A stretch of DNA of 64,000 nt from Rubripirellula reticaptiva (GTDB taxonomy: Bacteria; Planctomycetota; Planctomycetia; Pirellulales; Pirellulaceae), in NCBI RefSeq assembly GCF_007860175.1, contig NZ_SJPX01000004.1:1029781-1093780 (forward strand), in the 5' to 3' direction. Made by a program: the position numbers and the translations under genes. Of this stretch, positions 1 to 64,000 are shown one piece after another. The notes below the pieces were generated by a model that was given only the letters and a program-made list of their open reading frames with translations, was not told the DNA's origin and made no database searches. Numbering within the stretch: the stretch's first letter is position 1; each line of letters begins with the position of its first letter.

Positions 1-293
1 GTCGGCACGTCGGCATATTCGTTGATCGCGCCGATGTCATCGCTATCGGCGTTTTCGGCGTCGGCATCATCGGCTTCGGTGACCTTTTGTGTCGCTGCGA
101 CAAGTGGCACTGAAGCATCCGAAGTGGTTAGCAGTTGTCCGTCGTCGCCCAACTGATCCAACAGCGCAGCGGACAAGTCGGCTGCGTCGATATCAAGATC
201 GGCGCCGTCGATTCCTTCGCCGCTAAGCAGTACACGATCTTCAAGAGCGTAGAAGTCAAAATTCCGTTTTCGTCGAGACTTGCTCACTGTCAT
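1..293 (-). CDS. LEPR-XLL domain surface protein, N-terminal part
   Basis: Reading the minus strand from an ATG at 293 gives an open frame that runs off the left edge, so only about 97 residues are visible. The N-terminus is basic (SKSRRKR) and is followed by FYALEDRVLLSGE, a variant of the LEPR-XLL motif found at the N-terminus of very large planctomycete exoproteins. The rest is acidic and low in complexity, rich in Asp and Ala. There is no classical hydrophobic signal peptide in the visible part, as is usual for this family. GGA lies about 5 bases before the ATG. The gene is divergent from the export operon starting at 589 and shares its upstream region, which suggests a functional link (inference). 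The length and C-terminal domains (often cadherin, dockerin or Ig-like in this family) cannot be seen. Confidence 0.8.
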   Translation of the reverse strand, partial: MTVSKSRRKRNFDFYALEDRVLLSGEGIDGADLDIDAADLSAALLDQLGDDGQLLTTSDASVPLVAATQKVTEADDADAENADSDDIGAINEYADVP

Positions 294-588
294 ATTTCCG
301 TAGTTAAGATCTTGCGCATTCAAGCTCTGGATCGCTCCCATTAGCTTGCATCTATCGAAAAAGTAGCCCGCAAACAGCGGGCGAGTCGAAGAATTAGCGA
401 ATCTTTGCCGGTTGTTCCGATTGATCTTTCTAGGGGGCCGCGTCGGACAAAAACGGTTGCATCCGTCCGGATTGATTGGTCCTTGAATTTCGGTCCCGAC
501 TGGGGCAAGCCGCACATGCGATACAACCGACTTAGCCCTATTGAGTGCATACGCGCTCACGATTTACGTCAAGAAAGTAAGAGCAAGG
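294..588. other. Divergent intergenic region
   Basis: This stretch separates the LEPR-XLL gene from the TolC-led operon and must carry the promoters of both. It contains a perfect hairpin at 366-382. I see no convincing -10/-35 pair. A TTG at 541 could extend the TolC reading frame upstream, but it has no ribosome binding site. Confidence 0.5.
366..382. repeat. Perfect 6-bp hairpin
   Basis: GCCCGC at 366-371 pairs with GCGGGC at 377-382 across a 5-base loop. It lies between two divergent genes, so it is not an ordinary terminator. It may be a 5' leader structure or an operator; the role is unknown. Confidence 0.4.
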
Positions 589-2430
589 ATGCTTTACGGT
601 TGCCCCAACCGATCGCCCATGAGTCGCATTGTGCGAGCCATGGTCGTCTTCGCATTTGCTGCCTATGCAGCAAATGGGATGGTTGTATGGGGTGACGACG
701 ACTTGATCGAAGCCGGAAACATGCAAGCCGGCAATGCCGTATCCGATCAGGCTGACCCGCTGGCCTGGTGGATCGACGATGCATCGCAACCGTTGCTGGA
801 TCGCCCGGGATGGGTCACATTTGATCTGCAAACGGTGCTGCATGATGCACTGGCCCATAGCCCGCGGATTCAGGCAGTTTCACAGCGGACCAGCATCACG
901 TTGGAACGAATCGTTCAACAAGATGCTGCGTTTGACCCCAGTGTGTTGTTGGAAGGCAAGGCCGGACGTACCAACGAACCGGTGGGAAACACGCTGACCA
1001 CCGGCGGGCCGTCGCGTTCGATCGAAGAATCCTATATCGCCCGCGCTGGGATCCAGCAAACCGGACGGCGGGGCACCGAGGTGGACTTGTCGCAAGAGAT
1101 CGGGACGCTCGACAGCAACAGTCTGTTCTTCTTACCGGCCAATCAAGGCAATTCGAGACTGAGTCTCAGTTTGACACAGCCACTGCTCGGTCGCGGCGGA
1201 CAGGTCTACAATGAACGGTTGTTGACCCAAGCACAGATTGACGGACGAGTTTCATGGCAATCGATGCGCGGCGATGTCGAACAACAAATCGCCGACATCG
1301 TTTCGGCTTACTGGCTACTGTACGAATTGAGATGTCATCTTGTCCAAGCCAAGGGCTTGCTGGCTCAAGCCGCGGCGGTCGAATCGATCTTAGAAGCACG
1401 CCAGGATTTTGACGCTGGCAAAATCGAATTGGCCAAGGCGCGAGGTCGTGTTGCCAAACGCAACGACCGTGTCGTTCAAATGCAGGCCGAGGTCCAGAAG
1501 CAACAAGTTCGATTGGCGCGGTTGATCGGATCCGAAGAACTGATCAACGGTGGCAACCAGTTGGAATTGATTCCGCAAGCGGCGACGGTCTATCCGAATC
1601 TTGAAATCAATCTGGCGCAAGCGGTCATTCAGGGATTCGAGAATCGGCCCGAAATCCGATCGGCGACTTTGGCGATGGAATCGGCTGCGCTGTCGATCAA
1701 CGTCTCACGCACGGAACTGATGCCAGACCTGACCGCGGTCATGAATGGCTATCTGGCGGCCTTGAACGGCGAGAATGCGATCTTTCGGTCAATCGGAGAT
1801 CAATTTTCCAAAGGTGGGCCGGGATTGTCGGCGGGCCTGCGGTACGAGATGCCTTACGCACGCCGCGCCGCCAAGAGTCGCTATCGCGAGGCAAATTACC
1901 GCTATCAACAGCGAAGCGAAGAACTGCGCGAAGCGATCCAATTGACACACGCCGAAATTGAAATCGCATTGGTAAACGTCAATACCGCCATGCGACAACG
2001 CGACACGAAGCAACGCGTGCTGGTCACGGCGACCGAGGAAGAAACGATCTTGACTGCACGATGGGAAATGATGGCCGGCGAAGGCGGTAACGTGGGCACC
2101 GTTCTGGAAACCTTACTGGATGCCCAACAGCGACGGGCTGATGCTGAACGCGAATGGACAACCGCACGCAGCCAGTACTTAACGTCGTTGGTCGAACTTC
2201 AACGGGCAATGGGAACGTTGTTGCAACACGAAAGCGTCACCCCCGTCCGTTCGTCCCATGACAACTCGGTCGTCTTCTCGCACGACATTCCCAATCACGC
2301 TCCACTCCGTCGAACCTCGATTCCCGAGGTCACGATTTATCGTGACGACGGAATGATTGATGACCAACACCCACCCGTCGTGACGGGCGACCTGCAATAT
2401 CGAATGATCGATGAAGAGGAGTTCGAATGA
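589..2430 (+). CDS. TolC-family outer membrane channel protein
   Basis: Predicted outer membrane efflux protein of the TolC/OEP family, forming the exit duct of a tripartite export system. After a signal-like hydrophobic stretch (around residues 11-35) the protein has two long alpha-helical, Gln/Ala/Glu-rich halves. Typical OEP features include ALAHSPRIQ near the start and LSLTQPLLG before the first hairpin. Length, about 610 residues, is somewhat above the usual 450-500. The frame is open from a TTG at 541; ATG 589 is preferred because a purine-rich stretch precedes it, and ATG 619 would start directly at the hydrophobic segment. The stop overlaps the next ATG by 4 bp (ATGA), so it leads a translationally coupled operon. 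Confidence 0.82.
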   Translation: MLYGCPNRSPMSRIVRAMVVFAFAAYAANGMVVWGDDDLIEAGNMQAGNAVSDQADPLAWWIDDASQPLLDRPGWVTFDLQTVLHDALAHSPRIQAVSQRTSITLERIVQQDAAFDPSVLLEGKAGRTNEPVGNTLTTGGPSRSIEESYIARAGIQQTGRRGTEVDLSQEIGTLDSNSLFFLPANQGNSRLSLSLTQPLLGRGGQVYNERLLTQAQIDGRVSWQSMRGDVEQQIADIVSAYWLLYELRCHLVQAKGLLAQAAAVESILEARQDFDAGKIELAKARGRVAKRNDRVVQMQAEVQKQQVRLARLIGSEELINGGNQLELIPQAATVYPNLEINLAQAVIQGFENRPEIRSATLAMESAALSINVSRTELMPDLTAVMNGYLAALNGENAIFRSIGDQFSKGGPGLSAGLRYEMPYARRAAKSRYREANYRYQQRSEELREAIQLTHAEIEIALVNVNTAMRQRDTKQRVLVTATEEETILTARWEMMAGEGGNVGTVLETLLDAQQRRADAEREWTTARSQYLTSLVELQRAMGTLLQHESVTPVRSSHDNSVVFSHDIPNHAPLRRTSIPEVTIYRDDGMIDDQHPPVVTGDLQYRMIDEEEFE

Positions 2431-3473
2431 CCATGACCAAATTTTACACCATTCAAACCTTGGTGCGGCACTTGATGCAGAGTCGGGGAGTACCTCGTTT
2501 TCGCCGGATCATCAACGTGACGATCATCAACGTCACGTTGACCACCCTCGTCGTCGTTGTCGTCGTTGTCGTCACTGCGTCCGTCGGGACTACCGCCGTC
2601 CAAGCGGAGATGCAAAGTGTGCTCGTGCGTACTCCGTCACAGGATTTGTACGAGGGTTTGATCGAACCAAAGCACACCATCATGATCGCGGCAAGTGAAG
2701 TCGGTTTGCTTGAGTCGTTGGATGTTGAAGTCGGTGACCGAGTCAGTGCGGGGGAAGTGGTCGCACGCTTGGACGATGCGATGCAACAGTCCGCCGTTAG
2801 GATTGCGACGTTGCAGTCGCTGATGACTGGCGAACGGGATGCTACCAAAGCGGAACTCGATTTTTCGCAATCGCGTGCGCAAAAGCTGCGTCCGCTTGCC
2901 GCAAACGGGATGGCTCGCCCTGATGAATTGGCCAGAGCCGAAACGGAACTTCGGGTCAGTGCCGCGCGTTATGCGGCTGCCGAAGAGCAGTTTCAATTGC
3001 GACAACTCGAATTGCAACGCTATCAGTTGCAGTTGGAACGCCGCCGAGTTCGCTCGCCGATGGCGGGCGTGATTTCGCGAGTGCTGCGAAAACCAGGTGA
3101 ATTCATTTCGCCTGGTGAACCGTCCGTCGTGCAAATGTTAGTCGTGGATCAGTTGATCGCGGTGTTCAACATTCCGGTCGAAGATACGCCGGAAATCAGG
3201 GTAGGTGCGCCGGTGCGGATCTTCCTGCGCAGCACATCAACCAAAGTCGATGCTGCCGTGACTTCGCTTGCTCCCGAAATCGAAGGCGAAAGCGGAACTC
3301 TTCAAGTACGCGTCGAATTGGACAATGCCGAGGGCCGAATGTTGGCGGGTGATCGCTGCACGTTGCGGTTCTTGCCTGACAATGCCTCGACGGTTCAGCA
3401 GAACCCACACTCGCAATCTCGCTCGGCAAGCAACCCGTACATCCGATCAAATCATGGGGCGACAACCCGATGA
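2427..3473 (+). CDS. HlyD/RND-type periplasmic adaptor subunit
   Basis: Membrane fusion protein linking the inner membrane component to the TolC-like duct. There is one N-terminal membrane or signal segment (around residues 37-58) that includes nine consecutive valines. A lipoyl-like half motif (GLLESLDVEVGDRVSAGEVVARL) follows, then a coiled-coil hairpin rich in Gln, Glu and Arg (about 115-200), the second lipoyl half (RSPMAGVISRVL) and a beta-barrel (LIAVFNIPVEDTPEIRVG). The length, 348 residues, fits the family. The ATG overlaps the TolC stop, and its own stop overlaps the next gene by 4 bp. Family assignment is firm; the cargo is not visible from this gene. Confidence 0.85.
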   Translation: MTMTKFYTIQTLVRHLMQSRGVPRFRRIINVTIINVTLTTLVVVVVVVVTASVGTTAVQAEMQSVLVRTPSQDLYEGLIEPKHTIMIAASEVGLLESLDVEVGDRVSAGEVVARLDDAMQQSAVRIATLQSLMTGERDATKAELDFSQSRAQKLRPLAANGMARPDELARAETELRVSAARYAAAEEQFQLRQLELQRYQLQLERRRVRSPMAGVISRVLRKPGEFISPGEPSVVQMLVVDQLIAVFNIPVEDTPEIRVGAPVRIFLRSTSTKVDAAVTSLAPEIEGESGTLQVRVELDNAEGRMLAGDRCTLRFLPDNASTVQQNPHSQSRSASNPYIRSNHGATTR

Positions 3474-4933
3474 CATCGATGGGGCACCACGAATTGAGGT
3501 CCGAAGTACCGACGGCGTCACGAACGTCGTCGGCTTGGCCACGCGTATCGCTTTCCGGAAATCCGGAAGACTCGATGACTGCTGCCCTGGATGATGCGGT
3601 AACCAAGTTGGCGGCCGTTGCCGGATCGGCGCCCGTTGAAGTTGGGTCAGAAAAATCGACGGTTAATGCCGTGGTGCTTGTGTTGATCGAATCACTTGCG
3701 TCGGCGCCAAGTCGCGGCGATGCGCTAAAGCAACTGGTAGCTTCGATTGCCGCGGTCTGTCCCGAAGCCACCGTGCGTGGCGGCATCGGAAAAGGCCGAA
3801 TGACGCGTTTTGTCGATGCGCGTCTGGGTTGGCTTGGCCCTGAAAGTACTCTGTATCAAAAATCGGCCGCCGTTTGGGAAGGCAGTTCAAAACGTCGCGC
3901 CAGCGATCAGTCAAGCAACGCATCCGAGGTGGATCCGCAGCGTCCTTCTGTCACTCGTAATGATCGTGTCATCGAAGTTCGAATGCCGGCACCCGAAGGA
4001 TCAGGCCGCTGCATCGTCTGGATCGAAGGGCCGCTCGGTGCGATTGATTGGTTGCCGTCGACCTTGATCACGATCGGTGCCGTTTTGTGGAGTCGCCCTT
4101 CAAGATCACTGCCGACGATTGCGTTGTCGGTGGTTCAGCGATCAACCTGGGCGTTGGTGACGGTGGCGGTGTTGCTGTTGCTGGGGCTGTTTTGGCCGGT
4201 TCCTTACCGAGTCGCATGCACGGCGCGAGTCGAAACGATGGGTGGACGGTTCGTGTCGGCGCCTTTCGAAGCCACCTTGCTTGCCGCCAACGTTCGGCCA
4301 GGCGATGCGGTTGAAAAGGGTGAAGTGCTTTGCGAGCTTGACGGCCGACCGCTTCGGTTAGAACGCGAGGCTTTGATTTCGGAAATCGGGCAAGCATCGA
4401 AAGAGTACGACGTCGCCTTGGCGGGACGCAAAATTGCCGATGCTCAGCAGTCTGAACTCCGGCGCAAGCAGTTGAATCGTCAACTTGATTTGATCACCGA
4501 TCGGCTTGCAAATCTAGAAGTGATCAGCCCAATCAACGGGATCGTCGTCAGCGGAGACTTGGAACGACACATTGGTTCACCGCTTGAACTGGGGCAAAGC
4601 CTGATCGAGGTGGCGCCCATGGACACGATGCGAATCGAAATTGAAGTGCCTGAGCATGAAATTGGTTTCGTCGCACAGGGAAATGAGACACGTATCAAGA
4701 TCGATGCGATCGGCGGAGCGTCGATATACATGCCACTGCAAAAATTGCATCCTCAGTCGGAATTGCGCAACGACCTTAACGTGTTCGTGGGCTCGATCGA
4801 TTTAGGAAATGATGCCGGTGATTTTCGTCCTGGTATGCGAGGCGAAGCGACGATCTATGGTCCCAAGCGGCCCTGGATTTGGTCGTGGGTCCGCGGCGGA
4901 TTCGAACGATTATTGTGGTGGGCGGGATATTGA
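3470..4933 (+). CDS. HlyD-family adaptor with N-terminal cytoplasmic (GAF-like?) domain
   Basis: Second membrane fusion protein of the operon. Residues about 40-200 form a soluble domain that would lie in the cytoplasm. It resembles degenerate GAF domains seen on planctomycete HlyD proteins, but I hold that assignment loosely. A single membrane helix (around 218-240, ALVTVAVLLLLGLFWPV) is followed by HlyD features: a lipoyl-like half (RPGDAVEKGEVLCELDGRPL), a short coiled coil, then NLEVISPINGIVVSGDL and a beta-barrel domain. The first codons overlap the previous stop (ATGA). The last codons overlap a TTGA start of the next gene. The extra N-terminal domain could sense or dock a cytoplasmic partner (inference). 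Confidence 0.8.
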   Translation: MTSMGHHELRSEVPTASRTSSAWPRVSLSGNPEDSMTAALDDAVTKLAAVAGSAPVEVGSEKSTVNAVVLVLIESLASAPSRGDALKQLVASIAAVCPEATVRGGIGKGRMTRFVDARLGWLGPESTLYQKSAAVWEGSSKRRASDQSSNASEVDPQRPSVTRNDRVIEVRMPAPEGSGRCIVWIEGPLGAIDWLPSTLITIGAVLWSRPSRSLPTIALSVVQRSTWALVTVAVLLLLGLFWPVPYRVACTARVETMGGRFVSAPFEATLLAANVRPGDAVEKGEVLCELDGRPLRLEREALISEIGQASKEYDVALAGRKIADAQQSELRRKQLNRQLDLITDRLANLEVISPINGIVVSGDLERHIGSPLELGQSLIEVAPMDTMRIEIEVPEHEIGFVAQGNETRIKIDAIGGASIYMPLQKLHPQSELRNDLNVFVGSIDLGNDAGDFRPGMRGEATIYGPKRPWIWSWVRGGFERLLWWAGY

Positions 4934-7140
4934 ACCAAAACCCAGCACCTAACCCGACGCCTGGACCAATGCCCGGGCAAGGACCGGAACCAGGACCAGG
5001 ACCCGCCGGCGAACCTGCGGTCATGATTCGTATGGACTCGGCCGTCGAGTTTACGAGCCGCGAAATCGGTTCCCAGACTCAGGTCTTCGCGCATCACCAG
5101 TCGATTGGGAAATTCTTTCAGCTCGGCCCGGAAGAATATCGGATCGCAAGCCTATTTGATGGGACGCGGACGATGTCAGACGTTGTCGCACAGTTAGAAC
5201 TCGATGGGATGGACTGGGAACCGGCCGAGGTGGCTGAACTGGTCCAGCGATTCGTTTCTTGTGGAATCGCCCATGCCATGCCTGTCGCGGGCGCTGCGTC
5301 GCCCACGACGGCCGCCGCGCCGAAAAGTTCGCCGCAAGCCAACAAGCCGAATGTGTTTTCGCAGCTCTTGCCGAAATCGCTTTCGATGATCATTAGCCAA
5401 CGAATTCCGTTGCTTCAAGGTGATCGAATCGCAGCCTCGCTTGAACGGCGTGTCGGATCGATCTTTTCGACCAACGGAATTTGCATTTGGATTTTATTGG
5501 TGGCAAGCGGTTTGATGCTGGTGTTTGGACACCATCACGAGTTTGCGATTGAACTGCGACGGATGTTTGACCCCGGCATGTGGATGGTGTTGTTTGTGAT
5601 TTGGGTGGTGTCCAAGGTCATCCACGAATTGGGACACGCTGTTGCAGCCAAGTATCACGGCGTGCGTGTTGGCAAGATTGGCATCATGTTCTTTCTGTTT
5701 GCGCCGCTCGCGTACGTGGACGTGACTGACGCCTGGAAGCTGCGCAGCCGCTGGAGCCGTATTCAAATCGCACTTGGTGGCGTGTATGTCGAACTTGCCT
5801 TCGCCGCAGTGGCCGCCTGGACGTGGTGGTTCTTGCCAGCCGGAATGGCAAAGCATTTGGCGGCTCAGTTCTTCATGATTTCGGGGCCTGCGACGTTATT
5901 GGTCAACGCGAATCCGTTGTTACGGCTAGACGGATACTTTGTTGTTGGTGACTTGGTCGAAATTCCAAATCTGCGGATGCACGGACGCAACCACTGCGCG
6001 GCATGGATCGAAAAAGTACTAGTCAATATTCCCTCGCCGCGGCCACTGTTGACGGGTTGGCGACGTACTTTTGCGACGGTTCACGCGGTAGCTAGCGTAG
6101 CTTTTCAAATCGTTTGGATGTCCGGTTTGGTGATCGGTATTTCAATCTGGGCCAAAGGCTTGGGGATTGCGTTGGCCATCGTGGCGGCCGTCCTGTGGTG
6201 CGTGTTCCCGTTGACTAAGTGGGTATTGAAAGTCTGGATGTATCAGTCCGACCAGAAACGATTCTTCACGAGTCAGCGTTATCGATTGGTGATGCTTGGT
6301 TTTTTTGTCTTTTCAACTTTGCCGTCGCTTAGCATTGTTCATTCGCCAATGGATCGGCGAGTTCCGGTGGTGGTCCGTTTTCATGATGAACAAATCGCTC
6401 GATCGGCAACCGAAGCTTTCGTGCGAAAAGTTCACGTGACGTCCGGTCAACGCGTCAGCCATGGAACACTGCTGATCGAGCTGGACAATCCAGAGTTGAA
6501 GATGAAACGAGATCAGAAAGCTGACGATTTGCAATTGGCAGAATTGCGAGCCATTCAACTTCGTCGTCAGCATCAGTTGGCGATGGCGGCAAGCGAGTTG
6601 GAAACGGCCGAATCGCTTCGCCGGCAACTTGATGAACTGAACCAACAGGTACGTTCGTTGTCGATCGTTGCCGAACGAGAGGGGTTTGTGATCGGTTTAG
6701 GAGTCGAGCAACTGCAAGGACGGTTTGTTCATCCGGGCGACGAACTGCTGCGTGTCGCGGATCCTCAAGAGAAAGAACTGTTGGTTTCGGTCGGACCAAG
6801 CGACGTCGAGGCGTTTGGAAAAGTAACGGCGCAAAAGTTGCCCGGCGCTGTGCGACTGCGAGGCGGCCAATCTTTCCAGGCGACTCCGATGACCTTGCGC
6901 CCGAGGGCGCGAACGACGCTGCCGCATCCGGCACTCGCTGCAACCGTCGGTGGCCCCCTGCCGGTGGAACCGTCGCCGGACGACGACGGTCAGTGGCGAG
7001 TGGTTGATCCGCAAATGGAAAGTGTCACGCCGCTCGATCCCATCACAAGCCTGGATATTCATGCAGGCCAGATCGGGACTCTTTCGATCACTGACAATCG
7101 CACGATCGCATCGCGTCTGTACGATGCGATGAGCCGCTAA
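4930..7140 (+). CDS. PqqD-like / M50 site-2 protease / HlyD fusion membrane protein
   Basis: Three parts are visible. Residues about 31-110 match the PqqD-like fold (FTSREIGSQTQVFAHH, then FFQLGPEEYRIASLFDGTRT), a family known to bind leader peptides. The middle part is a polytopic M50 protease with an intact HELGH (232-236) and a second motif NPLLRLDGY (Asp334), giving the zinc ligands and catalytic Glu. The C-terminal part (about 490-640) is an HlyD-type lipoyl and coiled-coil segment. A Pro/Gly-rich stretch precedes the PqqD part. The frame is open from TTG 4879. TTG 4930 is preferred because it overlaps the previous stop (TTGA) and has GGCGGG upstream; ATG 4966 is the alternative. It is the last gene of the operon, and no ATPase is encoded here. 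Confidence 0.82.
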   Translation: MNQNPAPNPTPGPMPGQGPEPGPGPAGEPAVMIRMDSAVEFTSREIGSQTQVFAHHQSIGKFFQLGPEEYRIASLFDGTRTMSDVVAQLELDGMDWEPAEVAELVQRFVSCGIAHAMPVAGAASPTTAAAPKSSPQANKPNVFSQLLPKSLSMIISQRIPLLQGDRIAASLERRVGSIFSTNGICIWILLVASGLMLVFGHHHEFAIELRRMFDPGMWMVLFVIWVVSKVIHELGHAVAAKYHGVRVGKIGIMFFLFAPLAYVDVTDAWKLRSRWSRIQIALGGVYVELAFAAVAAWTWWFLPAGMAKHLAAQFFMISGPATLLVNANPLLRLDGYFVVGDLVEIPNLRMHGRNHCAAWIEKVLVNIPSPRPLLTGWRRTFATVHAVASVAFQIVWMSGLVIGISIWAKGLGIALAIVAAVLWCVFPLTKWVLKVWMYQSDQKRFFTSQRYRLVMLGFFVFSTLPSLSIVHSPMDRRVPVVVRFHDEQIARSATEAFVRKVHVTSGQRVSHGTLLIELDNPELKMKRDQKADDLQLAELRAIQLRRQHQLAMAASELETAESLRRQLDELNQQVRSLSIVAEREGFVIGLGVEQLQGRFVHPGDELLRVADPQEKELLVSVGPSDVEAFGKVTAQKLPGAVRLRGGQSFQATPMTLRPRARTTLPHPALAATVGGPLPVEPSPDDDGQWRVVDPQMESVTPLDPITSLDIHAGQIGTLSITDNRTIASRLYDAMSR

Positions 7141-7250
7141 TCGAATGTTCGGCGACGTACTTTTCGCTTTGGCGCGGTAATTGCTTCTGTTGAGACTTCG
7201 TTGACAAACGCACTGTTACAGGTGTTTTGCGACCGAGACTGGTGGTCCAT

Positions 7251-7286
7251 TTGTAAGAATTGCAAACGGACCTCCCATTCTTACAA
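7251..7286. repeat. 10-bp perfect inverted repeat upstream of pgsB
   Basis: TTGTAAGAAT at 7251-7260 is exactly mirrored by ATTCTTACAA at 7277-7286, with a 16-base spacer. It lies 95 bases before the pgsB ATG. AT-rich arms and the missing T-run argue against an intrinsic terminator, so it may be an operator or leader hairpin. A TTGACA hexamer at 7201-7206 has no good -10 partner. Confidence 0.5.
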
Positions 7287-7381
7287 AGCTGTTGAGGGGT
7301 CATGACGACACCCTTGCGGCTCTTATCTGCTTTTCAAAACTATTCACGACATCGTCTTCTCTGACGGATTGGAGAACGTTC

Positions 7382-8638
7382 ATGCTCAGTCTTGGACTGA
7401 TTGCCGGCGGAACCGCTGCGCTCGCAGCGGCCGCATGTGCCGAAAACGCTTGGCACCAACGAAATCTGCGTCGCATCCCCATTCGAATTCACGTCAACGG
7501 AACGCGCGGGAAATCCAGTGTGGTTCGATTGATTGCCGGCGGGCTGCGTGCCGGTAATATCCGCACGTGTGCAAAGACCACGGGGACTGTCCCACGAATG
7601 ATTTTTCCCGACGGCAGCGAGGCCACCGTGTTTCGTCCGTCTCGCGCCAACATCATGGAGCAGCGCCGAATCGTCCGTGCGGCGTCATTACTGAAAGCCG
7701 ATGCGTTGGTCGTCGAGTGCATGGCGCTGCAGCCGCAGTTGCAATCGATTTGCGAATTAAAATTGGTTCAGTCCACTCACGGAGTGATCACCAATGCCCG
7801 AGCAGACCACTTGGATGTGATGGGCCCGGACGTGACAGGTGTTACGCGAGCCCTTTGCGGAACCGTTCCGGTCGGTGGCACACTTTACACGGCCGAACAA
7901 CGTCGTGGCCCACGTACGGAAATGGCCAAAGCAGCGCTGGATCGTGGTTCCGATATGGTGCCGATTTTGGACGATGCGATTGCGGAAATCAGTTGGGAAG
8001 ACCTGGACGGATTTTCGCACATTGAACACCCCGACAACGTCGCCCTTGCGCTACGCATTTGCGGTGACCTGGGTGTGGATCGTCAAACTGCTCTGCAGGG
8101 CATGTGGAACGCCACGGCCGACCCGGGCGTGATGCGTCTGTTTCATGTCGGCGAAAGCAACCAGCCGATGGTTTTTGTCAGCGCTTTTGCGGCCAACGAT
8201 CCTGAATCAACAGGACACAGTTGGAATACGCTGGTCAAACGATACGAGAGTGTCGAGCGACGGATTGCGTTGTTCAATTGTCGCGAAGACCGTGTTGATC
8301 GATCGCTGCAATTGGCCGAGGCGTGCGTGCGTTGGCAACCGGCTGACCACTATGTGTTGTCCGGCACCGGTACCGAAGCATTCGCTCGAAAAGCGATTCA
8401 GAGCGGTTTGTCAAAAGATCGACTGACGATCGCTGATTCCGAGCCGACACCGAAACTGTTGCACTTGTTGCGTGGTCAATCGGGACGTTCATCGATGGTC
8501 ATGGGGATGGGGAACATCGCCGGCCCAGGAATGGAGTTGTTGGACTTTTTTCAATCCACGCAGGCGACCAAGTGGGCGCCGGCTGCGAATCAGCATCGTT
8601 TTAGCTCAGACGAATTGGTCGTGAAGGAGGCCGCATAA
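7382..8638 (+). CDS. pgsB: Poly-gamma-glutamate synthase subunit PgsB (CapB)
   Basis: ATP-dependent amide ligase of the Mur-ligase-like family that forms gamma-glutamyl bonds at the membrane. The N-terminus is a short hydrophobic anchor (LGLIAGGTAALAAAACA). The P-loop motif HVNGTRGKSSV lies around residues 37-47. ARADHLDVMGP and the acidic segment VVECMALQP are typical of PgsB. The length, about 418 residues, fits the family. An in-frame TTG lies at 7292, but ATG 7382 has GGAG upstream and starts at the anchor helix. The gene is followed without a gap by pgsC (TAATG). Most likely product of the pathway: an anionic gamma-linked polyglutamate or related capsule polymer. Confidence 0.9.
   Translation: MLSLGLIAGGTAALAAAACAENAWHQRNLRRIPIRIHVNGTRGKSSVVRLIAGGLRAGNIRTCAKTTGTVPRMIFPDGSEATVFRPSRANIMEQRRIVRAASLLKADALVVECMALQPQLQSICELKLVQSTHGVITNARADHLDVMGPDVTGVTRALCGTVPVGGTLYTAEQRRGPRTEMAKAALDRGSDMVPILDDAIAEISWEDLDGFSHIEHPDNVALALRICGDLGVDRQTALQGMWNATADPGVMRLFHVGESNQPMVFVSAFAANDPESTGHSWNTLVKRYESVERRIALFNCREDRVDRSLQLAEACVRWQPADHYVLSGTGTEAFARKAIQSGLSKDRLTIADSEPTPKLLHLLRGQSGRSSMVMGMGNIAGPGMELLDFFQSTQATKWAPAANQHRFSSDELVVKEAA
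8624..8630 (+). promoter_or_regulatory. Strong ribosome binding site of pgsC
   Basis: AAGGAGG, 7 bases before ATG 8638 and inside the end of pgsB, fixes the pgsC start. It is one of the clearest Shine-Dalgarno sites in the window; many other genes here lack one. Confidence 0.7.
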
Positions 8639-9117
8639 TGGAAAATCAGTTAGTCGCGATCGCTATCGGCTTGATCGTCAGTTTGATCGTCACGGAATGT
8701 TTAGGCCTTAGTGTCGGCGGCATGATCGTGCCCGGCTACATCGCCCTGTCGCTGCACCAACCGATCGCAGTGTTGTTGACCATCGTGGCGGCTGCGGCCA
8801 CGTGGGGATTGGTTCGAATCGTTTCACAGTACGCGATGCTGTTTGGACGTCGCCGAGTGGTGATGACCGTCATGATCGGATTTACCGTGGGCATGGCGTT
8901 CCGCGGATTGGCCGAGATGTTTTTCAGTCACGCAGCCGTCGGATCGATGGCCAGTGAGGCAGCAAACCCCGTGGTCATGATCGGATTCATCATTCCCGGA
9001 TTGATCGCATTGTGGTTTGAACGCCAAGGTTTGATTGAGACGTTGTCGCCGATGATGTCCGCTGCTGTCTTGGTTCGACTGGTTCTAATTCTCGTTGGCG
9101 TGGAGACTCTCGTATGA
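8638..9117 (+). CDS. pgsC: Poly-gamma-glutamate biosynthesis protein PgsC (CapC)
   Basis: Small integral membrane partner of PgsB. The 159 residues are almost entirely hydrophobic, with about four or five helices. The N-terminal signature is ECLGLSVGGMIVPGYIAL, typical of PgsC/CapC. Its ATG shares a base with the pgsB stop (TAATG) and has a strong AAGGAGG site upstream, so translation is probably coupled. Its own end overlaps the next ATG by 4 bp. PgsB and PgsC form the core synthase in other bacteria; the same is inferred here. Confidence 0.9.
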   Translation: MENQLVAIAIGLIVSLIVTECLGLSVGGMIVPGYIALSLHQPIAVLLTIVAAAATWGLVRIVSQYAMLFGRRRVVMTVMIGFTVGMAFRGLAEMFFSHAAVGSMASEAANPVVMIGFIIPGLIALWFERQGLIETLSPMMSAAVLVRLVLILVGVETLV

Positions 9118-10334
9118 ACACAAACAATCAACCGGGACTGAAGCGTCCATTCCAAGTCATGTACTGGCGTCCCAAGAAGATCTCGCGGACTTGGCTGTGG
9201 TGTTCGATGTTCGTGTCGCTGGCCGGCATGGCGGCGGTCGAGCACTGGCCGAAACGTACAACGTCCAGTGATCAAGAAACCCTGCTCGCCGCAGCCACCG
9301 ACGCCCAATCGTCGATGCAGTTCATTGCTGAAATGCAGTCGGAAAGGGGACACCGCGTCCTGTCGGCTCTCGACCCCCAGGCTTCTCATTTGATTGGACC
9401 TTCGATGTCGATGGTGACCAGCAAGATTGGTTCGCTGTCTTCGAAGCAAACTTCGATCAATCCGAATTTCGCGGCCGTCGTCGTCCGCTGGCTGATCGAT
9501 GCCGGTGTCAAACCCGGTGACCGTGTGGCGATCGGAGCAAGCGGTTCGTGGCCCGCGTTGAACATCGCAGTCTATTCGGCAATCAAGGCAATGGACCTGC
9601 GTCCGACCGTGATTTTGTCAGCCGGGTCAAGCCAGTACGGTGCAAACTCGCCCGACATGATGTGGGTCGACATGGAACGTGAACTACATTCCGCGGGGCT
9701 GACGTCAATCAAGGCCGGCGCCGCGTCGCTGGGCGGATTGCACGATCGGGCCGCCGGGATGACACCGGCGACTCGGCAACTATTGCTCAGTGCGATCGAG
9801 CGTAATTCGGTCGAGCTGATCGAATCACCTACGCTTGCTGAATCGATTGACCAACGAATGCAACGTTATGATGTGCAGTCCAATGACAATACGTATTCGG
9901 CTTACATCAATGTCGGTGGAAGTTCGGCATCGATTGGTGGAACGTTGGGGCAAGAGTTTTATCTGCCAGGCGTCCGGTCGGTTGGACCCGAAAACGCCGG
10001 TTCGCTTGCCAGTGTGCCTGACTGTGTCGCGACCAGAATGCTTGCGAAAAACGTTCCAGTGATTCACGTCGGCAACGCGCAAAAGGTGGCCGAGCAGTTT
10101 GGATTCCCGATCGCGCCGGCTGTCATGCCATCGGTCGGGGATGGACTGGTCTATGCCAAGACGGCGCATCGAATGCCGTTGGTGGCAAGCGTGATGGTCT
10201 TGATCACGTTTGCGATGTCATGGATCGTGTTGCCCGGTTGGCCAATTCGGATTTTGCGACGGATTCGTCCGACATCAACGCCGCAGGACCTTTGCCCAGC
10301 ATCCATTCCAGCGAAATTGGAATGGATGGCGTGA
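9114..10334 (+). CDS. pgsW: Poly-gamma-glutamate system protein (PgsW type)
   Basis: This 406-residue protein resembles the poly-gamma-glutamate system protein family that accompanies pgsB and pgsC in several non-Bacillus lineages. It has one N-terminal helix (about 25-43, TWLWCSMFVSLAGMAAVEHW) and one near the C-terminus (ASVMVLITFAMSWIVLPGW), with a large extracytoplasmic domain between them. That domain contains GVKPGDRVAIGASGSWPALN, LSAGSSQYGANSP and VGGSSASIGG, all typical of the family. It replaces the PgsA/CapA position in this operon. No pgsA or pgsE homologue is nearby. Its biochemical role is not established; release or export of the polymer is only a guess. Confidence 0.8.
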   Translation: MNTNNQPGLKRPFQVMYWRPKKISRTWLWCSMFVSLAGMAAVEHWPKRTTSSDQETLLAAATDAQSSMQFIAEMQSERGHRVLSALDPQASHLIGPSMSMVTSKIGSLSSKQTSINPNFAAVVVRWLIDAGVKPGDRVAIGASGSWPALNIAVYSAIKAMDLRPTVILSAGSSQYGANSPDMMWVDMERELHSAGLTSIKAGAASLGGLHDRAAGMTPATRQLLLSAIERNSVELIESPTLAESIDQRMQRYDVQSNDNTYSAYINVGGSSASIGGTLGQEFYLPGVRSVGPENAGSLASVPDCVATRMLAKNVPVIHVGNAQKVAEQFGFPIAPAVMPSVGDGLVYAKTAHRMPLVASVMVLITFAMSWIVLPGWPIRILRRIRPTSTPQDLCPASIPAKLEWMA

Positions 10335-10347
10335 CATTCTTGTCACG
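10330..10347. terminator. Hairpin between convergent pgsW and cdd
   Basis: CGTGACA (10330-10336) and TGTCACG (10341-10347) form a perfect 7-bp stem with a 4-base loop. It overlaps the pgsW stop and lies 10 bases from the cdd stop. Position suggests a bidirectional terminator, although there is no T-run. Confidence 0.5.
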
Positions 10348-10356
10348 TCGGTGCAA

Positions 10357-10773
10357 CTAGTGATGACTTGGCAAGCTCGACGCGTCGAACGCGTCGGGCA
10401 GCAGTTGGCTTAGTTGACGGGTGCGTCGTGATCCGTCGATGACATCGACCATCACGACGAGCGTATCGGTGCAGAACTCGGACAAGAATTGCCGGCATGC
10501 GCCACATGGGGTTACACCGCCGACACTCGCGATCGCAATGGCTCGCCATTTTCGATAGCCGCTCGCAACGGCCGTGGATGCTGCGACTCGTTCGGCACAC
10601 AAGCACATCGAGTAGCTGGCGTTTTCGACGTTGCATCCACAGATCGTTTCGCCGTCCTCCATCAACATCGCGGCGCCAACATAGAAATGACTGTGTGGTG
10701 CATAAGCTTGGTCGCGTGCTGCGATAGCGGAATGAACCAGCTTTTCAATTTCGTGAGGTTTCAGTTCAGTCAT
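10357..10773 (-). CDS. cdd: Cytidine deaminase
   Basis: Deaminates cytidine and deoxycytidine to uridine and deoxyuridine in pyrimidine salvage. The zinc site is complete: CAERVAA supplies the first Cys and the catalytic Glu, and PCGACRQ supplies the other two Cys. The substrate-binding motif CNVENASY is present. From ATG 10773 the protein has 138 residues, normal for the small tetrameric class. The frame stays open upstream to 10914, overlapping deoA, but those 47 residues are Ser/Pro-rich and match nothing in the family, so 10773 is chosen. It lies just downstream of deoA on the same strand, consistent with a nucleoside catabolic operon. Confidence 0.92.
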   Translation of the reverse strand: MTELKPHEIEKLVHSAIAARDQAYAPHSHFYVGAAMLMEDGETICGCNVENASYSMCLCAERVAASTAVASGYRKWRAIAIASVGGVTPCGACRQFLSEFCTDTLVVMVDVIDGSRRTRQLSQLLPDAFDASSLPSHH

Positions 10774-10873
10774 GGTTGGCACGAAAGGAGACGGTGACGG
10801 AGGAGATCGACGAGATGAATTATTTCCGATGATGATGGCTGTCGATCCAAGTTGCAACTCGAATGATTCTGAA

Positions 10874-12196
10874 TCACGCTTCCGTTCGTTGCGAATCGGA
10901 ATCGTTTTTTTCAAATCGCTCTAAAATCAGCGGACGTTTGGCGACGGGGTCGTGGCTGATCTGAACCGAGTTCGCCAGGATCCCAGCATAATCGCTCGCT
11001 TGGCCTGCATGGCAGTGGAGTGTCGCAATTGGATCGCCCAATTCGACGCGGTCACCAATTCGGTGGTGGACTCGTATGCCCACGCGATGGTCGATCGCGT
11101 CCCCCGTCTTGCGTCGGCCGCCCCCCAGTGCCACAACCGATTGGCCGATCACGTTGCAGTCCAGCGAAGCAATGAATCCGGCCTGTTTCGCAAGGATGGG
11201 CGTGGCATCGGCGATCGGCAGCGGGTACCGCAACCGGCCTCCCTGGGCTGCAACCAACTGTTCGAATTTTTCGAAAGCTGCACCGTTGTCGATCGCCGCG
11301 ACAAGTTTCGATCGGGCCAATTCAATCGTTTCGCAGACCTGGACCTGTACCAGTAGTTCGGCGCATAACTCGATCGTCAAGTCACGGACCTCGCCCGCCT
11401 GACCGCGCAGGACGTCGACCGACTCGTTGACCTCGATTGCGTTTCCGATGGTCTGCCCAAGCGGCTGGTCCATGTCGGTCATCAACGCGATCGTGGGCAA
11501 GCCCGCCTGTTGGCCGACCGATACCAATGACTTTGCCAGTGCGGCGGCGTCGGCGGGCGTCTTCATGAAGGCGCCGGATCCCGTTTTGACGTCCATCACC
11601 AAAGCGTCCAAGTTGGCTGCTAGTTTCTTGCTAAGAATGCTGGCGGTGATCAGGGGGATCGATTCGACGGTCCCCGTCACGTCGCGAAGCGCGTACAGAC
11701 GCCGATCGGCAGGCGCGATTCGTTCGCTTGCCCCCACAATAAAGGCACCGACTTGGTTCAAAATCTTTGCCGAGGCTTCGGGCGTTTGGTCAACCGTGAA
11801 CCCCTCAATTGATTCCAGTTTGTCTAGTGTTCCACCGGTCAAACCCAATCCCCGGCCACTGACCATCGGCACGTCGACATCACAAACGGCAAGCAGCGGC
11901 GCCAAGATCAGCGATACCTTATCACCCAATCCGCCGGTGCTGTGTTTGTCGACGCGAGGACGCGAGTCGTCGCGTTCGGTGGGACGAGGCAAGCGGTCGC
12001 CACTTTCCAGCATCGCGCGAGTCAGTGTGGCCGTTTCGCGAGGCGTCATTCCTCGCAAGCAAATTGCCATTGCCAGGCTAGACATTTGGTAATCGGCGAC
12101 CTCGCCGCTGCAAAAACCTTCGATCAGAAATCGTATTTCCTCGTCCGATAGAGGGTATCCATCACGTTTCTTCGACAGCAAAGTGGATGCAAGCAT
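10874..12196 (-). CDS. deoA: Thymidine/pyrimidine-nucleoside phosphorylase
   Basis: Cleaves thymidine or other pyrimidine nucleosides with phosphate to the base and (deoxy)ribose 1-phosphate. The family signature lies around residues 110-125 (SGRGLGLTGGTLDKLE). KHSTGGLGDKVS binds phosphate, and MDVKTGSGAFM marks the catalytic domain. The 440-residue length matches the family, with the N-terminal helical domain (LSDEEIRFLIEGFCSGEVADYQMSS) and a C-terminal domain both present. It is transcribed toward cdd and is divergent from the htrA-like gene, with only 58 bases between the starts. Confidence 0.93.
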   Translation of the reverse strand: MLASTLLSKKRDGYPLSDEEIRFLIEGFCSGEVADYQMSSLAMAICLRGMTPRETATLTRAMLESGDRLPRPTERDDSRPRVDKHSTGGLGDKVSLILAPLLAVCDVDVPMVSGRGLGLTGGTLDKLESIEGFTVDQTPEASAKILNQVGAFIVGASERIAPADRRLYALRDVTGTVESIPLITASILSKKLAANLDALVMDVKTGSGAFMKTPADAAALAKSLVSVGQQAGLPTIALMTDMDQPLGQTIGNAIEVNESVDVLRGQAGEVRDLTIELCAELLVQVQVCETIELARSKLVAAIDNGAAFEKFEQLVAAQGGRLRYPLPIADATPILAKQAGFIASLDCNVIGQSVVALGGGRRKTGDAIDHRVGIRVHHRIGDRVELGDPIATLHCHAGQASDYAGILANSVQISHDPVAKRPLILERFEKNDSDSQRTEA

Positions 12197-12254
12197 GGGG
12201 GGGCAGATTGGATTAGCAGGTCGGATACAAGTCTTGGTCCGTCCGTTATATTAG

Positions 12255-13607
12255 ATGACTCACGGACAACGCGAATCGCCACGGAATTTGATCATAATGT
12301 GCTCACCTGCTTTTGTACGGCATGCCATCGCTGCTGCCATCGTATGCGGATCAGTCTTGGGGGGGATACCTGCCAGCAGTGTGATTCCCTGCGTCGCGGC
12401 GGACCCACCCGCCAAAGAAGCTGCCGCCAACCAAGATCATGCGGCGGTGCTAGCCGGTCCGCGGGCATTGTCCCGAGCATTTCGGTTCGCAGCTCGCAAG
12501 GCCACGCCGTCGGTCGTCACCATTTTGTCGTACGGCCAAGCTGGACTCGGGAAAGCGACGAACGACGGCGGCGATCCGTCTGGCCAAGCCAAGCCGAATG
12601 AAAGTCAGCAAGAATCAGAGCTGGAGATCGACGACAAGCAACTGACCGGCATTGGCAGCGGTGTTATCATCAGCCCCGATGGGATGGTGATCACCAACAA
12701 TCACGTCATCACCGGCGCCAAACGAGTTGTCGTCCAGTTGTCCGATGAAACTGAAATCGAAGCAACCGATGTCTTCGGTGATCCGGCCAGCGACGTGGCG
12801 ACGCTGCGAATAAGCCGCGACGAACCGTTCGTCGACGCGGGACTTGGCGATTCGGACGCCATCGAGATTGGCGACTGGGTTTTAGCCATCGGCAGCCCGT
12901 TTCGATTGGAAGCGACCGTTAGCGCGGGCATCATTAGCGCAAAGAATCGGGCGATCCGGCGGATCAACCGAGGTCGTTTGATCCAAACGGACGCCGCGAT
13001 CAATCCGGGGAATTCGGGTGGACCGCTGATCGATTTAGATGGTGAGGTCGTCGCGATCAGCACCGCGATCGCAACTCGCAACGGTGGCTACCAAGGCATT
13101 GGTTTCGCGATTCCCATCAACCATGCCAAATGGATCGCCAAAGAACTAGCCGCCCACGGCAAGGTTCGCCGCGCCGCGATTGGTATTCGCATTGCCGAAC
13201 TGAGTCCGAAGATCGCTGCGAAATTCGACTTGCCCGTCGGCTTGGGCGTCCTCGCCTATCAGGTCATCGACGGATCGGCGGCGGCTCGCGGCGGGATCAA
13301 GCCACTTGATGTGATCGTTGAAATCGATGGCGAGCCGATCAAAGATCCTTCAAACCTGCAGGCAGCCGTGGAACGCTTGCCCGTTGGTTCGTTCCAAGAC
13401 TTCAAAATCGTTCGCGGCGAAAAAGAAATCTCGCTACAGATCGAAATCGCATCGATCGAAGACCCGACCCTAACGGCCAGCAAGGACGACGAAGTTGAAT
13501 CAAGCAATAGCAAATCGGACTCAGACACGAAAGTCATAGCCGAAGAACCGCGTCCGGAAGTCGAAGCCGATCAACCGCAAGTTGACTCGGAACCGGATGC
13601 TTCGTAA
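12255..13607 (+). CDS. HtrA/DegP-type serine protease with PDZ domain
   Basis: Periplasmic trypsin-like protease of the HtrA family, probably for quality control of envelope proteins. The catalytic triad is intact: His150 in ITNNHVI, Asp180 in PASDVATLR and Ser254 in GNSGGPL. An N-terminal signal peptide is visible (residues about 22-50). A single PDZ domain follows the protease (about 310-395). The C-terminus is a long acidic tail rich in Ser, Asp and Glu, which is unusual for the classical enzyme. ATG 12255 is the longest start; ATG 12297 lies closer to the signal peptide and is equally plausible. It is divergent from deoA. One PDZ domain makes it more DegS-like in layout, but it has no obvious membrane anchor. 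Confidence 0.9.
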   Translation: MTHGQRESPRNLIIMCSPAFVRHAIAAAIVCGSVLGGIPASSVIPCVAADPPAKEAAANQDHAAVLAGPRALSRAFRFAARKATPSVVTILSYGQAGLGKATNDGGDPSGQAKPNESQQESELEIDDKQLTGIGSGVIISPDGMVITNNHVITGAKRVVVQLSDETEIEATDVFGDPASDVATLRISRDEPFVDAGLGDSDAIEIGDWVLAIGSPFRLEATVSAGIISAKNRAIRRINRGRLIQTDAAINPGNSGGPLIDLDGEVVAISTAIATRNGGYQGIGFAIPINHAKWIAKELAAHGKVRRAAIGIRIAELSPKIAAKFDLPVGLGVLAYQVIDGSAAARGGIKPLDVIVEIDGEPIKDPSNLQAAVERLPVGSFQDFKIVRGEKEISLQIEIASIEDPTLTASKDDEVESSNSKSDSDTKVIAEEPRPEVEADQPQVDSEPDAS

Positions 13608-13621
13608 GACGACAGCCGCAA

Positions 13622-14659
13622 CTATACGTCGATCAGGTCACGAATGAATTTTGGTCGTGGACTACTTTTACCGAATCGGTCGCACTGGAAGTACTCGCTG
13701 ACGTACCGCTGCGGAGTGCTCGACTCGGGGACTTTGAAGCGATCACCTTTCTGTAGCACTGGCCGATGCTCGTCCATGCGTCCAAATTGGCGTGTACCAG
13801 CAGCTTGGCACGGAAACCAAATTCCCTCGCCTTCCTTTCCGTCGACCTTGGGCGTCTCGAGATAGTACTCGGGATAACAGTGATCGGGAATCCAAACCAT
13901 CCGCGCCGGGATTCCGTTGTTTCGACACAACGCCACGAACAGGCTGGTCATGTCTTCGCAGTCACCCTTGCCGTCTTTGAGGGCGTCCGAAGCATTTCGA
14001 ATCGGACCTTCGACGTATTCGACGTTGTCGCGAACGTAGTCATAAATTTGTTCAATTCGTTGCCAATCGTTTTCCGCGTCCTTTTCATTTAGCTCACGCG
14101 CGACCGCCCTGATCCGGCCATGACTGGCGTCGATGTTGGGGCTGTTGCCCATGTAGTTGCGCAGTTCTCGCGGCACGCGTTTGGGAAGGACCAAGTCGCT
14201 GGTGTTTTCCGATGGCAGAATTCGCGATCGTTCAACGGCAAACTCGAATGTTGCTTCGACGGTCGAGCCCGCAGTCACTCGTGCCATTTGCACGACGACT
14301 TGGCGAGCTCCACCCGGCAGGTCGCGTGTTTTCCAGCCCGTGACGCCGCGGTCGATCGTCTGGTTGACTAGCGTCACAGTCTGTTCCGGCCAGTTCATCG
14401 GCACGACATAGGTGGCTAGCACGTTGGAGCAAGTGACCGGCGTGTTTAAGATCAAGCCGATCTTCCAGTTCTGTGTCTGCGGCGAGTCATAAATCAGCCG
14501 CTTGTCGTCGCTCGACGTCGCCGTATCGGAACCCGCCGCGGCCGTGTCTGCCCTATCTAAATCTGAATCCGCATCTTGCGCCACCGATGGTCGCGCTGAC
14601 CATCCGCACGCGGCAATCGCTGACGCACTTAGCAACCACTGGCGACGGGATAGATTCAT
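13622..14659 (-). CDS. Tat-exported transglutaminase-like protein
   Basis: Transglutaminase-like cysteine hydrolase or peptidase, exported in folded form. A twin-arginine signal is clear at the N-terminus (LSRRQWLLSASAIAACGWSA), ending near VAQ. The core domain contains GKGDCEDMTSLFVALCRNNGIPARMV, where the Cys is the nucleophile. DHCYPEYYL contains the candidate catalytic His. Residues about 60-160 form a beta-rich N-terminal domain common in planctomycete homologues. ATG 14659 is chosen because the Tat motif follows at once; an in-frame GTG at 14683 would add 8 residues. A hairpin just upstream ends the neighbouring transcript, so this gene probably has its own promoter. The substrate is unknown. 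Confidence 0.83.
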   Translation of the reverse strand: MNLSRRQWLLSASAIAACGWSARPSVAQDADSDLDRADTAAAGSDTATSSDDKRLIYDSPQTQNWKIGLILNTPVTCSNVLATYVVPMNWPEQTVTLVNQTIDRGVTGWKTRDLPGGARQVVVQMARVTAGSTVEATFEFAVERSRILPSENTSDLVLPKRVPRELRNYMGNSPNIDASHGRIRAVARELNEKDAENDWQRIEQIYDYVRDNVEYVEGPIRNASDALKDGKGDCEDMTSLFVALCRNNGIPARMVWIPDHCYPEYYLETPKVDGKEGEGIWFPCQAAGTRQFGRMDEHRPVLQKGDRFKVPESSTPQRYVSEYFQCDRFGKSSPRPKFIRDLIDV

Positions 14660-14712
14660 AGCTTGATCGTTGGCGATGTTCACAACCGAAATCTTTCAAT
14701 GGGAAAACCGAA

Positions 14713-14760
14713 ACGGTCGGAGCAAAGGCATGCTTGGAAAAGCAGCTCTGCTCCGACCGT
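14713..14760 (-). terminator. Strong hairpin terminator of the Cys-rich lipoprotein gene
   Basis: A perfect 12-bp stem (14713-14724 with 14749-14760) encloses a 24-base loop. On the minus strand it is followed by a T-rich run (TTCGGTTTT). It lies about 110 bases after the stop of the minus-strand lipoprotein gene, as expected for an intrinsic terminator. Confidence 0.7.
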
Positions 14761-14868
14761 CGCTCTGTATGTCAAAATTATATCTGCGTTGTCGACCATC
14801 AAGCCTGACGTTCAAACCGCTCGATGATCGTTTATTTTAGTAGCTTCAATGTCTGGTGGAATAATTAA

Positions 14869-15462
14869 TTACTGAGGATTTGCACCCGATGGTAATGGTT
14901 CTTCCCAAAGAATTTGATTTCCGTCGGTGTCAATTTTTCTTGCATTCCATTCACCCGTTGGGATCGGTGACGATGGATAGGATTCCACGGGTGCCCCTAG
15001 CGAATAGCCCGAGTCCCCCATGATTTGGCCTGACGAGAGGTAGGGATCCGAAACGCTTGGTGCGTAGTTGCTGGGGCCGTAGCTGTCTGAACTGTAGCCG
15101 CCGATGGGGTTACCGCATCCGCAAGTACCGCTGGAATAGACGTCCGATGGGCACGAGTTGTCGGCGTATTGTTGGCAACCACACGGTGGTGCCGTGACCA
15201 CGCTTTGAGGGGCCTGGTAGGTTGGCGCGAATGGCGGCGCGTAAGATGGTGACACCGTCGGTGCCAATCCACAGGTGCCTGTTGCGCATGGCGACGGCAT
15301 CATGTTTCCAAAATTTGGCGTGGGCAGACAACTGCCCAACTTTGTGCAAAGTCCACATCGCGCACCACGACCAAACAGAAAGTTTCTGGTCCCGGAACAG
15401 CCTGTGGTTAGAACGACTAGTGTCGCTGCTGTCATAATCGAAGCAATCCGACTATTCATCAT
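14869..15462 (-). CDS. Cysteine-rich putative lipoprotein
   Basis: Not a family I can name. A hydrophobic N-terminal segment (IASIMTAATLVVLTTGC) ends in a lipobox-like Cys at residue 22, so a lipoprotein is likely. The next residues carry NFLFGRGARCGLC, a motif I associate with small planctomycete exoproteins. The rest is rich in Pro, Ser, Tyr and Gly with about ten more Cys, several as CxC pairs (CGCQQ, CGCGNP), suggesting disulfide cross-linking or metal binding. The start at 15462 is chosen because AAGGA lies just upstream; the second ATG at 15459 has better spacing, and an ATG at 15480 lies before the site. A strong terminator follows. It is divergent from the hydrolase at 15627. Confidence 0.7.
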   Translation of the reverse strand: MMNSRIASIMTAATLVVLTTGCSGTRNFLFGRGARCGLCTKLGSCLPTPNFGNMMPSPCATGTCGLAPTVSPSYAPPFAPTYQAPQSVVTAPPCGCQQYADNSCPSDVYSSGTCGCGNPIGGYSSDSYGPSNYAPSVSDPYLSSGQIMGDSGYSLGAPVESYPSSPIPTGEWNARKIDTDGNQILWEEPLPSGANPQ

Positions 15463-15626
15463 AGTTTCCTTGACATGCATAGAGAGCGTATTCGGTGATC
15501 TCGGATGCGAGACCAGACAAAAATACGACGTAGGACGTGTTGTGCAAACGCAACATCGTTATTTTTGGGCAACATTTTGATGACAGAGTGCAACATCACG
15601 CTAGAATTCCTTCACAAGCTGACACA

Positions 15627-16700
15627 ATGCCTACCGATTTTAAGAATTTTCGAAATAGTTTCTTTTTGATATGTGGTGTGGTGGTCGCCGCGTCAGTCTC
15701 AGTGGCGGCCGAGTCCAATGGCGAAGATGTCTTCGCAGATATTGGGTCAACACACTCCGCGTCAGTGCATGCCCGTTCAACAGTGCATGCCGGTTCAACA
15801 GTGCCTGCGAGTTCAGCGGATCGCTTGTGGCTGTTCAATACGCGGCACATCAGTAGTGACGTTTGCTGTGCTGATGTCGACTCGCCCCACTTTGATGTTC
15901 GCGCATTAGATGTTTGTGGGAATACGGCCGCGTCGTCGATGGATGAATACTTGCTGACAAGACCCGAAGGACGACGAACGGTAATCTATGTTCATGGCAA
16001 TCGCATCGAGAATAACTGTGATGCAATTGATCGTGGCTTGGCCGTCTATCGAAAGATTCTGCCGTTTCGCGATCCAGTGCCGCTTGATTGGGTCGTTTAC
16101 AGTTGGCCTAGCGAACAAGTGGGGATCTTGGCAAAAGACGCTCGCTTGAAAGCCGAGCGAACCGACGCCCAAGGACTGTATCTTGCATCGGTTTTGCGGA
16201 AGCATGCGGAATTCGCTACTCCCACCACGTTGCTCGGATACAGTTTCGGTGGGCGAATTGTGACTGGATCGTTGCACGCACTCGCCGGTGGTTCGCTCGG
16301 CGGTCGGTCGCTGTCGGGACCGCCGGTGATGGGCATGCCGATCGAAGCGGGTTTGGTCGCGCCGGCCATCGCAAGTAATTGGATGAACCAAAACGGGTAT
16401 CATCAGTTAGCAACAAAGAACCTGCAGCAATTGACTTTGTTTTACAACCAACGCGACGCCGTGCTGAAACGTTATTGGTTGATCGATCGAGTTCGAGGCC
16501 AACTGGCACTTGGGTATTCTGGACCTCGTTCGTTCGCGCCTCGTTTTGACGGTTCAAAGTTGGAGGTTGTTTCTAAAGACTGTGCCCCATTTGTCGGGTC
16601 ACAGCATGTCGAACTGGATTACTATCAAGCACCCTGCCGTGCAGGCCGAGGAATGGCCGAATTGATAAATGCTGATGAATTGTCGTTGCTCGGAATGTAA
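15627..16700 (+). CDS. Exported alpha/beta hydrolase
   Basis: Alpha/beta-hydrolase-fold protein with an N-terminal signal peptide (FFLICGVVVAASVSVAA). The nucleophile elbow is GYSFGG, and the oxyanion region is VIYVHGNR. A late His in GSQHVELDYY could complete the triad. Near the N-terminus the mature protein contains a short repeated segment (SVHARST, TVHAGST, TVPASSA) encoded by an 18-bp tandem repeat. The frame is open from 15537, but ATG 15627 begins the signal peptide. The substrate is unknown. The layout resembles the DUF900-like group of exported hydrolases; this is a weak comparison. Confidence 0.75.
   Translation: MPTDFKNFRNSFFLICGVVVAASVSVAAESNGEDVFADIGSTHSASVHARSTVHAGSTVPASSADRLWLFNTRHISSDVCCADVDSPHFDVRALDVCGNTAASSMDEYLLTRPEGRRTVIYVHGNRIENNCDAIDRGLAVYRKILPFRDPVPLDWVVYSWPSEQVGILAKDARLKAERTDAQGLYLASVLRKHAEFATPTTLLGYSFGGRIVTGSLHALAGGSLGGRSLSGPPVMGMPIEAGLVAPAIASNWMNQNGYHQLATKNLQQLTLFYNQRDAVLKRYWLIDRVRGQLALGYSGPRSFAPRFDGSKLEVVSKDCAPFVGSQHVELDYYQAPCRAGRGMAELINADELSLLGM
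15763..15816 (+). repeat. 18-bp tandem repeat, three units, in coding sequence
   Basis: Units at 15763-15780, 15781-15798 and 15799-15816. The first two differ at one base (CAGTGCATGCCCGTTCAA against CAGTGCATGCCGGTTCAA) and the third is more diverged. The period keeps the frame and lies in the linker just after the signal peptide of the hydrolase. Confidence 0.8.
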
Positions 16701-16727
16701 GCCTTTGATGATCCTAGTTATACGTGT

Positions 16728-17591
16728 ATGAATGATCTATCGGACCATCGCATCGGATACCTGTCCGGTTGCTGGGTGGAACATGATCAAATGCGAATCT
16801 CGGTTGACGATGCCGGATTTCGGCAAGGGGTCACGGTCGTTGAAAGACTACGCACCTATGGAGGTGTCTTGTTCGAAGTCGATGCTCACTTAGTGCGGTG
16901 GCAGACTTCGCTCGACTATCTCGGATTGAACCTGGGTATCGATCCGGTCGGTATTAACGCGTTGATGGACGAATTGCAACGACGCAATCTTTCGTGGCTC
17001 GCAAAACGCAAAGAGTTCGGAGTCACGCTGTTCGCGACGCCCGGAATTAGTGGCGGTTCGGATGCAACGTTGGGGATCCATCTGAATTCGCTTGATGTGA
17101 CGACGATTGGTCGACGTCAAACGTTGGGGCAACCAGTGGTAATCACCAATGTTCGCCAGCCTCACGCGGACGTTTGGGCGCGATCGATCAAGGTCCGTTG
17201 TCGGCTGCACTATTTTCGAGCCGACAGTGTCGCGAGAAAGTTTGCCGACGATGCCATGGGGATGCTGGTCGATGACGATGGTTCGGTGACCGAATCCAGC
17301 ATCGCGAACTTTGCGATCGTCGAATCAGGAAGCATCACGTCGCCACCATCCGAACAAGTCTTGGGCGGGATCACTCAATCGGTCGTTGAACGGATCGCCA
17401 GCCGAAACAGTATCCCGTGGCGGCGTGAGAGACTTTCACCAGATCGTGTCGTCGGTGCTGACGAGGTGTTGTTGATGGGGACAGATACGGGCGTTTGGTT
17501 CGCCAATCGGATCGGCAACCATACTGTCAGTGGCGGTAAGCCTGGGCCGGTCTATTCTATTTTGGCCGCTTCGGACGTCTGGGCCGGTTAA
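16728..17591 (+). CDS. Class IV pyridoxal-phosphate aminotransferase/lyase
   Basis: Fold-type IV PLP enzyme, of the group that includes branched-chain aminotransferase, D-amino acid aminotransferase and aminodeoxychorismate lyase. The N-terminal signature is ISVDDAGFRQGVTVVERLRTYGG. The Schiff-base Lys is probably in SIKVRCRLHYFRA, and the conserved Glu is in VTESSIANFAIV. GGITQSVVERIA binds the cofactor phosphate region. The 287-residue length fits a lyase or short aminotransferase. Branched-chain aminotransferase and aminodeoxychorismate lyase are both possible and I cannot separate them by eye. No Shine-Dalgarno site is visible before ATG 16728, which lies 27 bases after the hydrolase stop. 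Confidence 0.8.
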   Translation: MNDLSDHRIGYLSGCWVEHDQMRISVDDAGFRQGVTVVERLRTYGGVLFEVDAHLVRWQTSLDYLGLNLGIDPVGINALMDELQRRNLSWLAKRKEFGVTLFATPGISGGSDATLGIHLNSLDVTTIGRRQTLGQPVVITNVRQPHADVWARSIKVRCRLHYFRADSVARKFADDAMGMLVDDDGSVTESSIANFAIVESGSITSPPSEQVLGGITQSVVERIASRNSIPWRRERLSPDRVVGADEVLLMGTDTGVWFANRIGNHTVSGGKPGPVYSILAASDVWAG

Positions 17592-17666
17592 GCCGTCTGC
17601 GTTTCGGCGACATTCGAGTATCCTGGGGCGATCACTGGTTTGCCAAGGTTCGGGTCGAGTTCACAA

Positions 17667-20600
17667 ATGAAACGTTTTCAGGTTTTTGCGTTGTTCGGTG
17701 CAGTCATCGGCACAGCGTTGATGTCGCCAAACGTGGCGGCTCAGCAATCAACGTCAACGCGTCCCGTGGTAGGCCTTCGGTCAGCCGATGCGTCACCGAT
17801 TCTGCTAAGTGGCGGCGATGTCGTGACCGAGCCTGGCCAGGATCCCTCTCGGATGGATGTTCTGATCCAGGGGAACGTGATCGTTCGTGTCGCGCCCGAA
17901 ATTGATCCGCCGCCGGGCACGCAAACGATCGACATCGCCGGCCAACGGGTTCATGCGGGCCTGATCGATGCGATGCACGACGTCGAACTGCCGCGAAACG
18001 GCGGCGACGATCCGGCTGGATATTGGAACGCCAATGTCACGCCCCAAGATCAAGCGGCGTCGGCAGTTACCGCGGCGGGCAGCGATCTGAAGAAGCGTCG
18101 GGATCAAGGAATCACTGCAGAACTTCTGGCGCCGAAAGACGGCATCATCAAAGGAACCAGTTGCGTTGTTTTAACGGTTGATCCCGAAAGTCCTCAGCGA
18201 TTGCTTCGCGATCAAGTGTTCCAGCATGCGACGTTGACGGTGCCACGCGGATCGAATCGCGGGCGAAATCCAAATTCGCCGATGGGGGCCACGGCGCTGG
18301 TTCGTCAATCACTCTATGACACGATTTGGTATCGCGATGCAGTTCATGCTTACGGACTTCGTGACGACTTGCCACGTCCCGAGCGCAATGTGGCTTTGGA
18401 AGCACTCGCACAAGTCTTCCAGTCACAATCGTTGGTGATTGATGCAGCCAATGAGCGAATGGCGATCCGCGCGGCCGATGTTTGCGACGAGTTTTCGGTC
18501 TCCCTGATCGTCCGCGGCAGTGGACGCGAATACCGTGCGATCGAAGAAATCGCAAACCGCGTGTCGACGGTGTTGGTGCCAGTAAACTTTCCCGACACGC
18601 CAGATGCGGCAACCGCTGAATCGATTCGCGAAGCCCCGTTGGTCGATTGGATGCACTGGCGACTGGCACCCGAAAATCCTGCCAAGTTGGCTGCCGCTGG
18701 TGTCGAGTTTTGTTTGACGACGGACGGATTGGATGACCCGGGAAAATTCTTAAAGAACGTACGCACCGCCGTGGCACGTGGTTTGGATCCGACGGTTGCT
18801 CACGCATCGATCACGACGACGCCCGCGCGATTGTTGGGCATCGAGGACCAAGTTGGCCGAGTTCGCGCAGGAATGTTGGCGAACTTGGTGGTCACCGACG
18901 GCGATTTGTTTAGCGAAAAAACAAAGGTGATGGATACTTGGGTCGCTGGCCAAAGGTTTCCGGTCGAAAGTGAATCGATGAAAACAGACGATCCACTGAT
19001 TGGTCAATGGCGACTGAACTTGCCGACCAAGGATGGATCACTTCCAGCAACACTTCTTATTCGCAACAAAGGCAAGACTTTTGCTGCAAAGTTGCAAGTT
19101 GATGTGGTCGTCGCTAGCGATGACGAGGAAGGTCAGCAGAGCGATGAAAAGGAAGTCGAAGACGAAACGCCCAAGTCGGTTGAAATTGAACTTGCCAATC
19201 TCATTCGCCAACGAGAACGTCTGTCAGCGTCGGTGGAGTTGGCATCGTTCAAAGATGACCTCGGTTTGCGATTTGTTGACGGATTGTCGCGTTTGACTCT
19301 CGTCACAATTCAGCCCGCCGGCAGCGATTCGAACGAACCCACTATCTTTGCAACGCTGGTTGGCCCCAGCGGTGAACGACGTACCCTGAATTTGAAAAGA
19401 GTTGTCAAAGAAGACGACGAGAAAGAAGACGACGAGAAAGAAGAGGAAGGGAAGAAGGAAGAACGCAACAAAGACAGTGACGAGAAAAGTGACGAGACGA
19501 AACCCAGCACTGAATCGATCGCGGTGACTTATCCCCTGGGATCGTTTGGGCTTACCGAGCCACCGGCGGTGCATGATTCGGTCCTGTTTCGTGATGCCAC
19601 CGTTTGGACCTGTGGACCGATGGGCAAACTTGAACGTGGCGATGTCTTAGTGAAAGACGGCAAGATCGTTGACGTTGGAATGGATTTGAAGGCTCCGGCG
19701 GGAACTCACATTGTCGATGCCAAAGGCAAACACATCACCCCGGGATTGATTGATTGTCATTCTCACGCCGCCACCGATGGCGGCATCAACGAATCGGGGC
19801 AAGACGTCACTGCCGAGGTGCGAATCGGTGATTTTATCGACAACAGTGACATCTCCATTTATCGACAACTCGCTGGTGGAGTCACGACCGCGAACGTGCT
19901 GCATGGATCGGCGAATCCGATCGGCGGTCAAAGCCAGACGATCAAATTTCGTTGGGGCGAATCAATGTCGGGGATGAAGTTTTCGCAGGCACCAGCAGGA
20001 ATCAAGTTTGCACTTGGCGAGAACGTCAAACGATCTGAAAGCCGTTATCCCAACACACGCATGGGCGTCGAACAGATCTTGCGAGATCAGTTTCTGGCTG
20101 CACGCCAATACGATGCGGCTTGGAAAGCTTGGAGGTCAGGCGATCGTTCGGCCTTGCCACCTCGCCGTGACTTGCAGTTGGACGCATTGGTTGAAATTCA
20201 ACAGGGCGAGCGGTGGGTTCACTGTCATAGTTACCGGCAAGACGAAATCGTTGCGACCTTGGATGTGTTGGAAGAATTCAATATTCAAATTGGAACGCTG
20301 CAGCACATTTTGGAAGGCTATAAAGTCGCTGATCGTATCGCGTCGCATGGCGCGATGGCGTCGTCGTTTGCGGACTGGTGGGCCTACAAGTTCGAAGTCT
20401 TTGACGCGATTCCCTATAACGGCGTCTTGTTGCACAACGCCGGCGTGACGGTATCGTTCAACAGCGATGATGCTGAACTGGCTCGGCACCTGAATACCGA
20501 AGCCGCCAAAGCGACCAAGTACGGTGGCGTTCCGGAACAAGAGGCGTTGAAGTTTGTGACGCTAAATCCAGCAAAACAGCTACGGATCGATGATCGTGTT

Positions 20601-20915
20601 GGCTCAATCGAAGTCGGCAAAGACGCCGACTTGGTCGTCTGGAGCGGGCGTCCGCTGTCAACCACAACGCGGTGCGAACAGACGTGGATCGATGGCCAGC
20701 AGTACTTCTCGATTGCAACCGATCGAAAGATGCGGGAACGCGATCAGAAGACTCTGACGGAACTGATTCGCTTGGCGACATCAAAGGATGTCAGCGACAA
20801 GAACGACAGTGACAAGAAAGATGAAGTGAAAGATCAGGATCCGGATGAAGAGGATCGATGGTTTCGGTTCGACATCTTTTGCAATGCTGGACAAAACCGA
20901 GGAGACAACCGATGA
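17667..20915 (+). CDS. Double amidohydrolase-domain exported protein
   Basis: A 1082-residue exported protein with two amidohydrolase-like halves. A signal peptide is at the N-terminus (FQVFALFGAVIGTALMSPNVAAQ). The first half (about 40-440) keeps the family frame (GLIDAMHD, TTTPARLLGIEDQVGRVRAGMLANLVVTDGD) but lacks the HxH metal motif. A charged linker around 580-620, rich in Lys, Glu and Asp and encoded by a short tandem repeat, joins it to the second half. That half (about 645-1040) has GLIDCHSHAA with HSH, WVHCHSYRQDE, a QHIL segment and FNSDDAE, all fitting a metal-dependent imidazolonepropionase-like hydrolase. TTG 17640 is possible, but ATG 17667 starts the signal peptide. The stop overlaps the next ATG. 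Confidence 0.82.
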   Translation: MKRFQVFALFGAVIGTALMSPNVAAQQSTSTRPVVGLRSADASPILLSGGDVVTEPGQDPSRMDVLIQGNVIVRVAPEIDPPPGTQTIDIAGQRVHAGLIDAMHDVELPRNGGDDPAGYWNANVTPQDQAASAVTAAGSDLKKRRDQGITAELLAPKDGIIKGTSCVVLTVDPESPQRLLRDQVFQHATLTVPRGSNRGRNPNSPMGATALVRQSLYDTIWYRDAVHAYGLRDDLPRPERNVALEALAQVFQSQSLVIDAANERMAIRAADVCDEFSVSLIVRGSGREYRAIEEIANRVSTVLVPVNFPDTPDAATAESIREAPLVDWMHWRLAPENPAKLAAAGVEFCLTTDGLDDPGKFLKNVRTAVARGLDPTVAHASITTTPARLLGIEDQVGRVRAGMLANLVVTDGDLFSEKTKVMDTWVAGQRFPVESESMKTDDPLIGQWRLNLPTKDGSLPATLLIRNKGKTFAAKLQVDVVVASDDEEGQQSDEKEVEDETPKSVEIELANLIRQRERLSASVELASFKDDLGLRFVDGLSRLTLVTIQPAGSDSNEPTIFATLVGPSGERRTLNLKRVVKEDDEKEDDEKEEEGKKEERNKDSDEKSDETKPSTESIAVTYPLGSFGLTEPPAVHDSVLFRDATVWTCGPMGKLERGDVLVKDGKIVDVGMDLKAPAGTHIVDAKGKHITPGLIDCHSHAATDGGINESGQDVTAEVRIGDFIDNSDISIYRQLAGGVTTANVLHGSANPIGGQSQTIKFRWGESMSGMKFSQAPAGIKFALGENVKRSESRYPNTRMGVEQILRDQFLAARQYDAAWKAWRSGDRSALPPRRDLQLDALVEIQQGERWVHCHSYRQDEIVATLDVLEEFNIQIGTLQHILEGYKVADRIASHGAMASSFADWWAYKFEVFDAIPYNGVLLHNAGVTVSFNSDDAELARHLNTEAAKATKYGGVPEQEALKFVTLNPAKQLRIDDRVGSIEVGKDADLVVWSGRPLSTTTRCEQTWIDGQQYFSIATDRKMRERDQKTLTELIRLATSKDVSDKNDSDKKDEVKDQDPDEEDRWFRFDIFCNAGQNRGDNR
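20899..20904 (+). promoter_or_regulatory. Ribosome binding site for the second amidohydrolase gene
   Basis: GAGGAG, 7 bases before ATG 20912, sets that start over the in-frame ATG at 20858 and shows the gene is translated from inside the end of its upstream neighbour. Confidence 0.7.
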
Positions 20916-22249
20916 AACGAATGATCCCAATGATGGCCTCGCTCGCCATCGCGACTGGTTCGCTGGCGACTGGTTCACTGACGACTGGTTTACTGGCGAC
21001 TTTGTTAGTGGCTAGCGACCAGATTCCTGGACCCAAGCAAACGCAGCCGATCTTGATCCAAGACGCGACGATCCATCGTGTTGATGAGCCGACGATTCAG
21101 AAAGGTTCAGTATTGTTTGACGATGGCAAGATTGTCGCGGTTGGCAAAACAGTTGACTCGCCCGACAACTGTATCGTTGTTGACGGGACGGGCAAACACG
21201 TTTACCCCGGACTGATCGAATCGATGACAGATCTGGGGCTTCGCGAAATTCTGTCAGTCGATGAATCTGTTGACAGTCGCGAACGTGGGGATCGCAATCC
21301 CAATGTGCGTTCCTGGGTTGCGGTGAATCCGGACAGCGAACTGATCCCGGTGGCGCGGGCCGGCGGCGTTCTGATTGCCCACGTTTCGCCCGGTGGCAGC
21401 TTCGTTCGCGGTCAAACTTCGGTCATGCAGTTAGACGGCTGGATGACAAGTGAGATGAATCTGTTGGCACCGGCCGGCTTGAGCGTGAACTGGGAGTCGA
21501 TGCAGCCGAGCGACAAAGACGCAGCCAAGGTTGCCGAAAAGCGAGACGAGAAGCTTGCTGAGTTAGATGATTGGTTCGACCAGGCGACTCGTTATGGCGA
21601 AGCACGTGCTGCTGGCACGATTGCAGTCGCGACTGATCTAAGACTGGAATCGTTGCTGCCGGTGATCAAGGGCGAGCGACCGTTGTTTGTCGAAGCCAAT
21701 CGTCAATCAACGATCGAGTCTGCGGTTGCTTATGCCGTCGGCCGCAAGATTCGATTGGTGATCTGTGGTGGCTATGATGCGGCCGAGTGTGCTGATCTGT
21801 TGAAACGTTTTGACATTCCGGTGATCGTTGCCGGAACGTATCGGTTGCCGCTGCGTCGCGGCGATGCGTATGACGCACCCTACACGCTTCCCGAGCGGCT
21901 TTGGAAAGCAGGGGTGAAGTTCGCCATCTGTGGTGAAGGGCCCGGGTATCCCGGTGGTTCATCGAACGCACGAAACTTGCCGTATCATGCAGCCAACGCG
22001 GTTGCCTATGGGCTGGATCGTGATGAAGCGATCCGCGCGATCACGTTGTCGGCGGCAACGATCCTAGGTGTGGATCAGCAAATCGGATCCGTCACCGCCG
22101 GTAAAGACGCAACGCTAATTCTGTGTGATGGCGATGTGCTGGAAACGGAGACTCATGTCAGTAAGGCCTGGATTCAAGGTCGTACCGTCGACTTGACCAG
22201 TCGCCACACGATGCTGTTCGAAAAGTACAAACAGAAATATCAGCAGTAG
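20912..22249 (+). CDS. Exported amidohydrolase-like protein without the HxH motif
   Basis: Paralogue of the amidohydrolase halves in the upstream gene, about 445 residues, with a signal peptide. The usual family landmarks remain (HVYPGLIESMTDLGL, AITLSAATILGVDQQIGSVTAGKDATLILCDGD), but GLIESMTD stands where the HxH pair is expected and the final metal Asp region reads ICGEGPGY. A metal-dependent hydrolase reaction is therefore doubtful; it may be a structural partner or binding protein for the active half upstream (inference). The hydrophobic segment of the signal peptide contains a 15-bp tandem repeat encoding ATGSL, ATGSL, TTGLL, ATLLV. It overlaps the upstream stop by 4 bp and has GAGGAG before the ATG. 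Confidence 0.8.
   Translation: MKRMIPMMASLAIATGSLATGSLTTGLLATLLVASDQIPGPKQTQPILIQDATIHRVDEPTIQKGSVLFDDGKIVAVGKTVDSPDNCIVVDGTGKHVYPGLIESMTDLGLREILSVDESVDSRERGDRNPNVRSWVAVNPDSELIPVARAGGVLIAHVSPGGSFVRGQTSVMQLDGWMTSEMNLLAPAGLSVNWESMQPSDKDAAKVAEKRDEKLAELDDWFDQATRYGEARAAGTIAVATDLRLESLLPVIKGERPLFVEANRQSTIESAVAYAVGRKIRLVICGGYDAAECADLLKRFDIPVIVAGTYRLPLRRGDAYDAPYTLPERLWKAGVKFAICGEGPGYPGGSSNARNLPYHAANAVAYGLDRDEAIRAITLSAATILGVDQQIGSVTAGKDATLILCDGDVLETETHVSKAWIQGRTVDLTSRHTMLFEKYKQKYQQ
20951..21010 (+). repeat. 15-bp tandem repeat inside a signal peptide
   Basis: Units GCGACTGGTTCGCTG (20951-20965), GCGACTGGTTCACTG, ACGACTGGTTTACTG and a diverged fourth unit ending at 21010. They encode the hydrophobic core of the signal peptide, so copy-number change would lengthen or shorten it by five residues while keeping the frame. 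Confidence 0.8.
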
Positions 22250-22573
22250 TCTGAAGCGGATTCATCAGCAGTCCGTTACTGCTCGTTTGTGCCTAAATCG
22301 ACAAACCGCTGACGACTTTTGCAACGAACTCTCTCTACCGCTCGTGATGCGGTCGATCGGACATGTCCATCGATTGTCGCTGACGCAATTGTAATAAACG
22401 CCATCGCCGTCAGTCTTCCGTGCTGCGAATTTGGACGTCACCGGATCGGGCCTCAGTGAACCCTGTTGAACTTACGTTCCTCCCGATGGTCGTTGATCCG
22501 AAACCCACATTCAACGCAGTGGAGCGACCAACCAGTTGCGGTTGCACTTCGTCCTGGAAGCTTTTCCGCCGGG
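22250..22573. other. Intergenic region after the amidohydrolase operon
   Basis: Apart from the small hairpin at 22267-22283 I see no gene, RNA or repeat in this 324-base stretch. It lies between the ends of a plus-strand operon and a minus-strand gene, so both transcripts should stop here. Short open frames in it have no ribosome binding site or recognisable content. Confidence 0.5.
22267..22283 (+). terminator. Weak hairpin after the amidohydrolase operon
   Basis: AGCAGT (22267-22272) pairs with ACTGCT (22278-22283) over a 5-base loop, 17 bases after the stop. Only a short T-rich stretch (CGTTTGT) follows, so termination is plausible but not certain. Confidence 0.4.
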
Positions 22574-22963
22574 TCAGTTTTCGTGGTGACGTTCACCGGT
22601 GAAAACCATCGATCGAGTCCCCTGTCCAAAGAACGAACCGACCCGTGTTAGCGGCAGTGTCCACTGCGTCGGTGTGTCGACGTTGATTGAACCGCAGGCG
22701 AAATAGGGCGGGATTGGGCGCGAAAGGTCAAGCTGATCGACAGACGTTGCGAATTCGCCATGTTGGTCGAAATACTGTGATTGCGCGCTGCGCAGATCGT
22801 GAAGGAAGTCCCTCGCAACCATCGCTTCGCTTGCTTGTCGCGACTGAAAATACCAGCTCACCGATGTGTAAACGGAAAATCCGATCATCATCGTGCCTGC
22901 AAACGCAACGCTCATCGACCGAAGTCGGACGCCGAATTGAGAGGGAGAAGTTGCAATCGACAT
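22574..22963 (-). CDS. Pseudopilin-like small membrane protein
   Basis: A 129-residue protein with one hydrophobic helix (about 17-40, MSVAFAGTMMIGFSVYTSVSWYF) followed by a soluble part. Residues 49-75 (ARDFLHDLRSAQSQYFDQHGEFATSVDQL) resemble the helix-to-domain part of type IV pilin-like and pseudopilin proteins, where a peptide of this style precedes the globular domain. A classical prepilin cleavage site (Gly-Phe-Thr-Leu-x-Glu) is not seen. No other secretion or pilus gene is nearby. It could equally be an orphan anchored protein of unknown role. Confidence 0.6.
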   Translation of the reverse strand: MSIATSPSQFGVRLRSMSVAFAGTMMIGFSVYTSVSWYFQSRQASEAMVARDFLHDLRSAQSQYFDQHGEFATSVDQLDLSRPIPPYFACGSINVDTPTQWTLPLTRVGSFFGQGTRSMVFTGERHHEN

Positions 22964-23141
22964 AACAGCGGCATGAATGAAAACTCGAAGCGGTTCTTCA
23001 AGACATCAACGATTAGCCTACGCCGACCCGACAGGCCGGGCCGAAGCCAGGCAAAAATGCGGTGACATGCGACTGGATTGAAAAACGTCGCGGTTGTAAC
23101 GATTGCACGGATCGGATTGCCGCGTGCGGCACGCGTGCGAT

Positions 23142-25235
23142 TTACATCAGGAACGCGTCTGCATCCGCCTTGGGGGCCGGTTGATAATTCAGTGGTTCCA
23201 TGCTGCTGCCGGCGCGGCCTTGGCTCAGACTGCGAACGGCGCCGCTGTAGCCGAACATTTCCTTCAGGGGCGCGTGAGCGGTGATGACTGTCATCTGACC
23301 TCGCGTTTCGGTTAGCGCGATGATGGCCCGGCGCTGTTGCAGGTCACCTACCAATTCGCCCATGTATTCGTCGGGCGTTGTCACTTCCACACGCATCACT
23401 GGTTCCAGTAGGACTGGCCCTGCCTTTTCGAGTCCTTTGTCGAATGCGTCGCCGGCGGCGATGCGGAAAGCAATTTCGTCCGAGCCTTCTTCGGCGGTTT
23501 CGACTGCGTAGACTTCGATCCGGACACCCGACAATGGGAACCCTGCTAACAAACCACCACCAGCGGCCCGTTCGCGAATTTCGTCCATTGCCGCTTGGCG
23601 TACATTGTTGGCAAGCGGTGCGTCGGGCGGCAGTCGATCAAACACTTGCACCGGAGCCGCCGTGTCTTCGAGCGGCGAAACCTTGATGCTCATGCGAGCA
23701 AACATTTGAGTACCACCCATTTGCCGATTGCAGATTCCGACAACGTCCGCACTGCCGCCGATCGTTTCGCGGTAATTCACACGCGGCTTATAGAACTTGA
23801 CGTTCAGCCCAAAGTCGCGAGTCAAACGGTGCTGGATCACTTCGAGGTGCAGTTCGCCCATGCCGCTGATCAAGGTTTGTCCCGATTCTTCGTTCTCCAC
23901 CGCGCGGAAGGTTGGGTCTTGGCGACGGATCATGTCGAGCGTTTCTTCGAGCTTCTTTTTGTCGGATGTGCTCTCGGGTTCGATCGCCATCGAGATCACG
24001 GTTTCGGCAAACTTGATGCTTGGCAATTCGATGGCATTCTGACTGTCACAGACCGTGTCGCCCGTGATCGCGAAACGGGGCCCGATCACGCACGCGATGT
24101 CGCCCGCCGAAACGACTTCGACTTGGCCGTCGCGATCTTTCTTGGTGGCGTGGATCTGCCAGATCTGGGCGATGTTTTCTTTTTTGTCGCGATTGGGGCA
24201 CTGCACGCGAGAGTTCTGGGATAGTTCGCCGCTGTAAACGCGGATCCAATAATTGTCGCCGGTCTTGGCGGGCAAAATTTTGAAGACCAATCCGCAGAAC
24301 GGTTCTTTCGCATCTGGTTTGCGAATGAGGACTTTGTCATGGTTCTTGGGATCAACGCCTTCGACCGGTGGCCGGTCCAGCGGGCTGGGTAGGAAATTGC
24401 CAACGGCCGTCATCAACGGCTGGATGCCCATTCCGTGCAGCGCCGATCCGCACAAGACGACCTGGATCTTGCGCTGGATAACGCCGTCGCGAAGTGCGGC
24501 GATGATCAGGTCGCGAGGGACTTCTTTGTCTTCGAGCGCCAAGTTGGCTGCTTCTTCGCTGAGGTCATAGACAGCGTCAAGCATCTGTTCACGCCACAGC
24601 AGTGCATCGTCGCGAAGTTCGGCGGGAACCTCGGTTTCTTTGATCTGCTTGCCATCGGTTTCGGGATCGAATTCCAGCATCTTCATGTCGATCAAGTCGA
24701 TCACGCCGCGGAAAGGATCCGACACGTGCGGCGGACCTTGGCCGACCGGCAATTCGATCGCGACCGGGTTGCCGCCCAGACGCGGCTGGATATCGTTGAG
24801 GACGGATTCGAAATTGGCGCCTTCGCGGTCCATTTTGTTGATGAACACGATCCGCGGAACTTCGTAACGATCGGCTTGTCGCCAAACCGTTTCGCTTTGT
24901 GCCTCGACACCCTCGCGAGCCGAAAAGACGGTAACCGCGCCGTCGAGCACTCGCAGACATCGCTCGACTTCAGCGGTAAAGTCAACGTGGCCAGGCGTGT
25001 CCAGCAAGTTGATGTTGTATTCTTGCCAGCGGTACTTCACACACGCTGAAAAGATTGTGATGCCACGTTCCTGTTCTTCCGGATCATCGTCGGTATCCGT
25101 CGTGCCGTGGTCGACGCGACCGACCCGGTGTTTGGCTCCGCTTAGAAACAGCATCCGCTCGGTGACGGTGGTTTTACCGGCATCGATGTGCGCGATGATG
25201 CCGATGTTACGGAGCTTGGATATGTCGGTGGCCAT
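23142..25235 (-). CDS. fusA: Elongation factor G (EF-G paralogue)
   Basis: Ribosomal translocase GTPase, 697 residues. All G motifs are present: AHIDAGKTT (G1), the switch region with EEQERGITI (G2/switch I), DTPGHVDF (G3), NKMDR (G4) and CGSALHGMG (G5). Domains II to V follow, with LISGMGELHLEVI in domain III and YMGELVGDLQQRRA in domain V. Switch I reads VDHGTTDTDDDPEEQ, unlike the DWMEQE form of the main EF-G, and no ribosomal protein gene or tuf lies nearby. Planctomycetes commonly carry several EF-G copies, so this may be a specialised paralogue, for example for recycling (inference). The fusA symbol is for the family only. Confidence 0.88.
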   Translation of the reverse strand: MATDISKLRNIGIIAHIDAGKTTVTERMLFLSGAKHRVGRVDHGTTDTDDDPEEQERGITIFSACVKYRWQEYNINLLDTPGHVDFTAEVERCLRVLDGAVTVFSAREGVEAQSETVWRQADRYEVPRIVFINKMDREGANFESVLNDIQPRLGGNPVAIELPVGQGPPHVSDPFRGVIDLIDMKMLEFDPETDGKQIKETEVPAELRDDALLWREQMLDAVYDLSEEAANLALEDKEVPRDLIIAALRDGVIQRKIQVVLCGSALHGMGIQPLMTAVGNFLPSPLDRPPVEGVDPKNHDKVLIRKPDAKEPFCGLVFKILPAKTGDNYWIRVYSGELSQNSRVQCPNRDKKENIAQIWQIHATKKDRDGQVEVVSAGDIACVIGPRFAITGDTVCDSQNAIELPSIKFAETVISMAIEPESTSDKKKLEETLDMIRRQDPTFRAVENEESGQTLISGMGELHLEVIQHRLTRDFGLNVKFYKPRVNYRETIGGSADVVGICNRQMGGTQMFARMSIKVSPLEDTAAPVQVFDRLPPDAPLANNVRQAAMDEIRERAAGGGLLAGFPLSGVRIEVYAVETAEEGSDEIAFRIAAGDAFDKGLEKAGPVLLEPVMRVEVTTPDEYMGELVGDLQQRRAIIALTETRGQMTVITAHAPLKEMFGYSGAVRSLSQGRAGSSMEPLNYQPAPKADADAFLM

Positions 25236-25282
25236 GGATCTGGTATCAGGAATGCAGGGATCAACGAACGGAATTCGCTAAC

Positions 25283-25469
25283 GGATCGTGCGGAAATAAG
25301 TACTGGGCATCACTCTCCCTCTGGAAGAATCGGACGCAGTAGCGGCCGGAGAGGGTTTGGCATACGGCCCTCCCCGGCCGCGACTGCGTCCGACCCTCCC
25401 GCGGGGCGGGAGAGTGTATGGTTGAGCCTCGTGAATGCCGGTGTTTTTTCCGAACAAGTCCTAGGTATG
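25283..25469 (+). repeat. Three-hairpin interspersed repeat, copy 1
   Basis: This and copy 2 (26998-27181) share edges (GGATCGTGCGGAAA on the left and a CGAACAAGTC-like block on the right) and a structured core. The core here holds a central stem of about 26 bp (25330-25355 with 25368-25393, two mismatches) and a 7-bp hairpin at 25396-25412 (CTCCCGC with GCGGGAG). The first small hairpin is degenerate. The core starts at CACTCTCCC (25311) and ends with GGGAGAGTG, so the ends also pair. There is no open frame with support, so it appears non-coding. Confidence 0.8.
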
Positions 25470-25521
25470 GGATCACTAAGTATCCATGATCCGGTCAGCC
25501 TGACCAGGACACGAAAACGAA

Positions 25522-25566
25522 GCTACGGAACCAGCACGTAGGTAAGTAGGCAAGTGGTTCCGTAGC
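25522..25566 (-). terminator. Intrinsic terminator of the DUF1080 gene
   Basis: GCTACGGAACCA (25522-25533) pairs perfectly with TGGTTCCGTAGC (25555-25566), a 12-bp stem with a 21-base loop. It lies about 37 bases after the stop, and the minus-strand sequence beyond it is T-rich (TTCGTTTTCG). Confidence 0.7.
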
Positions 25567-25602
25567 CGCGTCTTGCAATCAGCAGCGGGGGCCGAGGGGC
25601 CG

Positions 25603-26952
25603 CTATTTTGCCGCAGTTTCCGGCAATCGCTTGATCGACACCTTGCGGAACTCAACCGGATCGTTGTGCCCTGCAAATCCAAAGAAGCCGCTTGTCCGCG
25701 TCAGTCCCGGGTGCTTCTTGTCAGCCAAAAAGTCTTTTGCCTCGGACAGGTCCGTGTCCAGGATCACGTTGCCGTTCAGTTCGACCTTGATTTTCGACCC
25801 GTCAACGGTGACTTCTTGGAAATTCCACTCGCCAGTGGGACGCAGGTAGCCGCGAACCGCCGCTGCCATCCCGTAGGCACTGCCGTGATACTGGCGAGCG
25901 TCAAGCTTGGCATACTTGGGATGCTCGGAATCGAGTACCTGCAACTCGGTCATCGCTGCGTAGGCTGCGTCGCCTTCGCCGCCCGACCGGATCGCCAAGC
26001 CGTTGTTGCCGCCTGGCGGCAAGCGGAACTCGACGCGTGCGATGAAGTTGGCGTACTCGTCTTCGGTCAACAGCAACCCGCCCGATCCTTTTTTGCACAC
26101 GATTGCGTTGTTGACGACTTCGTAATTGTCCGTTGCGCCCTGCCATCCCGACAAGTCGTCGCCGTTGAACAGCGACTTGAACGCTTGCGAGTGATGGTTT
26201 TGAAGAACAGCGTTGGCTTCTTCGGGCGATAGTTCTTTGACCGCCAATTTTCGCCAACGGATCTCGCCGCCATGAGTTTGCAATTCAATCGGCCCCGACT
26301 TCAGCAGCGGTGCCGCGCGGTCCCAGTAGTTTTCCATGATCGCGTGATCGACCACCAACAGATCATTCAAGTAAACCGTCGTTCGCGCACCGACTTGGAC
26401 AATGCGAACTTGGTTCCAACTGCCTAGTGGTGCATCGGCCAGGACAAACGGGTTTTTGCCCGCCGCACCTTCGCTGTTATTCCAAAGTCCGCCGCTGCCG
26501 AGATCCGATCCAATCTTAAATTTGGCAGGATCGGTGTAGTCCCAAATCTGAACCTGGGGCGTTCCTTTCAAATAGATTCCGCTGTCGGCGCCCGGAACGG
26601 TCTTGTATTCCAGCATCAATTCGTAGTCGCCGTAGTCCTTGGCCGTGGTCAGGTACGGGCCTTTGCCGTCGTTGACCAGTTCGCCATTTTCGATCGTCCA
26701 ATGCTGTTTCGCTTCGCCCATCCACTGATCAAGTTTCTCGCTGCGCTCGTCATCTGACAAAGCCGCAAAGTCATTCGGGTTGAAGTGGGGTCGAGCGTTC
26801 CACCCGTCCAGTGTTTCACCGTCGAAAATCGGCGTAAACCCGCGAGCTGTGTCGCCAGATGCGGGAGTTTCAGCAAACGCTGGGCTAGCCAACACAAAAC
26901 AAGCGACCAAGGTCGTGACCGATCGGCCAAATGGAAGTCTCATCGTCTTCAT
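25603..26952 (-). CDS. Tandem DUF1080 (3-keto-disaccharide hydrolase) protein
   Basis: Exported carbohydrate-active protein with two copies of the DUF1080 fold, a concanavalin-like beta sandwich now called 3-keto-disaccharide hydrolase. A signal peptide is present (TTLVACFVLASPAFAE). The first copy (about 38-245) begins TPIFDGETLDGWN; the second (about 255-445) begins FKSLFNGDDLSGWQG. Both contain the SGIYLKG/NGLAIRSGG and Gln/Leu-containing core strands. This family is greatly expanded in planctomycetes. The gene sits between two direct copies of the same structured repeat, with its own terminator. ATG 26952 is used; ATG 26943 would remove three residues. Confidence 0.87.
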   Translation of the reverse strand: MKTMRLPFGRSVTTLVACFVLASPAFAETPASGDTARGFTPIFDGETLDGWNARPHFNPNDFAALSDDERSEKLDQWMGEAKQHWTIENGELVNDGKGPYLTTAKDYGDYELMLEYKTVPGADSGIYLKGTPQVQIWDYTDPAKFKIGSDLGSGGLWNNSEGAAGKNPFVLADAPLGSWNQVRIVQVGARTTVYLNDLLVVDHAIMENYWDRAAPLLKSGPIELQTHGGEIRWRKLAVKELSPEEANAVLQNHHSQAFKSLFNGDDLSGWQGATDNYEVVNNAIVCKKGSGGLLLTEDEYANFIARVEFRLPPGGNNGLAIRSGGEGDAAYAAMTELQVLDSEHPKYAKLDARQYHGSAYGMAAAVRGYLRPTGEWNFQEVTVDGSKIKVELNGNVILDTDLSEAKDFLADKKHPGLTRTSGFFGFAGHNDPVEFRKVSIKRLPETAAK

Positions 26953-27338
26953 CGAAGGTTCCAGGGTGGAGGATTCAGGGCGGGAGTACTAAGGGAGGGA
27001 TCGTGCGGAAACAAATTCGGGATTTTACTCTCCCTATGGGAGAGTCGGACGCCGTAGCGGCCGGAGAGGGTTTTGCATGAGTCCCTCCCCGGCCGCTACG
27101 GCGTCCGACCCTCCCGCAAGCGGGAAGGTAATGTTGAGATTGTGAATTCCGGAGTTATCGCTGAACAAGTTCTGAGGCATGATCTCTGAAACCAAGTCGG
27201 CTTCGCGACGATTGTAGTTGACCGCTGCCCGAGCGTGGTACGGTGATCAATTCGCCGAACCTCGGCTAACATACGATAACTGCGTCAGCACCGGGTTGGC
27301 GTCCAAGGCAAGCAAATTTTACACGCGAGCATCCAGCG
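26953..27338. other. Intergenic region before yidD
   Basis: The region holds repeat copy 2 (26998-27181) and the upstream regions of two divergent genes. Between 27182 and 27338 I see no gene, no clear promoter and no other repeat. Confidence 0.5.
26998..27181 (+). repeat. Three-hairpin interspersed repeat, copy 2
   Basis: Same orientation and edges as copy 1. The three hairpins are ACTCTCCC/GGGAGAGT at 27027-27045 (8 bp, 3-base loop), a near-perfect 27-bp stem (27044-27070 with 27083-27109, one mismatch) and TCCCGC/GCGGGA at 27112-27125 (6 bp, 2-base loop). The stem bases differ from copy 1 in places, with pairing mostly kept. The two copies flank the DUF1080 gene. Confidence 0.8.
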
Positions 27339-27560
27339 ATGATCAAACGAGGGCTCGCCGCTGTCTTCATCGCTCCGATTCGGTTTTACCAGATGGCGAT
27401 CAGCCCAATGTTGGGGCCGAACTGTCGGTTTTCGCCCACCTGCAGCCAGTACACGATCGAGTCGATTCGCAAATACGGCGTCGTGCGAGGAATCTATCGC
27501 GGCACACGCCGGATCATGCGATGCCACCCCTGGAACCCCGGCGGCTACGACCCGCCATGA
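27339..27560 (+). CDS. yidD: Membrane protein insertion efficiency factor YidD
   Basis: Small peripheral membrane protein of the YidD family, which assists YidC-dependent insertion. The 73 residues contain the family hallmarks: [34 protein letters not shown] and [15 protein letters not shown]. The three conserved Cys are in place. In many bacteria yidD lies in the rpmH-rnpA-yidD-yidC cluster; here it stands alone, with none of these neighbours. No clear ribosome binding site precedes ATG 27339. Confidence 0.92.
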
Positions 27561-27678
27561 CCTATCGTCGCCATGACCCATCGTCGTTCGCGGTACACTT
27601 CGCTGGCATCAGCAAGCTCTGCTGCTGTGCTTTTATGCGTCTGGCAATTCAACGTCCTACGACTCGCGGCAAGAGAAC

Positions 27679-29727
27679 ATGAATCGAATGCTCGGAAGCC
27701 TTGGCTTGTTGCTGCTGGCATTTTCCACCGGATTGGCAAGCGAACCGAACCCGTCGTACCCCAGCAATGTGCCTCCGTTCACGCTGCCCAGTGTCACCGG
27801 TGAAGCCGTCACCTACTCGGTCAGCGATCGCGCCGACATCACGGTGTTGTGTTTCTTGGGGACCGAGTGCCCGCTGGCCCGACTGTACGGCCCAAGATTG
27901 CAAGCGTTGGCGGACCGGTTCGATACCGATGGCGTTCGCTTCATCGGCATCAACAGTAACGTGCAAGACTCGATGGAAGAACTAAAGCAGTACGCCATCG
28001 ATCACTCGCTCACTTTCCCTATCACCAAAGATTACGAACGGTCCGTTGCACTTTCCGCGGGCGCAACACGTACTCCCGAAGTCGTCGTGGTTGATCGAGT
28101 CGGCGCGGTCCGGTACCGCGGGCGAATCGATGACCAATATGAACCCGGCATCGCCCGATCCGAAGCCACTCAGCATGATCTCGCCGACGCGATCGCCGCG
28201 CTGGTGGCCGGCAAGCCTGTCGCCAATCCTGTCACGACGCCCGTCGGATGCCTGATCGCGTTGCCTCGCATAACAAATCAAGCATCGCTGTCGAATCCCT
28301 TGCCGAAAAGTGCGATGCAGAAAAGCGAGTTGCCGATCGATGCACCGGTAACGTACTGTGGCCAGATCGCCAGTCTGCTGCAGCGACACTGTGTCGAGTG
28401 CCATCGCGAGGGCGAGATCGGCCCATTCGCGCTCGACGACTTTGACGAAGTCGTTGGTTGGGCCGACATGTCGATCGAAGTCATCGACAATCACCGCATG
28501 CCTCCCTGGCACGCCGCCGACGGCCACGCGGAAATTGCCAACGCGCGTTTGATGCCCGAATCGGACAAGCAACAACTGCGGGACTGGGTCGATGCCGGCA
28601 TGCCCTACGGCGACGCCAAAGAATTGCCAGAGCCCATCAAGTACGTGGACGGATGGCAGTTGCCAAAGCAACCAGATTTAGAACTGGCGATGTCCACGAC
28701 GCCGTTCGAGATTCCGGCGGACGAAACAGTCGAGTACCAGTACTATGTCGTCGACCCGGGATTCGAAACCGACCGCTGGGTCAAGGCTGCCGAAGTGGTT
28801 CCGGGCAACCGTGCGGCCGTGCATCATTCGATCGCTTTCATTCGGCCACCCGATGGTGGCGACTTTCGGTCCATCGGATTGTTGTCGGCCTACGTCCCCG
28901 GGCAACGCCGCAGCGAACTGCCCGATGGTTATGCCCAGCGAATTCCGGCGGGTTCGCGAATCGTCTTTCAAATGCACTACACGCCGACCGGAAAGCCGGA
29001 AACCGATATCACTCGCATCGGTTTGGTCTTTACCGACGAGTCCGAAGTGACTCATGAAGTCGTCACACTCGGCGGGATCCAGCAGCAGTTTGAAATTCCG
29101 CCCGGTGATGCCAGCTATCAAGTCGATGGCGACATCGGGTACTTTCCTCGCGATGGCATCCTGTTGTCGATCATGCCTCACATGCACTTGCGAGGCAAAT
29201 CGTTCGAGTTCACGACCGTCCGCGACGGAAAGAAGGAAACGCTGTTGGAAGTCCCCCACTATGACTTCAATTGGCAGCACAATTACGCGCTCGCCGATCC
29301 CGTCAATCTCGCCGATGTCGATGACTTGTCGTTCGTCGCCACGTTCGATAACTCGGACGACAATCCGACCAACCCTGACCCGTCCGAGTACGTGACGTGG
29401 GGCGACCAAACGTGGCAAGAAATGGCGGTAACCTTTGTAGCCGTTGCCGTTCCGCATGAACGTGAGGTAGCGAAGACCGTGGCAGTTGATGTCAGTGCGG
29501 ATGCAGACAATGTCAAGTCGCCTCAGGAAACCCAACGCCGCGAAAAAGCAAAGCGGTTCGCCGCCGAGTACTTCGCTCGCTTTGACAAAAACCAAGACGA
29601 TTCAATCGACGAAGACGAACTGCCACACAGTGTTCGGATCTTCGCCTTCCGATCCTTCGACGAAAACCGCGACCAACGAATCACCAAAGACGAAATCGAA
29701 TCGCAAGCCTACTGGCGAAATCAATGA
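27679..29727 (+). CDS. Redoxin / cytochrome c / copper monooxygenase-like / EF-hand fusion
   Basis: An exported 682-residue multi-domain protein. After a signal peptide (LGLLLLAFSTGLA), residues about 30-165 form a redoxin domain with a single Cys (LGTECPLARLYG). A cytochrome-like domain has CVECH around residue 238 with a later Met (NHRMPPWHA). The central part (345-600) contains paired His motifs (AVHHSIAF, FQMHYTP, MPHMHLRG), like the copper type II ascorbate-dependent monooxygenase C-terminal domain. The end has two EF-hand-like loops (DKNQDDSIDEDE and DENRDQRITKDE). This layout is common in planctomycetes, but its substrate is unknown. AAGAGA precedes ATG 27679. Confidence 0.85.
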   Translation: MNRMLGSLGLLLLAFSTGLASEPNPSYPSNVPPFTLPSVTGEAVTYSVSDRADITVLCFLGTECPLARLYGPRLQALADRFDTDGVRFIGINSNVQDSMEELKQYAIDHSLTFPITKDYERSVALSAGATRTPEVVVVDRVGAVRYRGRIDDQYEPGIARSEATQHDLADAIAALVAGKPVANPVTTPVGCLIALPRITNQASLSNPLPKSAMQKSELPIDAPVTYCGQIASLLQRHCVECHREGEIGPFALDDFDEVVGWADMSIEVIDNHRMPPWHAADGHAEIANARLMPESDKQQLRDWVDAGMPYGDAKELPEPIKYVDGWQLPKQPDLELAMSTTPFEIPADETVEYQYYVVDPGFETDRWVKAAEVVPGNRAAVHHSIAFIRPPDGGDFRSIGLLSAYVPGQRRSELPDGYAQRIPAGSRIVFQMHYTPTGKPETDITRIGLVFTDESEVTHEVVTLGGIQQQFEIPPGDASYQVDGDIGYFPRDGILLSIMPHMHLRGKSFEFTTVRDGKKETLLEVPHYDFNWQHNYALADPVNLADVDDLSFVATFDNSDDNPTNPDPSEYVTWGDQTWQEMAVTFVAVAVPHEREVAKTVAVDVSADADNVKSPQETQRREKAKRFAAEYFARFDKNQDDSIDEDELPHSVRIFAFRSFDENRDQRITKDEIESQAYWRNQ

Positions 29728-29819
29728 TCGACATCGCGGAAATTGCATCGCGAAATTCGCTCGCCGGTACGCTGGAGATATGGGGCTGTAGTCATATCGG
29801 TTTGTTCAAGTTGGATTGA

Positions 29820-29850
29820 ATTAGTGTGCGATTAGTGCTGATGAGTGTTC
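29820..29850 (-). repeat. Inverted repeat, left end of GxxExxY cassette
   Basis: The reverse complement of this 31-base stretch matches 30291-30321 at 27 positions. Within it GCACTAATCG and ACACTAAT are exact or nearly so. It lies just after the stop of the GxxExxY gene. Confidence 0.75.
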
Positions 29851-29863
29851 CAGAATTCTACTT

Positions 29864-30259
29864 TTAACGATTCTTGGGGACGTGAAGATCGTCAATAACA
29901 AAGCGTTTCCATTCCGGTTCACCCTTCTTTCCAAAGTTGATGAGATAGCCAACCCGCTTGCGGGCGATTCGCATGTAATTGAACAGTTGGGCTTCATGAT
30001 CCGAGCACAACTCATTCATAGCTTTCAACTCGACCACAATTTCACCAAATACCAGCAGATCAGGTCGGTACTTTGCATTGAGAAGATGTCCCTTAAAGTA
30101 GATGTCGAGTTCCGTCTGTGCAACAAATCCAAATTTTCGAAGCCCCAGTTCAAACTCCAGTGCCGATTGGTAAACATCTTCAGCCATACCGTAGCCAAGC
30201 TCGTTATAGACCTCGAAAGCGGCCCCCATCAGATCGTATCCTTCTTGCTTTAACATCAC
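29864..30259 (-). CDS. GxxExxY family protein
   Basis: A 131-residue protein of the GxxExxY family, named for the motif seen here as GMAEDVY (residues about 24-30). The family is thought to have a PD-(D/E)xK nuclease-like fold: RPDLLVFGEIVVELKA supplies an Asp, Glu and Lys in the expected order. NELCSDHEAQLFNYMRIARKRVGYLINFG is the conserved second half. The biological role is unknown. The gene is bracketed by short inverted repeats, which suggests that it moves or spreads as a small unit (inference). Nothing else in the window belongs to this family. No base-use anomaly was measured. Confidence 0.87.
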   Translation of the reverse strand: MMLKQEGYDLMGAAFEVYNELGYGMAEDVYQSALEFELGLRKFGFVAQTELDIYFKGHLLNAKYRPDLLVFGEIVVELKAMNELCSDHEAQLFNYMRIARKRVGYLINFGKKGEPEWKRFVIDDLHVPKNR

Positions 30260-30290
30260 ATTGCATCCTTTTTTGAGAGGCGTTTTGGGG

Positions 30291-30321
30291 GAACACTAAT
30301 CTTCACTAATCGAACACTAAT
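30291..30321 (+). repeat. Inverted repeat, right end of GxxExxY cassette
   Basis: Partner of the 29820-29850 element, in opposite orientation. The stretch is itself built from GAACACTAATC and CACTAATCG blocks repeated two or three times. Confidence 0.75.
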
Positions 30322-30385
30322 CTTTGAGGACGCCGCTCAGCATTGCAGCGCACGGGGCCATCGGCCCAATCTTCGCTTCCTCATA

Positions 30386-30410
30386 CCTAACACCTAAACC
30401 CTAACACCTA
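30386..30410 (+). repeat. Short CCTAACACCTA repeat upstream of the exporter gene
   Basis: CCTAACACCTA occurs twice with a short join (30386-30410), close to the TTG start of the exporter gene at 30421. It resembles a simple-sequence repeat; function is unknown. Confidence 0.6.
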
Positions 30411-30420
30411 CTTCCTTCCC

Positions 30421-32694
30421 TTGTTTTCTCGTTTAGCTAACTGGATCGTTGACCACCGCTGGATTGCGGCAGTGTTGCTTGTCGCTTGGACCGTGTTGAT
30501 GGCGATCGGGCACTACGATCCTCGCCTGATCTTGCCAGAGCCGAAATTCGAACCGGCGCTGCGTCAGACGCAATCGGAATCCGCTCCGCTGCCTGCGTCG
30601 GTGGGATCCAACGTGAATCCTGTGCGTGTGGCCAGCGGCGATGTGATCGTGGTGGCTCATAGCGACGACTTTTTTACGCCTGACGGAGCGGACGCGATCC
30701 GTGATGCGGTCGTGGCAATCGAGTCGCTTGATCATGTGGACAGCGTGTTTTGGATGGACGACGCGCCGCCGCTGAACATCTTTGGCTTGCCAGAACCAAT
30801 TTTGCCCGGCCGAAACGCGTCGGCAACTCGGTACGCAGACGCACGCGATCGGGCGCTGCAGCATCCCTTGGTGGCCGGTCAGTTGATGTCACGCGACGGG
30901 AAGACGTTGTTGTTGATGGTGTCGATCGATTGGCTGTTCGTCACGCAAGACAGCGACGCCACCGATCGGCTGCGCGACGTCGCCGCGGCGGCCGCGGCAA
31001 AGTACCCCGGTGCAAAAATGTCGTTCGCGGTGACAGGTGAGGTGCCGATCCGTGTCAGCCGTGCCGCCAGCACTCGGTCGAACGAACGCAAGTATCAAGC
31101 GATCGGCTACTCGATCGCGCTGTTGATCGCGTTCATTCTGTTTCGTGGTTTGTCCAGCGTCATCATCGTTGCGTTGGCTCCGACGATGGGCGTATTCTGG
31201 ACTCTTGGCCTGTTGCACTTCATCGGGCTCGACGACAACCCGTTCAACAGCGTCATTGTGCCGGTGTTGTTGTGCATGGTCGGATTCACCGATGGCGTTC
31301 ACATGATGGTGCAAATTCGTCGCCACCGTGCCGAAGGAATGTCGGCCGGCGATGCAGCCAAGCTTTCCATTCGCGAAGTCGGCTTAGCGTGCTGGTTGAC
31401 CTCGCTGACCACCGCGATTGGTTTCGGTTCGTTGGCACTGGCCCATCACGAAACCGTTCGCGAGTTCGGGTATTGCTGTGTGATCGGCGTGTTGATGACG
31501 TTCGTGTCCGTGATCACCGTGATTCCGCTTGCCTGTGCAACGCCGCTCGGGCGGCGAGTGCATTCGGGCTATGGTAAGAATTTGATCGACCGCAATCTCA
31601 GCCGCATTTCAGTGATCATCGACTTCGTGCTGGCTCGGTCACGCAGCGTCAGCATGATCGCAATTGCAACGACCGCGATACTTAGTTTGGTCACGTTACA
31701 GCTTCGTCCCGACGAACGTTTGACCAGCAATCTGTCGGCCGGCAGCGAAGCGACTCGGGCCCTCGCCCAGATCGACCGCGACTTTGGCGGCATGGAGACC
31801 GCCGAAGTTAGCATTGCCTGGGGGAAATCAGTTTCCGCCGGCGATCCGGAAATCGGCCAAGTCGCCGATGAAGTCAACGAAGTTCTGCGAGGTGAACCGC
31901 TGATCGGAAACCCATTGTCGATTGTCAACTTGATCGCCGCACTGCCTGGCGAAGGCAAAACGTCGGCTCGCATGTCGATGCTTGAACTATTGCCGCCGCC
32001 GCTCAAGCAGGCGTACTATCGCCCCGTCGACAATCAGGCCACGGTTCGGTTTCGATTGCAAGACTTAGGCATCGCTGCGTACGGAGAAGTCTTCGAAAGG
32101 ATCGAAGTTCAGTTAGCCGAGATTCAAAGTCGCCATCCTAAATTAGAGATCACCCTTGACGGCGGTGCGGTTTGGCGGTGGAAGAATCTGTATCAAATCG
32201 TCGTCGACTTAGCGCTCAGTTTGGGCACAGCAAGCTTGATCATTTTTGGCGTCTTGTCGGTCGTTTATCGCTCGCTGCGACTGGGGCTGATTTCGATGGT
32301 GCCAAATCTTTTTCCGCTAGCCATGACGGGCAGCCTGTTGTGGCTGGTCGGTATGAATTTGGAAATTGTCAGCGTCTGTGCCTTCACAGTTTGCTTGGGC
32401 ATTGCAGTCGACGACACGATCCATTTTCTGACTCGGTATCAAGAGGAAACGTCATCCGGCGAAGACGAAGCCGCCGCCATTCGCCGCGCCTTCATCGGCG
32501 TTGGCACGGCGCTGGTGATGACGACGATCGTATTGATCGTTGGTTTTGCGACCGCACTGATCAGTGATGCGCGGGACCACCGCATCTTTGCCGCGATGGG
32601 TATCCTAACGATCGGCAGCGCACTGTTCGCCGACCTCGTCTTTTTGCCAGCCATGCTGGTGCGATTCGCGAAACCCAAAAGTAACAACGAATGA
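30421..32694 (+). CDS. RND-superfamily (MMPL-like) exporter
   Basis: Inner membrane exporter of the RND superfamily, 757 residues, with two repeats of one helix, a large extracytoplasmic loop and five helices (about twelve helices in total). The first loop is about residues 35-225. The sterol-sensing-like helices contain GFTDGVHMMVQIRRHRAEG and LGIAVDDTIHFLTRYQEE, in which the Asp residues fit proton-relay positions. No TolC or adaptor gene adjoins it, unlike canonical tripartite RND pumps; it matches the predicted-exporter or hopanoid-transporter-like group. The start is a TTG at 30421 with no clear ribosome binding site. The stop overlaps tsaE by 4 bp. Confidence 0.85.
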   Translation: MFSRLANWIVDHRWIAAVLLVAWTVLMAIGHYDPRLILPEPKFEPALRQTQSESAPLPASVGSNVNPVRVASGDVIVVAHSDDFFTPDGADAIRDAVVAIESLDHVDSVFWMDDAPPLNIFGLPEPILPGRNASATRYADARDRALQHPLVAGQLMSRDGKTLLLMVSIDWLFVTQDSDATDRLRDVAAAAAAKYPGAKMSFAVTGEVPIRVSRAASTRSNERKYQAIGYSIALLIAFILFRGLSSVIIVALAPTMGVFWTLGLLHFIGLDDNPFNSVIVPVLLCMVGFTDGVHMMVQIRRHRAEGMSAGDAAKLSIREVGLACWLTSLTTAIGFGSLALAHHETVREFGYCCVIGVLMTFVSVITVIPLACATPLGRRVHSGYGKNLIDRNLSRISVIIDFVLARSRSVSMIAIATTAILSLVTLQLRPDERLTSNLSAGSEATRALAQIDRDFGGMETAEVSIAWGKSVSAGDPEIGQVADEVNEVLRGEPLIGNPLSIVNLIAALPGEGKTSARMSMLELLPPPLKQAYYRPVDNQATVRFRLQDLGIAAYGEVFERIEVQLAEIQSRHPKLEITLDGGAVWRWKNLYQIVVDLALSLGTASLIIFGVLSVVYRSLRLGLISMVPNLFPLAMTGSLLWLVGMNLEIVSVCAFTVCLGIAVDDTIHFLTRYQEETSSGEDEAAAIRRAFIGVGTALVMTTIVLIVGFATALISDARDHRIFAAMGILTIGSALFADLVFLPAMLVRFAKPKSNNE

Positions 32695-33176
32695 TCGAAT
32701 TCCAAATCGCAAGTCTCGAGGAACTGCAAACCTTCGCCAATCGGTTGGCGGCTATTTTACCGACCAACGTCACGATCGGTTTGGTCGGCACGTTAGGCGC
32801 CGGCAAAACATCGCTGACCCAGGCCATCGCCCGAGCGATCGGAATCGACTCGGCCGACGTCACCAGCCCCACCTTCACATTGCTGCAGTCGCATCAAGGC
32901 ACCCGAGCCGCAGACAGCCAGCCAATCAAACTGCACCATCTAGACGCCTACCGAGTCACCGACGACGACGAGTTCATCGAACTGGGCGTGGAAGAACTCT
33001 TCGACGAAGACAACGCCTGGACCGTCGTCGAATGGGCCGACCGAGTAAGAACCTGCCTGCCAGACGAAACGTTATGGTTGAAGTTGACCCTAACTTCCGA
33101 CTCGGAAACCCGAAAAATCGCGGCGTGGACCGACGATGCCGGGCTCACCGCAATGATCGGGTCAATGAACCGTTAG
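32691..33176 (+). CDS. tsaE: tRNA threonylcarbamoyladenosine synthesis ATPase TsaE
   Basis: ATPase that supports the TsaB-TsaD complex in making t6A at tRNA position 37. The Walker A motif GTLGAGKTS lies at about residues 33-41. DVTSPTFTLLQ, HHLDAYRV and TVVEWADRV are the typical family blocks. The 161-residue length is normal. The ATG overlaps the stop of the RND exporter gene (ATGA), so the two are translated together despite unrelated roles. Confidence 0.93.
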   Translation: MIEFQIASLEELQTFANRLAAILPTNVTIGLVGTLGAGKTSLTQAIARAIGIDSADVTSPTFTLLQSHQGTRAADSQPIKLHHLDAYRVTDDDEFIELGVEELFDEDNAWTVVEWADRVRTCLPDETLWLKLTLTSDSETRKIAAWTDDAGLTAMIGSMNR

Positions 33177-33254
33177 CGGGGTTGGGGTCAGGAATGGACG
33201 CGGGATGGCCGGTGTCCCCGCGACTGTTGTGGATTCTTGGATTAAACTTCTCGG

Positions 33255-33491
33255 ATGAATAAACGACTCACAAAAATTAGCAAGTATTTGGCGTTCATTT
33301 TGCGTCATGAACCTCAATCGATTGGATTGAAACTGGATGCCGAAGGCTATTTGAACGTTGACGAATTGGTGGGGAAGTCCAACGCCACCGGAAAATCGAT
33401 CACTCGCGAACAGGTTCAACAGGTCGTTGCCGGCCATGAGCCGCCGATTTTTGCGCTCAGCGAAGACGGTTCCCGCATCCGTGCTGTTTGA
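33255..33491 (+). pseudogene. Truncated RNA 2'-phosphotransferase (Tpt1/KptA), N-terminal domain only
   Basis: The 78 residues match the N-terminal winged-helix part of the Tpt1/KptA family: KISKYLAFILRHEPQSIGLKLDAEGYLNVDEL and then FALSEDGSRIRA. Full-length enzymes are about 180 residues. Here the frame stops with TGA directly after RIRAV, where the NAD-binding catalytic domain should begin. A second frame past the stop reads DRQGVS, which may be a trace of the QGHS region, but the downstream methyltransferase gene starts only 21 bases later, so the catalytic domain is gone. The remnant is probably not a functional phosphotransferase; a retained RNA-binding role cannot be excluded. Confidence 0.78.
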
Positions 33492-33512
33492 TCGACAAGG
33501 TGTATCAAGACG

Positions 33513-34127
33513 ATGCCTCTGCGACCCATCAAAGTTCCCGACTCCATCAAACAACTGGCCTATTTCGATGGGGCCGAGGAGCTGATTGATTCAGCGAACG
33601 AAGCGATCGAAGCGTTCATGCTGGAAGACGAGGACGTGATTGAAAACTTCGTCAACTGTGACTTCCACTTGTTCGATCAAGTTCTGACATGGATCCTTGA
33701 CGAGCATTTGCTGACCGGCAATCGTTTCCTTGAATTCGGATCCGGTTTTGGTGTCGGGTCGATGTTGGCGTCGATGCGTGGCATGGAATCGGTGGGGATC
33801 GAGATCGAGCCGCGATTGGTCGAGCACTCGACTCGCGTGATCGAAGAACTCGGCAGCGATGCAAAGATCTACTGCGGCAGCTTTATCCCCCGAGGCATCG
33901 AAGGTTTGCCGGATCTGGCCAGCGACGTGGACCATGTCGATGGTGAAGAGGGCGACGTGTACGACGAGATCGGAATGGAAGTTGACGACTTCGACCTGAT
34001 CTTCGCATTCCCTTGGCCCGGCGAGCACAGCTTTTTTGAAGCCATCTTCGAGGCCAGCGCCGCCAAAGGAGCACTGCTGCTGACGTATCGCGGCAGAGAA
34101 GGAATGCACCTGCTGCGCAACGAGTAG
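33513..34127 (+). CDS. Class I SAM-dependent methyltransferase-like protein
   Basis: A 204-residue protein with a Rossmann-like methyltransferase core. Motif I is FLEFGSGFGVGSMLA (about 70-84), followed by the acidic end of strand 2 (VGIEIEPRLVEHS). A strongly acidic insertion (DVDHVDGEEGDVYDEIGMEVDD) precedes motif IV-like DLIFAFPWPGEH. The C-terminal half is short. The substrate is not recognisable. The gene sits right after the truncated kptA and has no clear Shine-Dalgarno site. Confidence 0.72.
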   Translation: MPLRPIKVPDSIKQLAYFDGAEELIDSANEAIEAFMLEDEDVIENFVNCDFHLFDQVLTWILDEHLLTGNRFLEFGSGFGVGSMLASMRGMESVGIEIEPRLVEHSTRVIEELGSDAKIYCGSFIPRGIEGLPDLASDVDHVDGEEGDVYDEIGMEVDDFDLIFAFPWPGEHSFFEAIFEASAAKGALLLTYRGREGMHLLRNE

Positions 34128-34376
34128 CCGGGCACATGCGGTCGGGAACCCTAGCGGCAATGCCAAGCAATTGATTCGGTTTTGCAATGGATATCGCTGG
34201 GGATATCGCTGGCGTACGGTCGGTTGGTCGCGTGCCTTGGTAAGGCTGTCTCGTTATTGAGTTTCGCAAAAAGCGAGAAAGAAAATGTGACCAGGTAACA
34301 CAACGGTAACATTGGCTTCCTATTCTGGCCTCGTGATGTTCACAGCTTTTTAAGCCACAAGCACAGGAAGACTCAG

Positions 34377-35828
34377 ATGCGTAAAACACAGTGTAGCCGA
34401 GGTCGATGGTCATTCCTGACCGCGGTCGCCTTCATGATCTTTGTCGGTTTCGCCTCGCCGGCGCCGGCTGCGACGGCAACGGAGATGCTCGAAAAGGGGA
34501 TCTATACCGAAGAAACGGTCGGCGATTTAGAGGCAGCGATCCAGGTATACGAGAAAGTCGTTGGGCAGGGGAAGGATTCCATCAAAGCCGCCGCCGAGGC
34601 TCAATTTCGAATCGGCGTCTGTTTCGAAAAGCAAGGGAAAGCTGACTTGGCCGCCAAAGCATTTCAGGCCGTCATCGACAACTTTCCGACCGCGACTGAG
34701 TTTGTTAGCCAGGCAAAGAGTCGATTGCCAGGAGACCCCGAGCTGTTGGCGGTGCCATGGGGCGACGGAGATGAAACTCAGTACGAGTTGAAGTTGCAAA
34801 ACGGAATGGGAATCGGCACGCAGATTTGGCGAGTGGCGAAGAGTCAATTGAATGGAAATCCGGTTTGGGAATGCAATACTTGGCAAGTCATTTCCATCAA
34901 TGGTCAAAAGCACATCAGTCAAGTGTTCGCCGATCCAAAAACGTTTGCGCCAATCGAGAGCACTTGGTCACACACGTTGCTAGGCAAAGCAAAAGCCGAC
35001 TACGGCAAAGGCGAAGTGACGATCCGAATGGCCGGCAAGGATGAACCGACAACGTTGAAAATCGACGGTACGAATTTTGACAACGAGCAAGGCTCGGAAG
35101 TGTTTCGCCGACTTCCTTTGTCCGTCGGATACAAGACCAGCATGAGCGTCGTCTCATCGTTAGGATCAGCGAAGGTATCGCTCGGAATTGAAGTCACCAA
35201 ACTCGAAACGATTGAAGTTCCGGCGGGCAAGTTCGAGTGTTTTCGAATGCAAATCGACATTGGGCAAACCTTCTGGATCTCCAACGACGCCCATCGCTAT
35301 ATCGTGCGTTTCGAAGCGGGCGGTGCTTCGGGAGATCTGATACGTGCCTCCAAACTGGATAAAGGCGAAGCCACCAAGCTGGACTTCGAGGGTGTCACGG
35401 CTGTTGTGCCGGCCGGATGGTTTTCTTACTCGCCGTCGAATTCCGGCGCAAGCAAAACGAAAAAGATGTACCTGATCGATCCCGAGTGCGTAGGTGACAC
35501 TCGCATCGAAGTCGGCCCCTTGTCGTCGATCAAGTCCAAGCACGACTCGCCCAGTGCGTGGATGCAAAACGCGTTAGATGAATACAAAGAACACATGCAG
35601 GGATTTACGATCGGTAAAGATGGCATCCGGACGATGAAAATCGGCGACCTTGATGCTGCGGTTGCCGAGATTGAGTTTGTTGATGGCAAGCGCAAGATGA
35701 AAGGCCGGCGGATCTGTGTGTTTGGCGAGTCGACCGCGGCCAACATCGGCTACATGGCCGAAACGGACAAATTCCAAAGTCTGGCAAAGCCGTTTCAAAC
35801 CATTGTCGACAGTATGAAGGTGAAGTAG
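34377..35828 (+). CDS. Exported TPR protein with beta-rich C-terminal domains
   Basis: A 483-residue exported protein. A signal peptide ends near APAATA. TPR-like repeats follow (DLEAAIQVYEKVVGQGKDSIKAAAEAQFRIGVCFEKQG, about 45-105), in the style of YbgF/CpoB. The middle part (about 125-345) is a beta-rich domain reminiscent of DUF3108-type proteins (LETIEVPAGKFECFRMQIDIG). The last 140 residues form another beta domain with no name I can give. AGGAAG lies about 7 bases before ATG 34377. It is followed after 10 bases by a sensor kinase and its regulator, so the three may be co-transcribed. Confidence 0.72.
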   Translation: MRKTQCSRGRWSFLTAVAFMIFVGFASPAPAATATEMLEKGIYTEETVGDLEAAIQVYEKVVGQGKDSIKAAAEAQFRIGVCFEKQGKADLAAKAFQAVIDNFPTATEFVSQAKSRLPGDPELLAVPWGDGDETQYELKLQNGMGIGTQIWRVAKSQLNGNPVWECNTWQVISINGQKHISQVFADPKTFAPIESTWSHTLLGKAKADYGKGEVTIRMAGKDEPTTLKIDGTNFDNEQGSEVFRRLPLSVGYKTSMSVVSSLGSAKVSLGIEVTKLETIEVPAGKFECFRMQIDIGQTFWISNDAHRYIVRFEAGGASGDLIRASKLDKGEATKLDFEGVTAVVPAGWFSYSPSNSGASKTKKMYLIDPECVGDTRIEVGPLSSIKSKHDSPSAWMQNALDEYKEHMQGFTIGKDGIRTMKIGDLDAAVAEIEFVDGKRKMKGRRICVFGESTAANIGYMAETDKFQSLAKPFQTIVDSMKVK

Positions 35829-35838
35829 GACAGCCCGA

Positions 35839-37770
35839 ATGCCCAAAAGTGAACGCCTCGCGTGGCCGATCCTGTTGCTGCTGATGACGGTACTCGTGCC
35901 GTCAGCGGGAGTCGTTTGGATGATGCGCGAGGCGGTTCGCAACGAACGGCTGGCGTCCAATCAACGATTGCGTGAGGCGTACCAGATTCAACTGGAGGCT
36001 GCCGGCCAGGCCGTGCGAGAGCGTTGGTCAAGTCATGCGTCGGCAAGTCAGGCACTATCGCAAAATAATGATGCCAGATCGCCTGCCCGGTTGTTTGCCG
36101 ACCTCGTCTCGCGTGGCGGCTTGGACAGTGTGTTAATCACCGATGGCCAGGGAGATATCCTCTACCCCGACCCGCCACGTTCGCTTCGACGACGCACCGA
36201 ATCAATCGATCCGCTTTGGCTGCAAGCCGAGAAACTCGAGTTCACCGATCGGCTGTTCGCCGAAGCTGCCCAGGCCTACACCGAACTGGCCGCGCGTAGC
36301 GACGACGCGGTGGTCAGCGCGCGAGCGCGACAAGCCCAGGTACGGTGCCTGATAGCGGCCAATGATAACGCGGCAGCAATCGAAGTCTTGCAGTCGCAGC
36401 GAACCTATTCGGCGCTTTACGACGCTGATGGCCGATCGTTGGCCGCCGCAGCCGAACTGCGTTTGCTAGAAATCATGCCGCCTCAAACGGCGGCTTGGGT
36501 CGAGGTGCGCGAATCGTTGCATCAGCGATTGGGAAACTACGACGACGTTACGATGACTTCGGCGCAGCGGCGCTTTTTGATGAACCAGTTGCCGCAGTTC
36601 ACCGATCAACCCATCGATTGGCCGATGCAGGACGCCGAAGTCTTGGCAGCGCAGGCTGCCGCGACTAAGGGGATCACTCAAGCCGATGCGAGTTTGCAAC
36701 CAACCAGTTTGCCTGGACTGTGGGCTCGAGCCTCGTCCGACGATCGGTTGATCGAACTGTACCGAACCGCGACACTGCGCAAAACACTGTTGCAATTGAC
36801 CGACGGATCGTTGCTGCCCAGTGGTGTCGCTTTTGCAGTGACGGCGCCAACGGAAACGTCCGACCATTTGATGGACACTTCGCTGGGCGACGACATGGGC
36901 CGATGGCGATTGGGTCTTGCGATGACCGGCGGCGACCCATTCGATGATGTTTCCAAGCAACGGCGGGCCGTTCATCTTTGGATCGGCTTGCTGGTGATTG
37001 CCGTGACTTGCGTACTGGCTTGGCTGCTGGCAACCTCGCTCAGGCAACGATTGCGGTTGGCACAACTAAAGAACGACTTAGTCGCCACCGTCTCTCACGA
37101 GCTGAAAACACCGCTCGCCTCGACTCGGTTGCTCGTTGATACGTTGCTTAGCGCCGACGAAAACGACGACAGTCAAGCCAATGCGAAACAAACTCGCGAG
37201 TACCTGCAGTTGATCAGCCACGAGAACGCAAGGTTGACGCGATTGATCGACAACTTCCTAACGTTCTCGCGAATGGATCAAGACAAGGCGATTCTAGATT
37301 TTCGAACCGTCGACGTAGGCGATTTGGTGAATCAAGCCGTGACGGTTTTTCGCGAGCGCAGCGGAATCGACGACGATTCATTGCAAGTCGACGAAGTGCC
37401 CGAATTATCGGTCTCTGGCGACTTGGATTCGCTGGTCACTGCCGTGGTCAACCTGTTGGAAAACGCGTGGAAGTATAGCGAAGATCCGAGAAAAATTACG
37501 GTGACGACGGATGCAGATCAGCAGCACGTGAGACTGGCGGTGCGCGACAACGGAATTGGAATGAGTGCCCGTGAGATCGACCGAGCGTTCGATCGCTTTT
37601 ATCAAGTCGATCAACGCGTGTCGCGAACGCGCGGTGGATGCGGTCTGGGGCTCGGTATCGTCAAGGCGATCGCCCAGTCACACGGCGGCAGCGTTCGGGT
37701 CGAAAGCGAACTAGGTGTGGGTAGCCGTTTTACTGTGTGCCTGCCAAAGTTAATGACGAGGACCGAATGA
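35839..37770 (+). CDS. Sensor histidine kinase with TPR-like periplasmic domain
   Basis: A 643-residue transmembrane histidine kinase. Two helices (about 9-29 and 378-398) frame a large extracytoplasmic sensor. The part around 125-215 is helical and TPR-like (FAEAAQAYTELAARSDDAVVSARARQAQVRCLIAA), unusual for a sensor. The kinase core contains the phospho-His in VSHELKTPLAS (about 420), an N box in NLLENAWKYS, G1 in DNGIGMSAREID and G2 in GLGLGIVKAI. No HAMP domain is obvious. It overlaps the response regulator by 4 bp (ATGA). The ligand is unknown. Confidence 0.87.
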   Translation: MPKSERLAWPILLLLMTVLVPSAGVVWMMREAVRNERLASNQRLREAYQIQLEAAGQAVRERWSSHASASQALSQNNDARSPARLFADLVSRGGLDSVLITDGQGDILYPDPPRSLRRRTESIDPLWLQAEKLEFTDRLFAEAAQAYTELAARSDDAVVSARARQAQVRCLIAANDNAAAIEVLQSQRTYSALYDADGRSLAAAAELRLLEIMPPQTAAWVEVRESLHQRLGNYDDVTMTSAQRRFLMNQLPQFTDQPIDWPMQDAEVLAAQAAATKGITQADASLQPTSLPGLWARASSDDRLIELYRTATLRKTLLQLTDGSLLPSGVAFAVTAPTETSDHLMDTSLGDDMGRWRLGLAMTGGDPFDDVSKQRRAVHLWIGLLVIAVTCVLAWLLATSLRQRLRLAQLKNDLVATVSHELKTPLASTRLLVDTLLSADENDDSQANAKQTREYLQLISHENARLTRLIDNFLTFSRMDQDKAILDFRTVDVGDLVNQAVTVFRERSGIDDDSLQVDEVPELSVSGDLDSLVTAVVNLLENAWKYSEDPRKITVTTDADQQHVRLAVRDNGIGMSAREIDRAFDRFYQVDQRVSRTRGGCGLGLGIVKAIAQSHGGSVRVESELGVGSRFTVCLPKLMTRTE

Positions 37771-38456
37771 CAAACTCACCACGCGTATTGATCGTCGAGG
37801 ACGACGCCACGCTGCTTCGTGGCCTGAGCGACAATTTTCGCGGCGCCGGATTCGTGGTAGAGACCGCGACTGACGGACAATCGGGACTGTCTCAGGTGCT
37901 GGCCGCACCGCCCCAGTTGCTGCTGTTGGACATCATGCTGCCACACTTGAACGGATACGATCTTTGCCGTCGCGTGCGAAAAGCAAACTTGGACCTGCCG
38001 ATCTTGATGTTGACGGCGAAGGGGCAGGAAGAGGAGATCGTACGAGGCTTGGAATTGGGCGCCGACGACTACATGACCAAACCGTTTGGCATCCGCGAAC
38101 TGCTAGCCCGAGCCCAACGTTTACTCCGCTCGCACCCAGGTCAGGCACAAGATTCGGTCACGCTTGGCGACGTCCGATTCGATCGCAGCGCTCGCAGGCT
38201 AGTGCGACAAGGTCAAACGATTGGGTTGACGGCGAAGGAATATCAGTTGCTTGAATATTTCGTCTCGCATCCCCACCGCGCTCTGACCCGCAGCAACATT
38301 CTGGATAACGTTTGGGGGCGTTCGCCGATCGTCACCACCCGAAGTGTCGACCGCTGTGTGGCCACGCTGCGAGCAAAGTTGGAAAGCGAACCGAGTCGCC
38401 CTCAGTTCATCCACACGATTCGTGACGTGGGATACCGATTTGAACCAGCCGATTGA
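37767..38456 (+). CDS. OmpR-family response regulator
   Basis: Two-domain transcription regulator, partner of the kinase just upstream. The receiver (residues 1-120) has the acidic pocket (VEDD), the phospho-acceptor Asp54 in LLLDIMLPHLNG and KPFGIREL. A winged-helix DNA-binding domain follows (about 130-229), with LTAKEYQLLEYFVSHPHRALTRSNIL and RCVATLRAKL. Genes of this type usually act on a nearby operon or on themselves. ATG 37767 overlaps the kinase stop; an earlier in-frame start at 37737 lies inside the kinase. Confidence 0.93.
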   Translation: MTNSPRVLIVEDDATLLRGLSDNFRGAGFVVETATDGQSGLSQVLAAPPQLLLLDIMLPHLNGYDLCRRVRKANLDLPILMLTAKGQEEEIVRGLELGADDYMTKPFGIRELLARAQRLLRSHPGQAQDSVTLGDVRFDRSARRLVRQGQTIGLTAKEYQLLEYFVSHPHRALTRSNILDNVWGRSPIVTTRSVDRCVATLRAKLESEPSRPQFIHTIRDVGYRFEPAD

Positions 38457-38582
38457 GGGCTGCCGTTTATGATTAGTTGCGCCAAATTCAGTGAAACGGT
38501 GGCCGACTTCGGCTAAACTAGACGACAGCGGTGTGCGTTTAGGGATGAGTTCGGAAGCAACTCCAGCATTGACAAACTCAAA

Positions 38583-38606
38583 ATCACCCTCCCGGAGGAG
38601 AGTGAT
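38583..38606. repeat. Imperfect hairpin, possible remnant of the three-hairpin repeat
   Basis: ATCACCCTCC at 38583-38592 pairs with GGAGAGTGAT at 38597-38606 with one mismatch. The CACCCTCC/GGAGAGTG motif recalls the outer arms of the interspersed repeats at 25311 and 45801. The rest of the element is not present, so this is a tentative relict. Confidence 0.4.
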
Positions 38607-38720
38607 ATCCGGATCTTATTTCCTTGCGATTCCTACCTAACTGCGGTCTAGCCACGCTGACGCTAGTAATACCCGGCTGTCTCGAACGGCCGCCTGCCTT
38701 TGACGCCTGAGCTCTGCGAA

Positions 38721-41159
38721 ATGCCAATTCATTCTGGCTGCCGATTCGTTCTTCTTTCACTCTTGATGCTTGTGGTCTGCGTGACCGCAGATTCGGTCGT
38801 GGTCGCCGGGGATCTTCGTGATCAGATCGAGCCACTGTTCGCTAAATACTGCAGCGACTGTCACGCCGGCGGAGCTGACGAGGGTGGGCTCGATCTGGAT
38901 GTCTTGGGCGACGACTTGAGTGACGCCGAGACATTTGCTCGCTGGGAACGATTGTTTGACCGCGTGATGTTTGGCGAGATGCCGCCCAAGGATTCGTCGC
39001 CCGTCGCGACCGCCGATTTGGATTTGTTTCGGCGCTTGATCGACGGTCAACTGCAAGCCGCGCATCGGAACGCCAAGGGGACGGTCTACCGGCGTCTGAA
39101 TCGGCGTGAATATCAAAACACGATGAACGATCTGTTCGGCACGAATTTAGATCTGCAGGGGCTGCTACCGGAAGACGGGCGGACGGGCGAGTTTGACAAT
39201 GTTGGCGCATCACTGAACGTATCGATGGTCCAGTTGCAGCGTTATTTGGAAGCGGCTGATTTGGTGATGGATACGGCGATTGCAAAGACGGTCGCTAAGC
39301 CCGCAGCAAAAGTGAAACTTGCTAACTACGCCGACACTCGCGAGGGAGAAAAGCATATCGGGACGGCTTGGAAACAGCTCGACGATGGTTCAGTCGTGTT
39401 CTTTCGTGACCTGAGCTACCCGACCGGCATGTTGCGAACGGCGGATGTTCAGACGGCGGGACGTTACAAGATCCGAGTCACGGGGTACGCCTACCAGTCC
39501 GACAAACCGATCACGTTTGCAATCGGCGCGACGACGTTCCAGCGTGGGGCTGAGCGACCGACGTTCGCCTATCGCGAGATGAATCCAGGCGGCCCGATGA
39601 CGGTCGAGGTTGAAGCCTGGATCGAAGAACGATACATGATCGAACTGACGCCTTGGGGGATTAGCGACCCGGACTATCTAATCAAGAAACACGGACTCGA
39701 TGCGTACCAGGGACCGGGATTGGCTATCAGCCAAGTCGAACTGATTGGTCCGCTAGTTGATGAATTTCCCAGTCGCGGACATCGCCTGATGTTCACCGGT
39801 CTGGGCCGCAACGAGATCCCGCCTCGCAATCCCGAACTGAAAGACAAGCCGTGGTACGTTCCCCAATTCACACTTCGTGACGATGCCGACGACTTGGTTC
39901 CCGATCGATTGCGCGAGATCGCGACGACTGTGTTTCGGCGACCTGCGAACCAAGAATCCGTCGACCGGTATGTCCAGCTTTATCAGGATCAACGCGCCGA
40001 CGGACTTCCCGCCGAACCGAGTTTGAAGACCGCGGTCGCAGCGATCCTGTGTTCGCCCGATTTCTTGTATTTGCAAGAACCCGCTGGCAGGCTGGATGAC
40101 TACGCGTTGGCATCGCGGCTTTCGTATTTCTTGACGCGAACGGCACCGGATGCGGAATTGCTGGCCGCTGCTGCGTCGGGTGATCTGACGACCGATCGCG
40201 ACGTCTTGTTGAAGCACACGCGTCGACTGCTAGCGGATCCCAAGCATCAGCGATTTGTAATCGACTTTACAGACGCTTGGCTGAATCTGCGTGAGATCGA
40301 TTTCACCAGTCCCGACCAGTCTCTCTTTCCCGAATACGATTCGTTCCTACAACATTCGATCCTGCAGGAATCTCGCCAGTTTTTTAGCACGCTGATCGCC
40401 CAAAATCTTAGCGTCGTGAACTTGGTCAAATCAGACTTTGCAATGCTAAACAATCGATTGGGTTTGCACTACGAGATTGATGGTGTCGATGGCCCTCAAG
40501 TGCGAAGTGTTCGATTGGTGGACGACAGCGTGCGTGGCGGCGTGTTGACCCAGGCCAGCGTCTTGAAAGTTTCAGCGAACGGAACCAACACGTCGCCGGT
40601 GGTTCGCGGCGTTTGGGTGATGGAGCGGATCCTGGGCGTCCATCCGCCACCGCCGCCACCCGGGATCCCCGGTGTTGAACCCGATGTTCGCGGCGCGTCG
40701 ACATTGCGTGAATTGCTGGACAAGCATCGCAACCTTGATCAGTGTATGGCCTGTCACCATTTGATTGATCCGCCTGGGTTCGCTCTGGAAAGTTTCAACC
40801 CAGTGGGCGGTTGGCGTGATCGTTTTCGTCGACTCGGTGAGGGCGAGAAGGTGGATAAGGTCATCGACGGCCGCAAGGTCCGCTACCGACTTGGGCCGCC
40901 GGTCGATGCGACGGGGCAATTGGTAGGCGGCGAGAAATTCACCGGGTTTCTTCAGTTCCGTGATCTGCTGGCGCGTGACGAAGACCGGCTGACGCGTGCC
41001 TTCGCCACCAAACTGCTGACGTTTGCGTCGGGTCGAGAAATGGGGTTCAGTGACCGAGACGCGATCGAAGAAATTGTCGCTCAATCGAAACGGAACGGGC
41101 ACGGCGTCCGCGGTCTGATCGAAACGATCGTCGCCAGCGAGCTGTTCCATTACAAGTAG
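38721..41159 (+). CDS. DUF1592/DUF1588-type planctomycete cytochrome protein
   Basis: Large exported protein (about 812 residues) with the planctomycete-specific order: PSCyt1 (CSDCH around residue 44), DUF1587 (VYRRLNRREYQNTMNDLFG), a carbohydrate-binding-like beta domain, DUF1595, DUF1592 (ALASRLSYFLTRTAPDAELL), DUF1588 (the region around GVLTQASVLKVSANGTNTSPVVRG), a second CMACHH motif (around 676) and DUF1585 at the C-terminus. Both CxxCH motifs suggest covalent heme. The N-terminal hydrophobic segment is FVLLSLLMLVVCVTADSVVVAG. TTG 38700 is possible, but ATG 38721 is used. It precedes a DUF1552 gene, its usual partner. The catalytic role is not established. Confidence 0.9.
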   Translation: MPIHSGCRFVLLSLLMLVVCVTADSVVVAGDLRDQIEPLFAKYCSDCHAGGADEGGLDLDVLGDDLSDAETFARWERLFDRVMFGEMPPKDSSPVATADLDLFRRLIDGQLQAAHRNAKGTVYRRLNRREYQNTMNDLFGTNLDLQGLLPEDGRTGEFDNVGASLNVSMVQLQRYLEAADLVMDTAIAKTVAKPAAKVKLANYADTREGEKHIGTAWKQLDDGSVVFFRDLSYPTGMLRTADVQTAGRYKIRVTGYAYQSDKPITFAIGATTFQRGAERPTFAYREMNPGGPMTVEVEAWIEERYMIELTPWGISDPDYLIKKHGLDAYQGPGLAISQVELIGPLVDEFPSRGHRLMFTGLGRNEIPPRNPELKDKPWYVPQFTLRDDADDLVPDRLREIATTVFRRPANQESVDRYVQLYQDQRADGLPAEPSLKTAVAAILCSPDFLYLQEPAGRLDDYALASRLSYFLTRTAPDAELLAAAASGDLTTDRDVLLKHTRRLLADPKHQRFVIDFTDAWLNLREIDFTSPDQSLFPEYDSFLQHSILQESRQFFSTLIAQNLSVVNLVKSDFAMLNNRLGLHYEIDGVDGPQVRSVRLVDDSVRGGVLTQASVLKVSANGTNTSPVVRGVWVMERILGVHPPPPPPGIPGVEPDVRGASTLRELLDKHRNLDQCMACHHLIDPPGFALESFNPVGGWRDRFRRLGEGEKVDKVIDGRKVRYRLGPPVDATGQLVGGEKFTGFLQFRDLLARDEDRLTRAFATKLLTFASGREMGFSDRDAIEEIVAQSKRNGHGVRGLIETIVASELFHYK

Positions 41160-41239
41160 TTTGCCGAGCACGAGAAGTTCGCCGGGTCACATTTCATCTT
41201 CCAAATCACCGCCACCACTACAAAAGCATCCGAGCGATC

Positions 41240-42613
41240 ATGACTGATCAACTGAAATTGAATCGCCAAGCACGTGCGTCTGGCGTGTCGGCCTTTCCGC
41301 TTGTGCACATCGCCAAGTCACGTCCGCTGAGTCGACGGACGTTTTTGGCGGGAACGGGTATCGCATCGATCGGGCTGCCATTGTTGGAAGCGATGTCGCC
41401 GTCGATCGGGCAACGAGCGTTGGCTGTGGCTGCGGAACAGCAGCAGTCCCCGAAACGGTTCGTTGCCATGTGTGCAACGCTGGGATTTCATACGCCGTCG
41501 TTGTTCCCGGAAACAGAGGGACGCGATTTTGAGTTGACTCCCTATTTGGAAAAACTGGCCGACCACCGCGACCAAATCACGTTGCTGTCCGGTCTTTCGC
41601 ATCCGCAACAGCAAGGGAACAACGGTCACGCATCCGAGCTGACTTGGTTGACCGCGGCGCAGCGTCCTGGGCTGGCCGGATTCAAGAACACCGTATCGCT
41701 AGACCAATTGATTGCCCAGCAAATCGGCGTTCAGACTCGCTATCCGTATTTGGCACTATCGACTAGCGGACGCAGCATGTCGTGGACTTCCAACGGTGTG
41801 GAAATTCCGGGAATGACGTCGCCGTCGAAATTGTTCGCGGCTCTGTTCATTGACGGCACGGCCGACGAGATTGAGGCCGAGATGAACGGTCTTCGTCGTG
41901 GGAAGAGTATTCTGGATACGATCGGCGGTCGCGCTCGCGAATTGCAGCGGACGGTTGGACGGCGTGACCAAGAAAAGGTTGACGAATACTTGACGGCGGT
42001 CCGGTCGTTGGAAAAACGGCTGTTGCAGTCCGAGGACTGGGTGCGCCGGCCCAAACCGCACGTCGATGCACAGCGACCGACCGACGTGGCCGATAAAAAC
42101 GATGCGATTGCCAAACAACGATTGTTGTACGATCTGATCGTGATGGCGCTGCAGACCGATTCGACTCGCACGATCACTTATCAATTGAGCGGGATGAATG
42201 CGGTCCCTGCGATACCTGGGGTCAGCAATGACTGGCATGGTCTTTCGCATCACGGGAAAGACCCGGAAAAGATTTCCGAGTTGCAAAAAATCGAACAAGC
42301 CGAGTTCGAAGTCCTGGGTGAATTTCTGACAAAGCTTCGTGCGATCGAGGAGAACGGCAAGTCGTTGTTGGATCACACCGCCGTGATGTTCGGATCGAAT
42401 CTGGGCAATGCGAGTGCCCACGATTGGCATAACTTGCCGCTCGTCGTTGCCGGCGGTGGCTATGCGCACGGCGCGTACGTGGCTCACGACGCGACTGACA
42501 ACACGCCGCTTTCGAACTTGTACGTCGAATTTGCACAGCGGATGGGAGTCGAAATTGATCAGTTCGGATCCAGCACCGCGGCCGGAGTTCGCGGACTGAA
42601 TCGGCCCGGCTAA
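41240..42613 (+). CDS. DUF1552 protein with Tat signal
   Basis: Exported protein of the DUF1552 family, usually encoded next to DUF1592-type cytochromes. The Tat motif is SRRTFLAGTGIASIGLPLL. The family domain covers residues about 70-440, with FVAMCATLGFHTPSLFPE, ITLLSGLSHP, STSGRSMSWTSNG and LDHTAVMFGSNLGNASAHDWHNLP. The 457-residue length is normal. The gap of 80 bases after the cytochrome gene and the same strand suggest one transcript. Function is unknown, although the family is believed to work in a redox or degradation system. Confidence 0.9.
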   Translation: MTDQLKLNRQARASGVSAFPLVHIAKSRPLSRRTFLAGTGIASIGLPLLEAMSPSIGQRALAVAAEQQQSPKRFVAMCATLGFHTPSLFPETEGRDFELTPYLEKLADHRDQITLLSGLSHPQQQGNNGHASELTWLTAAQRPGLAGFKNTVSLDQLIAQQIGVQTRYPYLALSTSGRSMSWTSNGVEIPGMTSPSKLFAALFIDGTADEIEAEMNGLRRGKSILDTIGGRARELQRTVGRRDQEKVDEYLTAVRSLEKRLLQSEDWVRRPKPHVDAQRPTDVADKNDAIAKQRLLYDLIVMALQTDSTRTITYQLSGMNAVPAIPGVSNDWHGLSHHGKDPEKISELQKIEQAEFEVLGEFLTKLRAIEENGKSLLDHTAVMFGSNLGNASAHDWHNLPLVVAGGGYAHGAYVAHDATDNTPLSNLYVEFAQRMGVEIDQFGSSTAAGVRGLNRPG

Positions 42614-42727
42614 TTGATACGGTGCCGAAGCACCAACGCCAACGCCACCGAGTCGAAGCTGCTACCTTCTAGTCTTCGGTCCCCACCAAATCCCAACTCC
42701 CAACTTTCCTTCACACGGTTTGACAGA

Positions 42728-43681
42728 ATGATCTGCCCACTGCCCCGCTTCGTATTTTTGCTGATTGGACTGGCCGCGATCATTCAGTCGACTTCCGGGG
42801 TCGCGGAAGAGACCGCCATCAAGCACTCGTTCTTCGTCGCCGGGCCAGTGTTCACCGGAATTGTCGGCGAAGATGGCGAAACGGTCTGGGACTCGGGGCG
42901 GGCAGGCGCCCGTGATGGTTGGGTGTTACCAAACGGCAACGTCCTGATCGCATGGAACGACGTTGTCAAAGAGTTCAAGATAGACGCGGCTTCAGGGAAG
43001 AACTCTCAAAAGACAATCGTCTGGCAGTACAACCTCGACAAAACCAACAAGGAAATCGGAACCGTCCAACGTTTGCCGTCGGGGCTGACGTTGGTCACTG
43101 AACTCGGCGCCAAGCCGCGGTTGATGGAACTGGATTCGGAGGGCAAGATTCAAACCGAGTTTCCGTTGCAACCCGAAACCAAGAATGCTCACATGCAGAC
43201 TCGGATGGCTCGCAAACTTGCCAGCGGCAACTATCTGGTTCCTCACCTGTTGGCGTTTCAAGTCAAAGAATACACGCCGTCGGGCGAAGTCGTGCAGTCC
43301 TTTGCCACCGACTTAGAATCGCTGGGCGGACAAGCGGCTAAAAACTGGCCATTCACGGCGATTCGGCTGGAAAACGGCAACACGGTGATTTGTTTGACCA
43401 ACGGAAACAAAGTCATCGAAGTCGACGATCAGGGCAAGGTCGTTTGGTCGGTTACCAATGAAGATCTTCCCGGGAATCCGATCGATGATGCGTGCGGTGG
43501 TCAACGTTTACCCAACGGCAACACCGTGATCGCGTCGTATCACGCGAAGGTTGGCGTCAAACTGTTGGAAGTGACGGCCGACAAAAAGATTGCTTGGACT
43601 TATGAAGGCCCTAATCGCGTCCACCATTTCCAAATTTTGACAACCAATGGGCAACCCGTCACTGGGTCACCCATGAAATGA
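42728..43681 (+). CDS. Exported beta-propeller (PQQ-like) protein
   Basis: A protein of about 317 residues with a signal peptide (FVFLLIGLAAIIQSTSGVAEE). It has repeated blade-like segments with the pattern GNVLIAWN, SGLTLVTEL, GNYLVPHL, GNTVICLTNGN and GNTVIASYH, as in PQQ-like or NHL-type propellers. No catalytic residues can be assigned. The frame is open from 42614 but ATG 42728 starts the signal peptide. The last codons (ATG AAA TGA) overlap the ATG of the TctC-TctB gene by 4 bp, so it is translationally linked to a transport operon. It may sense or bind the transported compound (inference). Confidence 0.78.
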   Translation: MICPLPRFVFLLIGLAAIIQSTSGVAEETAIKHSFFVAGPVFTGIVGEDGETVWDSGRAGARDGWVLPNGNVLIAWNDVVKEFKIDAASGKNSQKTIVWQYNLDKTNKEIGTVQRLPSGLTLVTELGAKPRLMELDSEGKIQTEFPLQPETKNAHMQTRMARKLASGNYLVPHLLAFQVKEYTPSGEVVQSFATDLESLGGQAAKNWPFTAIRLENGNTVICLTNGNKVIEVDDQGKVVWSVTNEDLPGNPIDDACGGQRLPNGNTVIASYHAKVGVKLLEVTADKKIAWTYEGPNRVHHFQILTTNGQPVTGSPMK

Positions 43682-45057
43682 GGATCCTTACCTCTGCGGT
43701 GCATCAAACAGTAGCCCGCCAGGTTGTCGTTTTGGGATGGGGATTCGCCTTCTTCGTACTGGGCTGTGACTCATCACGATCTGGTAGCGATCTGGCTTAC
43801 CCGCAACGTGCGATCAAAGTCATCGTGCCGTTCGCGGCCGGTGGTGGCAGCGACACGTTTGCTCGGATCATTTCCACGGCGGTGGAAGAGCAAGGATTGC
43901 TCAGCGAACCGCTGGTCATCATCAACGTTCCCGGCGCTGGCGGCACGATCGGAAGCCGCCGAGTGAAAAATGCTCGGCCGGATGGCTACACGGTGCTGTT
44001 ATTGCATGAGGGGATTTTGACGGCCAAGCACTCGGGACAAGCGAGCTATGGCCCTGAAGCTTTCACGCCCATTGCGGGCACGAGTGATGCGACGCAGGTG
44101 ATCGCGGTCGCGGGCGACTCGCCAATCGAAAACTTGTCGGCATTGATGGACTCGGCACTCAGCACGCCGGATACCGTTGTCTTCTCTGCCAACGTTGGCG
44201 CCCCGAGTCACTTTGCTGGCTTGATGTTGGAAGCCGAAAAACCGGGGGCAAGTTTTCGCTACACTCAGACCGGTGGCGGAGCGAAACGTTTTGCAGCCCT
44301 TCAAGGTGGTCACGTCGACGTCTCGGCCTTCTCGATCGCCGAGTACGTTCAATTTGCTCCTTCCGGCATGCGGGCGCTCGCTCTGTTAGGGCCCGATCGA
44401 AACGCTGACTTGCCGGATGTTCCGACAGCCCAAGAACAGGGCTTTGATGTGATCAGTCAGAACATGCAGTTTTGGTGGGCTCCGCTGGGCACGCCGGTTG
44501 ATCGTGTCGAGACGGTCGCTGCGGCCGTCTGCTCGGCAATGAACAGCCCATCGGTTGAGAAGCAACTTTCCGCGATGAAGATTGCTCCGGTGGCCTTGCG
44601 TGGCGAGGCGCTAGAGCAAGAACTTGACCGTCGCAGTCGGCGCATCACTGCGGTGGCACCTCGGCAAAACGCTGACCTGCCCAATTTTCCAATGATCGCT
44701 CTCGTCTTGACGATTGTCATCGCAGGTGTGTCGCTAGTGCGTGCTCGGTCACGTTCGCGTGCGACCGAGGCTACTTGTCCTCCGCTTATTGCTAATTGGT
44801 CGTCATTCGAATGCTTCACGCTCGTCGGGATCATGACGATTGCTTATGCGATCAGTCTCCATTCAGGTGTTTTGGGTTTCATTCCCTGCACGGCCGTCTA
44901 TGCATTTGCCCTCAGCGGCACACTCGCTAAAGCTTCGGGAGCTTTGCGTCGGCCGATTCAGCCTCGAGTGGTGGCAAGCATCTTGATCGTCACGACGACC
45001 ATGAGTTTCGGGATGCATTTTTTGTTCACCAAAGTCTTGGTCGTTGATCTTCCGTAA
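43678..45057 (+). CDS. TctC-TctB fusion of a tripartite tricarboxylate transporter
   Basis: A single 459-residue chain that joins two subunits normally encoded separately. Residues about 40-325 are a TctC/Bug-type substrate-binding protein: YPQRAIKVIVPFAAGGGSD, NVPGAGGTIGSRRVKNARPDGYT and LPDVPTAQEQGFD. Residues about 335-459 are TctB-like, with about four helices ending in LFTKVLVVDLP. A lipobox-like LGC at residue 30 follows a hydrophobic segment. So the binding protein is tethered on one or both ends. TctA follows at once. The ATG overlaps the previous gene by 4 bp. The substrate (carboxylate or related anion) cannot be read from sequence. Confidence 0.85.
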   Translation: MRILTSAVHQTVARQVVVLGWGFAFFVLGCDSSRSGSDLAYPQRAIKVIVPFAAGGGSDTFARIISTAVEEQGLLSEPLVIINVPGAGGTIGSRRVKNARPDGYTVLLLHEGILTAKHSGQASYGPEAFTPIAGTSDATQVIAVAGDSPIENLSALMDSALSTPDTVVFSANVGAPSHFAGLMLEAEKPGASFRYTQTGGGAKRFAALQGGHVDVSAFSIAEYVQFAPSGMRALALLGPDRNADLPDVPTAQEQGFDVISQNMQFWWAPLGTPVDRVETVAAAVCSAMNSPSVEKQLSAMKIAPVALRGEALEQELDRRSRRITAVAPRQNADLPNFPMIALVLTIVIAGVSLVRARSRSRATEATCPPLIANWSSFECFTLVGIMTIAYAISLHSGVLGFIPCTAVYAFALSGTLAKASGALRRPIQPRVVASILIVTTTMSFGMHFLFTKVLVVDLP

Positions 45058-45067
45058 GGGGATTCCT

Positions 45068-45072
45068 AGGAG
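45068..45072 (+). promoter_or_regulatory. Ribosome binding site for the TTG start of TctA
   Basis: AGGAG, 5 bases before TTG 45078. It supports TTG as the real start; no ATG lies in a better position and the first hydrophobic helix of TctA begins soon after. Confidence 0.65.
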
Positions 45073-45077
45073 TCGTT

Positions 45078-46775
45078 TTGTTTACTGATCTGGGCACTGC
45101 TGCCGAACTGTTGTTCTCGCCAACTTCGTTGATGTTGGTGGCAATAGGCTCGTTTCTCGGAATCATCGTGGGCGCCATCCCCGGACTGACCGGCGCGATG
45201 TTGATCGCTTTGGCTTTGCCGCTGACGTTTTCGATGGGCGGCGAGCTTGCGCTTGTCTTGTTGGTGTCGATGTACGTCGGTTCGGTCAGCGGTGGGCTGG
45301 TGACCGCAACGCTATTGCGCATGCCAGGGACTCCCGCGTCGATCATGACCACGCTCGACGGATACCCGATGGCTCAACAAGGCAAGTCGGGACGAGCACT
45401 CGCACTCGGGATCGGCGCTTCGTTTGTTGGCGGAATGATCTCATGGGGATTTTTAGTTTGCCTTGCCGAACCGATGGCCATTTGGTCGTTGTCATTTGGC
45501 CCGTTCGAGTTCACCGCACTCGTGTTGGTCGCAATGGTGTTGATCATGTCAGTCAGCGGTCGATCGCTAAGTCTAGGTGTGCTGGCCGGTGCGATCGGTG
45601 TCCTGATCGCGATGCCGGGCAGTTCGCCTGCGACGGGTGTGTCGCGATGGACGCTCGGATTACACGAACTCGATGATGGTTTCAAGCTGTTGCCCGTCTT
45701 GATCGGATTGTTCGCGGTCAACCAAGTCATCCGCCAATTGCTTTGCTCCGGCAATGAAGGAGGTGTGGATTCTAAGTTGTCATTGAATCGTCGAATCCTT
45801 CACTCTCCCTCTGGGAGAGTCGAGCCTAAGCGAGGAGAGGGCCGAGTGCTGGAGTCCTCCCCTCGCTTAGGCTCGACCCTCCTTGAAAAGGAGGGTGAAG
45901 TAAAACTTCACGACCTCAATGACGAAGGCGGTAACGTTAGCCATGCGAGTGCAGAGTCTACTAGCGTCATCGATTCGGGCGATGCGTTGCTGTTTCATCG
46001 ACGGGACCTGCGAACTCACGGTCCCAATTTGCTACGTTCGTCGTTGATCGGCACTTGGATTGGAATTCTGCCCGGTATTGGTGCCAATATCGGATCGGTG
46101 ATCGCCTATGCGGCGGCAAAGAAGTCATCCAAGCATCCCGAACAGTTTGGCCACGGCAGCGAGGAAGGCGTGGTTGCGTCCGAGTCCGCGAACAACGCAA
46201 CGATCGGCGGTGCGTTGATCCCGCTGGTTTCGATGGGCATCCCCGGCAGTGTGATCGACGCCATTCTATTAGGTGCGTTTGTGATCCATGGTCTGCAACC
46301 AGGACCAATGCTGATGCAGCAGAATCCGTTGGCCGTGCAAACGATCATGGGCGCGCTGTTGCTGGCCAACGTGTTCACGCTTCTGTTCCTGTTAGTGGGC
46401 GCCCGATCGATGGTTCGAGTCGCCAGCATTCCGCGATACGTTTTGTTGCCTGTCGTGATGATCTTTTGTGTGATCGGCTCGTTCGCACTGGCCAATCGAA
46501 TGTTCGATGTCTGGGTGATGCTGGGGTTTGGTGTTGCCGGATATCTGCTTGAACGAGCCCGCATCCCGCTGGCGCCACTAGTGATCGGATTTGTGCTCGC
46601 TCCGATCGGCGAAGAACACCTCAGCGCTGGATTGATGCAAAGCGGCGGAAGCTGGCTGCCGCTAATCCAACGGCCGATTTCGATGACCCTGTGTGTGGTT
46701 GCAGCAGCTATCTTCTCATGGACACTATGGCAACGCTTTCATCGCAATGATTCCACCCACTCGAACGCCCCATGA
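45078..46775 (+). CDS. TctA-family transporter subunit with inserted palindromic repeat
   Basis: Large membrane subunit of the tripartite tricarboxylate transporter, 565 residues, longer than the usual about 500. Core motifs are intact: IVGAIPGLTGAMLIALALPLTF, MYVGSVSGGLVTATLLRMPGTPASIMTTLDGYPMA, GTWIGILPGIGANIGSVIAYAAAKK and VVASESANNATIGGALIPLVSMGIPGS. Between them, residues about 228-300 are a hydrophilic stretch unlike TctA. Its DNA (45801-45901) is a perfect copy of the three-hairpin repeat, inserted in frame in a loop between helices. The start is TTG with AGGAG upstream. Its end overlaps the sulfatase ATG by 4 bp. Whether the protein still folds is not known, but no frame is broken. 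Confidence 0.87.
   Translation: MFTDLGTAAELLFSPTSLMLVAIGSFLGIIVGAIPGLTGAMLIALALPLTFSMGGELALVLLVSMYVGSVSGGLVTATLLRMPGTPASIMTTLDGYPMAQQGKSGRALALGIGASFVGGMISWGFLVCLAEPMAIWSLSFGPFEFTALVLVAMVLIMSVSGRSLSLGVLAGAIGVLIAMPGSSPATGVSRWTLGLHELDDGFKLLPVLIGLFAVNQVIRQLLCSGNEGGVDSKLSLNRRILHSPSGRVEPKRGEGRVLESSPRLGSTLLEKEGEVKLHDLNDEGGNVSHASAESTSVIDSGDALLFHRRDLRTHGPNLLRSSLIGTWIGILPGIGANIGSVIAYAAAKKSSKHPEQFGHGSEEGVVASESANNATIGGALIPLVSMGIPGSVIDAILLGAFVIHGLQPGPMLMQQNPLAVQTIMGALLLANVFTLLFLLVGARSMVRVASIPRYVLLPVVMIFCVIGSFALANRMFDVWVMLGFGVAGYLLERARIPLAPLVIGFVLAPIGEEHLSAGLMQSGGSWLPLIQRPISMTLCVVAAAIFSWTLWQRFHRNDSTHSNAP
45801..45901 (+). repeat. Three-hairpin repeat, copy 3, in frame inside tctA
   Basis: Three adjacent perfect hairpins: ACTCTCCC/GGGAGAGT at 45802-45820, a 17-bp stem (45819-45835 with 45861-45877, extended by four more pairs inside) and ACCCTCCTT/AAGGAGGGT at 45876-45896. 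The order and the outer CACTCTCCC arm match the two intergenic copies, but the central stem sequence is completely different and still perfectly paired. The flanks shared by copies 1 and 2 are absent. Confidence 0.85.
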
Positions 46776-48178
46776 CTGACAATCGTCCCAACATTCTGTG
46801 GTACTGCACGGACCAACAACGTTTTGACACCATCGGTGCGCTCGGAAACCCGCACGTCATCACACCAACGCTTGACCAGTTGGTGGCTGACGGTGTCGCG
46901 TTCACTCACGCGTATTGCCAAAGCCCGATTTGCACGCCAAGTCGTTCCAGCTTCATGACAGGCATGTACCCGTCACGAGTACACAACACTCGCAATGGTA
47001 ACGAGTCGTTTCCGAGTGAGCCGCCGGTGGTGACCAAGTTGATCGCGGAATCGGGATACGACTGTGGAATGGTGGGCAAGTTTCATTTGCAAAGTGCCGG
47101 ACATCGGACCGAGCCGCGTATTGATGATGGGTTTTCGTACTGGAAGTTTTCGCATGCACCGCGCGATGACTGGTCGGAAGGTCACGACTATGCCGAGTGG
47201 GTTCGCGAGCGGGGCGGCGACCTCGATGCGATGCGGCAAAGTGACCAGCGAGTCCCGCCCGAGTTCCATCAAACGACTTGGGGTACCGAGTGCGCGATCG
47301 ACTTCATTTCCAAGCAACGAACATCGGACCAGCCCTGGTTGCTGAACGTCAATATCTACGATCCCCATCCGCCCTTCGTCCCGCCCAAGGTTTATGCGGA
47401 CCGGTTCGATCGTGACGCGATGCCTGGACCACACTTTCGTCAATCCGACATTGCGCATCAAACCAAGCTCGCATCGCTCGATTTTCAAGACGAGCTGAAG
47501 ACACCCGAACAGCACAACGCAAAACAGGTACAAGCACACTATTACGCGATGATCGCTCAAATCGATGATCAGTTTGCGCGCATTCTTGACTTGCTCGATC
47601 AAATAGGCCAGCGAGACAACACCGTGATCATCTTCACCAGTGATCATGGCGAGTCGTTGGGCGATCACGGCTTGATGTTCAAAGGCTGTCGCTTTTACGA
47701 GGGCCTCGTTCGCGTTCCCCTGATCTTTTCGTGTCCGGCTCGGTTCCAACGTGGCGTGATCGGTAGTGGGCTGGTAGAGCTGTTGGATCTGACCTCGACG
47801 TTGATGGACCTCTGTGGCCTATCGTGCCCAGACACGATGCAGGGCAGAAGCTTGCTGCCGGTGCTGCGTGGTGAAGCTGATCCCAACCACTTGCGAACGT
47901 CGGTCCGCAGCGAATACTTCGACGCTCTGGATCCTCAGTTCACGGGCGGAACGGGAACGTTCGGAACCATGTACCGGACCGAACGTCACAAGCTGTGCAT
48001 GTACCACAACAAAAACTTGGGCGAGCTGTATGACCTGCAGGAAGACCCCTGGGAGTTCAACGATCTGTGGGACGCCGCCGACCACCAAGACATCAAGCAT
48101 CGCTTGATTCGCGAAGCCTTCGACGCGCACGTCGTCCTAACCACCGACATGGGTTCGCCACGAATCGCCCCGATGTAG
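46772..48178 (+). CDS. Sulfatase without signal peptide
   Basis: Type I sulfatase, 468 residues. The modification motif is CTPSRSSFMTG, so Cys54 is expected to become formylglycine. Metal ligands include TDQQRFD at the N-terminus and SDHGESLGDHG (around 290). The N-terminus (MTDNRPNILWYCTDQQ) begins directly with the first strand, so there is no signal peptide, unlike most planctomycete sulfatases. A cytoplasmic enzyme such as choline-sulfatase type fits best. It is the last gene of a compact operon with TctC-TctB and TctA and overlaps tctA by 4 bp. The substrate is unknown. No anaerobic maturase or FGE gene is in the window. Confidence 0.88.
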   Translation: MTDNRPNILWYCTDQQRFDTIGALGNPHVITPTLDQLVADGVAFTHAYCQSPICTPSRSSFMTGMYPSRVHNTRNGNESFPSEPPVVTKLIAESGYDCGMVGKFHLQSAGHRTEPRIDDGFSYWKFSHAPRDDWSEGHDYAEWVRERGGDLDAMRQSDQRVPPEFHQTTWGTECAIDFISKQRTSDQPWLLNVNIYDPHPPFVPPKVYADRFDRDAMPGPHFRQSDIAHQTKLASLDFQDELKTPEQHNAKQVQAHYYAMIAQIDDQFARILDLLDQIGQRDNTVIIFTSDHGESLGDHGLMFKGCRFYEGLVRVPLIFSCPARFQRGVIGSGLVELLDLTSTLMDLCGLSCPDTMQGRSLLPVLRGEADPNHLRTSVRSEYFDALDPQFTGGTGTFGTMYRTERHKLCMYHNKNLGELYDLQEDPWEFNDLWDAADHQDIKHRLIREAFDAHVVLTTDMGSPRIAPM

Positions 48179-48216
48179 TCGTCTCCAATGCGAAAGCTCA
48201 GTGAATCCCAAAGAAC

Positions 48217-51200
48217 TTAGTGAGACTGGCTAGAGTTTGCTAAATCAACTTTCTTTTGATCGACAAAATCCTGCAGTTCCAACAACGACTCAAGAACGCG
48301 GTTCAAGTCCACGTCGTGGAGGGCGCACTCGCCCTGTTCTGCGATCTCCGAAAGTTCATCCAATCCGACCGTCCCGCCCGATCCTTTGATTTGGTGCAGG
48401 TGCTTTGACACGGTTTGAAGATCGCCGTTCTCATACGCTGCCATGATTGACGGCAACGTGGTGTCAACTTGTTCGATCAATTCACTCGCAAACATTTGGA
48501 GCCAGTCGTCCGAGATCATCGAAAGTTGATCGACTCGGTCGAGTCTTGCTGGTATCAAGTTCGGAGCATCGGTAGCGGCTGCCGTCGAGGAATGTGACTG
48601 CGTCGAATTTTTCGAAATCGCACCACGCAAAGAATGGTCGGAAACAATTCGAAGCAGACGGTCTAGGTCCAGAGGTTTTGTCAGGTATTGCGAGCAGCCG
48701 GCATCGCGACAACGTGCTTCGTCACCTTCCATCGCGTTCGCGGTCAAGGCAACGATCGGCAGGTCAAATCCGCGTTGGCGCAGCATCTTGGTCGCTTCAT
48801 AGCCATCCATGACCGGCATTTGCATGTCCATCAAGATGATGTCCACTGCTAACGACTGGTCGGCCAGCGTCTCAACGGCGTTCTTTCCATTCGAAGCGGT
48901 GCGGACTTCCGCGCCTGAATCGGAAAGCAAGAGTGTTAGCAGTTTTCGATTGGTTTGGCTGTCGTCGACCACCAACACGCGAACGCCTCGCAAATCGACG
49001 TTTTGAAAGTCGCTGGCCCGTTTACCGCTGGTAAGGGCCATCGCTTGATCCTGGCTTAGCATCTTCGTGCTTGTGGGACATTGGATTGCCAGCTTCAAGC
49101 TCATTTGTGTACCCGAATTTTTTTCGCTCGACACGCTAAGGCAACCGCCCAACGCTTCGGCGAGTCGCTTGCTGATCGACAAACCGAGTCCCGTTCCGCC
49201 AAAATTTCGAGTAGTTGAGGTGTCGGCTTGAATGAACGGTTCGAAAATCGTCGACATCTCATGGGATGTCATTCCGATGCCGGTATCTTCGACCACGATT
49301 TCCAGCTCATTCGGAAACGTGTCTGGACCGGATGCGCGAATCACCATCGTGACATCGCCCTGTTGTGTGAACTTGATTGCGTTGCCAACTAGGTTTGTCA
49401 AAATTTGCCGCAGCCGTGTTGGATCGCTTTGGATGATCTCGGGAATGCAACCGTCAATTCGCAAACGCAGCTTGATTCCTTTTTGAATCGCCTTGGAACG
49501 AAGCGACGCGACCACATCACCAGCCACGAGTGTCGGATTGCATGGGATGGATTCGGATTCAATCTTGCCGGCTTCGATTTTCGAAATGTCGAGAATGTCG
49601 TTCAGCAAGTGCAGCAGATGGAATCCGTTGGAATGGATGGTTTGCAGGTGGGACGTACGATCTTCCTCATCGGTTATCACGCCACGAAGCAACAATTCGG
49701 TGAACCCAAGAATACCGGTGATTGGTGTGCGGATCTCGTGGCTCATTCGTGCCAAGAAATCACTCTTAGCTGCATTGGCTGATTCGGCAGCGTTCTTGGC
49801 GAGTTGCAATTTTTCGCGAGTCACGGCAAGTTTTCGTGCCGTCATTTCCAGCTGTCGAGAATGCTCGACAATCGCCGCCGTACGCTCATCGACTTTTCGT
49901 TCCAGGTTCTGGTTCAGATCGTGTAGTTGCTCGAAGCTATCTGCTTTTTCGAGTGCTGCACCGGCAGCCGACGTCAAATAGTCAGCGATCTTGATCTCAT
50001 CCTTGCCGTAAAGACCGCTGAACCGTTTGTTGGTCACATACAAGAATGCCGTGGTCTGACCATTGACGACGATCGGGCTGCAAAGGAACGTGCCGTCACG
50101 ATCGTTTGGAATACCACGGATGACGCAGTGTTCGCGGTCACGAACGATGGTTTGTTGACAAACGCTAACCTCGGCAACGAATGAATCATCAAAGGGCTGA
50201 TTCCCGGGCATCGTGACTAAGTTCTGTTCGTTGTCCAGACGGATCAAGAAAACATGTTCGCCTCGCAGAATCTTGACCGCAGCGGTTCGAACTTCGTCGA
50301 AGATCTCTGCGGGCAAATCACTGGTCGCAATTCGTCTTCCTGATGCGAGAAGCGATTCGAAGCGGTCCAACAGTGAAATCGAACTCGTTTCGTTGATGCG
50401 CTCTCCCGCATGGAGCAATTTGGCAAGCAACTCGTTTGCTCGGTCGACTTCGGATTGGTCAACTGTCCATCCCAAATCGTCCGAAAATTCGGCATGCAGA
50501 ACAACTGTTTGGGCGTGTTCGACAACCGCCTGTTGCCGGTTTGCTTCGCTAAGACTTTGTCGGAACAGTATTTCTGCTCTTCGGCGTTTTCCCGCCATCG
50601 CGGATGCGGCAGCGAGTTCGCGAAGCGCATGAGGCAATTCATTGGTAAAACGCTTGCCAACGGAAACCGCTTTTTGGGCTGACTTGATTAGCTCCTTTAA
50701 CTTCGCGTCGTGAACCTGTTTGATCTTCGCCGGCGCGGTTTCAATTTGTCGACGCAGGGCCGTGCAGAGCCACGGATAGCAGGGGCTGACGTAAGTGTTA
50801 CCGACCTTGGACTCGTCTGCGGATGCTACTGCTGCTCCGAGAACTTTCGCCGCTGCGACGAACCGTCCTTGGTAAAACTCCTGAACGCCCTTCGCTAATA
50901 AAACCTGACATTTCCGTTGCTCGTCGATCACATCGCGATTCAATTCGGTCGCAATCACGTCGTCGGGAACGCGGCCGATTGATGCTCGCGCCCACACGTC
51001 GACAATATTTCCGGTTGCTTGGAAATCGCCAAGTTGAATCGCTGATTCGTAATTTAGCCTTGCGAGTTGGACCGCCTCATCGAACTTGCCTGTTCGGTAC
51101 AGCGACGCCGCCAATTGGTATCTGGCGATATGCACTTCCCAGTAGTCACCCGTACGTTCCAGAATCGCAACGGCCTGTCGTGCCTGATCAATGCATTCCA

Positions 51201-54183
51201 TGAACTCCGAGAACGAGTACAAAAGGATGCTAAGGAAGTTGCGCGATTGACCTTGGCCCCACACATCACCCAGCAGCTTGCGTATCGCGAGCGAACGTCG
51301 TCCGTAGTTGGTCCCACGAGATTGCCATCGCAGCAACGTCATCGCGGGCGCATGATCTGAATACGATTGGGCCAAGAATCGGGTCGGTCCATAACATTCG
51401 GCGGCGTTCATGCCTCGCAAATGGGCCCACAGGGTAAAGTACTTGTTTCGAGTGTACCAATAGGTGTGCGCGATCTCGCTATAGATCGAAAACGCCATTT
51501 TTTCTGCCTCGCTGGGCTCGCCGCTTTTCTGTCCGCAGGTCGCTGGAAAGAGCGAATGGCGAAGCTGGCGGATTCCTTCGATGCCCAAGTTCCAAAACAA
51601 TTGCGGTGTGGTGTAGCAAACCGGTTGGCCGAGTTTTTGAAGTGACGCTTCGAAGCTGGCGGCGGCTTGGTCTTTGCTTCCACGTTTAAAATGTAGATCG
51701 CCTTGTTTGAACGAAACTTTGGCCTGCTCCATGACCGTATCCGCGCTGTCTGCGGCACGATCAAGCCAATTCTGCGCTTCGTCGTACCGGCCCTGCAAAG
51801 TCAGCACTTCATTCATCATCATTTCGACGAAGTGGCGGGTATCCCGTTGGGCAAGATGCAGAGATCGTACTGCGATTTTTAGTTGAACTTCAGCACTCGC
51901 CAACGAGAAACTTCCTCGAGCGATTTTGGCGGCTTTCAGCGCACTGGGAAGCGCCTTTTCGTGCAATTGGGCAGCATCGAAATGGTATGCCAGTTCGAAG
52001 TAATGCGTGGGATCGTTCTTTTCAAGGTAGCGTCCAATTTGACCATGCATCAACTTGATGGTCTCGTCGGACAGTTCACTTAAGACCGCTTCGCGTACTT
52101 TGTCGTGGACAAACGAAAGTGCTCGGTCGGGACGACTCCAAACCAGTCGGTGCGCGCGAGCGGGCAGCATTGCAGCGTGCGCCTCTTCCGACCCCATGTC
52201 GACCAGTTCAGCGGCCGTATCCAGGTTGAAGTCTCGGCCGATGACTGCTGCTGCGGCAAGCAGTTTTTTGGCATCATCGGGTAAGTGAGAAAGGCGATCG
52301 ATCAAAATTTCATTGGCGCCCTCAGCGGTCTGAAATGTTGATAGTTTTGGTTCGTCAACGATCCATCCCTGTTCCTGAGCAATCAGCACGTTCGACTCGA
52401 CCAACCCACGAAGCACGGCCGCGGCCATAAACGGGCTGCCGCTTGCGAATCGTTGGACGACTTCGACGGCGGTGTCTGGCAATGGCCCAGCCATCGACTC
52501 GGCGAGTTGCTGGATGTCGTGATCCGTCAAAGGGTCAAGCGTCAAGCGATCGGTGATCGTTAGTTTTTCGACGAGCGCCCGGCTGATACCTTCATCCGGT
52601 CGCATGATCGAAAACAGCAGAAAGTGCTTTGGCTGTGTGTCGCCGATCGCCAGCATCACGCGCATCGACTGGTCGTCCATCCACTGGCAATCATCGACCG
52701 TGATCATGACGCTGCGATCGTCTGTGCCTAAACTGGTCATCAGAGCACAAATTGCCGAAACAACTCGACCTTGTCCTAGTTCCGCTGGCCCCAATAAATG
52801 CTCGCCGTGCCAGCCCAACGCACTGGCCAGCACTGGCATCGCTGTAATGACTTCTTGATGATAATCTCGCATCTCGTGCGTGATTTTTTGCACTAGAATT
52901 GGGTCGGTTGGCAACATCCGCGCCAATTGATCCACCATTTGTAGCCACACTGCGTTGGGCTGTTGGGACGCGTGTTGTGACGCTCGTCCGCGCAGGATCA
53001 AGAACTTCTTGCGAGCCGCCATTCGTGAGATTTCGTTAAGCAACCGGGTTTTTCCCATCCCCGATTCGGCGCACATCGAAACTTGCTTCATGCCTCCAGA
53101 CTGTACTTCGTTCAAGCCTCGCTCGAGCGTCTCGAGCGGTTCGTTTCTCCCAACGAAGGCCGCGTCGATTAACGCCGTGCGCCGGTCGGCTATGCCAAGT
53201 ACAAAGTCGGGCAACTTCGCATCGCTGTCTAACAACCCCAGGATTCTTTGCGCATCAAGTTTCGCGGCGCTTGCGCATTGGTAACGATCGCGAGGTTCTT
53301 TGGCAATCAGTTTGTCAATGAACTGAATCACCAACTTGGGCGTCTCGTCCGAATACCGTCTGGGGTCCGGATCTGCTGTCATGTGCTGATACAGGATGTC
53401 GTTGACGTCTCCGCCAAACGCTGCACCACCGGTCAGAGCGGCGTTGAGTATGTATCCAACGGAATAGAGATCAGAAGATTCGCAAATATCGTGATCGATG
53501 ATTCCGGAAAGTTCTGGCGACGTGTACGAAGCGGATTCTTGCGCAAGTCGGCCTTCATTGGAGAAAACGTCGGGGCACCACAACGGCACATAGCCGCAAA
53601 GGACCGCACGATTGTCTTTTCGAATGATGATATTGGAGGGGCGTATGTCTCGGTGGATGCAACCTATCTCATGGATGCAACCAAGTGCGTCTAGAAGGTC
53701 ACATGCCAATCGCATCGTCTGTTGCGATGTGAAACGTTGCTTGCGAAACTTCGACGCCAGCGAATCGCCGTCGATGTAGTGATAGACCACTCGTAGGTGA
53801 TGTTCGGATGCGTCAAAGCTAATCGGCTGCGAATACGTTTCACAGCGAATACCAGACGTCAGGCGAGCTTCATTGTTAAAGCGATAGAACCCACTCTCTG
53901 CGAATAGCTTCTTAGGAACTTGACGCAGAATAACCAACTCACCCGTTCGGCGATCCTTCGCTAAGAAGCACGAAACCATCGAGTCGTCGGAAAGTTGCCG
54001 ATCGATTTCGTACACGTCTGTTGCGTTGCCGGTGAGGTCGTTCGGTTCGTTAGCAGACAAGCGATGCCTCGATGATTGAGCAAGCGAATTGAATTCGCTT
54101 GCCAGTGGGCGCGTCTGACGGGGCAGCAGACGCAATTGGGAAATTGGAAACGGTTGGATCGAAACGCGATCGAGATCGCGCAC
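48217..54183 (-). CDS. Giant hybrid: pseudokinase / ATPase / TPR / GAF / histidine kinase / receiver / HPt
   Basis: A 1988-residue cytoplasmic signalling protein. Residues about 58-320 have a protein kinase fold with HRDIRPSN, but the VAIK Lys is Arg (VILRQVPK), the DFG is CGY and there is no Gly-rich loop. An AAA/STAND-like ATPase follows, with Walker A ESGMGKTR (376) and [13 protein letters not shown]-like Walker B around 500. A TPR-type helical region spans about 690-1260, a GAF domain about 1290-1430 and a coiled coil after it. The kinase has MSHEIRTP (His about 1481). The receiver has Asp about 1784 in [11 protein letters not shown]. The HPt has its His in [10 protein letters not shown] (about 1929). 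GTG 54183 is the longest start and has no clear ribosome site. Confidence 0.88.
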
Positions 54184-54380
54184 TCGCTGAAACGTAACCC
54201 GATAAAGTTTGCGCTACCGAATTTTTCAGCGCGAAAATGGTAAAAGTCGATTTTCCTGTCGCGATTGTGATCGATGTGACTTTCGTGCCTGATACAAAAG
54301 GTCCTTCGCTAGTGGTTTCGGGCACAGAAGTTACTTAGCGGATTACTAATTTGCGGGCAGTCAAATCAGTTATAGGAAAA

Positions 54381-55763
54381 ATGATGGTTACTTTGATTCA
54401 ACAAGAGTCCGAAGTCGGTTGGCAAGAAGATTACGAGAACCGGGTCAATCCGGACTTGATGACCAGGTTACTGCACAACGCAGTTCCGGTATTGAAAGCC
54501 GTGGGTTGGCGTGTGACAACCGTTAGCGAGGGGGGGTGTCGATCGGAGCTTCCGCTGGCGACATCGTCGACCAACCAGCACGGGACTCACCAAGCTGCGC
54601 TGGTCTCGCTATCGGCTGACTACACAGGCGGACTCGCCCTGGCCACACTACTGCGCGGCATTCCTCTTTCGGGCATTCATCGCTGTAAAGATGAGACATC
54701 AGCATCGCTTTGGCTGGCATCCATGGATGTCAAGTATCGAAACCCTAGCACCGGTCACTTGCAAGCCTCGTGTGACATTCCAGCGGATGTCGCCAAAATG
54801 GTTCGTCAGCGATACTTTGCTGGAAAGCGAGTACTAGTGACTTTGCCGGTGATCTTTACGTCCAACGACGAGTTGGTTGCGGAGGCCGAGATGAAATATT
54901 TTGCGCAGCCGTCGATCCAGCTCAAACCGACGAAGGAAAACCCCAAGATTTCGCCGTTGTTCAAGCAGAAACTCAAAGCGTCTGCTCGAATGATCGCGGG
55001 AGTTCGGGCATCGTCCGAAGCTCATCTAACGCGGTTCGATCAAAGCCACGAACGACAAGCCGCCGGGCCGCATGGCGAATTGCTGGCCGATCGACTTAAC
55101 GGTGTCTTGCCACAACTACGAGACATGGTGCTGGCCCGGACAAGTCACATCGATCGGACAGTCAAGAGTGTCTCAGGCTTGCAACAAGTCGTCATTCTTG
55201 GCGTCGGTTTGGACATGCGTCCGTTTCGGTTGTCACAGTCCTTGGGTGGGCCGACTTTCTTCGAACTTGATCTACCCGAAATGCTGGAAGAACGCATGCG
55301 AGTGATTTCGAAAATGGCCCGCGGCCACGACGTGAATCGACGGATGATTGCCGCTGATTTTAAAACCGATGATGTTTCCGAATTGTTGCTCAGCCACCCG
55401 GATTTTGATCCCCACGCCGCGACTGTCGTTGTGTACGAAGGGTGTTCGATGTACTTCACGGCCGACGAGAATGAGGAGATTTTGACCAGGGCTGGACGAG
55501 TGATGCAAAACCCGTCCAGCCGATTGTGGTCGGACATGGTTGCTGAGGGTGTGGTCAACGGTTCTCATCAAATTCCAGAGATCACAAAATTTTTAGATGG
55601 CATGGAAGAGATGGGCGAGAGATTCATCTTTGGTTGTGATCGACCAGCCGATTTCTTGCTGCGTTGTGGGTTTAACAACACCGAGACGACGTCCGCCGGT
55701 GCACACTTGAAGTCCAACGATCCGGTGTTGGGGACATATCAGTTCAGCGTCGCTTCGAAGTAA
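54381..55763 (+). CDS. Hotdog thioesterase-like / LCM-type methyltransferase fusion
   Basis: Residues about 15-185 look like a DUF4442 or PaaI-like hotdog domain: HNAVPVLKAVGWRV, then TNQHGTHQAALVSLSADYTGGLALATLL, with DVKYRNPSTG later. Residues about 225-460 are a leucine carboxyl methyltransferase-like, SAM-dependent methyltransferase (Ppm1/TIGR00027 type): VVILGVGLDMRPFRL, FFELDLPEMLEERM and VVYEGCSMYFTADE. The fusion is unusual. It may methylate an acyl-thioester-related or carboxylate substrate (inference). The frame is open from TTG 54351; ATG 54381 is chosen because AGGA lies just before it (ATG 54384 has slightly better spacing). A strong terminator follows. It is divergent from the giant kinase gene. 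Confidence 0.75.
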   Translation: MMVTLIQQESEVGWQEDYENRVNPDLMTRLLHNAVPVLKAVGWRVTTVSEGGCRSELPLATSSTNQHGTHQAALVSLSADYTGGLALATLLRGIPLSGIHRCKDETSASLWLASMDVKYRNPSTGHLQASCDIPADVAKMVRQRYFAGKRVLVTLPVIFTSNDELVAEAEMKYFAQPSIQLKPTKENPKISPLFKQKLKASARMIAGVRASSEAHLTRFDQSHERQAAGPHGELLADRLNGVLPQLRDMVLARTSHIDRTVKSVSGLQQVVILGVGLDMRPFRLSQSLGGPTFFELDLPEMLEERMRVISKMARGHDVNRRMIAADFKTDDVSELLLSHPDFDPHAATVVVYEGCSMYFTADENEEILTRAGRVMQNPSSRLWSDMVAEGVVNGSHQIPEITKFLDGMEEMGERFIFGCDRPADFLLRCGFNNTETTSAGAHLKSNDPVLGTYQFSVASK

Positions 55764-55799
55764 ATATGTTGATCTTTGCATCGCTTTGACCGGCGTATC

Positions 55800-55844
55800 A
55801 GCCGTTCCCTTGATTGCGACGCAGGAAGGGGAACGGCTTTTTTT
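55800..55844 (+). terminator. Intrinsic terminator with T-run
   Basis: AGCCGTTCCC (55800-55809) pairs with GGGAACGGCT (55829-55838) and a run of seven T follows at 55838-55844. It lies 37 bases after the stop of the hotdog-methyltransferase gene and is the clearest intrinsic terminator in the window. Confidence 0.85.
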
Positions 55845-56032
55845 CAGTGGCGTAGCAACGGATCGCTTCGGGTTGATGTGACGTGTTTTTCGAATTCAAA
55901 CGTCGATGCAAGCAGGTTCTGCCGGACAGGTGTGGGGGGTGCTGGTTTACCCATTGGACTTTGAGGGCAGATTCGCTTTAGCAAAACTTTTTTGGTCGTT
56001 CGTGCCGACACTGGAAGAGATACCGGAAAACC

Positions 56033-56053
56033 CGGCCTAACGATTACAGGCCG
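56033..56053 (+). repeat. Hairpin just upstream of the FadL-like gene
   Basis: CGGCCT (56033-56038) and AGGCCG (56048-56053) form a 6-bp stem, 18 bases before ATG 56072. It could be a leader structure affecting translation; no proof. Confidence 0.35.
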
Positions 56054-56071
56054 ATTCAATTGGCGGGGCAC

Positions 56072-57349
56072 ATGAAAAAAGTTTTTTTGATGGCATTGGC
56101 CATCCTCTTTGTCGTTACGACTTTCAACACGATTTCCAGCAAGGCGTTGGCTCAAGGCGCCATTGTTTCGGCTGGTGGTCCGGTGCACCGCGGGATGGGC
56201 GGTGCTTCTACCGCCGCACCGATCAGCGCGTTGGGGGCACTGTACTGGAACCCAGCCACGATCAGCGGCCTGGAACACTCTGAGTTAGAGGTCGGCGTCG
56301 ATGTGCTCTCGACCGACCACCGAGTGACCTCTAGTTTTGGCGGTTCGAGCGGAGAAACGGTCGCGGACCCGGGCACCTTTCCGGTGCCGAACTTTGCTTG
56401 GGTCCATCGCCTCGAAGATTCACGTTTTACACTCGGACTTGGCGTCAACGCCGTTGCTGGTTTTAAAACAAACCTACAGGCTGACCCGACCAATCCAGTT
56501 CTTGCGCCGCAGCCGTTCGGTTTGGGACGCGTCAGTTCAGAAGCGACCTTTTTGCAAATTTCGCCAGTCCTATCGATGGCGGTTTCGGAACGGATTTCTT
56601 TCGCCGCTGGCCCGATCATCACGAGTGCCCAAGTCGGTATCGAGCCATTCGTTTTTGATTCTGCAAACGCGGACGGAACGTATTCGTCGGGCAGGTCGAC
56701 CAAGTACCAATGGGGCGGCGGAGTTCAGGCCGGCGTGTACTTCATTCCCAGCGAAGATTGGCGTTTAGGGGCGTCCATCAAAAGCCCTGCGTGGATGGAT
56801 ACGTTTGAGTACTTTGGACAGGACGAAAACGGGCTTCCTCGCAAAATGACCGCCGAGATTGATCTTCCGATGATCGTTTCGCTGGGCGCTGGCTATGCTG
56901 GTCGCGAAAACTGGCTATTCGCAGCGGACGCCAGATTCATCGACTACAAGAATGCGGATGGGTTTGGTGATGATGCGGTCTATGATGCAACCGGCGCGCT
57001 TGGCGGACTTGATTGGAGCAGCGTTTTTTCGCTAGCCCTTGGTGCACAGCGTCAACTGAACGAACGAGTTTTTCTGCGTGCGGGATACAATTACAACACG
57101 AACCCGATCAAAGACAGTGAAACATTTTTTAACATGGCTTCGCCTTTGATTTACGAACACATGCTAAGCGTCGGCGGATCCTATAACTTCAACGAAAAGC
57201 TTGCCGTTAGCGCGGCGTACTCGCACTACATCGAAAACTCTCGTAGCGGTCCTTTCGTGTTACCAGGAATCGGTGCAGTGCCTGGTTCGTCGGTCACGAC
57301 CGAAATGTCGGCAGACTTTCTTAGCTTTGGCATCGTAATGCAGCAGTAA
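56072..57349 (+). CDS. FadL/OmpP1/TodX-family outer membrane protein
   Basis: Outer membrane beta-barrel of the FadL family, which moves hydrophobic molecules such as fatty acids or aromatics across the outer membrane. A signal peptide ends near ALAQG. The start of the mature protein (GAIVSAGGPVHRGMGGASTAAPISALGALYWNPATIS) fits the FadL N-terminal hatch with its NPA box. The remainder alternates in the way expected for beta strands, and ends in a hydrophobic residue pattern (SFGIVMQQ). The 425-residue length is typical. An upstream TTG (56060) is possible, but ATG 56072 has a GGCGGGG site. It follows a hotdog-domain gene, which may suggest a lipid-related role (inference). Confidence 0.82.
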   Translation: MKKVFLMALAILFVVTTFNTISSKALAQGAIVSAGGPVHRGMGGASTAAPISALGALYWNPATISGLEHSELEVGVDVLSTDHRVTSSFGGSSGETVADPGTFPVPNFAWVHRLEDSRFTLGLGVNAVAGFKTNLQADPTNPVLAPQPFGLGRVSSEATFLQISPVLSMAVSERISFAAGPIITSAQVGIEPFVFDSANADGTYSSGRSTKYQWGGGVQAGVYFIPSEDWRLGASIKSPAWMDTFEYFGQDENGLPRKMTAEIDLPMIVSLGAGYAGRENWLFAADARFIDYKNADGFGDDAVYDATGALGGLDWSSVFSLALGAQRQLNERVFLRAGYNYNTNPIKDSETFFNMASPLIYEHMLSVGGSYNFNEKLAVSAAYSHYIENSRSGPFVLPGIGAVPGSSVTTEMSADFLSFGIVMQQ

Positions 57350-57436
57350 ACAGTCACTGAGAGTTTTGAACTGGCTTCGGCAGGAAATGGTCTCGGACTG
57401 AAGTCGGGCATCCTCCGCTCGGCTGCGATACACTGA

Positions 57437-57457
57437 AATTTGCAAAACTTGCAAATT
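57437..57457. promoter_or_regulatory. Palindrome upstream of the 994-residue gene
   Basis: AATTTGCAA (57437-57445) and TTGCAAATT (57449-57457) form a perfect 9-bp inverted repeat with a 3-base spacer, ending 19 bases before ATG 57477. Size and position fit a dimeric regulator operator. Confidence 0.5.
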
Positions 57458-57476
57458 CGTAGTCGGAGACAGGCAG

Positions 57477-60461
57477 ATGCGATCACGGTTTCAGTTTCAC
57501 TTGGTGACTTGTTTGCTTGTGCTGTTGGGGGCGATGGCGGTAGTCGCAATGCCTTCGTTCTCTCGGGGGCCCGCCATCGATGACGTTGGCCCAACAACGG
57601 TGGTCGGGCGAGTCGTCGATGTCGACGGTAAAGCGGTATCGCAAGCAACCGTGACAGTGCAATCGAGGCTGCCAGCCTCGGTTTCGACTGCGACCGTTCA
57701 GGTGACTACCGATGTCAGTGGTGGTTTCACGGTTGAAGTGAGTGGCAATCCGATCGCTTTTCAGCAGTGGAAAATCGTTGCTAACACTAGCGATGGCAGC
57801 CAAGCCGGTTTCTTTCGATACAGCGGGTTGAAAGAGGCAACGGTTGACTCGAAAATCGAAATCAAGGTCGAGCCAACGAAGGCGTACACCATCAATGTGG
57901 TGGTCGCCGATTCGAAACCTGTCGCTGACGCGCAAGTGGCTATCCAGTTTGGCTATCCGCATTTAGTGGACGGCCTGAGAACGGATGCGGACGGGAAAAT
58001 TTCCGTGTACGCCGCAAAGTCCGAACGTGTCGATGCGGTGATTGCGTGGAAGGATGGCGTTGGGTTTGACTACGAAGTCTATGCACTCGGTCGAGATCAA
58101 AAGTCGGACCTAAAGACGGCCGTGCCTGAGTTTCCCGGTGATGGGGAAACGTTGCGACTTGACGGTGCCTCGCCGGTAACCGTGAATGTCGTTGATACGG
58201 CAGGCGAACCGATCGAAGGTGTTCGCTTGTATCCGTGGATACTTCGCAAAGAATCGGCCAACCGCGAGTTGAACCTCAGCTACTTCACTGACGCGATGTC
58301 TCAGTCGACCGATGCGTCAGGTGCCACGACGTTTGCGTGGATGCCCAAATGGCAAACTTCCGGCGTCACGATCTGGCCGACTGCCGATGGTTACACGCGG
58401 ACTCGAGCCAACTACGATCCGGCCGTTGATGTTGGCGAGTTGACTGTCACGCTCGACCAGTTGGTCACGATCCGAGGCCGAGTGCTTGATCCGGCGGGTG
58501 AACCGGCCGGGGGAATCGCCGTTCATGCGACTGGTGAAGGATACGGTTGGGATGGCGGACGCGACGTGACCAAGTCCGCCGATGATGGAACGTACGAGTT
58601 ACAGGTTCCACCGGAACAGGTTTACATGGTCACCGCGTCGAATGATGATTGGGTGGCGGACGCAGTTCCAAGTTTCGTCGTCAACTCCGGCAAGCCAGTC
58701 GAGGGCATCGATTTGACGCTGCGCAAGCCGACTCGCTTGACCGGGCTGCTGACCGCAGAACCATCGGGTGAAGCGCTCAAGAACGAACGCGTGATTGTCT
58801 ATCAATTTGGCGATGACCTCGGGTCCATCACAGGAGCCTCGATCGCCAATCCAGAGAATTCACGTCGCTATGTGCGACCGATGGCCGTGAACGTCACCAA
58901 GACGGATTACGATGGTCGTTTTGAGTTCTTGCTGGGGAATGGTTCTTACGACATTCGTCCACCACGCCAAGAGAAGGCTGAAGAGTTCGATGTGTCCGGC
59001 GAGGCAGCGCTGACCATCGATGTGACGACCGAGATTCAAGCGAAAATCAAGCTGACCGGAGTCGTGCGGCATCAAGAAGACGATCGGCCGTTGTCGGGGA
59101 TTCGATTGAGTGCAGTTTCGCAGCGTTTCCGTGGTGATGATTGGCAAGCGTTAACGGACAAGGACGGAACGTTCGCGGTCGAGCGATTGGGTGAGCCGAC
59201 TTATGTTTTAGCGATGAACGACGACAAGTCGCTAGGCGCGGTTTCTATTTTGCCGGGTGACCAAAGCACGCTGGAAATGAAACTGGAAAAAACCGGTTCG
59301 GCGTTCGGAGTTCTGCACAAAACCGACTCAGCGGAACCGGCTGCCGCAGAAAAGATTCGTTTTGGAATTCGAATTCCGGACGAAAACAATCAAACCTGGA
59401 GCAATCGATTTGGTGGCTTGGCGGTAACGGATTCAGAAGGTCGGTTTCGTCTCGAGGGGTTGGTCCCGGGTTGGGAGTACGACCTCAACTTGGAGTCTCG
59501 GCCCGACGGGTCCATCCCGAGCCTGAAAAGCATTACCATCGTCTCGGTCCTACAAGTCGACATGGGAGCCATGAACATTCCGGCGCCGCGCAAACCTTAT
59601 GTGCCACCGACGCTAGACGAACGCATTGCCGGGGCGATGGGGGTGAAGGGATCGGCTCAGGAACGTTTCGATCGTGCAATACCGCGGTGCAGAATCAACA
59701 AGCAAAAGTTGTTGATAGTGCTTGGCAAACCCGATGAACCGCAAGTTCGTCAATTCATGGGATTGCGATACGAGGACAGTGATTTCCGTAAAATTCGTGA
59801 CGACTTTTTGATCATGGCATTGTCCACCGAAGATCCAGCAATGGCTGCGGACGTTGAGAAGCTTTTCGAGGGATTTGACGCCAGAGTCGACGAGGAATCG
59901 ATGTCTTTTTCCCTGGCCTTGGTTGATGCAGACGGCGACCTGATTGCGCACAGTTCCGAAGTCGACTTGATCGAACAAGACGAGCTATCCAAAGACGCGG
60001 TGATCGAGTGGCTGCGTTCGCATCTCGACGAACCGATCGACGCCAAAAAATTGCTCAGCGACACGTTGGCAAAGGCAAAGAAGGAAAACAAGCGTGTTCT
60101 GGTTCAGGAGACTGCGGCATGGTGTGGTCCCTGCCACTTGCTGTCGGATTACTTGGACGGAAATCGGGCGTGGGAGGCGGACTACCTTTGGATCAAGATG
60201 GATCATCGCTTCACCGGCGCACGCGAAATCATGGTGGACCTGCGTGACGGCTCGAATGGTGGCATTCCCTGGTTCGCGATCCTTGACGCGAATGGCGAAA
60301 AATTGGCGACGTCCAATCACTTTGAATCGGGTGACAACATTGGTTTCCCCTCAAGCCAACACGGGCAAACGCATTTTAAGAAAATGCTGCTCGATACTAA
60401 GATCACGATGTCGGAAGATGAAATCAGCGCGCTTGTCGAGCGACTCAAGAAAGACGAGTGA
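57477..60461 (+). CDS. Exported CarboxypepD-like repeat protein with thioredoxin-like C-terminus
   Basis: A 994-residue exported protein. The N-terminal signal is CLLVLLGAMAVVAMPSFS. Several carboxypeptidase regulatory-like (Ig-like) repeats follow between about 40 and 690, each with patterns such as VVGRVVDVDGKAVSQATVTVQS and IRGRVLDPAGEPAGGIAVHATG. The last 130 residues contain a thioredoxin-like domain with WCGPCHL (around 882-888), GIPWFAILDANG and the following strand. The dithiol suggests a redox or disulfide role in the envelope, perhaps linked to the repeats as adhesive or binding parts (inference). Plain ATG start with weak ribosome binding (GGCAG). Confidence 0.82.
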   Translation: MRSRFQFHLVTCLLVLLGAMAVVAMPSFSRGPAIDDVGPTTVVGRVVDVDGKAVSQATVTVQSRLPASVSTATVQVTTDVSGGFTVEVSGNPIAFQQWKIVANTSDGSQAGFFRYSGLKEATVDSKIEIKVEPTKAYTINVVVADSKPVADAQVAIQFGYPHLVDGLRTDADGKISVYAAKSERVDAVIAWKDGVGFDYEVYALGRDQKSDLKTAVPEFPGDGETLRLDGASPVTVNVVDTAGEPIEGVRLYPWILRKESANRELNLSYFTDAMSQSTDASGATTFAWMPKWQTSGVTIWPTADGYTRTRANYDPAVDVGELTVTLDQLVTIRGRVLDPAGEPAGGIAVHATGEGYGWDGGRDVTKSADDGTYELQVPPEQVYMVTASNDDWVADAVPSFVVNSGKPVEGIDLTLRKPTRLTGLLTAEPSGEALKNERVIVYQFGDDLGSITGASIANPENSRRYVRPMAVNVTKTDYDGRFEFLLGNGSYDIRPPRQEKAEEFDVSGEAALTIDVTTEIQAKIKLTGVVRHQEDDRPLSGIRLSAVSQRFRGDDWQALTDKDGTFAVERLGEPTYVLAMNDDKSLGAVSILPGDQSTLEMKLEKTGSAFGVLHKTDSAEPAAAEKIRFGIRIPDENNQTWSNRFGGLAVTDSEGRFRLEGLVPGWEYDLNLESRPDGSIPSLKSITIVSVLQVDMGAMNIPAPRKPYVPPTLDERIAGAMGVKGSAQERFDRAIPRCRINKQKLLIVLGKPDEPQVRQFMGLRYEDSDFRKIRDDFLIMALSTEDPAMAADVEKLFEGFDARVDEESMSFSLALVDADGDLIAHSSEVDLIEQDELSKDAVIEWLRSHLDEPIDAKKLLSDTLAKAKKENKRVLVQETAAWCGPCHLLSDYLDGNRAWEADYLWIKMDHRFTGAREIMVDLRDGSNGGIPWFAILDANGEKLATSNHFESGDNIGFPSSQHGQTHFKKMLLDTKITMSEDEISALVERLKKDE

Positions 60462-60517
60462 ACGAATGCCGTGATTTCGTAGCGCAGACTGCCAGCCTGT
60501 TTTGCATTTTCCGACTG

Positions 60518-63500
60518 CTAGTCAGCGAGTGATTCGAGACTCTGCTGGATGATTGGCGAATTGCCAAACTGTTTTAAGCGGTCCTCTAGGTGAGTTTGGT
60601 GTGCGCTGATGACTTCGGCGGCTCGGTCGCCTCGACCGTGTTCACGGAACGCGTTTGCGATCCGTTTTGCGGCTGGCACGTCGGCTGGGTTGATGTTCAA
60701 AAGTTGTTGCCAATGCCCATACGCATCGTCGAATCGCTGTTGCTGTATCGCGAGGATGCACTGCGTTTCGCGTCTAGCCGTTTCCGATTGCAGCCAGACA
60801 TTCAGGTCGGCGTAAAACCTGATTGGACGCAAGTGATACAGCACGAACTCGTCCCAGTAGGCGAGTCGTTTCGCGGGGTCGGATTCATTCAGTGCCAGTT
60901 CGCGCACCGAGTGAATTCGAGTCGGACGGCTCGGTGGTGAGTTCAGGATCAACGTCTGATAAATGTCACCTGCGTCGGTTTTCAAGCCGACACGAGCGAT
61001 GCCGACAGCGAGTCCCATGTTTTGCTGCTGAGAAACGGCCAGACTTCGTGCAAGCAGTTTTAGTTCAGTTGCTCTTTGGTTCTCGCCAACTTTGCCCCAG
61101 CAATCGCCGGCCAAATACAGGCGAGTCAGGTCGGTGGGGTTGGATTGGAAAGCTTTGAAGAATGCGGCGGCGGCCGATTGGTAGTTTTCTTGCGCCAGGT
61201 AAGTTTGCCCGAGCAGAGTAAAGTCGTCCGGCCGTGGATCAGTCGCATTTTCGATCATCGAAATGACTGGATCGAAGCGACCGTAACGAAAGAGCGTCGT
61301 TGCAGTGCCGCTGGAAACGGTCGATCCGTCAAAGTCCGGAAACGGCCGCAGTTGTTCAATCGGCGTCTTGGCCAACATGGCGCCGTCAACGCGGTCGAGA
61401 AGTTGTCGTTGTGATTCCTCAGGGTGCCGCGATGCAAATTCACTGAGCCAAACAGACGCGTCAGCCGCAGCCGCCGGCAAGCTGGGGTCCGCGTACGCAT
61501 TGTAAAAATAGTGGCGAAGCGCATCCGTGTCGTCACACCTAGAAATCGTTTGGCGACTCTCGGCGGGAAAGCCACGATCATGCATCATCACTGCTACGTC
61601 GCGCAGGTACTTTGTCTTGGCTTGCTGATCCAGCTTTGGATGATCGGCATGGTCGCGCAGTACGTTCATGATTGCCGTGACTTCGCCGTCTTTGCCCGCG
61701 TCTCGCATCGTCATCGCGACTTGGATCAGGAACAATGCTGCGTTTACGCGGAGCGGTTCGGTACCGATCGCTTTGCCGGACAACTGTTCAAAGAACTTGC
61801 TCGGGGTTGTGGCATCCCAGTTCAAGCATTCCAACGCGCTGGCGTAATCGAGCTGGAAACGGTGCCAGTAGAACAAGCGGCGCGGCGATTGGTCATTGAG
61901 CAATTGGCGAGCCGCACCGATCTTGCCAACGGAAAGCAACGCGTCCGCACCATAACGCGGCGTGTTGGGTGTTGTGGCATGTTGCGCAATCCAGGATTCT
62001 AGTGGCTCGGTCGACTGATCCGATTGCCCGCTCGCTTGACCAAGGAACGTCAGCACTGCGAGTTGTTCGATGCGCCGATGGACTGGACTGATATCGACCG
62101 TGATCGGCGGAACCGGCAGCTCTTTCGTCTTGCATACCGGTAGGTCGCGCAAAGCATCCCAGTCCCGCGACTCTAAAACCAGAGACCAGACCAGGCCGGC
62201 GTCACCGACTTCCTTGGCAAGTTTGATGGCTTTCGTAATGTCTTGCTGGCAGCGGGCCCAGTAGACGGCCAAACGCCTGTCGCTTGCTAGCAAGTCTTCG
62301 AATCGATCCGACAATTCAGCTGGTTTGCCGGCGGCTTGTTCGATCAATTGCCGATGCATTTGAAAACGAATCAATCGAAGTCGTCCTTCGTCATCGTCGA
62401 CGAATTCCGCCAGCAATGCTTCGGCGACCTCGAACTGGCCTGTTCGAATGGCCAACCACAATAGTCCGCGTGAACTTGTCAGGCTCTCGCGCCGCCGCTT
62501 TCTATCCTCCTCGGGCAGTCGATTTGTGTCTGGTTGATTGAGCGTTTCGAGCAGCCATTTTCCTTGACCACTTTCGATCGCAACCTCCCACAGCGTAGGG
62601 TTTTTCAGCATCATCCGAGCTACTCGCTTCAGGTTCGGATGTGACTGTTCGTACCCTTCTTGGATCAAGTCCATCCATTGCTTTGGATCCAAGTGTTTAC
62701 GAACTTCGGCTGACCGGAGCAAGTAAACGTATCCTTCTTGATCGACGATGAAGTCATGCAATTCGCCTTGCTGGACGAGCTTCCCGAACTGTTCGGCTTG
62801 TGCCAGTTCGGCGAGCAGTTTTCCTTGGTTGAACATCTGCGACACGACGGAACGCCGCTGGAAGTCAGGAATCCGCTGCAACGCTTCTGCCATCGGTTTC
62901 CAACCATACGAATCTAGAATCCATCGAGCCGCTTCGCCGTTCTTGCTGATGTCGATTAGCCGCTGTTGGACGACTGCTGGGTCGCGCGCCTCCAACAGTT
63001 TTACCAATGTCGCTGGTGAACGCTGGCTGGAACGCGGATTGCTGCGTTGATACCGCACGACGGCATCGTTGACGTAAAACGCCCACTGCTGGGACGCGAT
63101 GTCGACGTTGTCGAAACGCATGGTTGCGAATCGTTGGACCACATCGAATTGGCCCATCTCGATCATTCGCTCGGCAAAGTACGGTCGCTTGCGAATGAGC
63201 GTCGAAAGCGATTCTGGGCCTTGCTGTTGCGCGAGCGAAAAAATTGTTTTCAGATCGTCATCGGTCAACAGAGTCTGCCATGTTCTTGAACCCAACAGGA
63301 CGCTGATGCAGCTTGAACGTGACGGAACATCGTTGGCTGCGAGAATGCGATCGATCACGGTTCGTTGCAGGTTCTTTCTCAGGACCAGCTTGCTTAAGTT
63401 GGACGATCGGATCGCGAGCGAAATGATTTCCAGATCGTCGGTATGTTTTTCCAGTTGATCGATTAAGAAAGTCGGCAAGTCGGTCTTCATTGCGGCGTCA

Positions 63501-64000
63501 TCGGTCGCGTACTGGCTCAGCAGTGTGGCCGCAATTTTGATTTGGAAGTCGTCTGAGTGTTTACGGCTATACAAGATCATTTGCGGAACAATCGTTGGGT
63601 TTCCGGGTTGCTTGCCCAAGATTCCCGTGCTCAAAAACGCAATCGCGAAGCGTTCGCGGCGATCTTGATCTTTGATCGAATCAAACACGCGAATGATTTT
63701 TTCGGGCTGCTTCGAGGTTGCAAACCAAGCCTCGATGTTTGCATAGCTGCCAATGTATCGAGTGACTCGGTCGGCTTCGTCCGTCGGCATGGTGTCGCAC
63801 AGGCCAAGGAAGACTTCGATCGATCCGTATTCTAGTTCCTTGACGATTGCGGGACCCTGAGCATACTGCGTTGCGAAACCTCTCAGGTCCCAGGTTCGGA
63901 AATCTGATTTCAGCCGGGCCAGAAACGTTGACAGTTTCTGTTGCTGACTCAGTTGCGAGATGAACCAGGGCGTCTTCAAAAGTTCTTCAAGCGTGTCGCT
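60518..64000 (-). CDS. Large TPR-like helical protein, 5' end outside the window
   Basis: The reading frame is open to the right edge and the coding start lies beyond 64000 (the first visible codons read SDTLEELLKTPWF). At least 1160 residues are visible. It is almost entirely helical, with the C-terminal part containing TPR motifs (FTLLGQTYLAQENYQSAAAAFFKAFQSNPTDLTRLYLAGDCWGKVG) and repeated FxxxxYAxxDA-like units. No signal or enzyme motif is visible in this portion. It is convergent with the 994-residue gene, with 56 bases between them. Product unknown; a scaffold or protein-interaction role is the usual function of TPR arrays. Confidence 0.75.
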   Translation of the reverse strand, partial: SDTLEELLKTPWFISQLSQQQKLSTFLARLKSDFRTWDLRGFATQYAQGPAIVKELEYGSIEVFLGLCDTMPTDEADRVTRYIGSYANIEAWFATSKQPEKIIRVFDSIKDQDRRERFAIAFLSTGILGKQPGNPTIVPQMILYSRKHSDDFQIKIAATLLSQYATDDAAMKTDLPTFLIDQLEKHTDDLEIISLAIRSSNLSKLVLRKNLQRTVIDRILAANDVPSRSSCISVLLGSRTWQTLLTDDDLKTIFSLAQQQGPESLSTLIRKRPYFAERMIEMGQFDVVQRFATMRFDNVDIASQQWAFYVNDAVVRYQRSNPRSSQRSPATLVKLLEARDPAVVQQRLIDISKNGEAARWILDSYGWKPMAEALQRIPDFQRRSVVSQMFNQGKLLAELAQAEQFGKLVQQGELHDFIVDQEGYVYLLRSAEVRKHLDPKQWMDLIQEGYEQSHPNLKRVARMMLKNPTLWEVAIESGQGKWLLETLNQPDTNRLPEEDRKRRRESLTSSRGLLWLAIRTGQFEVAEALLAEFVDDDEGRLRLIRFQMHRQLIEQAAGKPAELSDRFEDLLASDRRLAVYWARCQQDITKAIKLAKEVGDAGLVWSLVLESRDWDALRDLPVCKTKELPVPPITVDISPVHRRIEQLAVLTFLGQASGQSDQSTEPLESWIAQHATTPNTPRYGADALLSVGKIGAARQLLNDQSPRRLFYWHRFQLDYASALECLNWDATTPSKFFEQLSGKAIGTEPLRVNAALFLIQVAMTMRDAGKDGEVTAIMNVLRDHADHPKLDQQAKTKYLRDVAVMMHDRGFPAESRQTISRCDDTDALRHYFYNAYADPSLPAAAADASVWLSEFASRHPEESQRQLLDRVDGAMLAKTPIEQLRPFPDFDGSTVSSGTATTLFRYGRFDPVISMIENATDPRPDDFTLLGQTYLAQENYQSAAAAFFKAFQSNPTDLTRLYLAGDCWGKVGENQRATELKLLARSLAVSQQQNMGLAVGIARVGLKTDAGDIYQTLILNSPPSRPTRIHSVRELALNESDPAKRLAYWDEFVLYHLRPIRFYADLNVWLQSETARRETQCILAIQQQRFDDAYGHWQQLLNINPADVPAAKRIANAFREHGRGDRAAEVISAHQTHLEDRLKQFGNSPIIQQSLESLAD

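Follow-up and report, generated by a model that had tools for sequence, protein, structure and literature searches.

Gene content of the locus

The window (a 64,000-nucleotide stretch of the Rubripirellula reticaptiva genome) holds the first part of a gene for a giant LEPR-XLL protein, which lies divergent from a TolC-HlyD-HlyD-(RRE/PqqD)-M50-HlyD operon. This arrangement had been proposed in a sequence-only reading and was confirmed, with a minus-strand match of the model NF012209 to the N-terminus of the giant (23.1 bits, cut-off 17; G000:C4:1029978-1030028). The 5' end of the giant gene, assigned from NF012209, the frame length, and the start candidates, occupies positions 1..293 (minus strand). 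The frame runs past the window to G000:C4:1000464 and measures 9,958 codons when the most distant start is taken; relatives (MPRNFDFYRLEDRVLLSGE, MTKRNFHFFRLEDRVLLSGE) favour window base 293 over 560 as the start, and the protein counted from base 293 has about 9,870 residues. The leader core, L-E-D-R-V-L-L-S-G, was located at 219..245 (minus strand) from the NF012209 match and a leader table, with a basic SRRKRN before it. On the ORF map, the giant gene and the operon are separated by a divergent intergenic region at 294..588, its limits varying with the choice of start.

The operon is encoded on the plus strand. Its TolC-like outer membrane factor (OEP; 589..2430, with an uncertain start at 589, 619 or 640) matched PF02321 with an E value of 2e-21 when scanned from 613, and TIGR01844 at 56.9 bits, under the cut-off of that model. 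An HlyD/RND-type periplasmic adaptor follows at 2427..3473 (TIGR01730, 118.3 bits, above the cut-off of 94.9; PF13437; PF16576), and a second adaptor at 3470..4933 joins an HlyD domain (PF13437, PF16576) to a long N-terminal extension. A hydrophobic stretch was read from the sequence of the second adaptor, and a family match is present in the sister loci B and C described below. The last gene (4879..7140, likely start 5023; PF02163, NF041824, and an AF2 model) encodes a fusion of an RRE/PqqD-like domain (5020..5286, model residues 48-136), an M50 domain with the zinc-site motif HELGH (5623..5637; H249, E250, H253) and the second active-site motif NANPLLRLDGY (5905..5937; N343, N345, D351, G352), and a C-terminal HlyD/MacA-like adaptor domain (6337..7131). 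The TolC-like duct, the two HlyD adaptors, and the M50 fusion named in the sequence-only reading were thus all recovered by profile matches, and its statement that no ABC or RND energy subunit is encoded held for the operon proteins covered by the profile scan.

The window shares with the T1SS (HlyB-HlyD-TolC) an HlyD-type adaptor, a TolC-type outer membrane factor, and a giant repeat protein. Unlike in the T1SS, the scan of the operon proteins revealed no ABC transporter alongside the adaptor and duct, and the proposed signal is N-terminal, whereas the T1SS signal is an uncleaved C-terminal one. No universal C-terminal signal of the giants was seen when their C-termini were compared by eye. 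Among the ends compared, those of the giants of loci A (the window operon) and B and of locus L083 share a hydrophobic motif.

The leaders consist of a basic stretch, then L-E-[PD]-R-x-[LM]-[LF]-[SDN]-[AG], then an acidic stretch, the motif positions being partly imposed by the search pattern itself. None of 34 leaders had a signal-peptide-like hydrophobic core (mean hydropathy over 15 residues reached 1.19 at most), in agreement with the earlier claim that the leader lacks a normal signal peptide, and a conventional signal peptide for the giants was therefore rejected. Directly behind the leader lies a caspase-like DUF4347 domain, which has the fold and the His/Cys pair of clan CD (caspase/CHAT-like) peptidases. 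A PDB sequence search with the DUF4347 alignment matched the DUF4347 chain 9qpe_G. Designed TIM barrels from the same search were rejected as relatives, their short overlaps being taken as chance.

The RRE/PqqD-like M50 protein and its known relatives

The PqqD profile PF05402 matched nothing anywhere in the genome at E 0.001, so that the label "PqqD-like" rests on NF041824, a daptide model (E 9e-45, 153 bits, below its cut-off of 300), and on the predicted fold; the domain assignment of the sequence-only reading stood in these two respects but not by the PqqD profile. In the AF2 model, where pLDDT falls below 50 over residues 1-44 of the long frame, the N-terminal domain shows a predicted winged fold resembling RRE domains solved with leader peptides. 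This resemblance was shown by VIA; Foldseek returned adaptor-type chains only among the 50 matches listed. The M50 part matched PF02163 (E 3.2e-10) and contains the HExxH and distal N/D residues of an M50 site-2 protease, all seven motif residues being invariant in 42/42 aligned rows and the distal N and D in 20/20 rows of another alignment. These results support the fusion of an RRE/PqqD-type fold with an M50 domain whose active-site motifs are complete; leader binding and cleavage by this protein are predicted.

According to PMC10036551, the daptide leader peptidase MpaP combines an N-terminal RRE with an intramembrane site-2 protease, such fusions remove leaders, and daptide precursors share a short conserved N-terminal motif. 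The window protein is like MpaP in its order of RRE and site-2 protease and in its NF041824 match, but the MpaP cargo is a short peptide, whereas the window protein has an HlyD domain and its operon encodes HlyD and TolC proteins. EpeP/YydH of Bacillus subtilis (PMC10885120) is a membrane M50 protein thought to cleave and export the epipeptide, again a small peptide cargo, and the NF058609 match of the window protein (E 1.5e-13) is below cut-off. Because M50/RRE proteins are known as leader peptidases from these sources, the RRE-M50-HlyD-TolC proteins might only clip, retain, or anchor a giant that exits through a T1SS of the usual ABC type or in some other way, as would suit an operon that encodes no motor. 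The TolC duct and the three HlyD domains are nevertheless conduit parts, and SecA_DEAD genes within the sister operons point to transport, and we consider such a processing-only role unlikely.

The M50-HlyD-OEP locus has been known since 2015, when Kamneva, Poudel and Ward described a secondary SecA_DEAD / Type I-related locus (PMC4452313), a correction to the sequence-only reading. In that paper, the locus comprises this same set of genes (HlyD adaptors, M50 membrane protein, SecA_DEAD, and an OEP in some loci), occurs in planctomycetes and proteobacteria among others, and is interpreted as here, with M50 as the membrane part and SecA_DEAD as the motor; one example that it names is the operon META1p2402-2399 of Methylobacterium extorquens AM1. 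The window likewise brings M50-HlyD, HlyD adaptors, and OEP together at a single locus, but its operon has no secondary SecA_DEAD gene. The second adaptor (3470..4933) is the positional counterpart of their GAF-HlyD protein, without a GAF match in the profile scan of the operon proteins. No cargo, leader, or RRE/PqqD domain is named in the available text of PMC4452313, and the terms cadherin, PqqD, LEPR, adhesin, and leader are absent from its main text. Passages of PMC7730722 treat the conventional T1SS only, and no link between leader and module appeared in titles or abstract openings among the open-licence PMC papers listed. The window holds a form of the 2015 locus to which a putative giant cargo and its leader are added.

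Association of the leader with the putative export module

The genome of R. reticaptiva encodes seven M50 proteins (11 profile matches, 4 of these HlyD-only). The three that are mutually closest each lie in an OEP operon adjoining a giant with a LEPR-XLL-type leader, namely locus A, locus B (C4:247246-263250), and locus C (C3:538814-558619); the four more distant M50 operons have no leader giant alongside. NF012209 gave no match to the locus C giant even at E 10, and its leader assignment rests on the motif and DUF4347. The genome also has several LEPR genes, of the LEQRxLLA, LEERRLLA, and LEPRLMLA types, that lie apart from any module.

The association across genomes that the sequence-only reading called for was significant in both the planctomycete and the Rhizobiales samples. 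In the phylum sample (98 genomes, including R. reticaptiva), NF012209 matched in 8/24 genomes with M50 compared with 1/74 others (p 3.5e-5); without R. reticaptiva the fraction was 7/23 (p 1.3e-4), and counted by genus it was 6/20 with M50 and 1/62 without (p 6.5e-4). When M50 lay within 5 kb of SecA_DEAD, 7/12 genomes had a match compared with 2/86 others (p 1.9e-6). In Rhizobiales, the order of the Mesorhizobium locus L102, matches occurred in 4/15 M50 genomes and 5/135 others (p 0.006), the latter five having short frames. In the phylum sample, 16 M50 genomes had no match, and one genome (G087) had a LEPR match and no M50. NF012209, an NCBIfam model that names the LEPR-XLL motif only, misses locus C and Mesorhizobium (locus L102, genome G112), so that these genome counts are lower bounds. 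The link between leader and machine is real and recurrent. Furthermore, leader and M50 distances were correlated (Mantel r 0.77, 0/5000 permutations), which linked inheritance alone could explain.

Because NF012209 missed locus C and G112, a fixed motif replaced it for the adjacency counts, which left out the Chloroflexi loci L109-L112 (M50 only). The motif was present in 16/65 module neighbours compared with 2/97 other ORFs (p 9e-6), and 49/65 neighbours were without it. On proteobacterial plasmids, a leader giant was found at 11/13 assessable loci compared with the motif in 0/173 other ORFs; no leader was found at the plasmid loci of Phyllobacterium and Magnetospirillum. A leader profile trained on planctomycetes recovered 12/13 proteobacterial leaders, which had been pre-picked by motif, at E<0.05, compared with 1/335 controls. 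Because genes in GC-rich DNA are hidden by greedy ORF calling, L102 yielded no M50 ORF and dropped out, and tallies are weak for G242, G134, G236, P_G025a, P_G025b, P_G027, and P_G057, which likewise yielded none. One chance match of the fixed motif fell inside an HlyD-like frame (P_G003). A variant, LExRIAFD[AG], was noticed afterwards by eye at three Rhizobiales loci (G161, G245, G250) and not counted.

The adjacency anticipated in the sequence-only reading thus held in these counts but not at L064-L069, six loci labelled Rhodopirellula, Stieleria, and TBK1r without an adjacent leader, nor at 15 loci of other planctomycete genomes, where the stretches read gave no fixed-motif neighbour and one apparent variant. 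OEP loci without SecA_DEAD had an adjacent leader in only 5/16 cases. The module might accordingly export other cargo, with LEPR giants nearby merely through clustering of surface-protein genes, as could be expected where L064-L069 retain the operon with no giant adjoining and where the 15 loci show no adjacency. Against this, a specific short leader is associated with the module across phyla, above control ORFs of the same loci, and genome co-occurrence holds also without adjacency, the genomes of L064-L069 carrying NF012209 matches elsewhere. We regard this explanation as very improbable.

Candidate motor and proposed export route

SecA_DEAD genes with GEGKT and DExD motifs lie inside loci B and C. 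The gene is absent from the window operon and encoded elsewhere in the same genome, and secondary SecA_DEAD proteins were present in 14/14 searched genomes holding window-type loci. The absence of an energy subunit thus stands for the window operon; for the system as a whole, the SecA_DEAD ATPase may be the missing motor. In the stretches read, no SecA_DEAD was found at the plasmid loci L113 (Escherichia coli), L118, L123-L126, L128, and L129, and SecA may therefore not be the motor there.

The same ATPase would also suit a leader that acts as an atypical SecYEG signal, with secondary or canonical SecA driving translocation and the module acting from the periplasm onward. The SecA_DEAD genes of the sister operons and of all 14 genomes are in line with this, as are L113 and L123, two plasmid loci from enterobacteria without SecA in the stretch read. 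The lack of a hydrophobic core in the 34 leaders argues against it, and a membrane protein with a predicted leader-binding fold would be superfluous; we consider a SecYEG route quite unlikely.

The sequence-only interpretation is partly supported, and the module is probably an ABC-less, leader-guided exporter of giant surface proteins. In this exporter, the RRE/PqqD-like domain of the M50 protein would capture the N-terminal leader of the giant while it is in the cytosol, and the SecA_DEAD ATPase, encoded in the sister operons or, for the window's type, elsewhere, would push the chain, still unfolded, toward the membrane. There the M50 part would cut off the leader and, jointly with the TolC-like duct and the HlyD components, would form or gate the way out, with transport presumably directed outward. 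The caspase-like DUF4347 behind the leader may then self-process the giant.

More tentatively, the module could represent a separate and widespread secretion class, neither T1SS nor Sec, in which a short N-terminal leader is read by an RRE and removed by M50 at an HlyD-TolC gate, with a SecA-like drive and caspase-like maturation outside. Its cargo proteins would reach ten thousand residues in length, and its range would cover planctomycetes and alpha-, beta-, and gammaproteobacteria, including plasmids. To our knowledge, RRE domains have so far been known from peptide natural products. The proposal supplies a cargo and a recognition signal for a secretion-like locus published in 2015 without either, offers an export route for a class of giant surface proteins, and would extend RiPP-type leader recognition to proteins that exceed RiPP precursors in size a hundredfold.

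The window locus and related loci in the same genome

The window spans C4:1029781-1093780. The 5' end of the LEPR-XLL gene lies at window positions 1-293 on the minus strand, with a start favoured by comparison with relatives, and the divergent operon (about 589-7140, plus strand) encodes a TolC-like OEP, a pair of HlyD adaptors and a protein that joins M50 and HlyD domains. The top matches of this M50 protein carry the labels Rubripirellula and Rhodopirellula. The reading frame of the giant comprises about 9,870 codons and ends beyond the window at C4:1000464. Directly after the leader, a short N-terminal stretch of the form L-E-[PD]-R-x-[LM]-[LF]-[SDN]-[AG], it carries DUF4347 (E 1.6e-50), followed in a domain scan (three pieces, 9,777 residues covered) by laminin-G and lectin domains, cadherin and Ig-like repeats, PKD and NHL. 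At its C-terminus, a hydrophobic motif (G-x-[VI]-x-W-x-[IL]-R-[GS]-G ... P-x-W-x3-DP), perhaps an anchor, is common to this giant, that of sister locus B and that of locus L083 of the species-genome scan below; by eye, none was seen among the proteobacterial giant C-termini compared. On the 3' side of the operon, a set of three genes (7292-10334, plus strand) resembles a poly-glutamate capsule operon: one product is Mur-ligase-like (E 2e-4, under the cut-off), the next matches CapC (PF14102, E 2.8e-32) and the third has 406 residues.

The 7.85-Mb genome holds two sister loci with the full set including SecA_DEAD, each adjoining a leader-bearing giant: locus B (C4:247246-263250; 2,397 residues, LEPRILF) and locus C (C3:538814-558619; 3,541 residues, LEDRVLF), the giant of the latter being missed by the LEPR-XLL profile NF012209. 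The window locus has the same set but without SecA_DEAD. A further SecA_DEAD at C2:945206 is divergent from an LEPRLVLNA gene (NF012209 13.7 bits, below cut-off), with one ORF in between. An orphan SecA_DEAD of about 730 residues (C5:506017-508215), with GEGKT and DExD motifs, belongs to no module, and matches of similar length were found in 14/14 relatives searched. Four more distant M50-HlyD loci (C1:666421, C3:1079206, C2:1329246 and C2:1539633) showed no LEPR neighbour within the 40-50 kb read around each and no SecA_DEAD; a weakly similar OEP is present at one of them, and at a distance of about 20 kb from one there are two genes of the LEQR type.

Association of the leader with the M50 module

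The refuting outcome named in the sequence-only reading, no statistical association across genomes, did not occur. In 98 evenly drawn genomes of the phylum, including that of the window, M50 was present in 24, NF012209 in 9 and both in 8 (Fisher p 3.5e-5; 1.3e-4 minus the window's own genome), and LEPR was found in 7/12 genomes with M50 within 5 kb of SecA_DEAD vs 2/86 others (p 1.9e-6), p-values that ignore phylogeny, except for the count by genus (NF012209 in 6/20 with M50 vs 1/62 without, p 6.5e-4). The same limit applies to 150 genomes from the order of the Mesorhizobium locus L102, where M50 was present in 15, NF012209 in 9 and both in 4 (p 0.006), and where, by a post hoc filter, NF012209 frames longer than 1,000 residues occurred only in the four genomes sharing M50 (p 6.7e-5).

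Adjacency was assessed in a scan of species genomes that gave 53 loci, with the M50 ORF obtained in 48 of the 49 numbered L060-L108. The fixed motif of the leader search was carried by 16/65 ORFs of at least 300 residues directly flanking the module vs 2/97 other ORFs (p 9.3e-6). A leader neighbour stood at 8/11 loci where both SecA_DEAD and OEP were present and some flank could be read, at 5/16 where OEP but no SecA_DEAD was visible, and at 3/19 where no OEP was visible, many of these ended by contig edges; two of the 48 had no flank. Six loci (L064-L069) lacked a leader on the neighbour and had a different neighbour common to all six. In the stretches read from other planctomycete genomes, the fixed motif was on the neighbour at 0/15 loci, one neighbour reading LEQRKMLTT. 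At L074 and L077, DUF4347 is in tandem at the N-terminus, the first copy being without the Cys of the presumed active site and, in L074, also without the His.

There are 18 window-type loci (L060-L077), and for 14 of them the genome was searched for NF012209 and SecA_DEAD. Each of the 14 genomes had an NF012209 match and, beyond the SecA_DEAD of canonical length, two or more further SecA_DEAD matches. In counts tallied by hand from these profile matches, 8/21 non-canonical SecA_DEAD other than the common orphan type lay within 5 kb of an NF012209 match, all 8 divergent, vs 0/28 canonical and orphan ones (p 4.5e-4).

Leader sequence and plasmid loci

In the 34 leaders compared, the first residue was L in 32 and the second was E in all 34; P or D came next in 27 and R in 33, followed mostly by V/I/L, L/M, L/F, S/D/N and A/G. 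As the selecting pattern fixed or restricted positions 1, 2, 4 and 6-9, free evidence comes only from the flanks and from positions 3 and 5. Mean net charge was +2.0 over the 14 residues ahead of the motif and -3.4 over the 15 behind. The leaders have no signal-peptide-like hydrophobic core, since the highest 15-residue hydropathy was 1.19. A profile trained on 21 planctomycete leaders matched 12/13 proteobacterial leaders, preselected by motif, at E<0.05 (Eleftheria 0.55) and scored 1/335 controls, that one (L063) being LEPR-like. Leader distance tracked M50 distance (31 pairs, Mantel r 0.77, 0/5000 permutations), and the window leader clustered with window-type leaders from other species, not with those of loci B and C; linked inheritance could explain the distance correlation as well as co-adaptation.

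An M50 relative was present in 67 plasmid records; 16 loci from these were examined, and the N-terminus of the neighbour was readable in 13. The neighbour carried a leader in 11/13 (E. coli, Alisedimentitalea, Pseudosulfitobacter, Pontibrevibacter, Thalassospira, Methylosinus, Kosakonia, Azospirillum brasilense, Mesorhizobium ciceri, A. thermophilum and Eleftheria) and other ORFs of the same loci in 0/173; the readable neighbours in Phyllobacterium and Magnetospirillum had none. Three neighbours are annotated as LEPR-XLL proteins. The Alisedimentitalea leader sits upstream of the annotated start, that of A. brasilense is on a DUF4347 gene immediately ahead of an Ig-like giant, and that of A. 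thermophilum is on a 220-residue ORF within the locus. At L102, LEDRLLLNA stands immediately behind M50. SecA_DEAD was found in 8/16 plasmid loci, in the stretches read. The E. coli plasmid locus (NZ_CP081687.1), the one examined among 17 Escherichia and 8 Citrobacter records with M50 relatives, encodes an Ig-like giant with the leader LESRQLFDG and no SecA_DEAD in the stretch read.

In five alphaproteobacterial loci (L116, L117, L118, L122 and L127), a small DUF3467 gene, whose product is perhaps a cargo chaperone, precedes the first HlyD gene and stands behind the giant wherever the giant is annotated. By eye, three Rhizobiales genomes (G161, G245 and G250) showed a variant of the leader, LExRIAFD[AG], with what looks like the start of DUF4347 behind it.

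A candidate export machine

Kamneva et al. 2015 (PMC4452313) reported loci with a secondary SecA_DEAD, HlyD-M50 proteins, a GAF-HlyD protein and, in some, OEP; they proposed M50 as the pore and SecA_DEAD as the motor, without naming a cargo. Compared with the loci so described, loci B and C have the full set, whereas the window locus is without SecA_DEAD. Daptide precursors have a conserved N-terminal motif, and their leaders are removed by RRE-fused site-2 proteases (PMC10036551); EpeP is thought to perform both cleavage and export (PMC10885120). In view of these proteases, the HlyD-TolC parts and SecA_DEAD, leader-guided export is the simplest reading of the module; the mechanism put forward in the sequence-only reading is a hypothesis. 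The energy supply missing from the window operon may be SecA_DEAD, the candidate motor.
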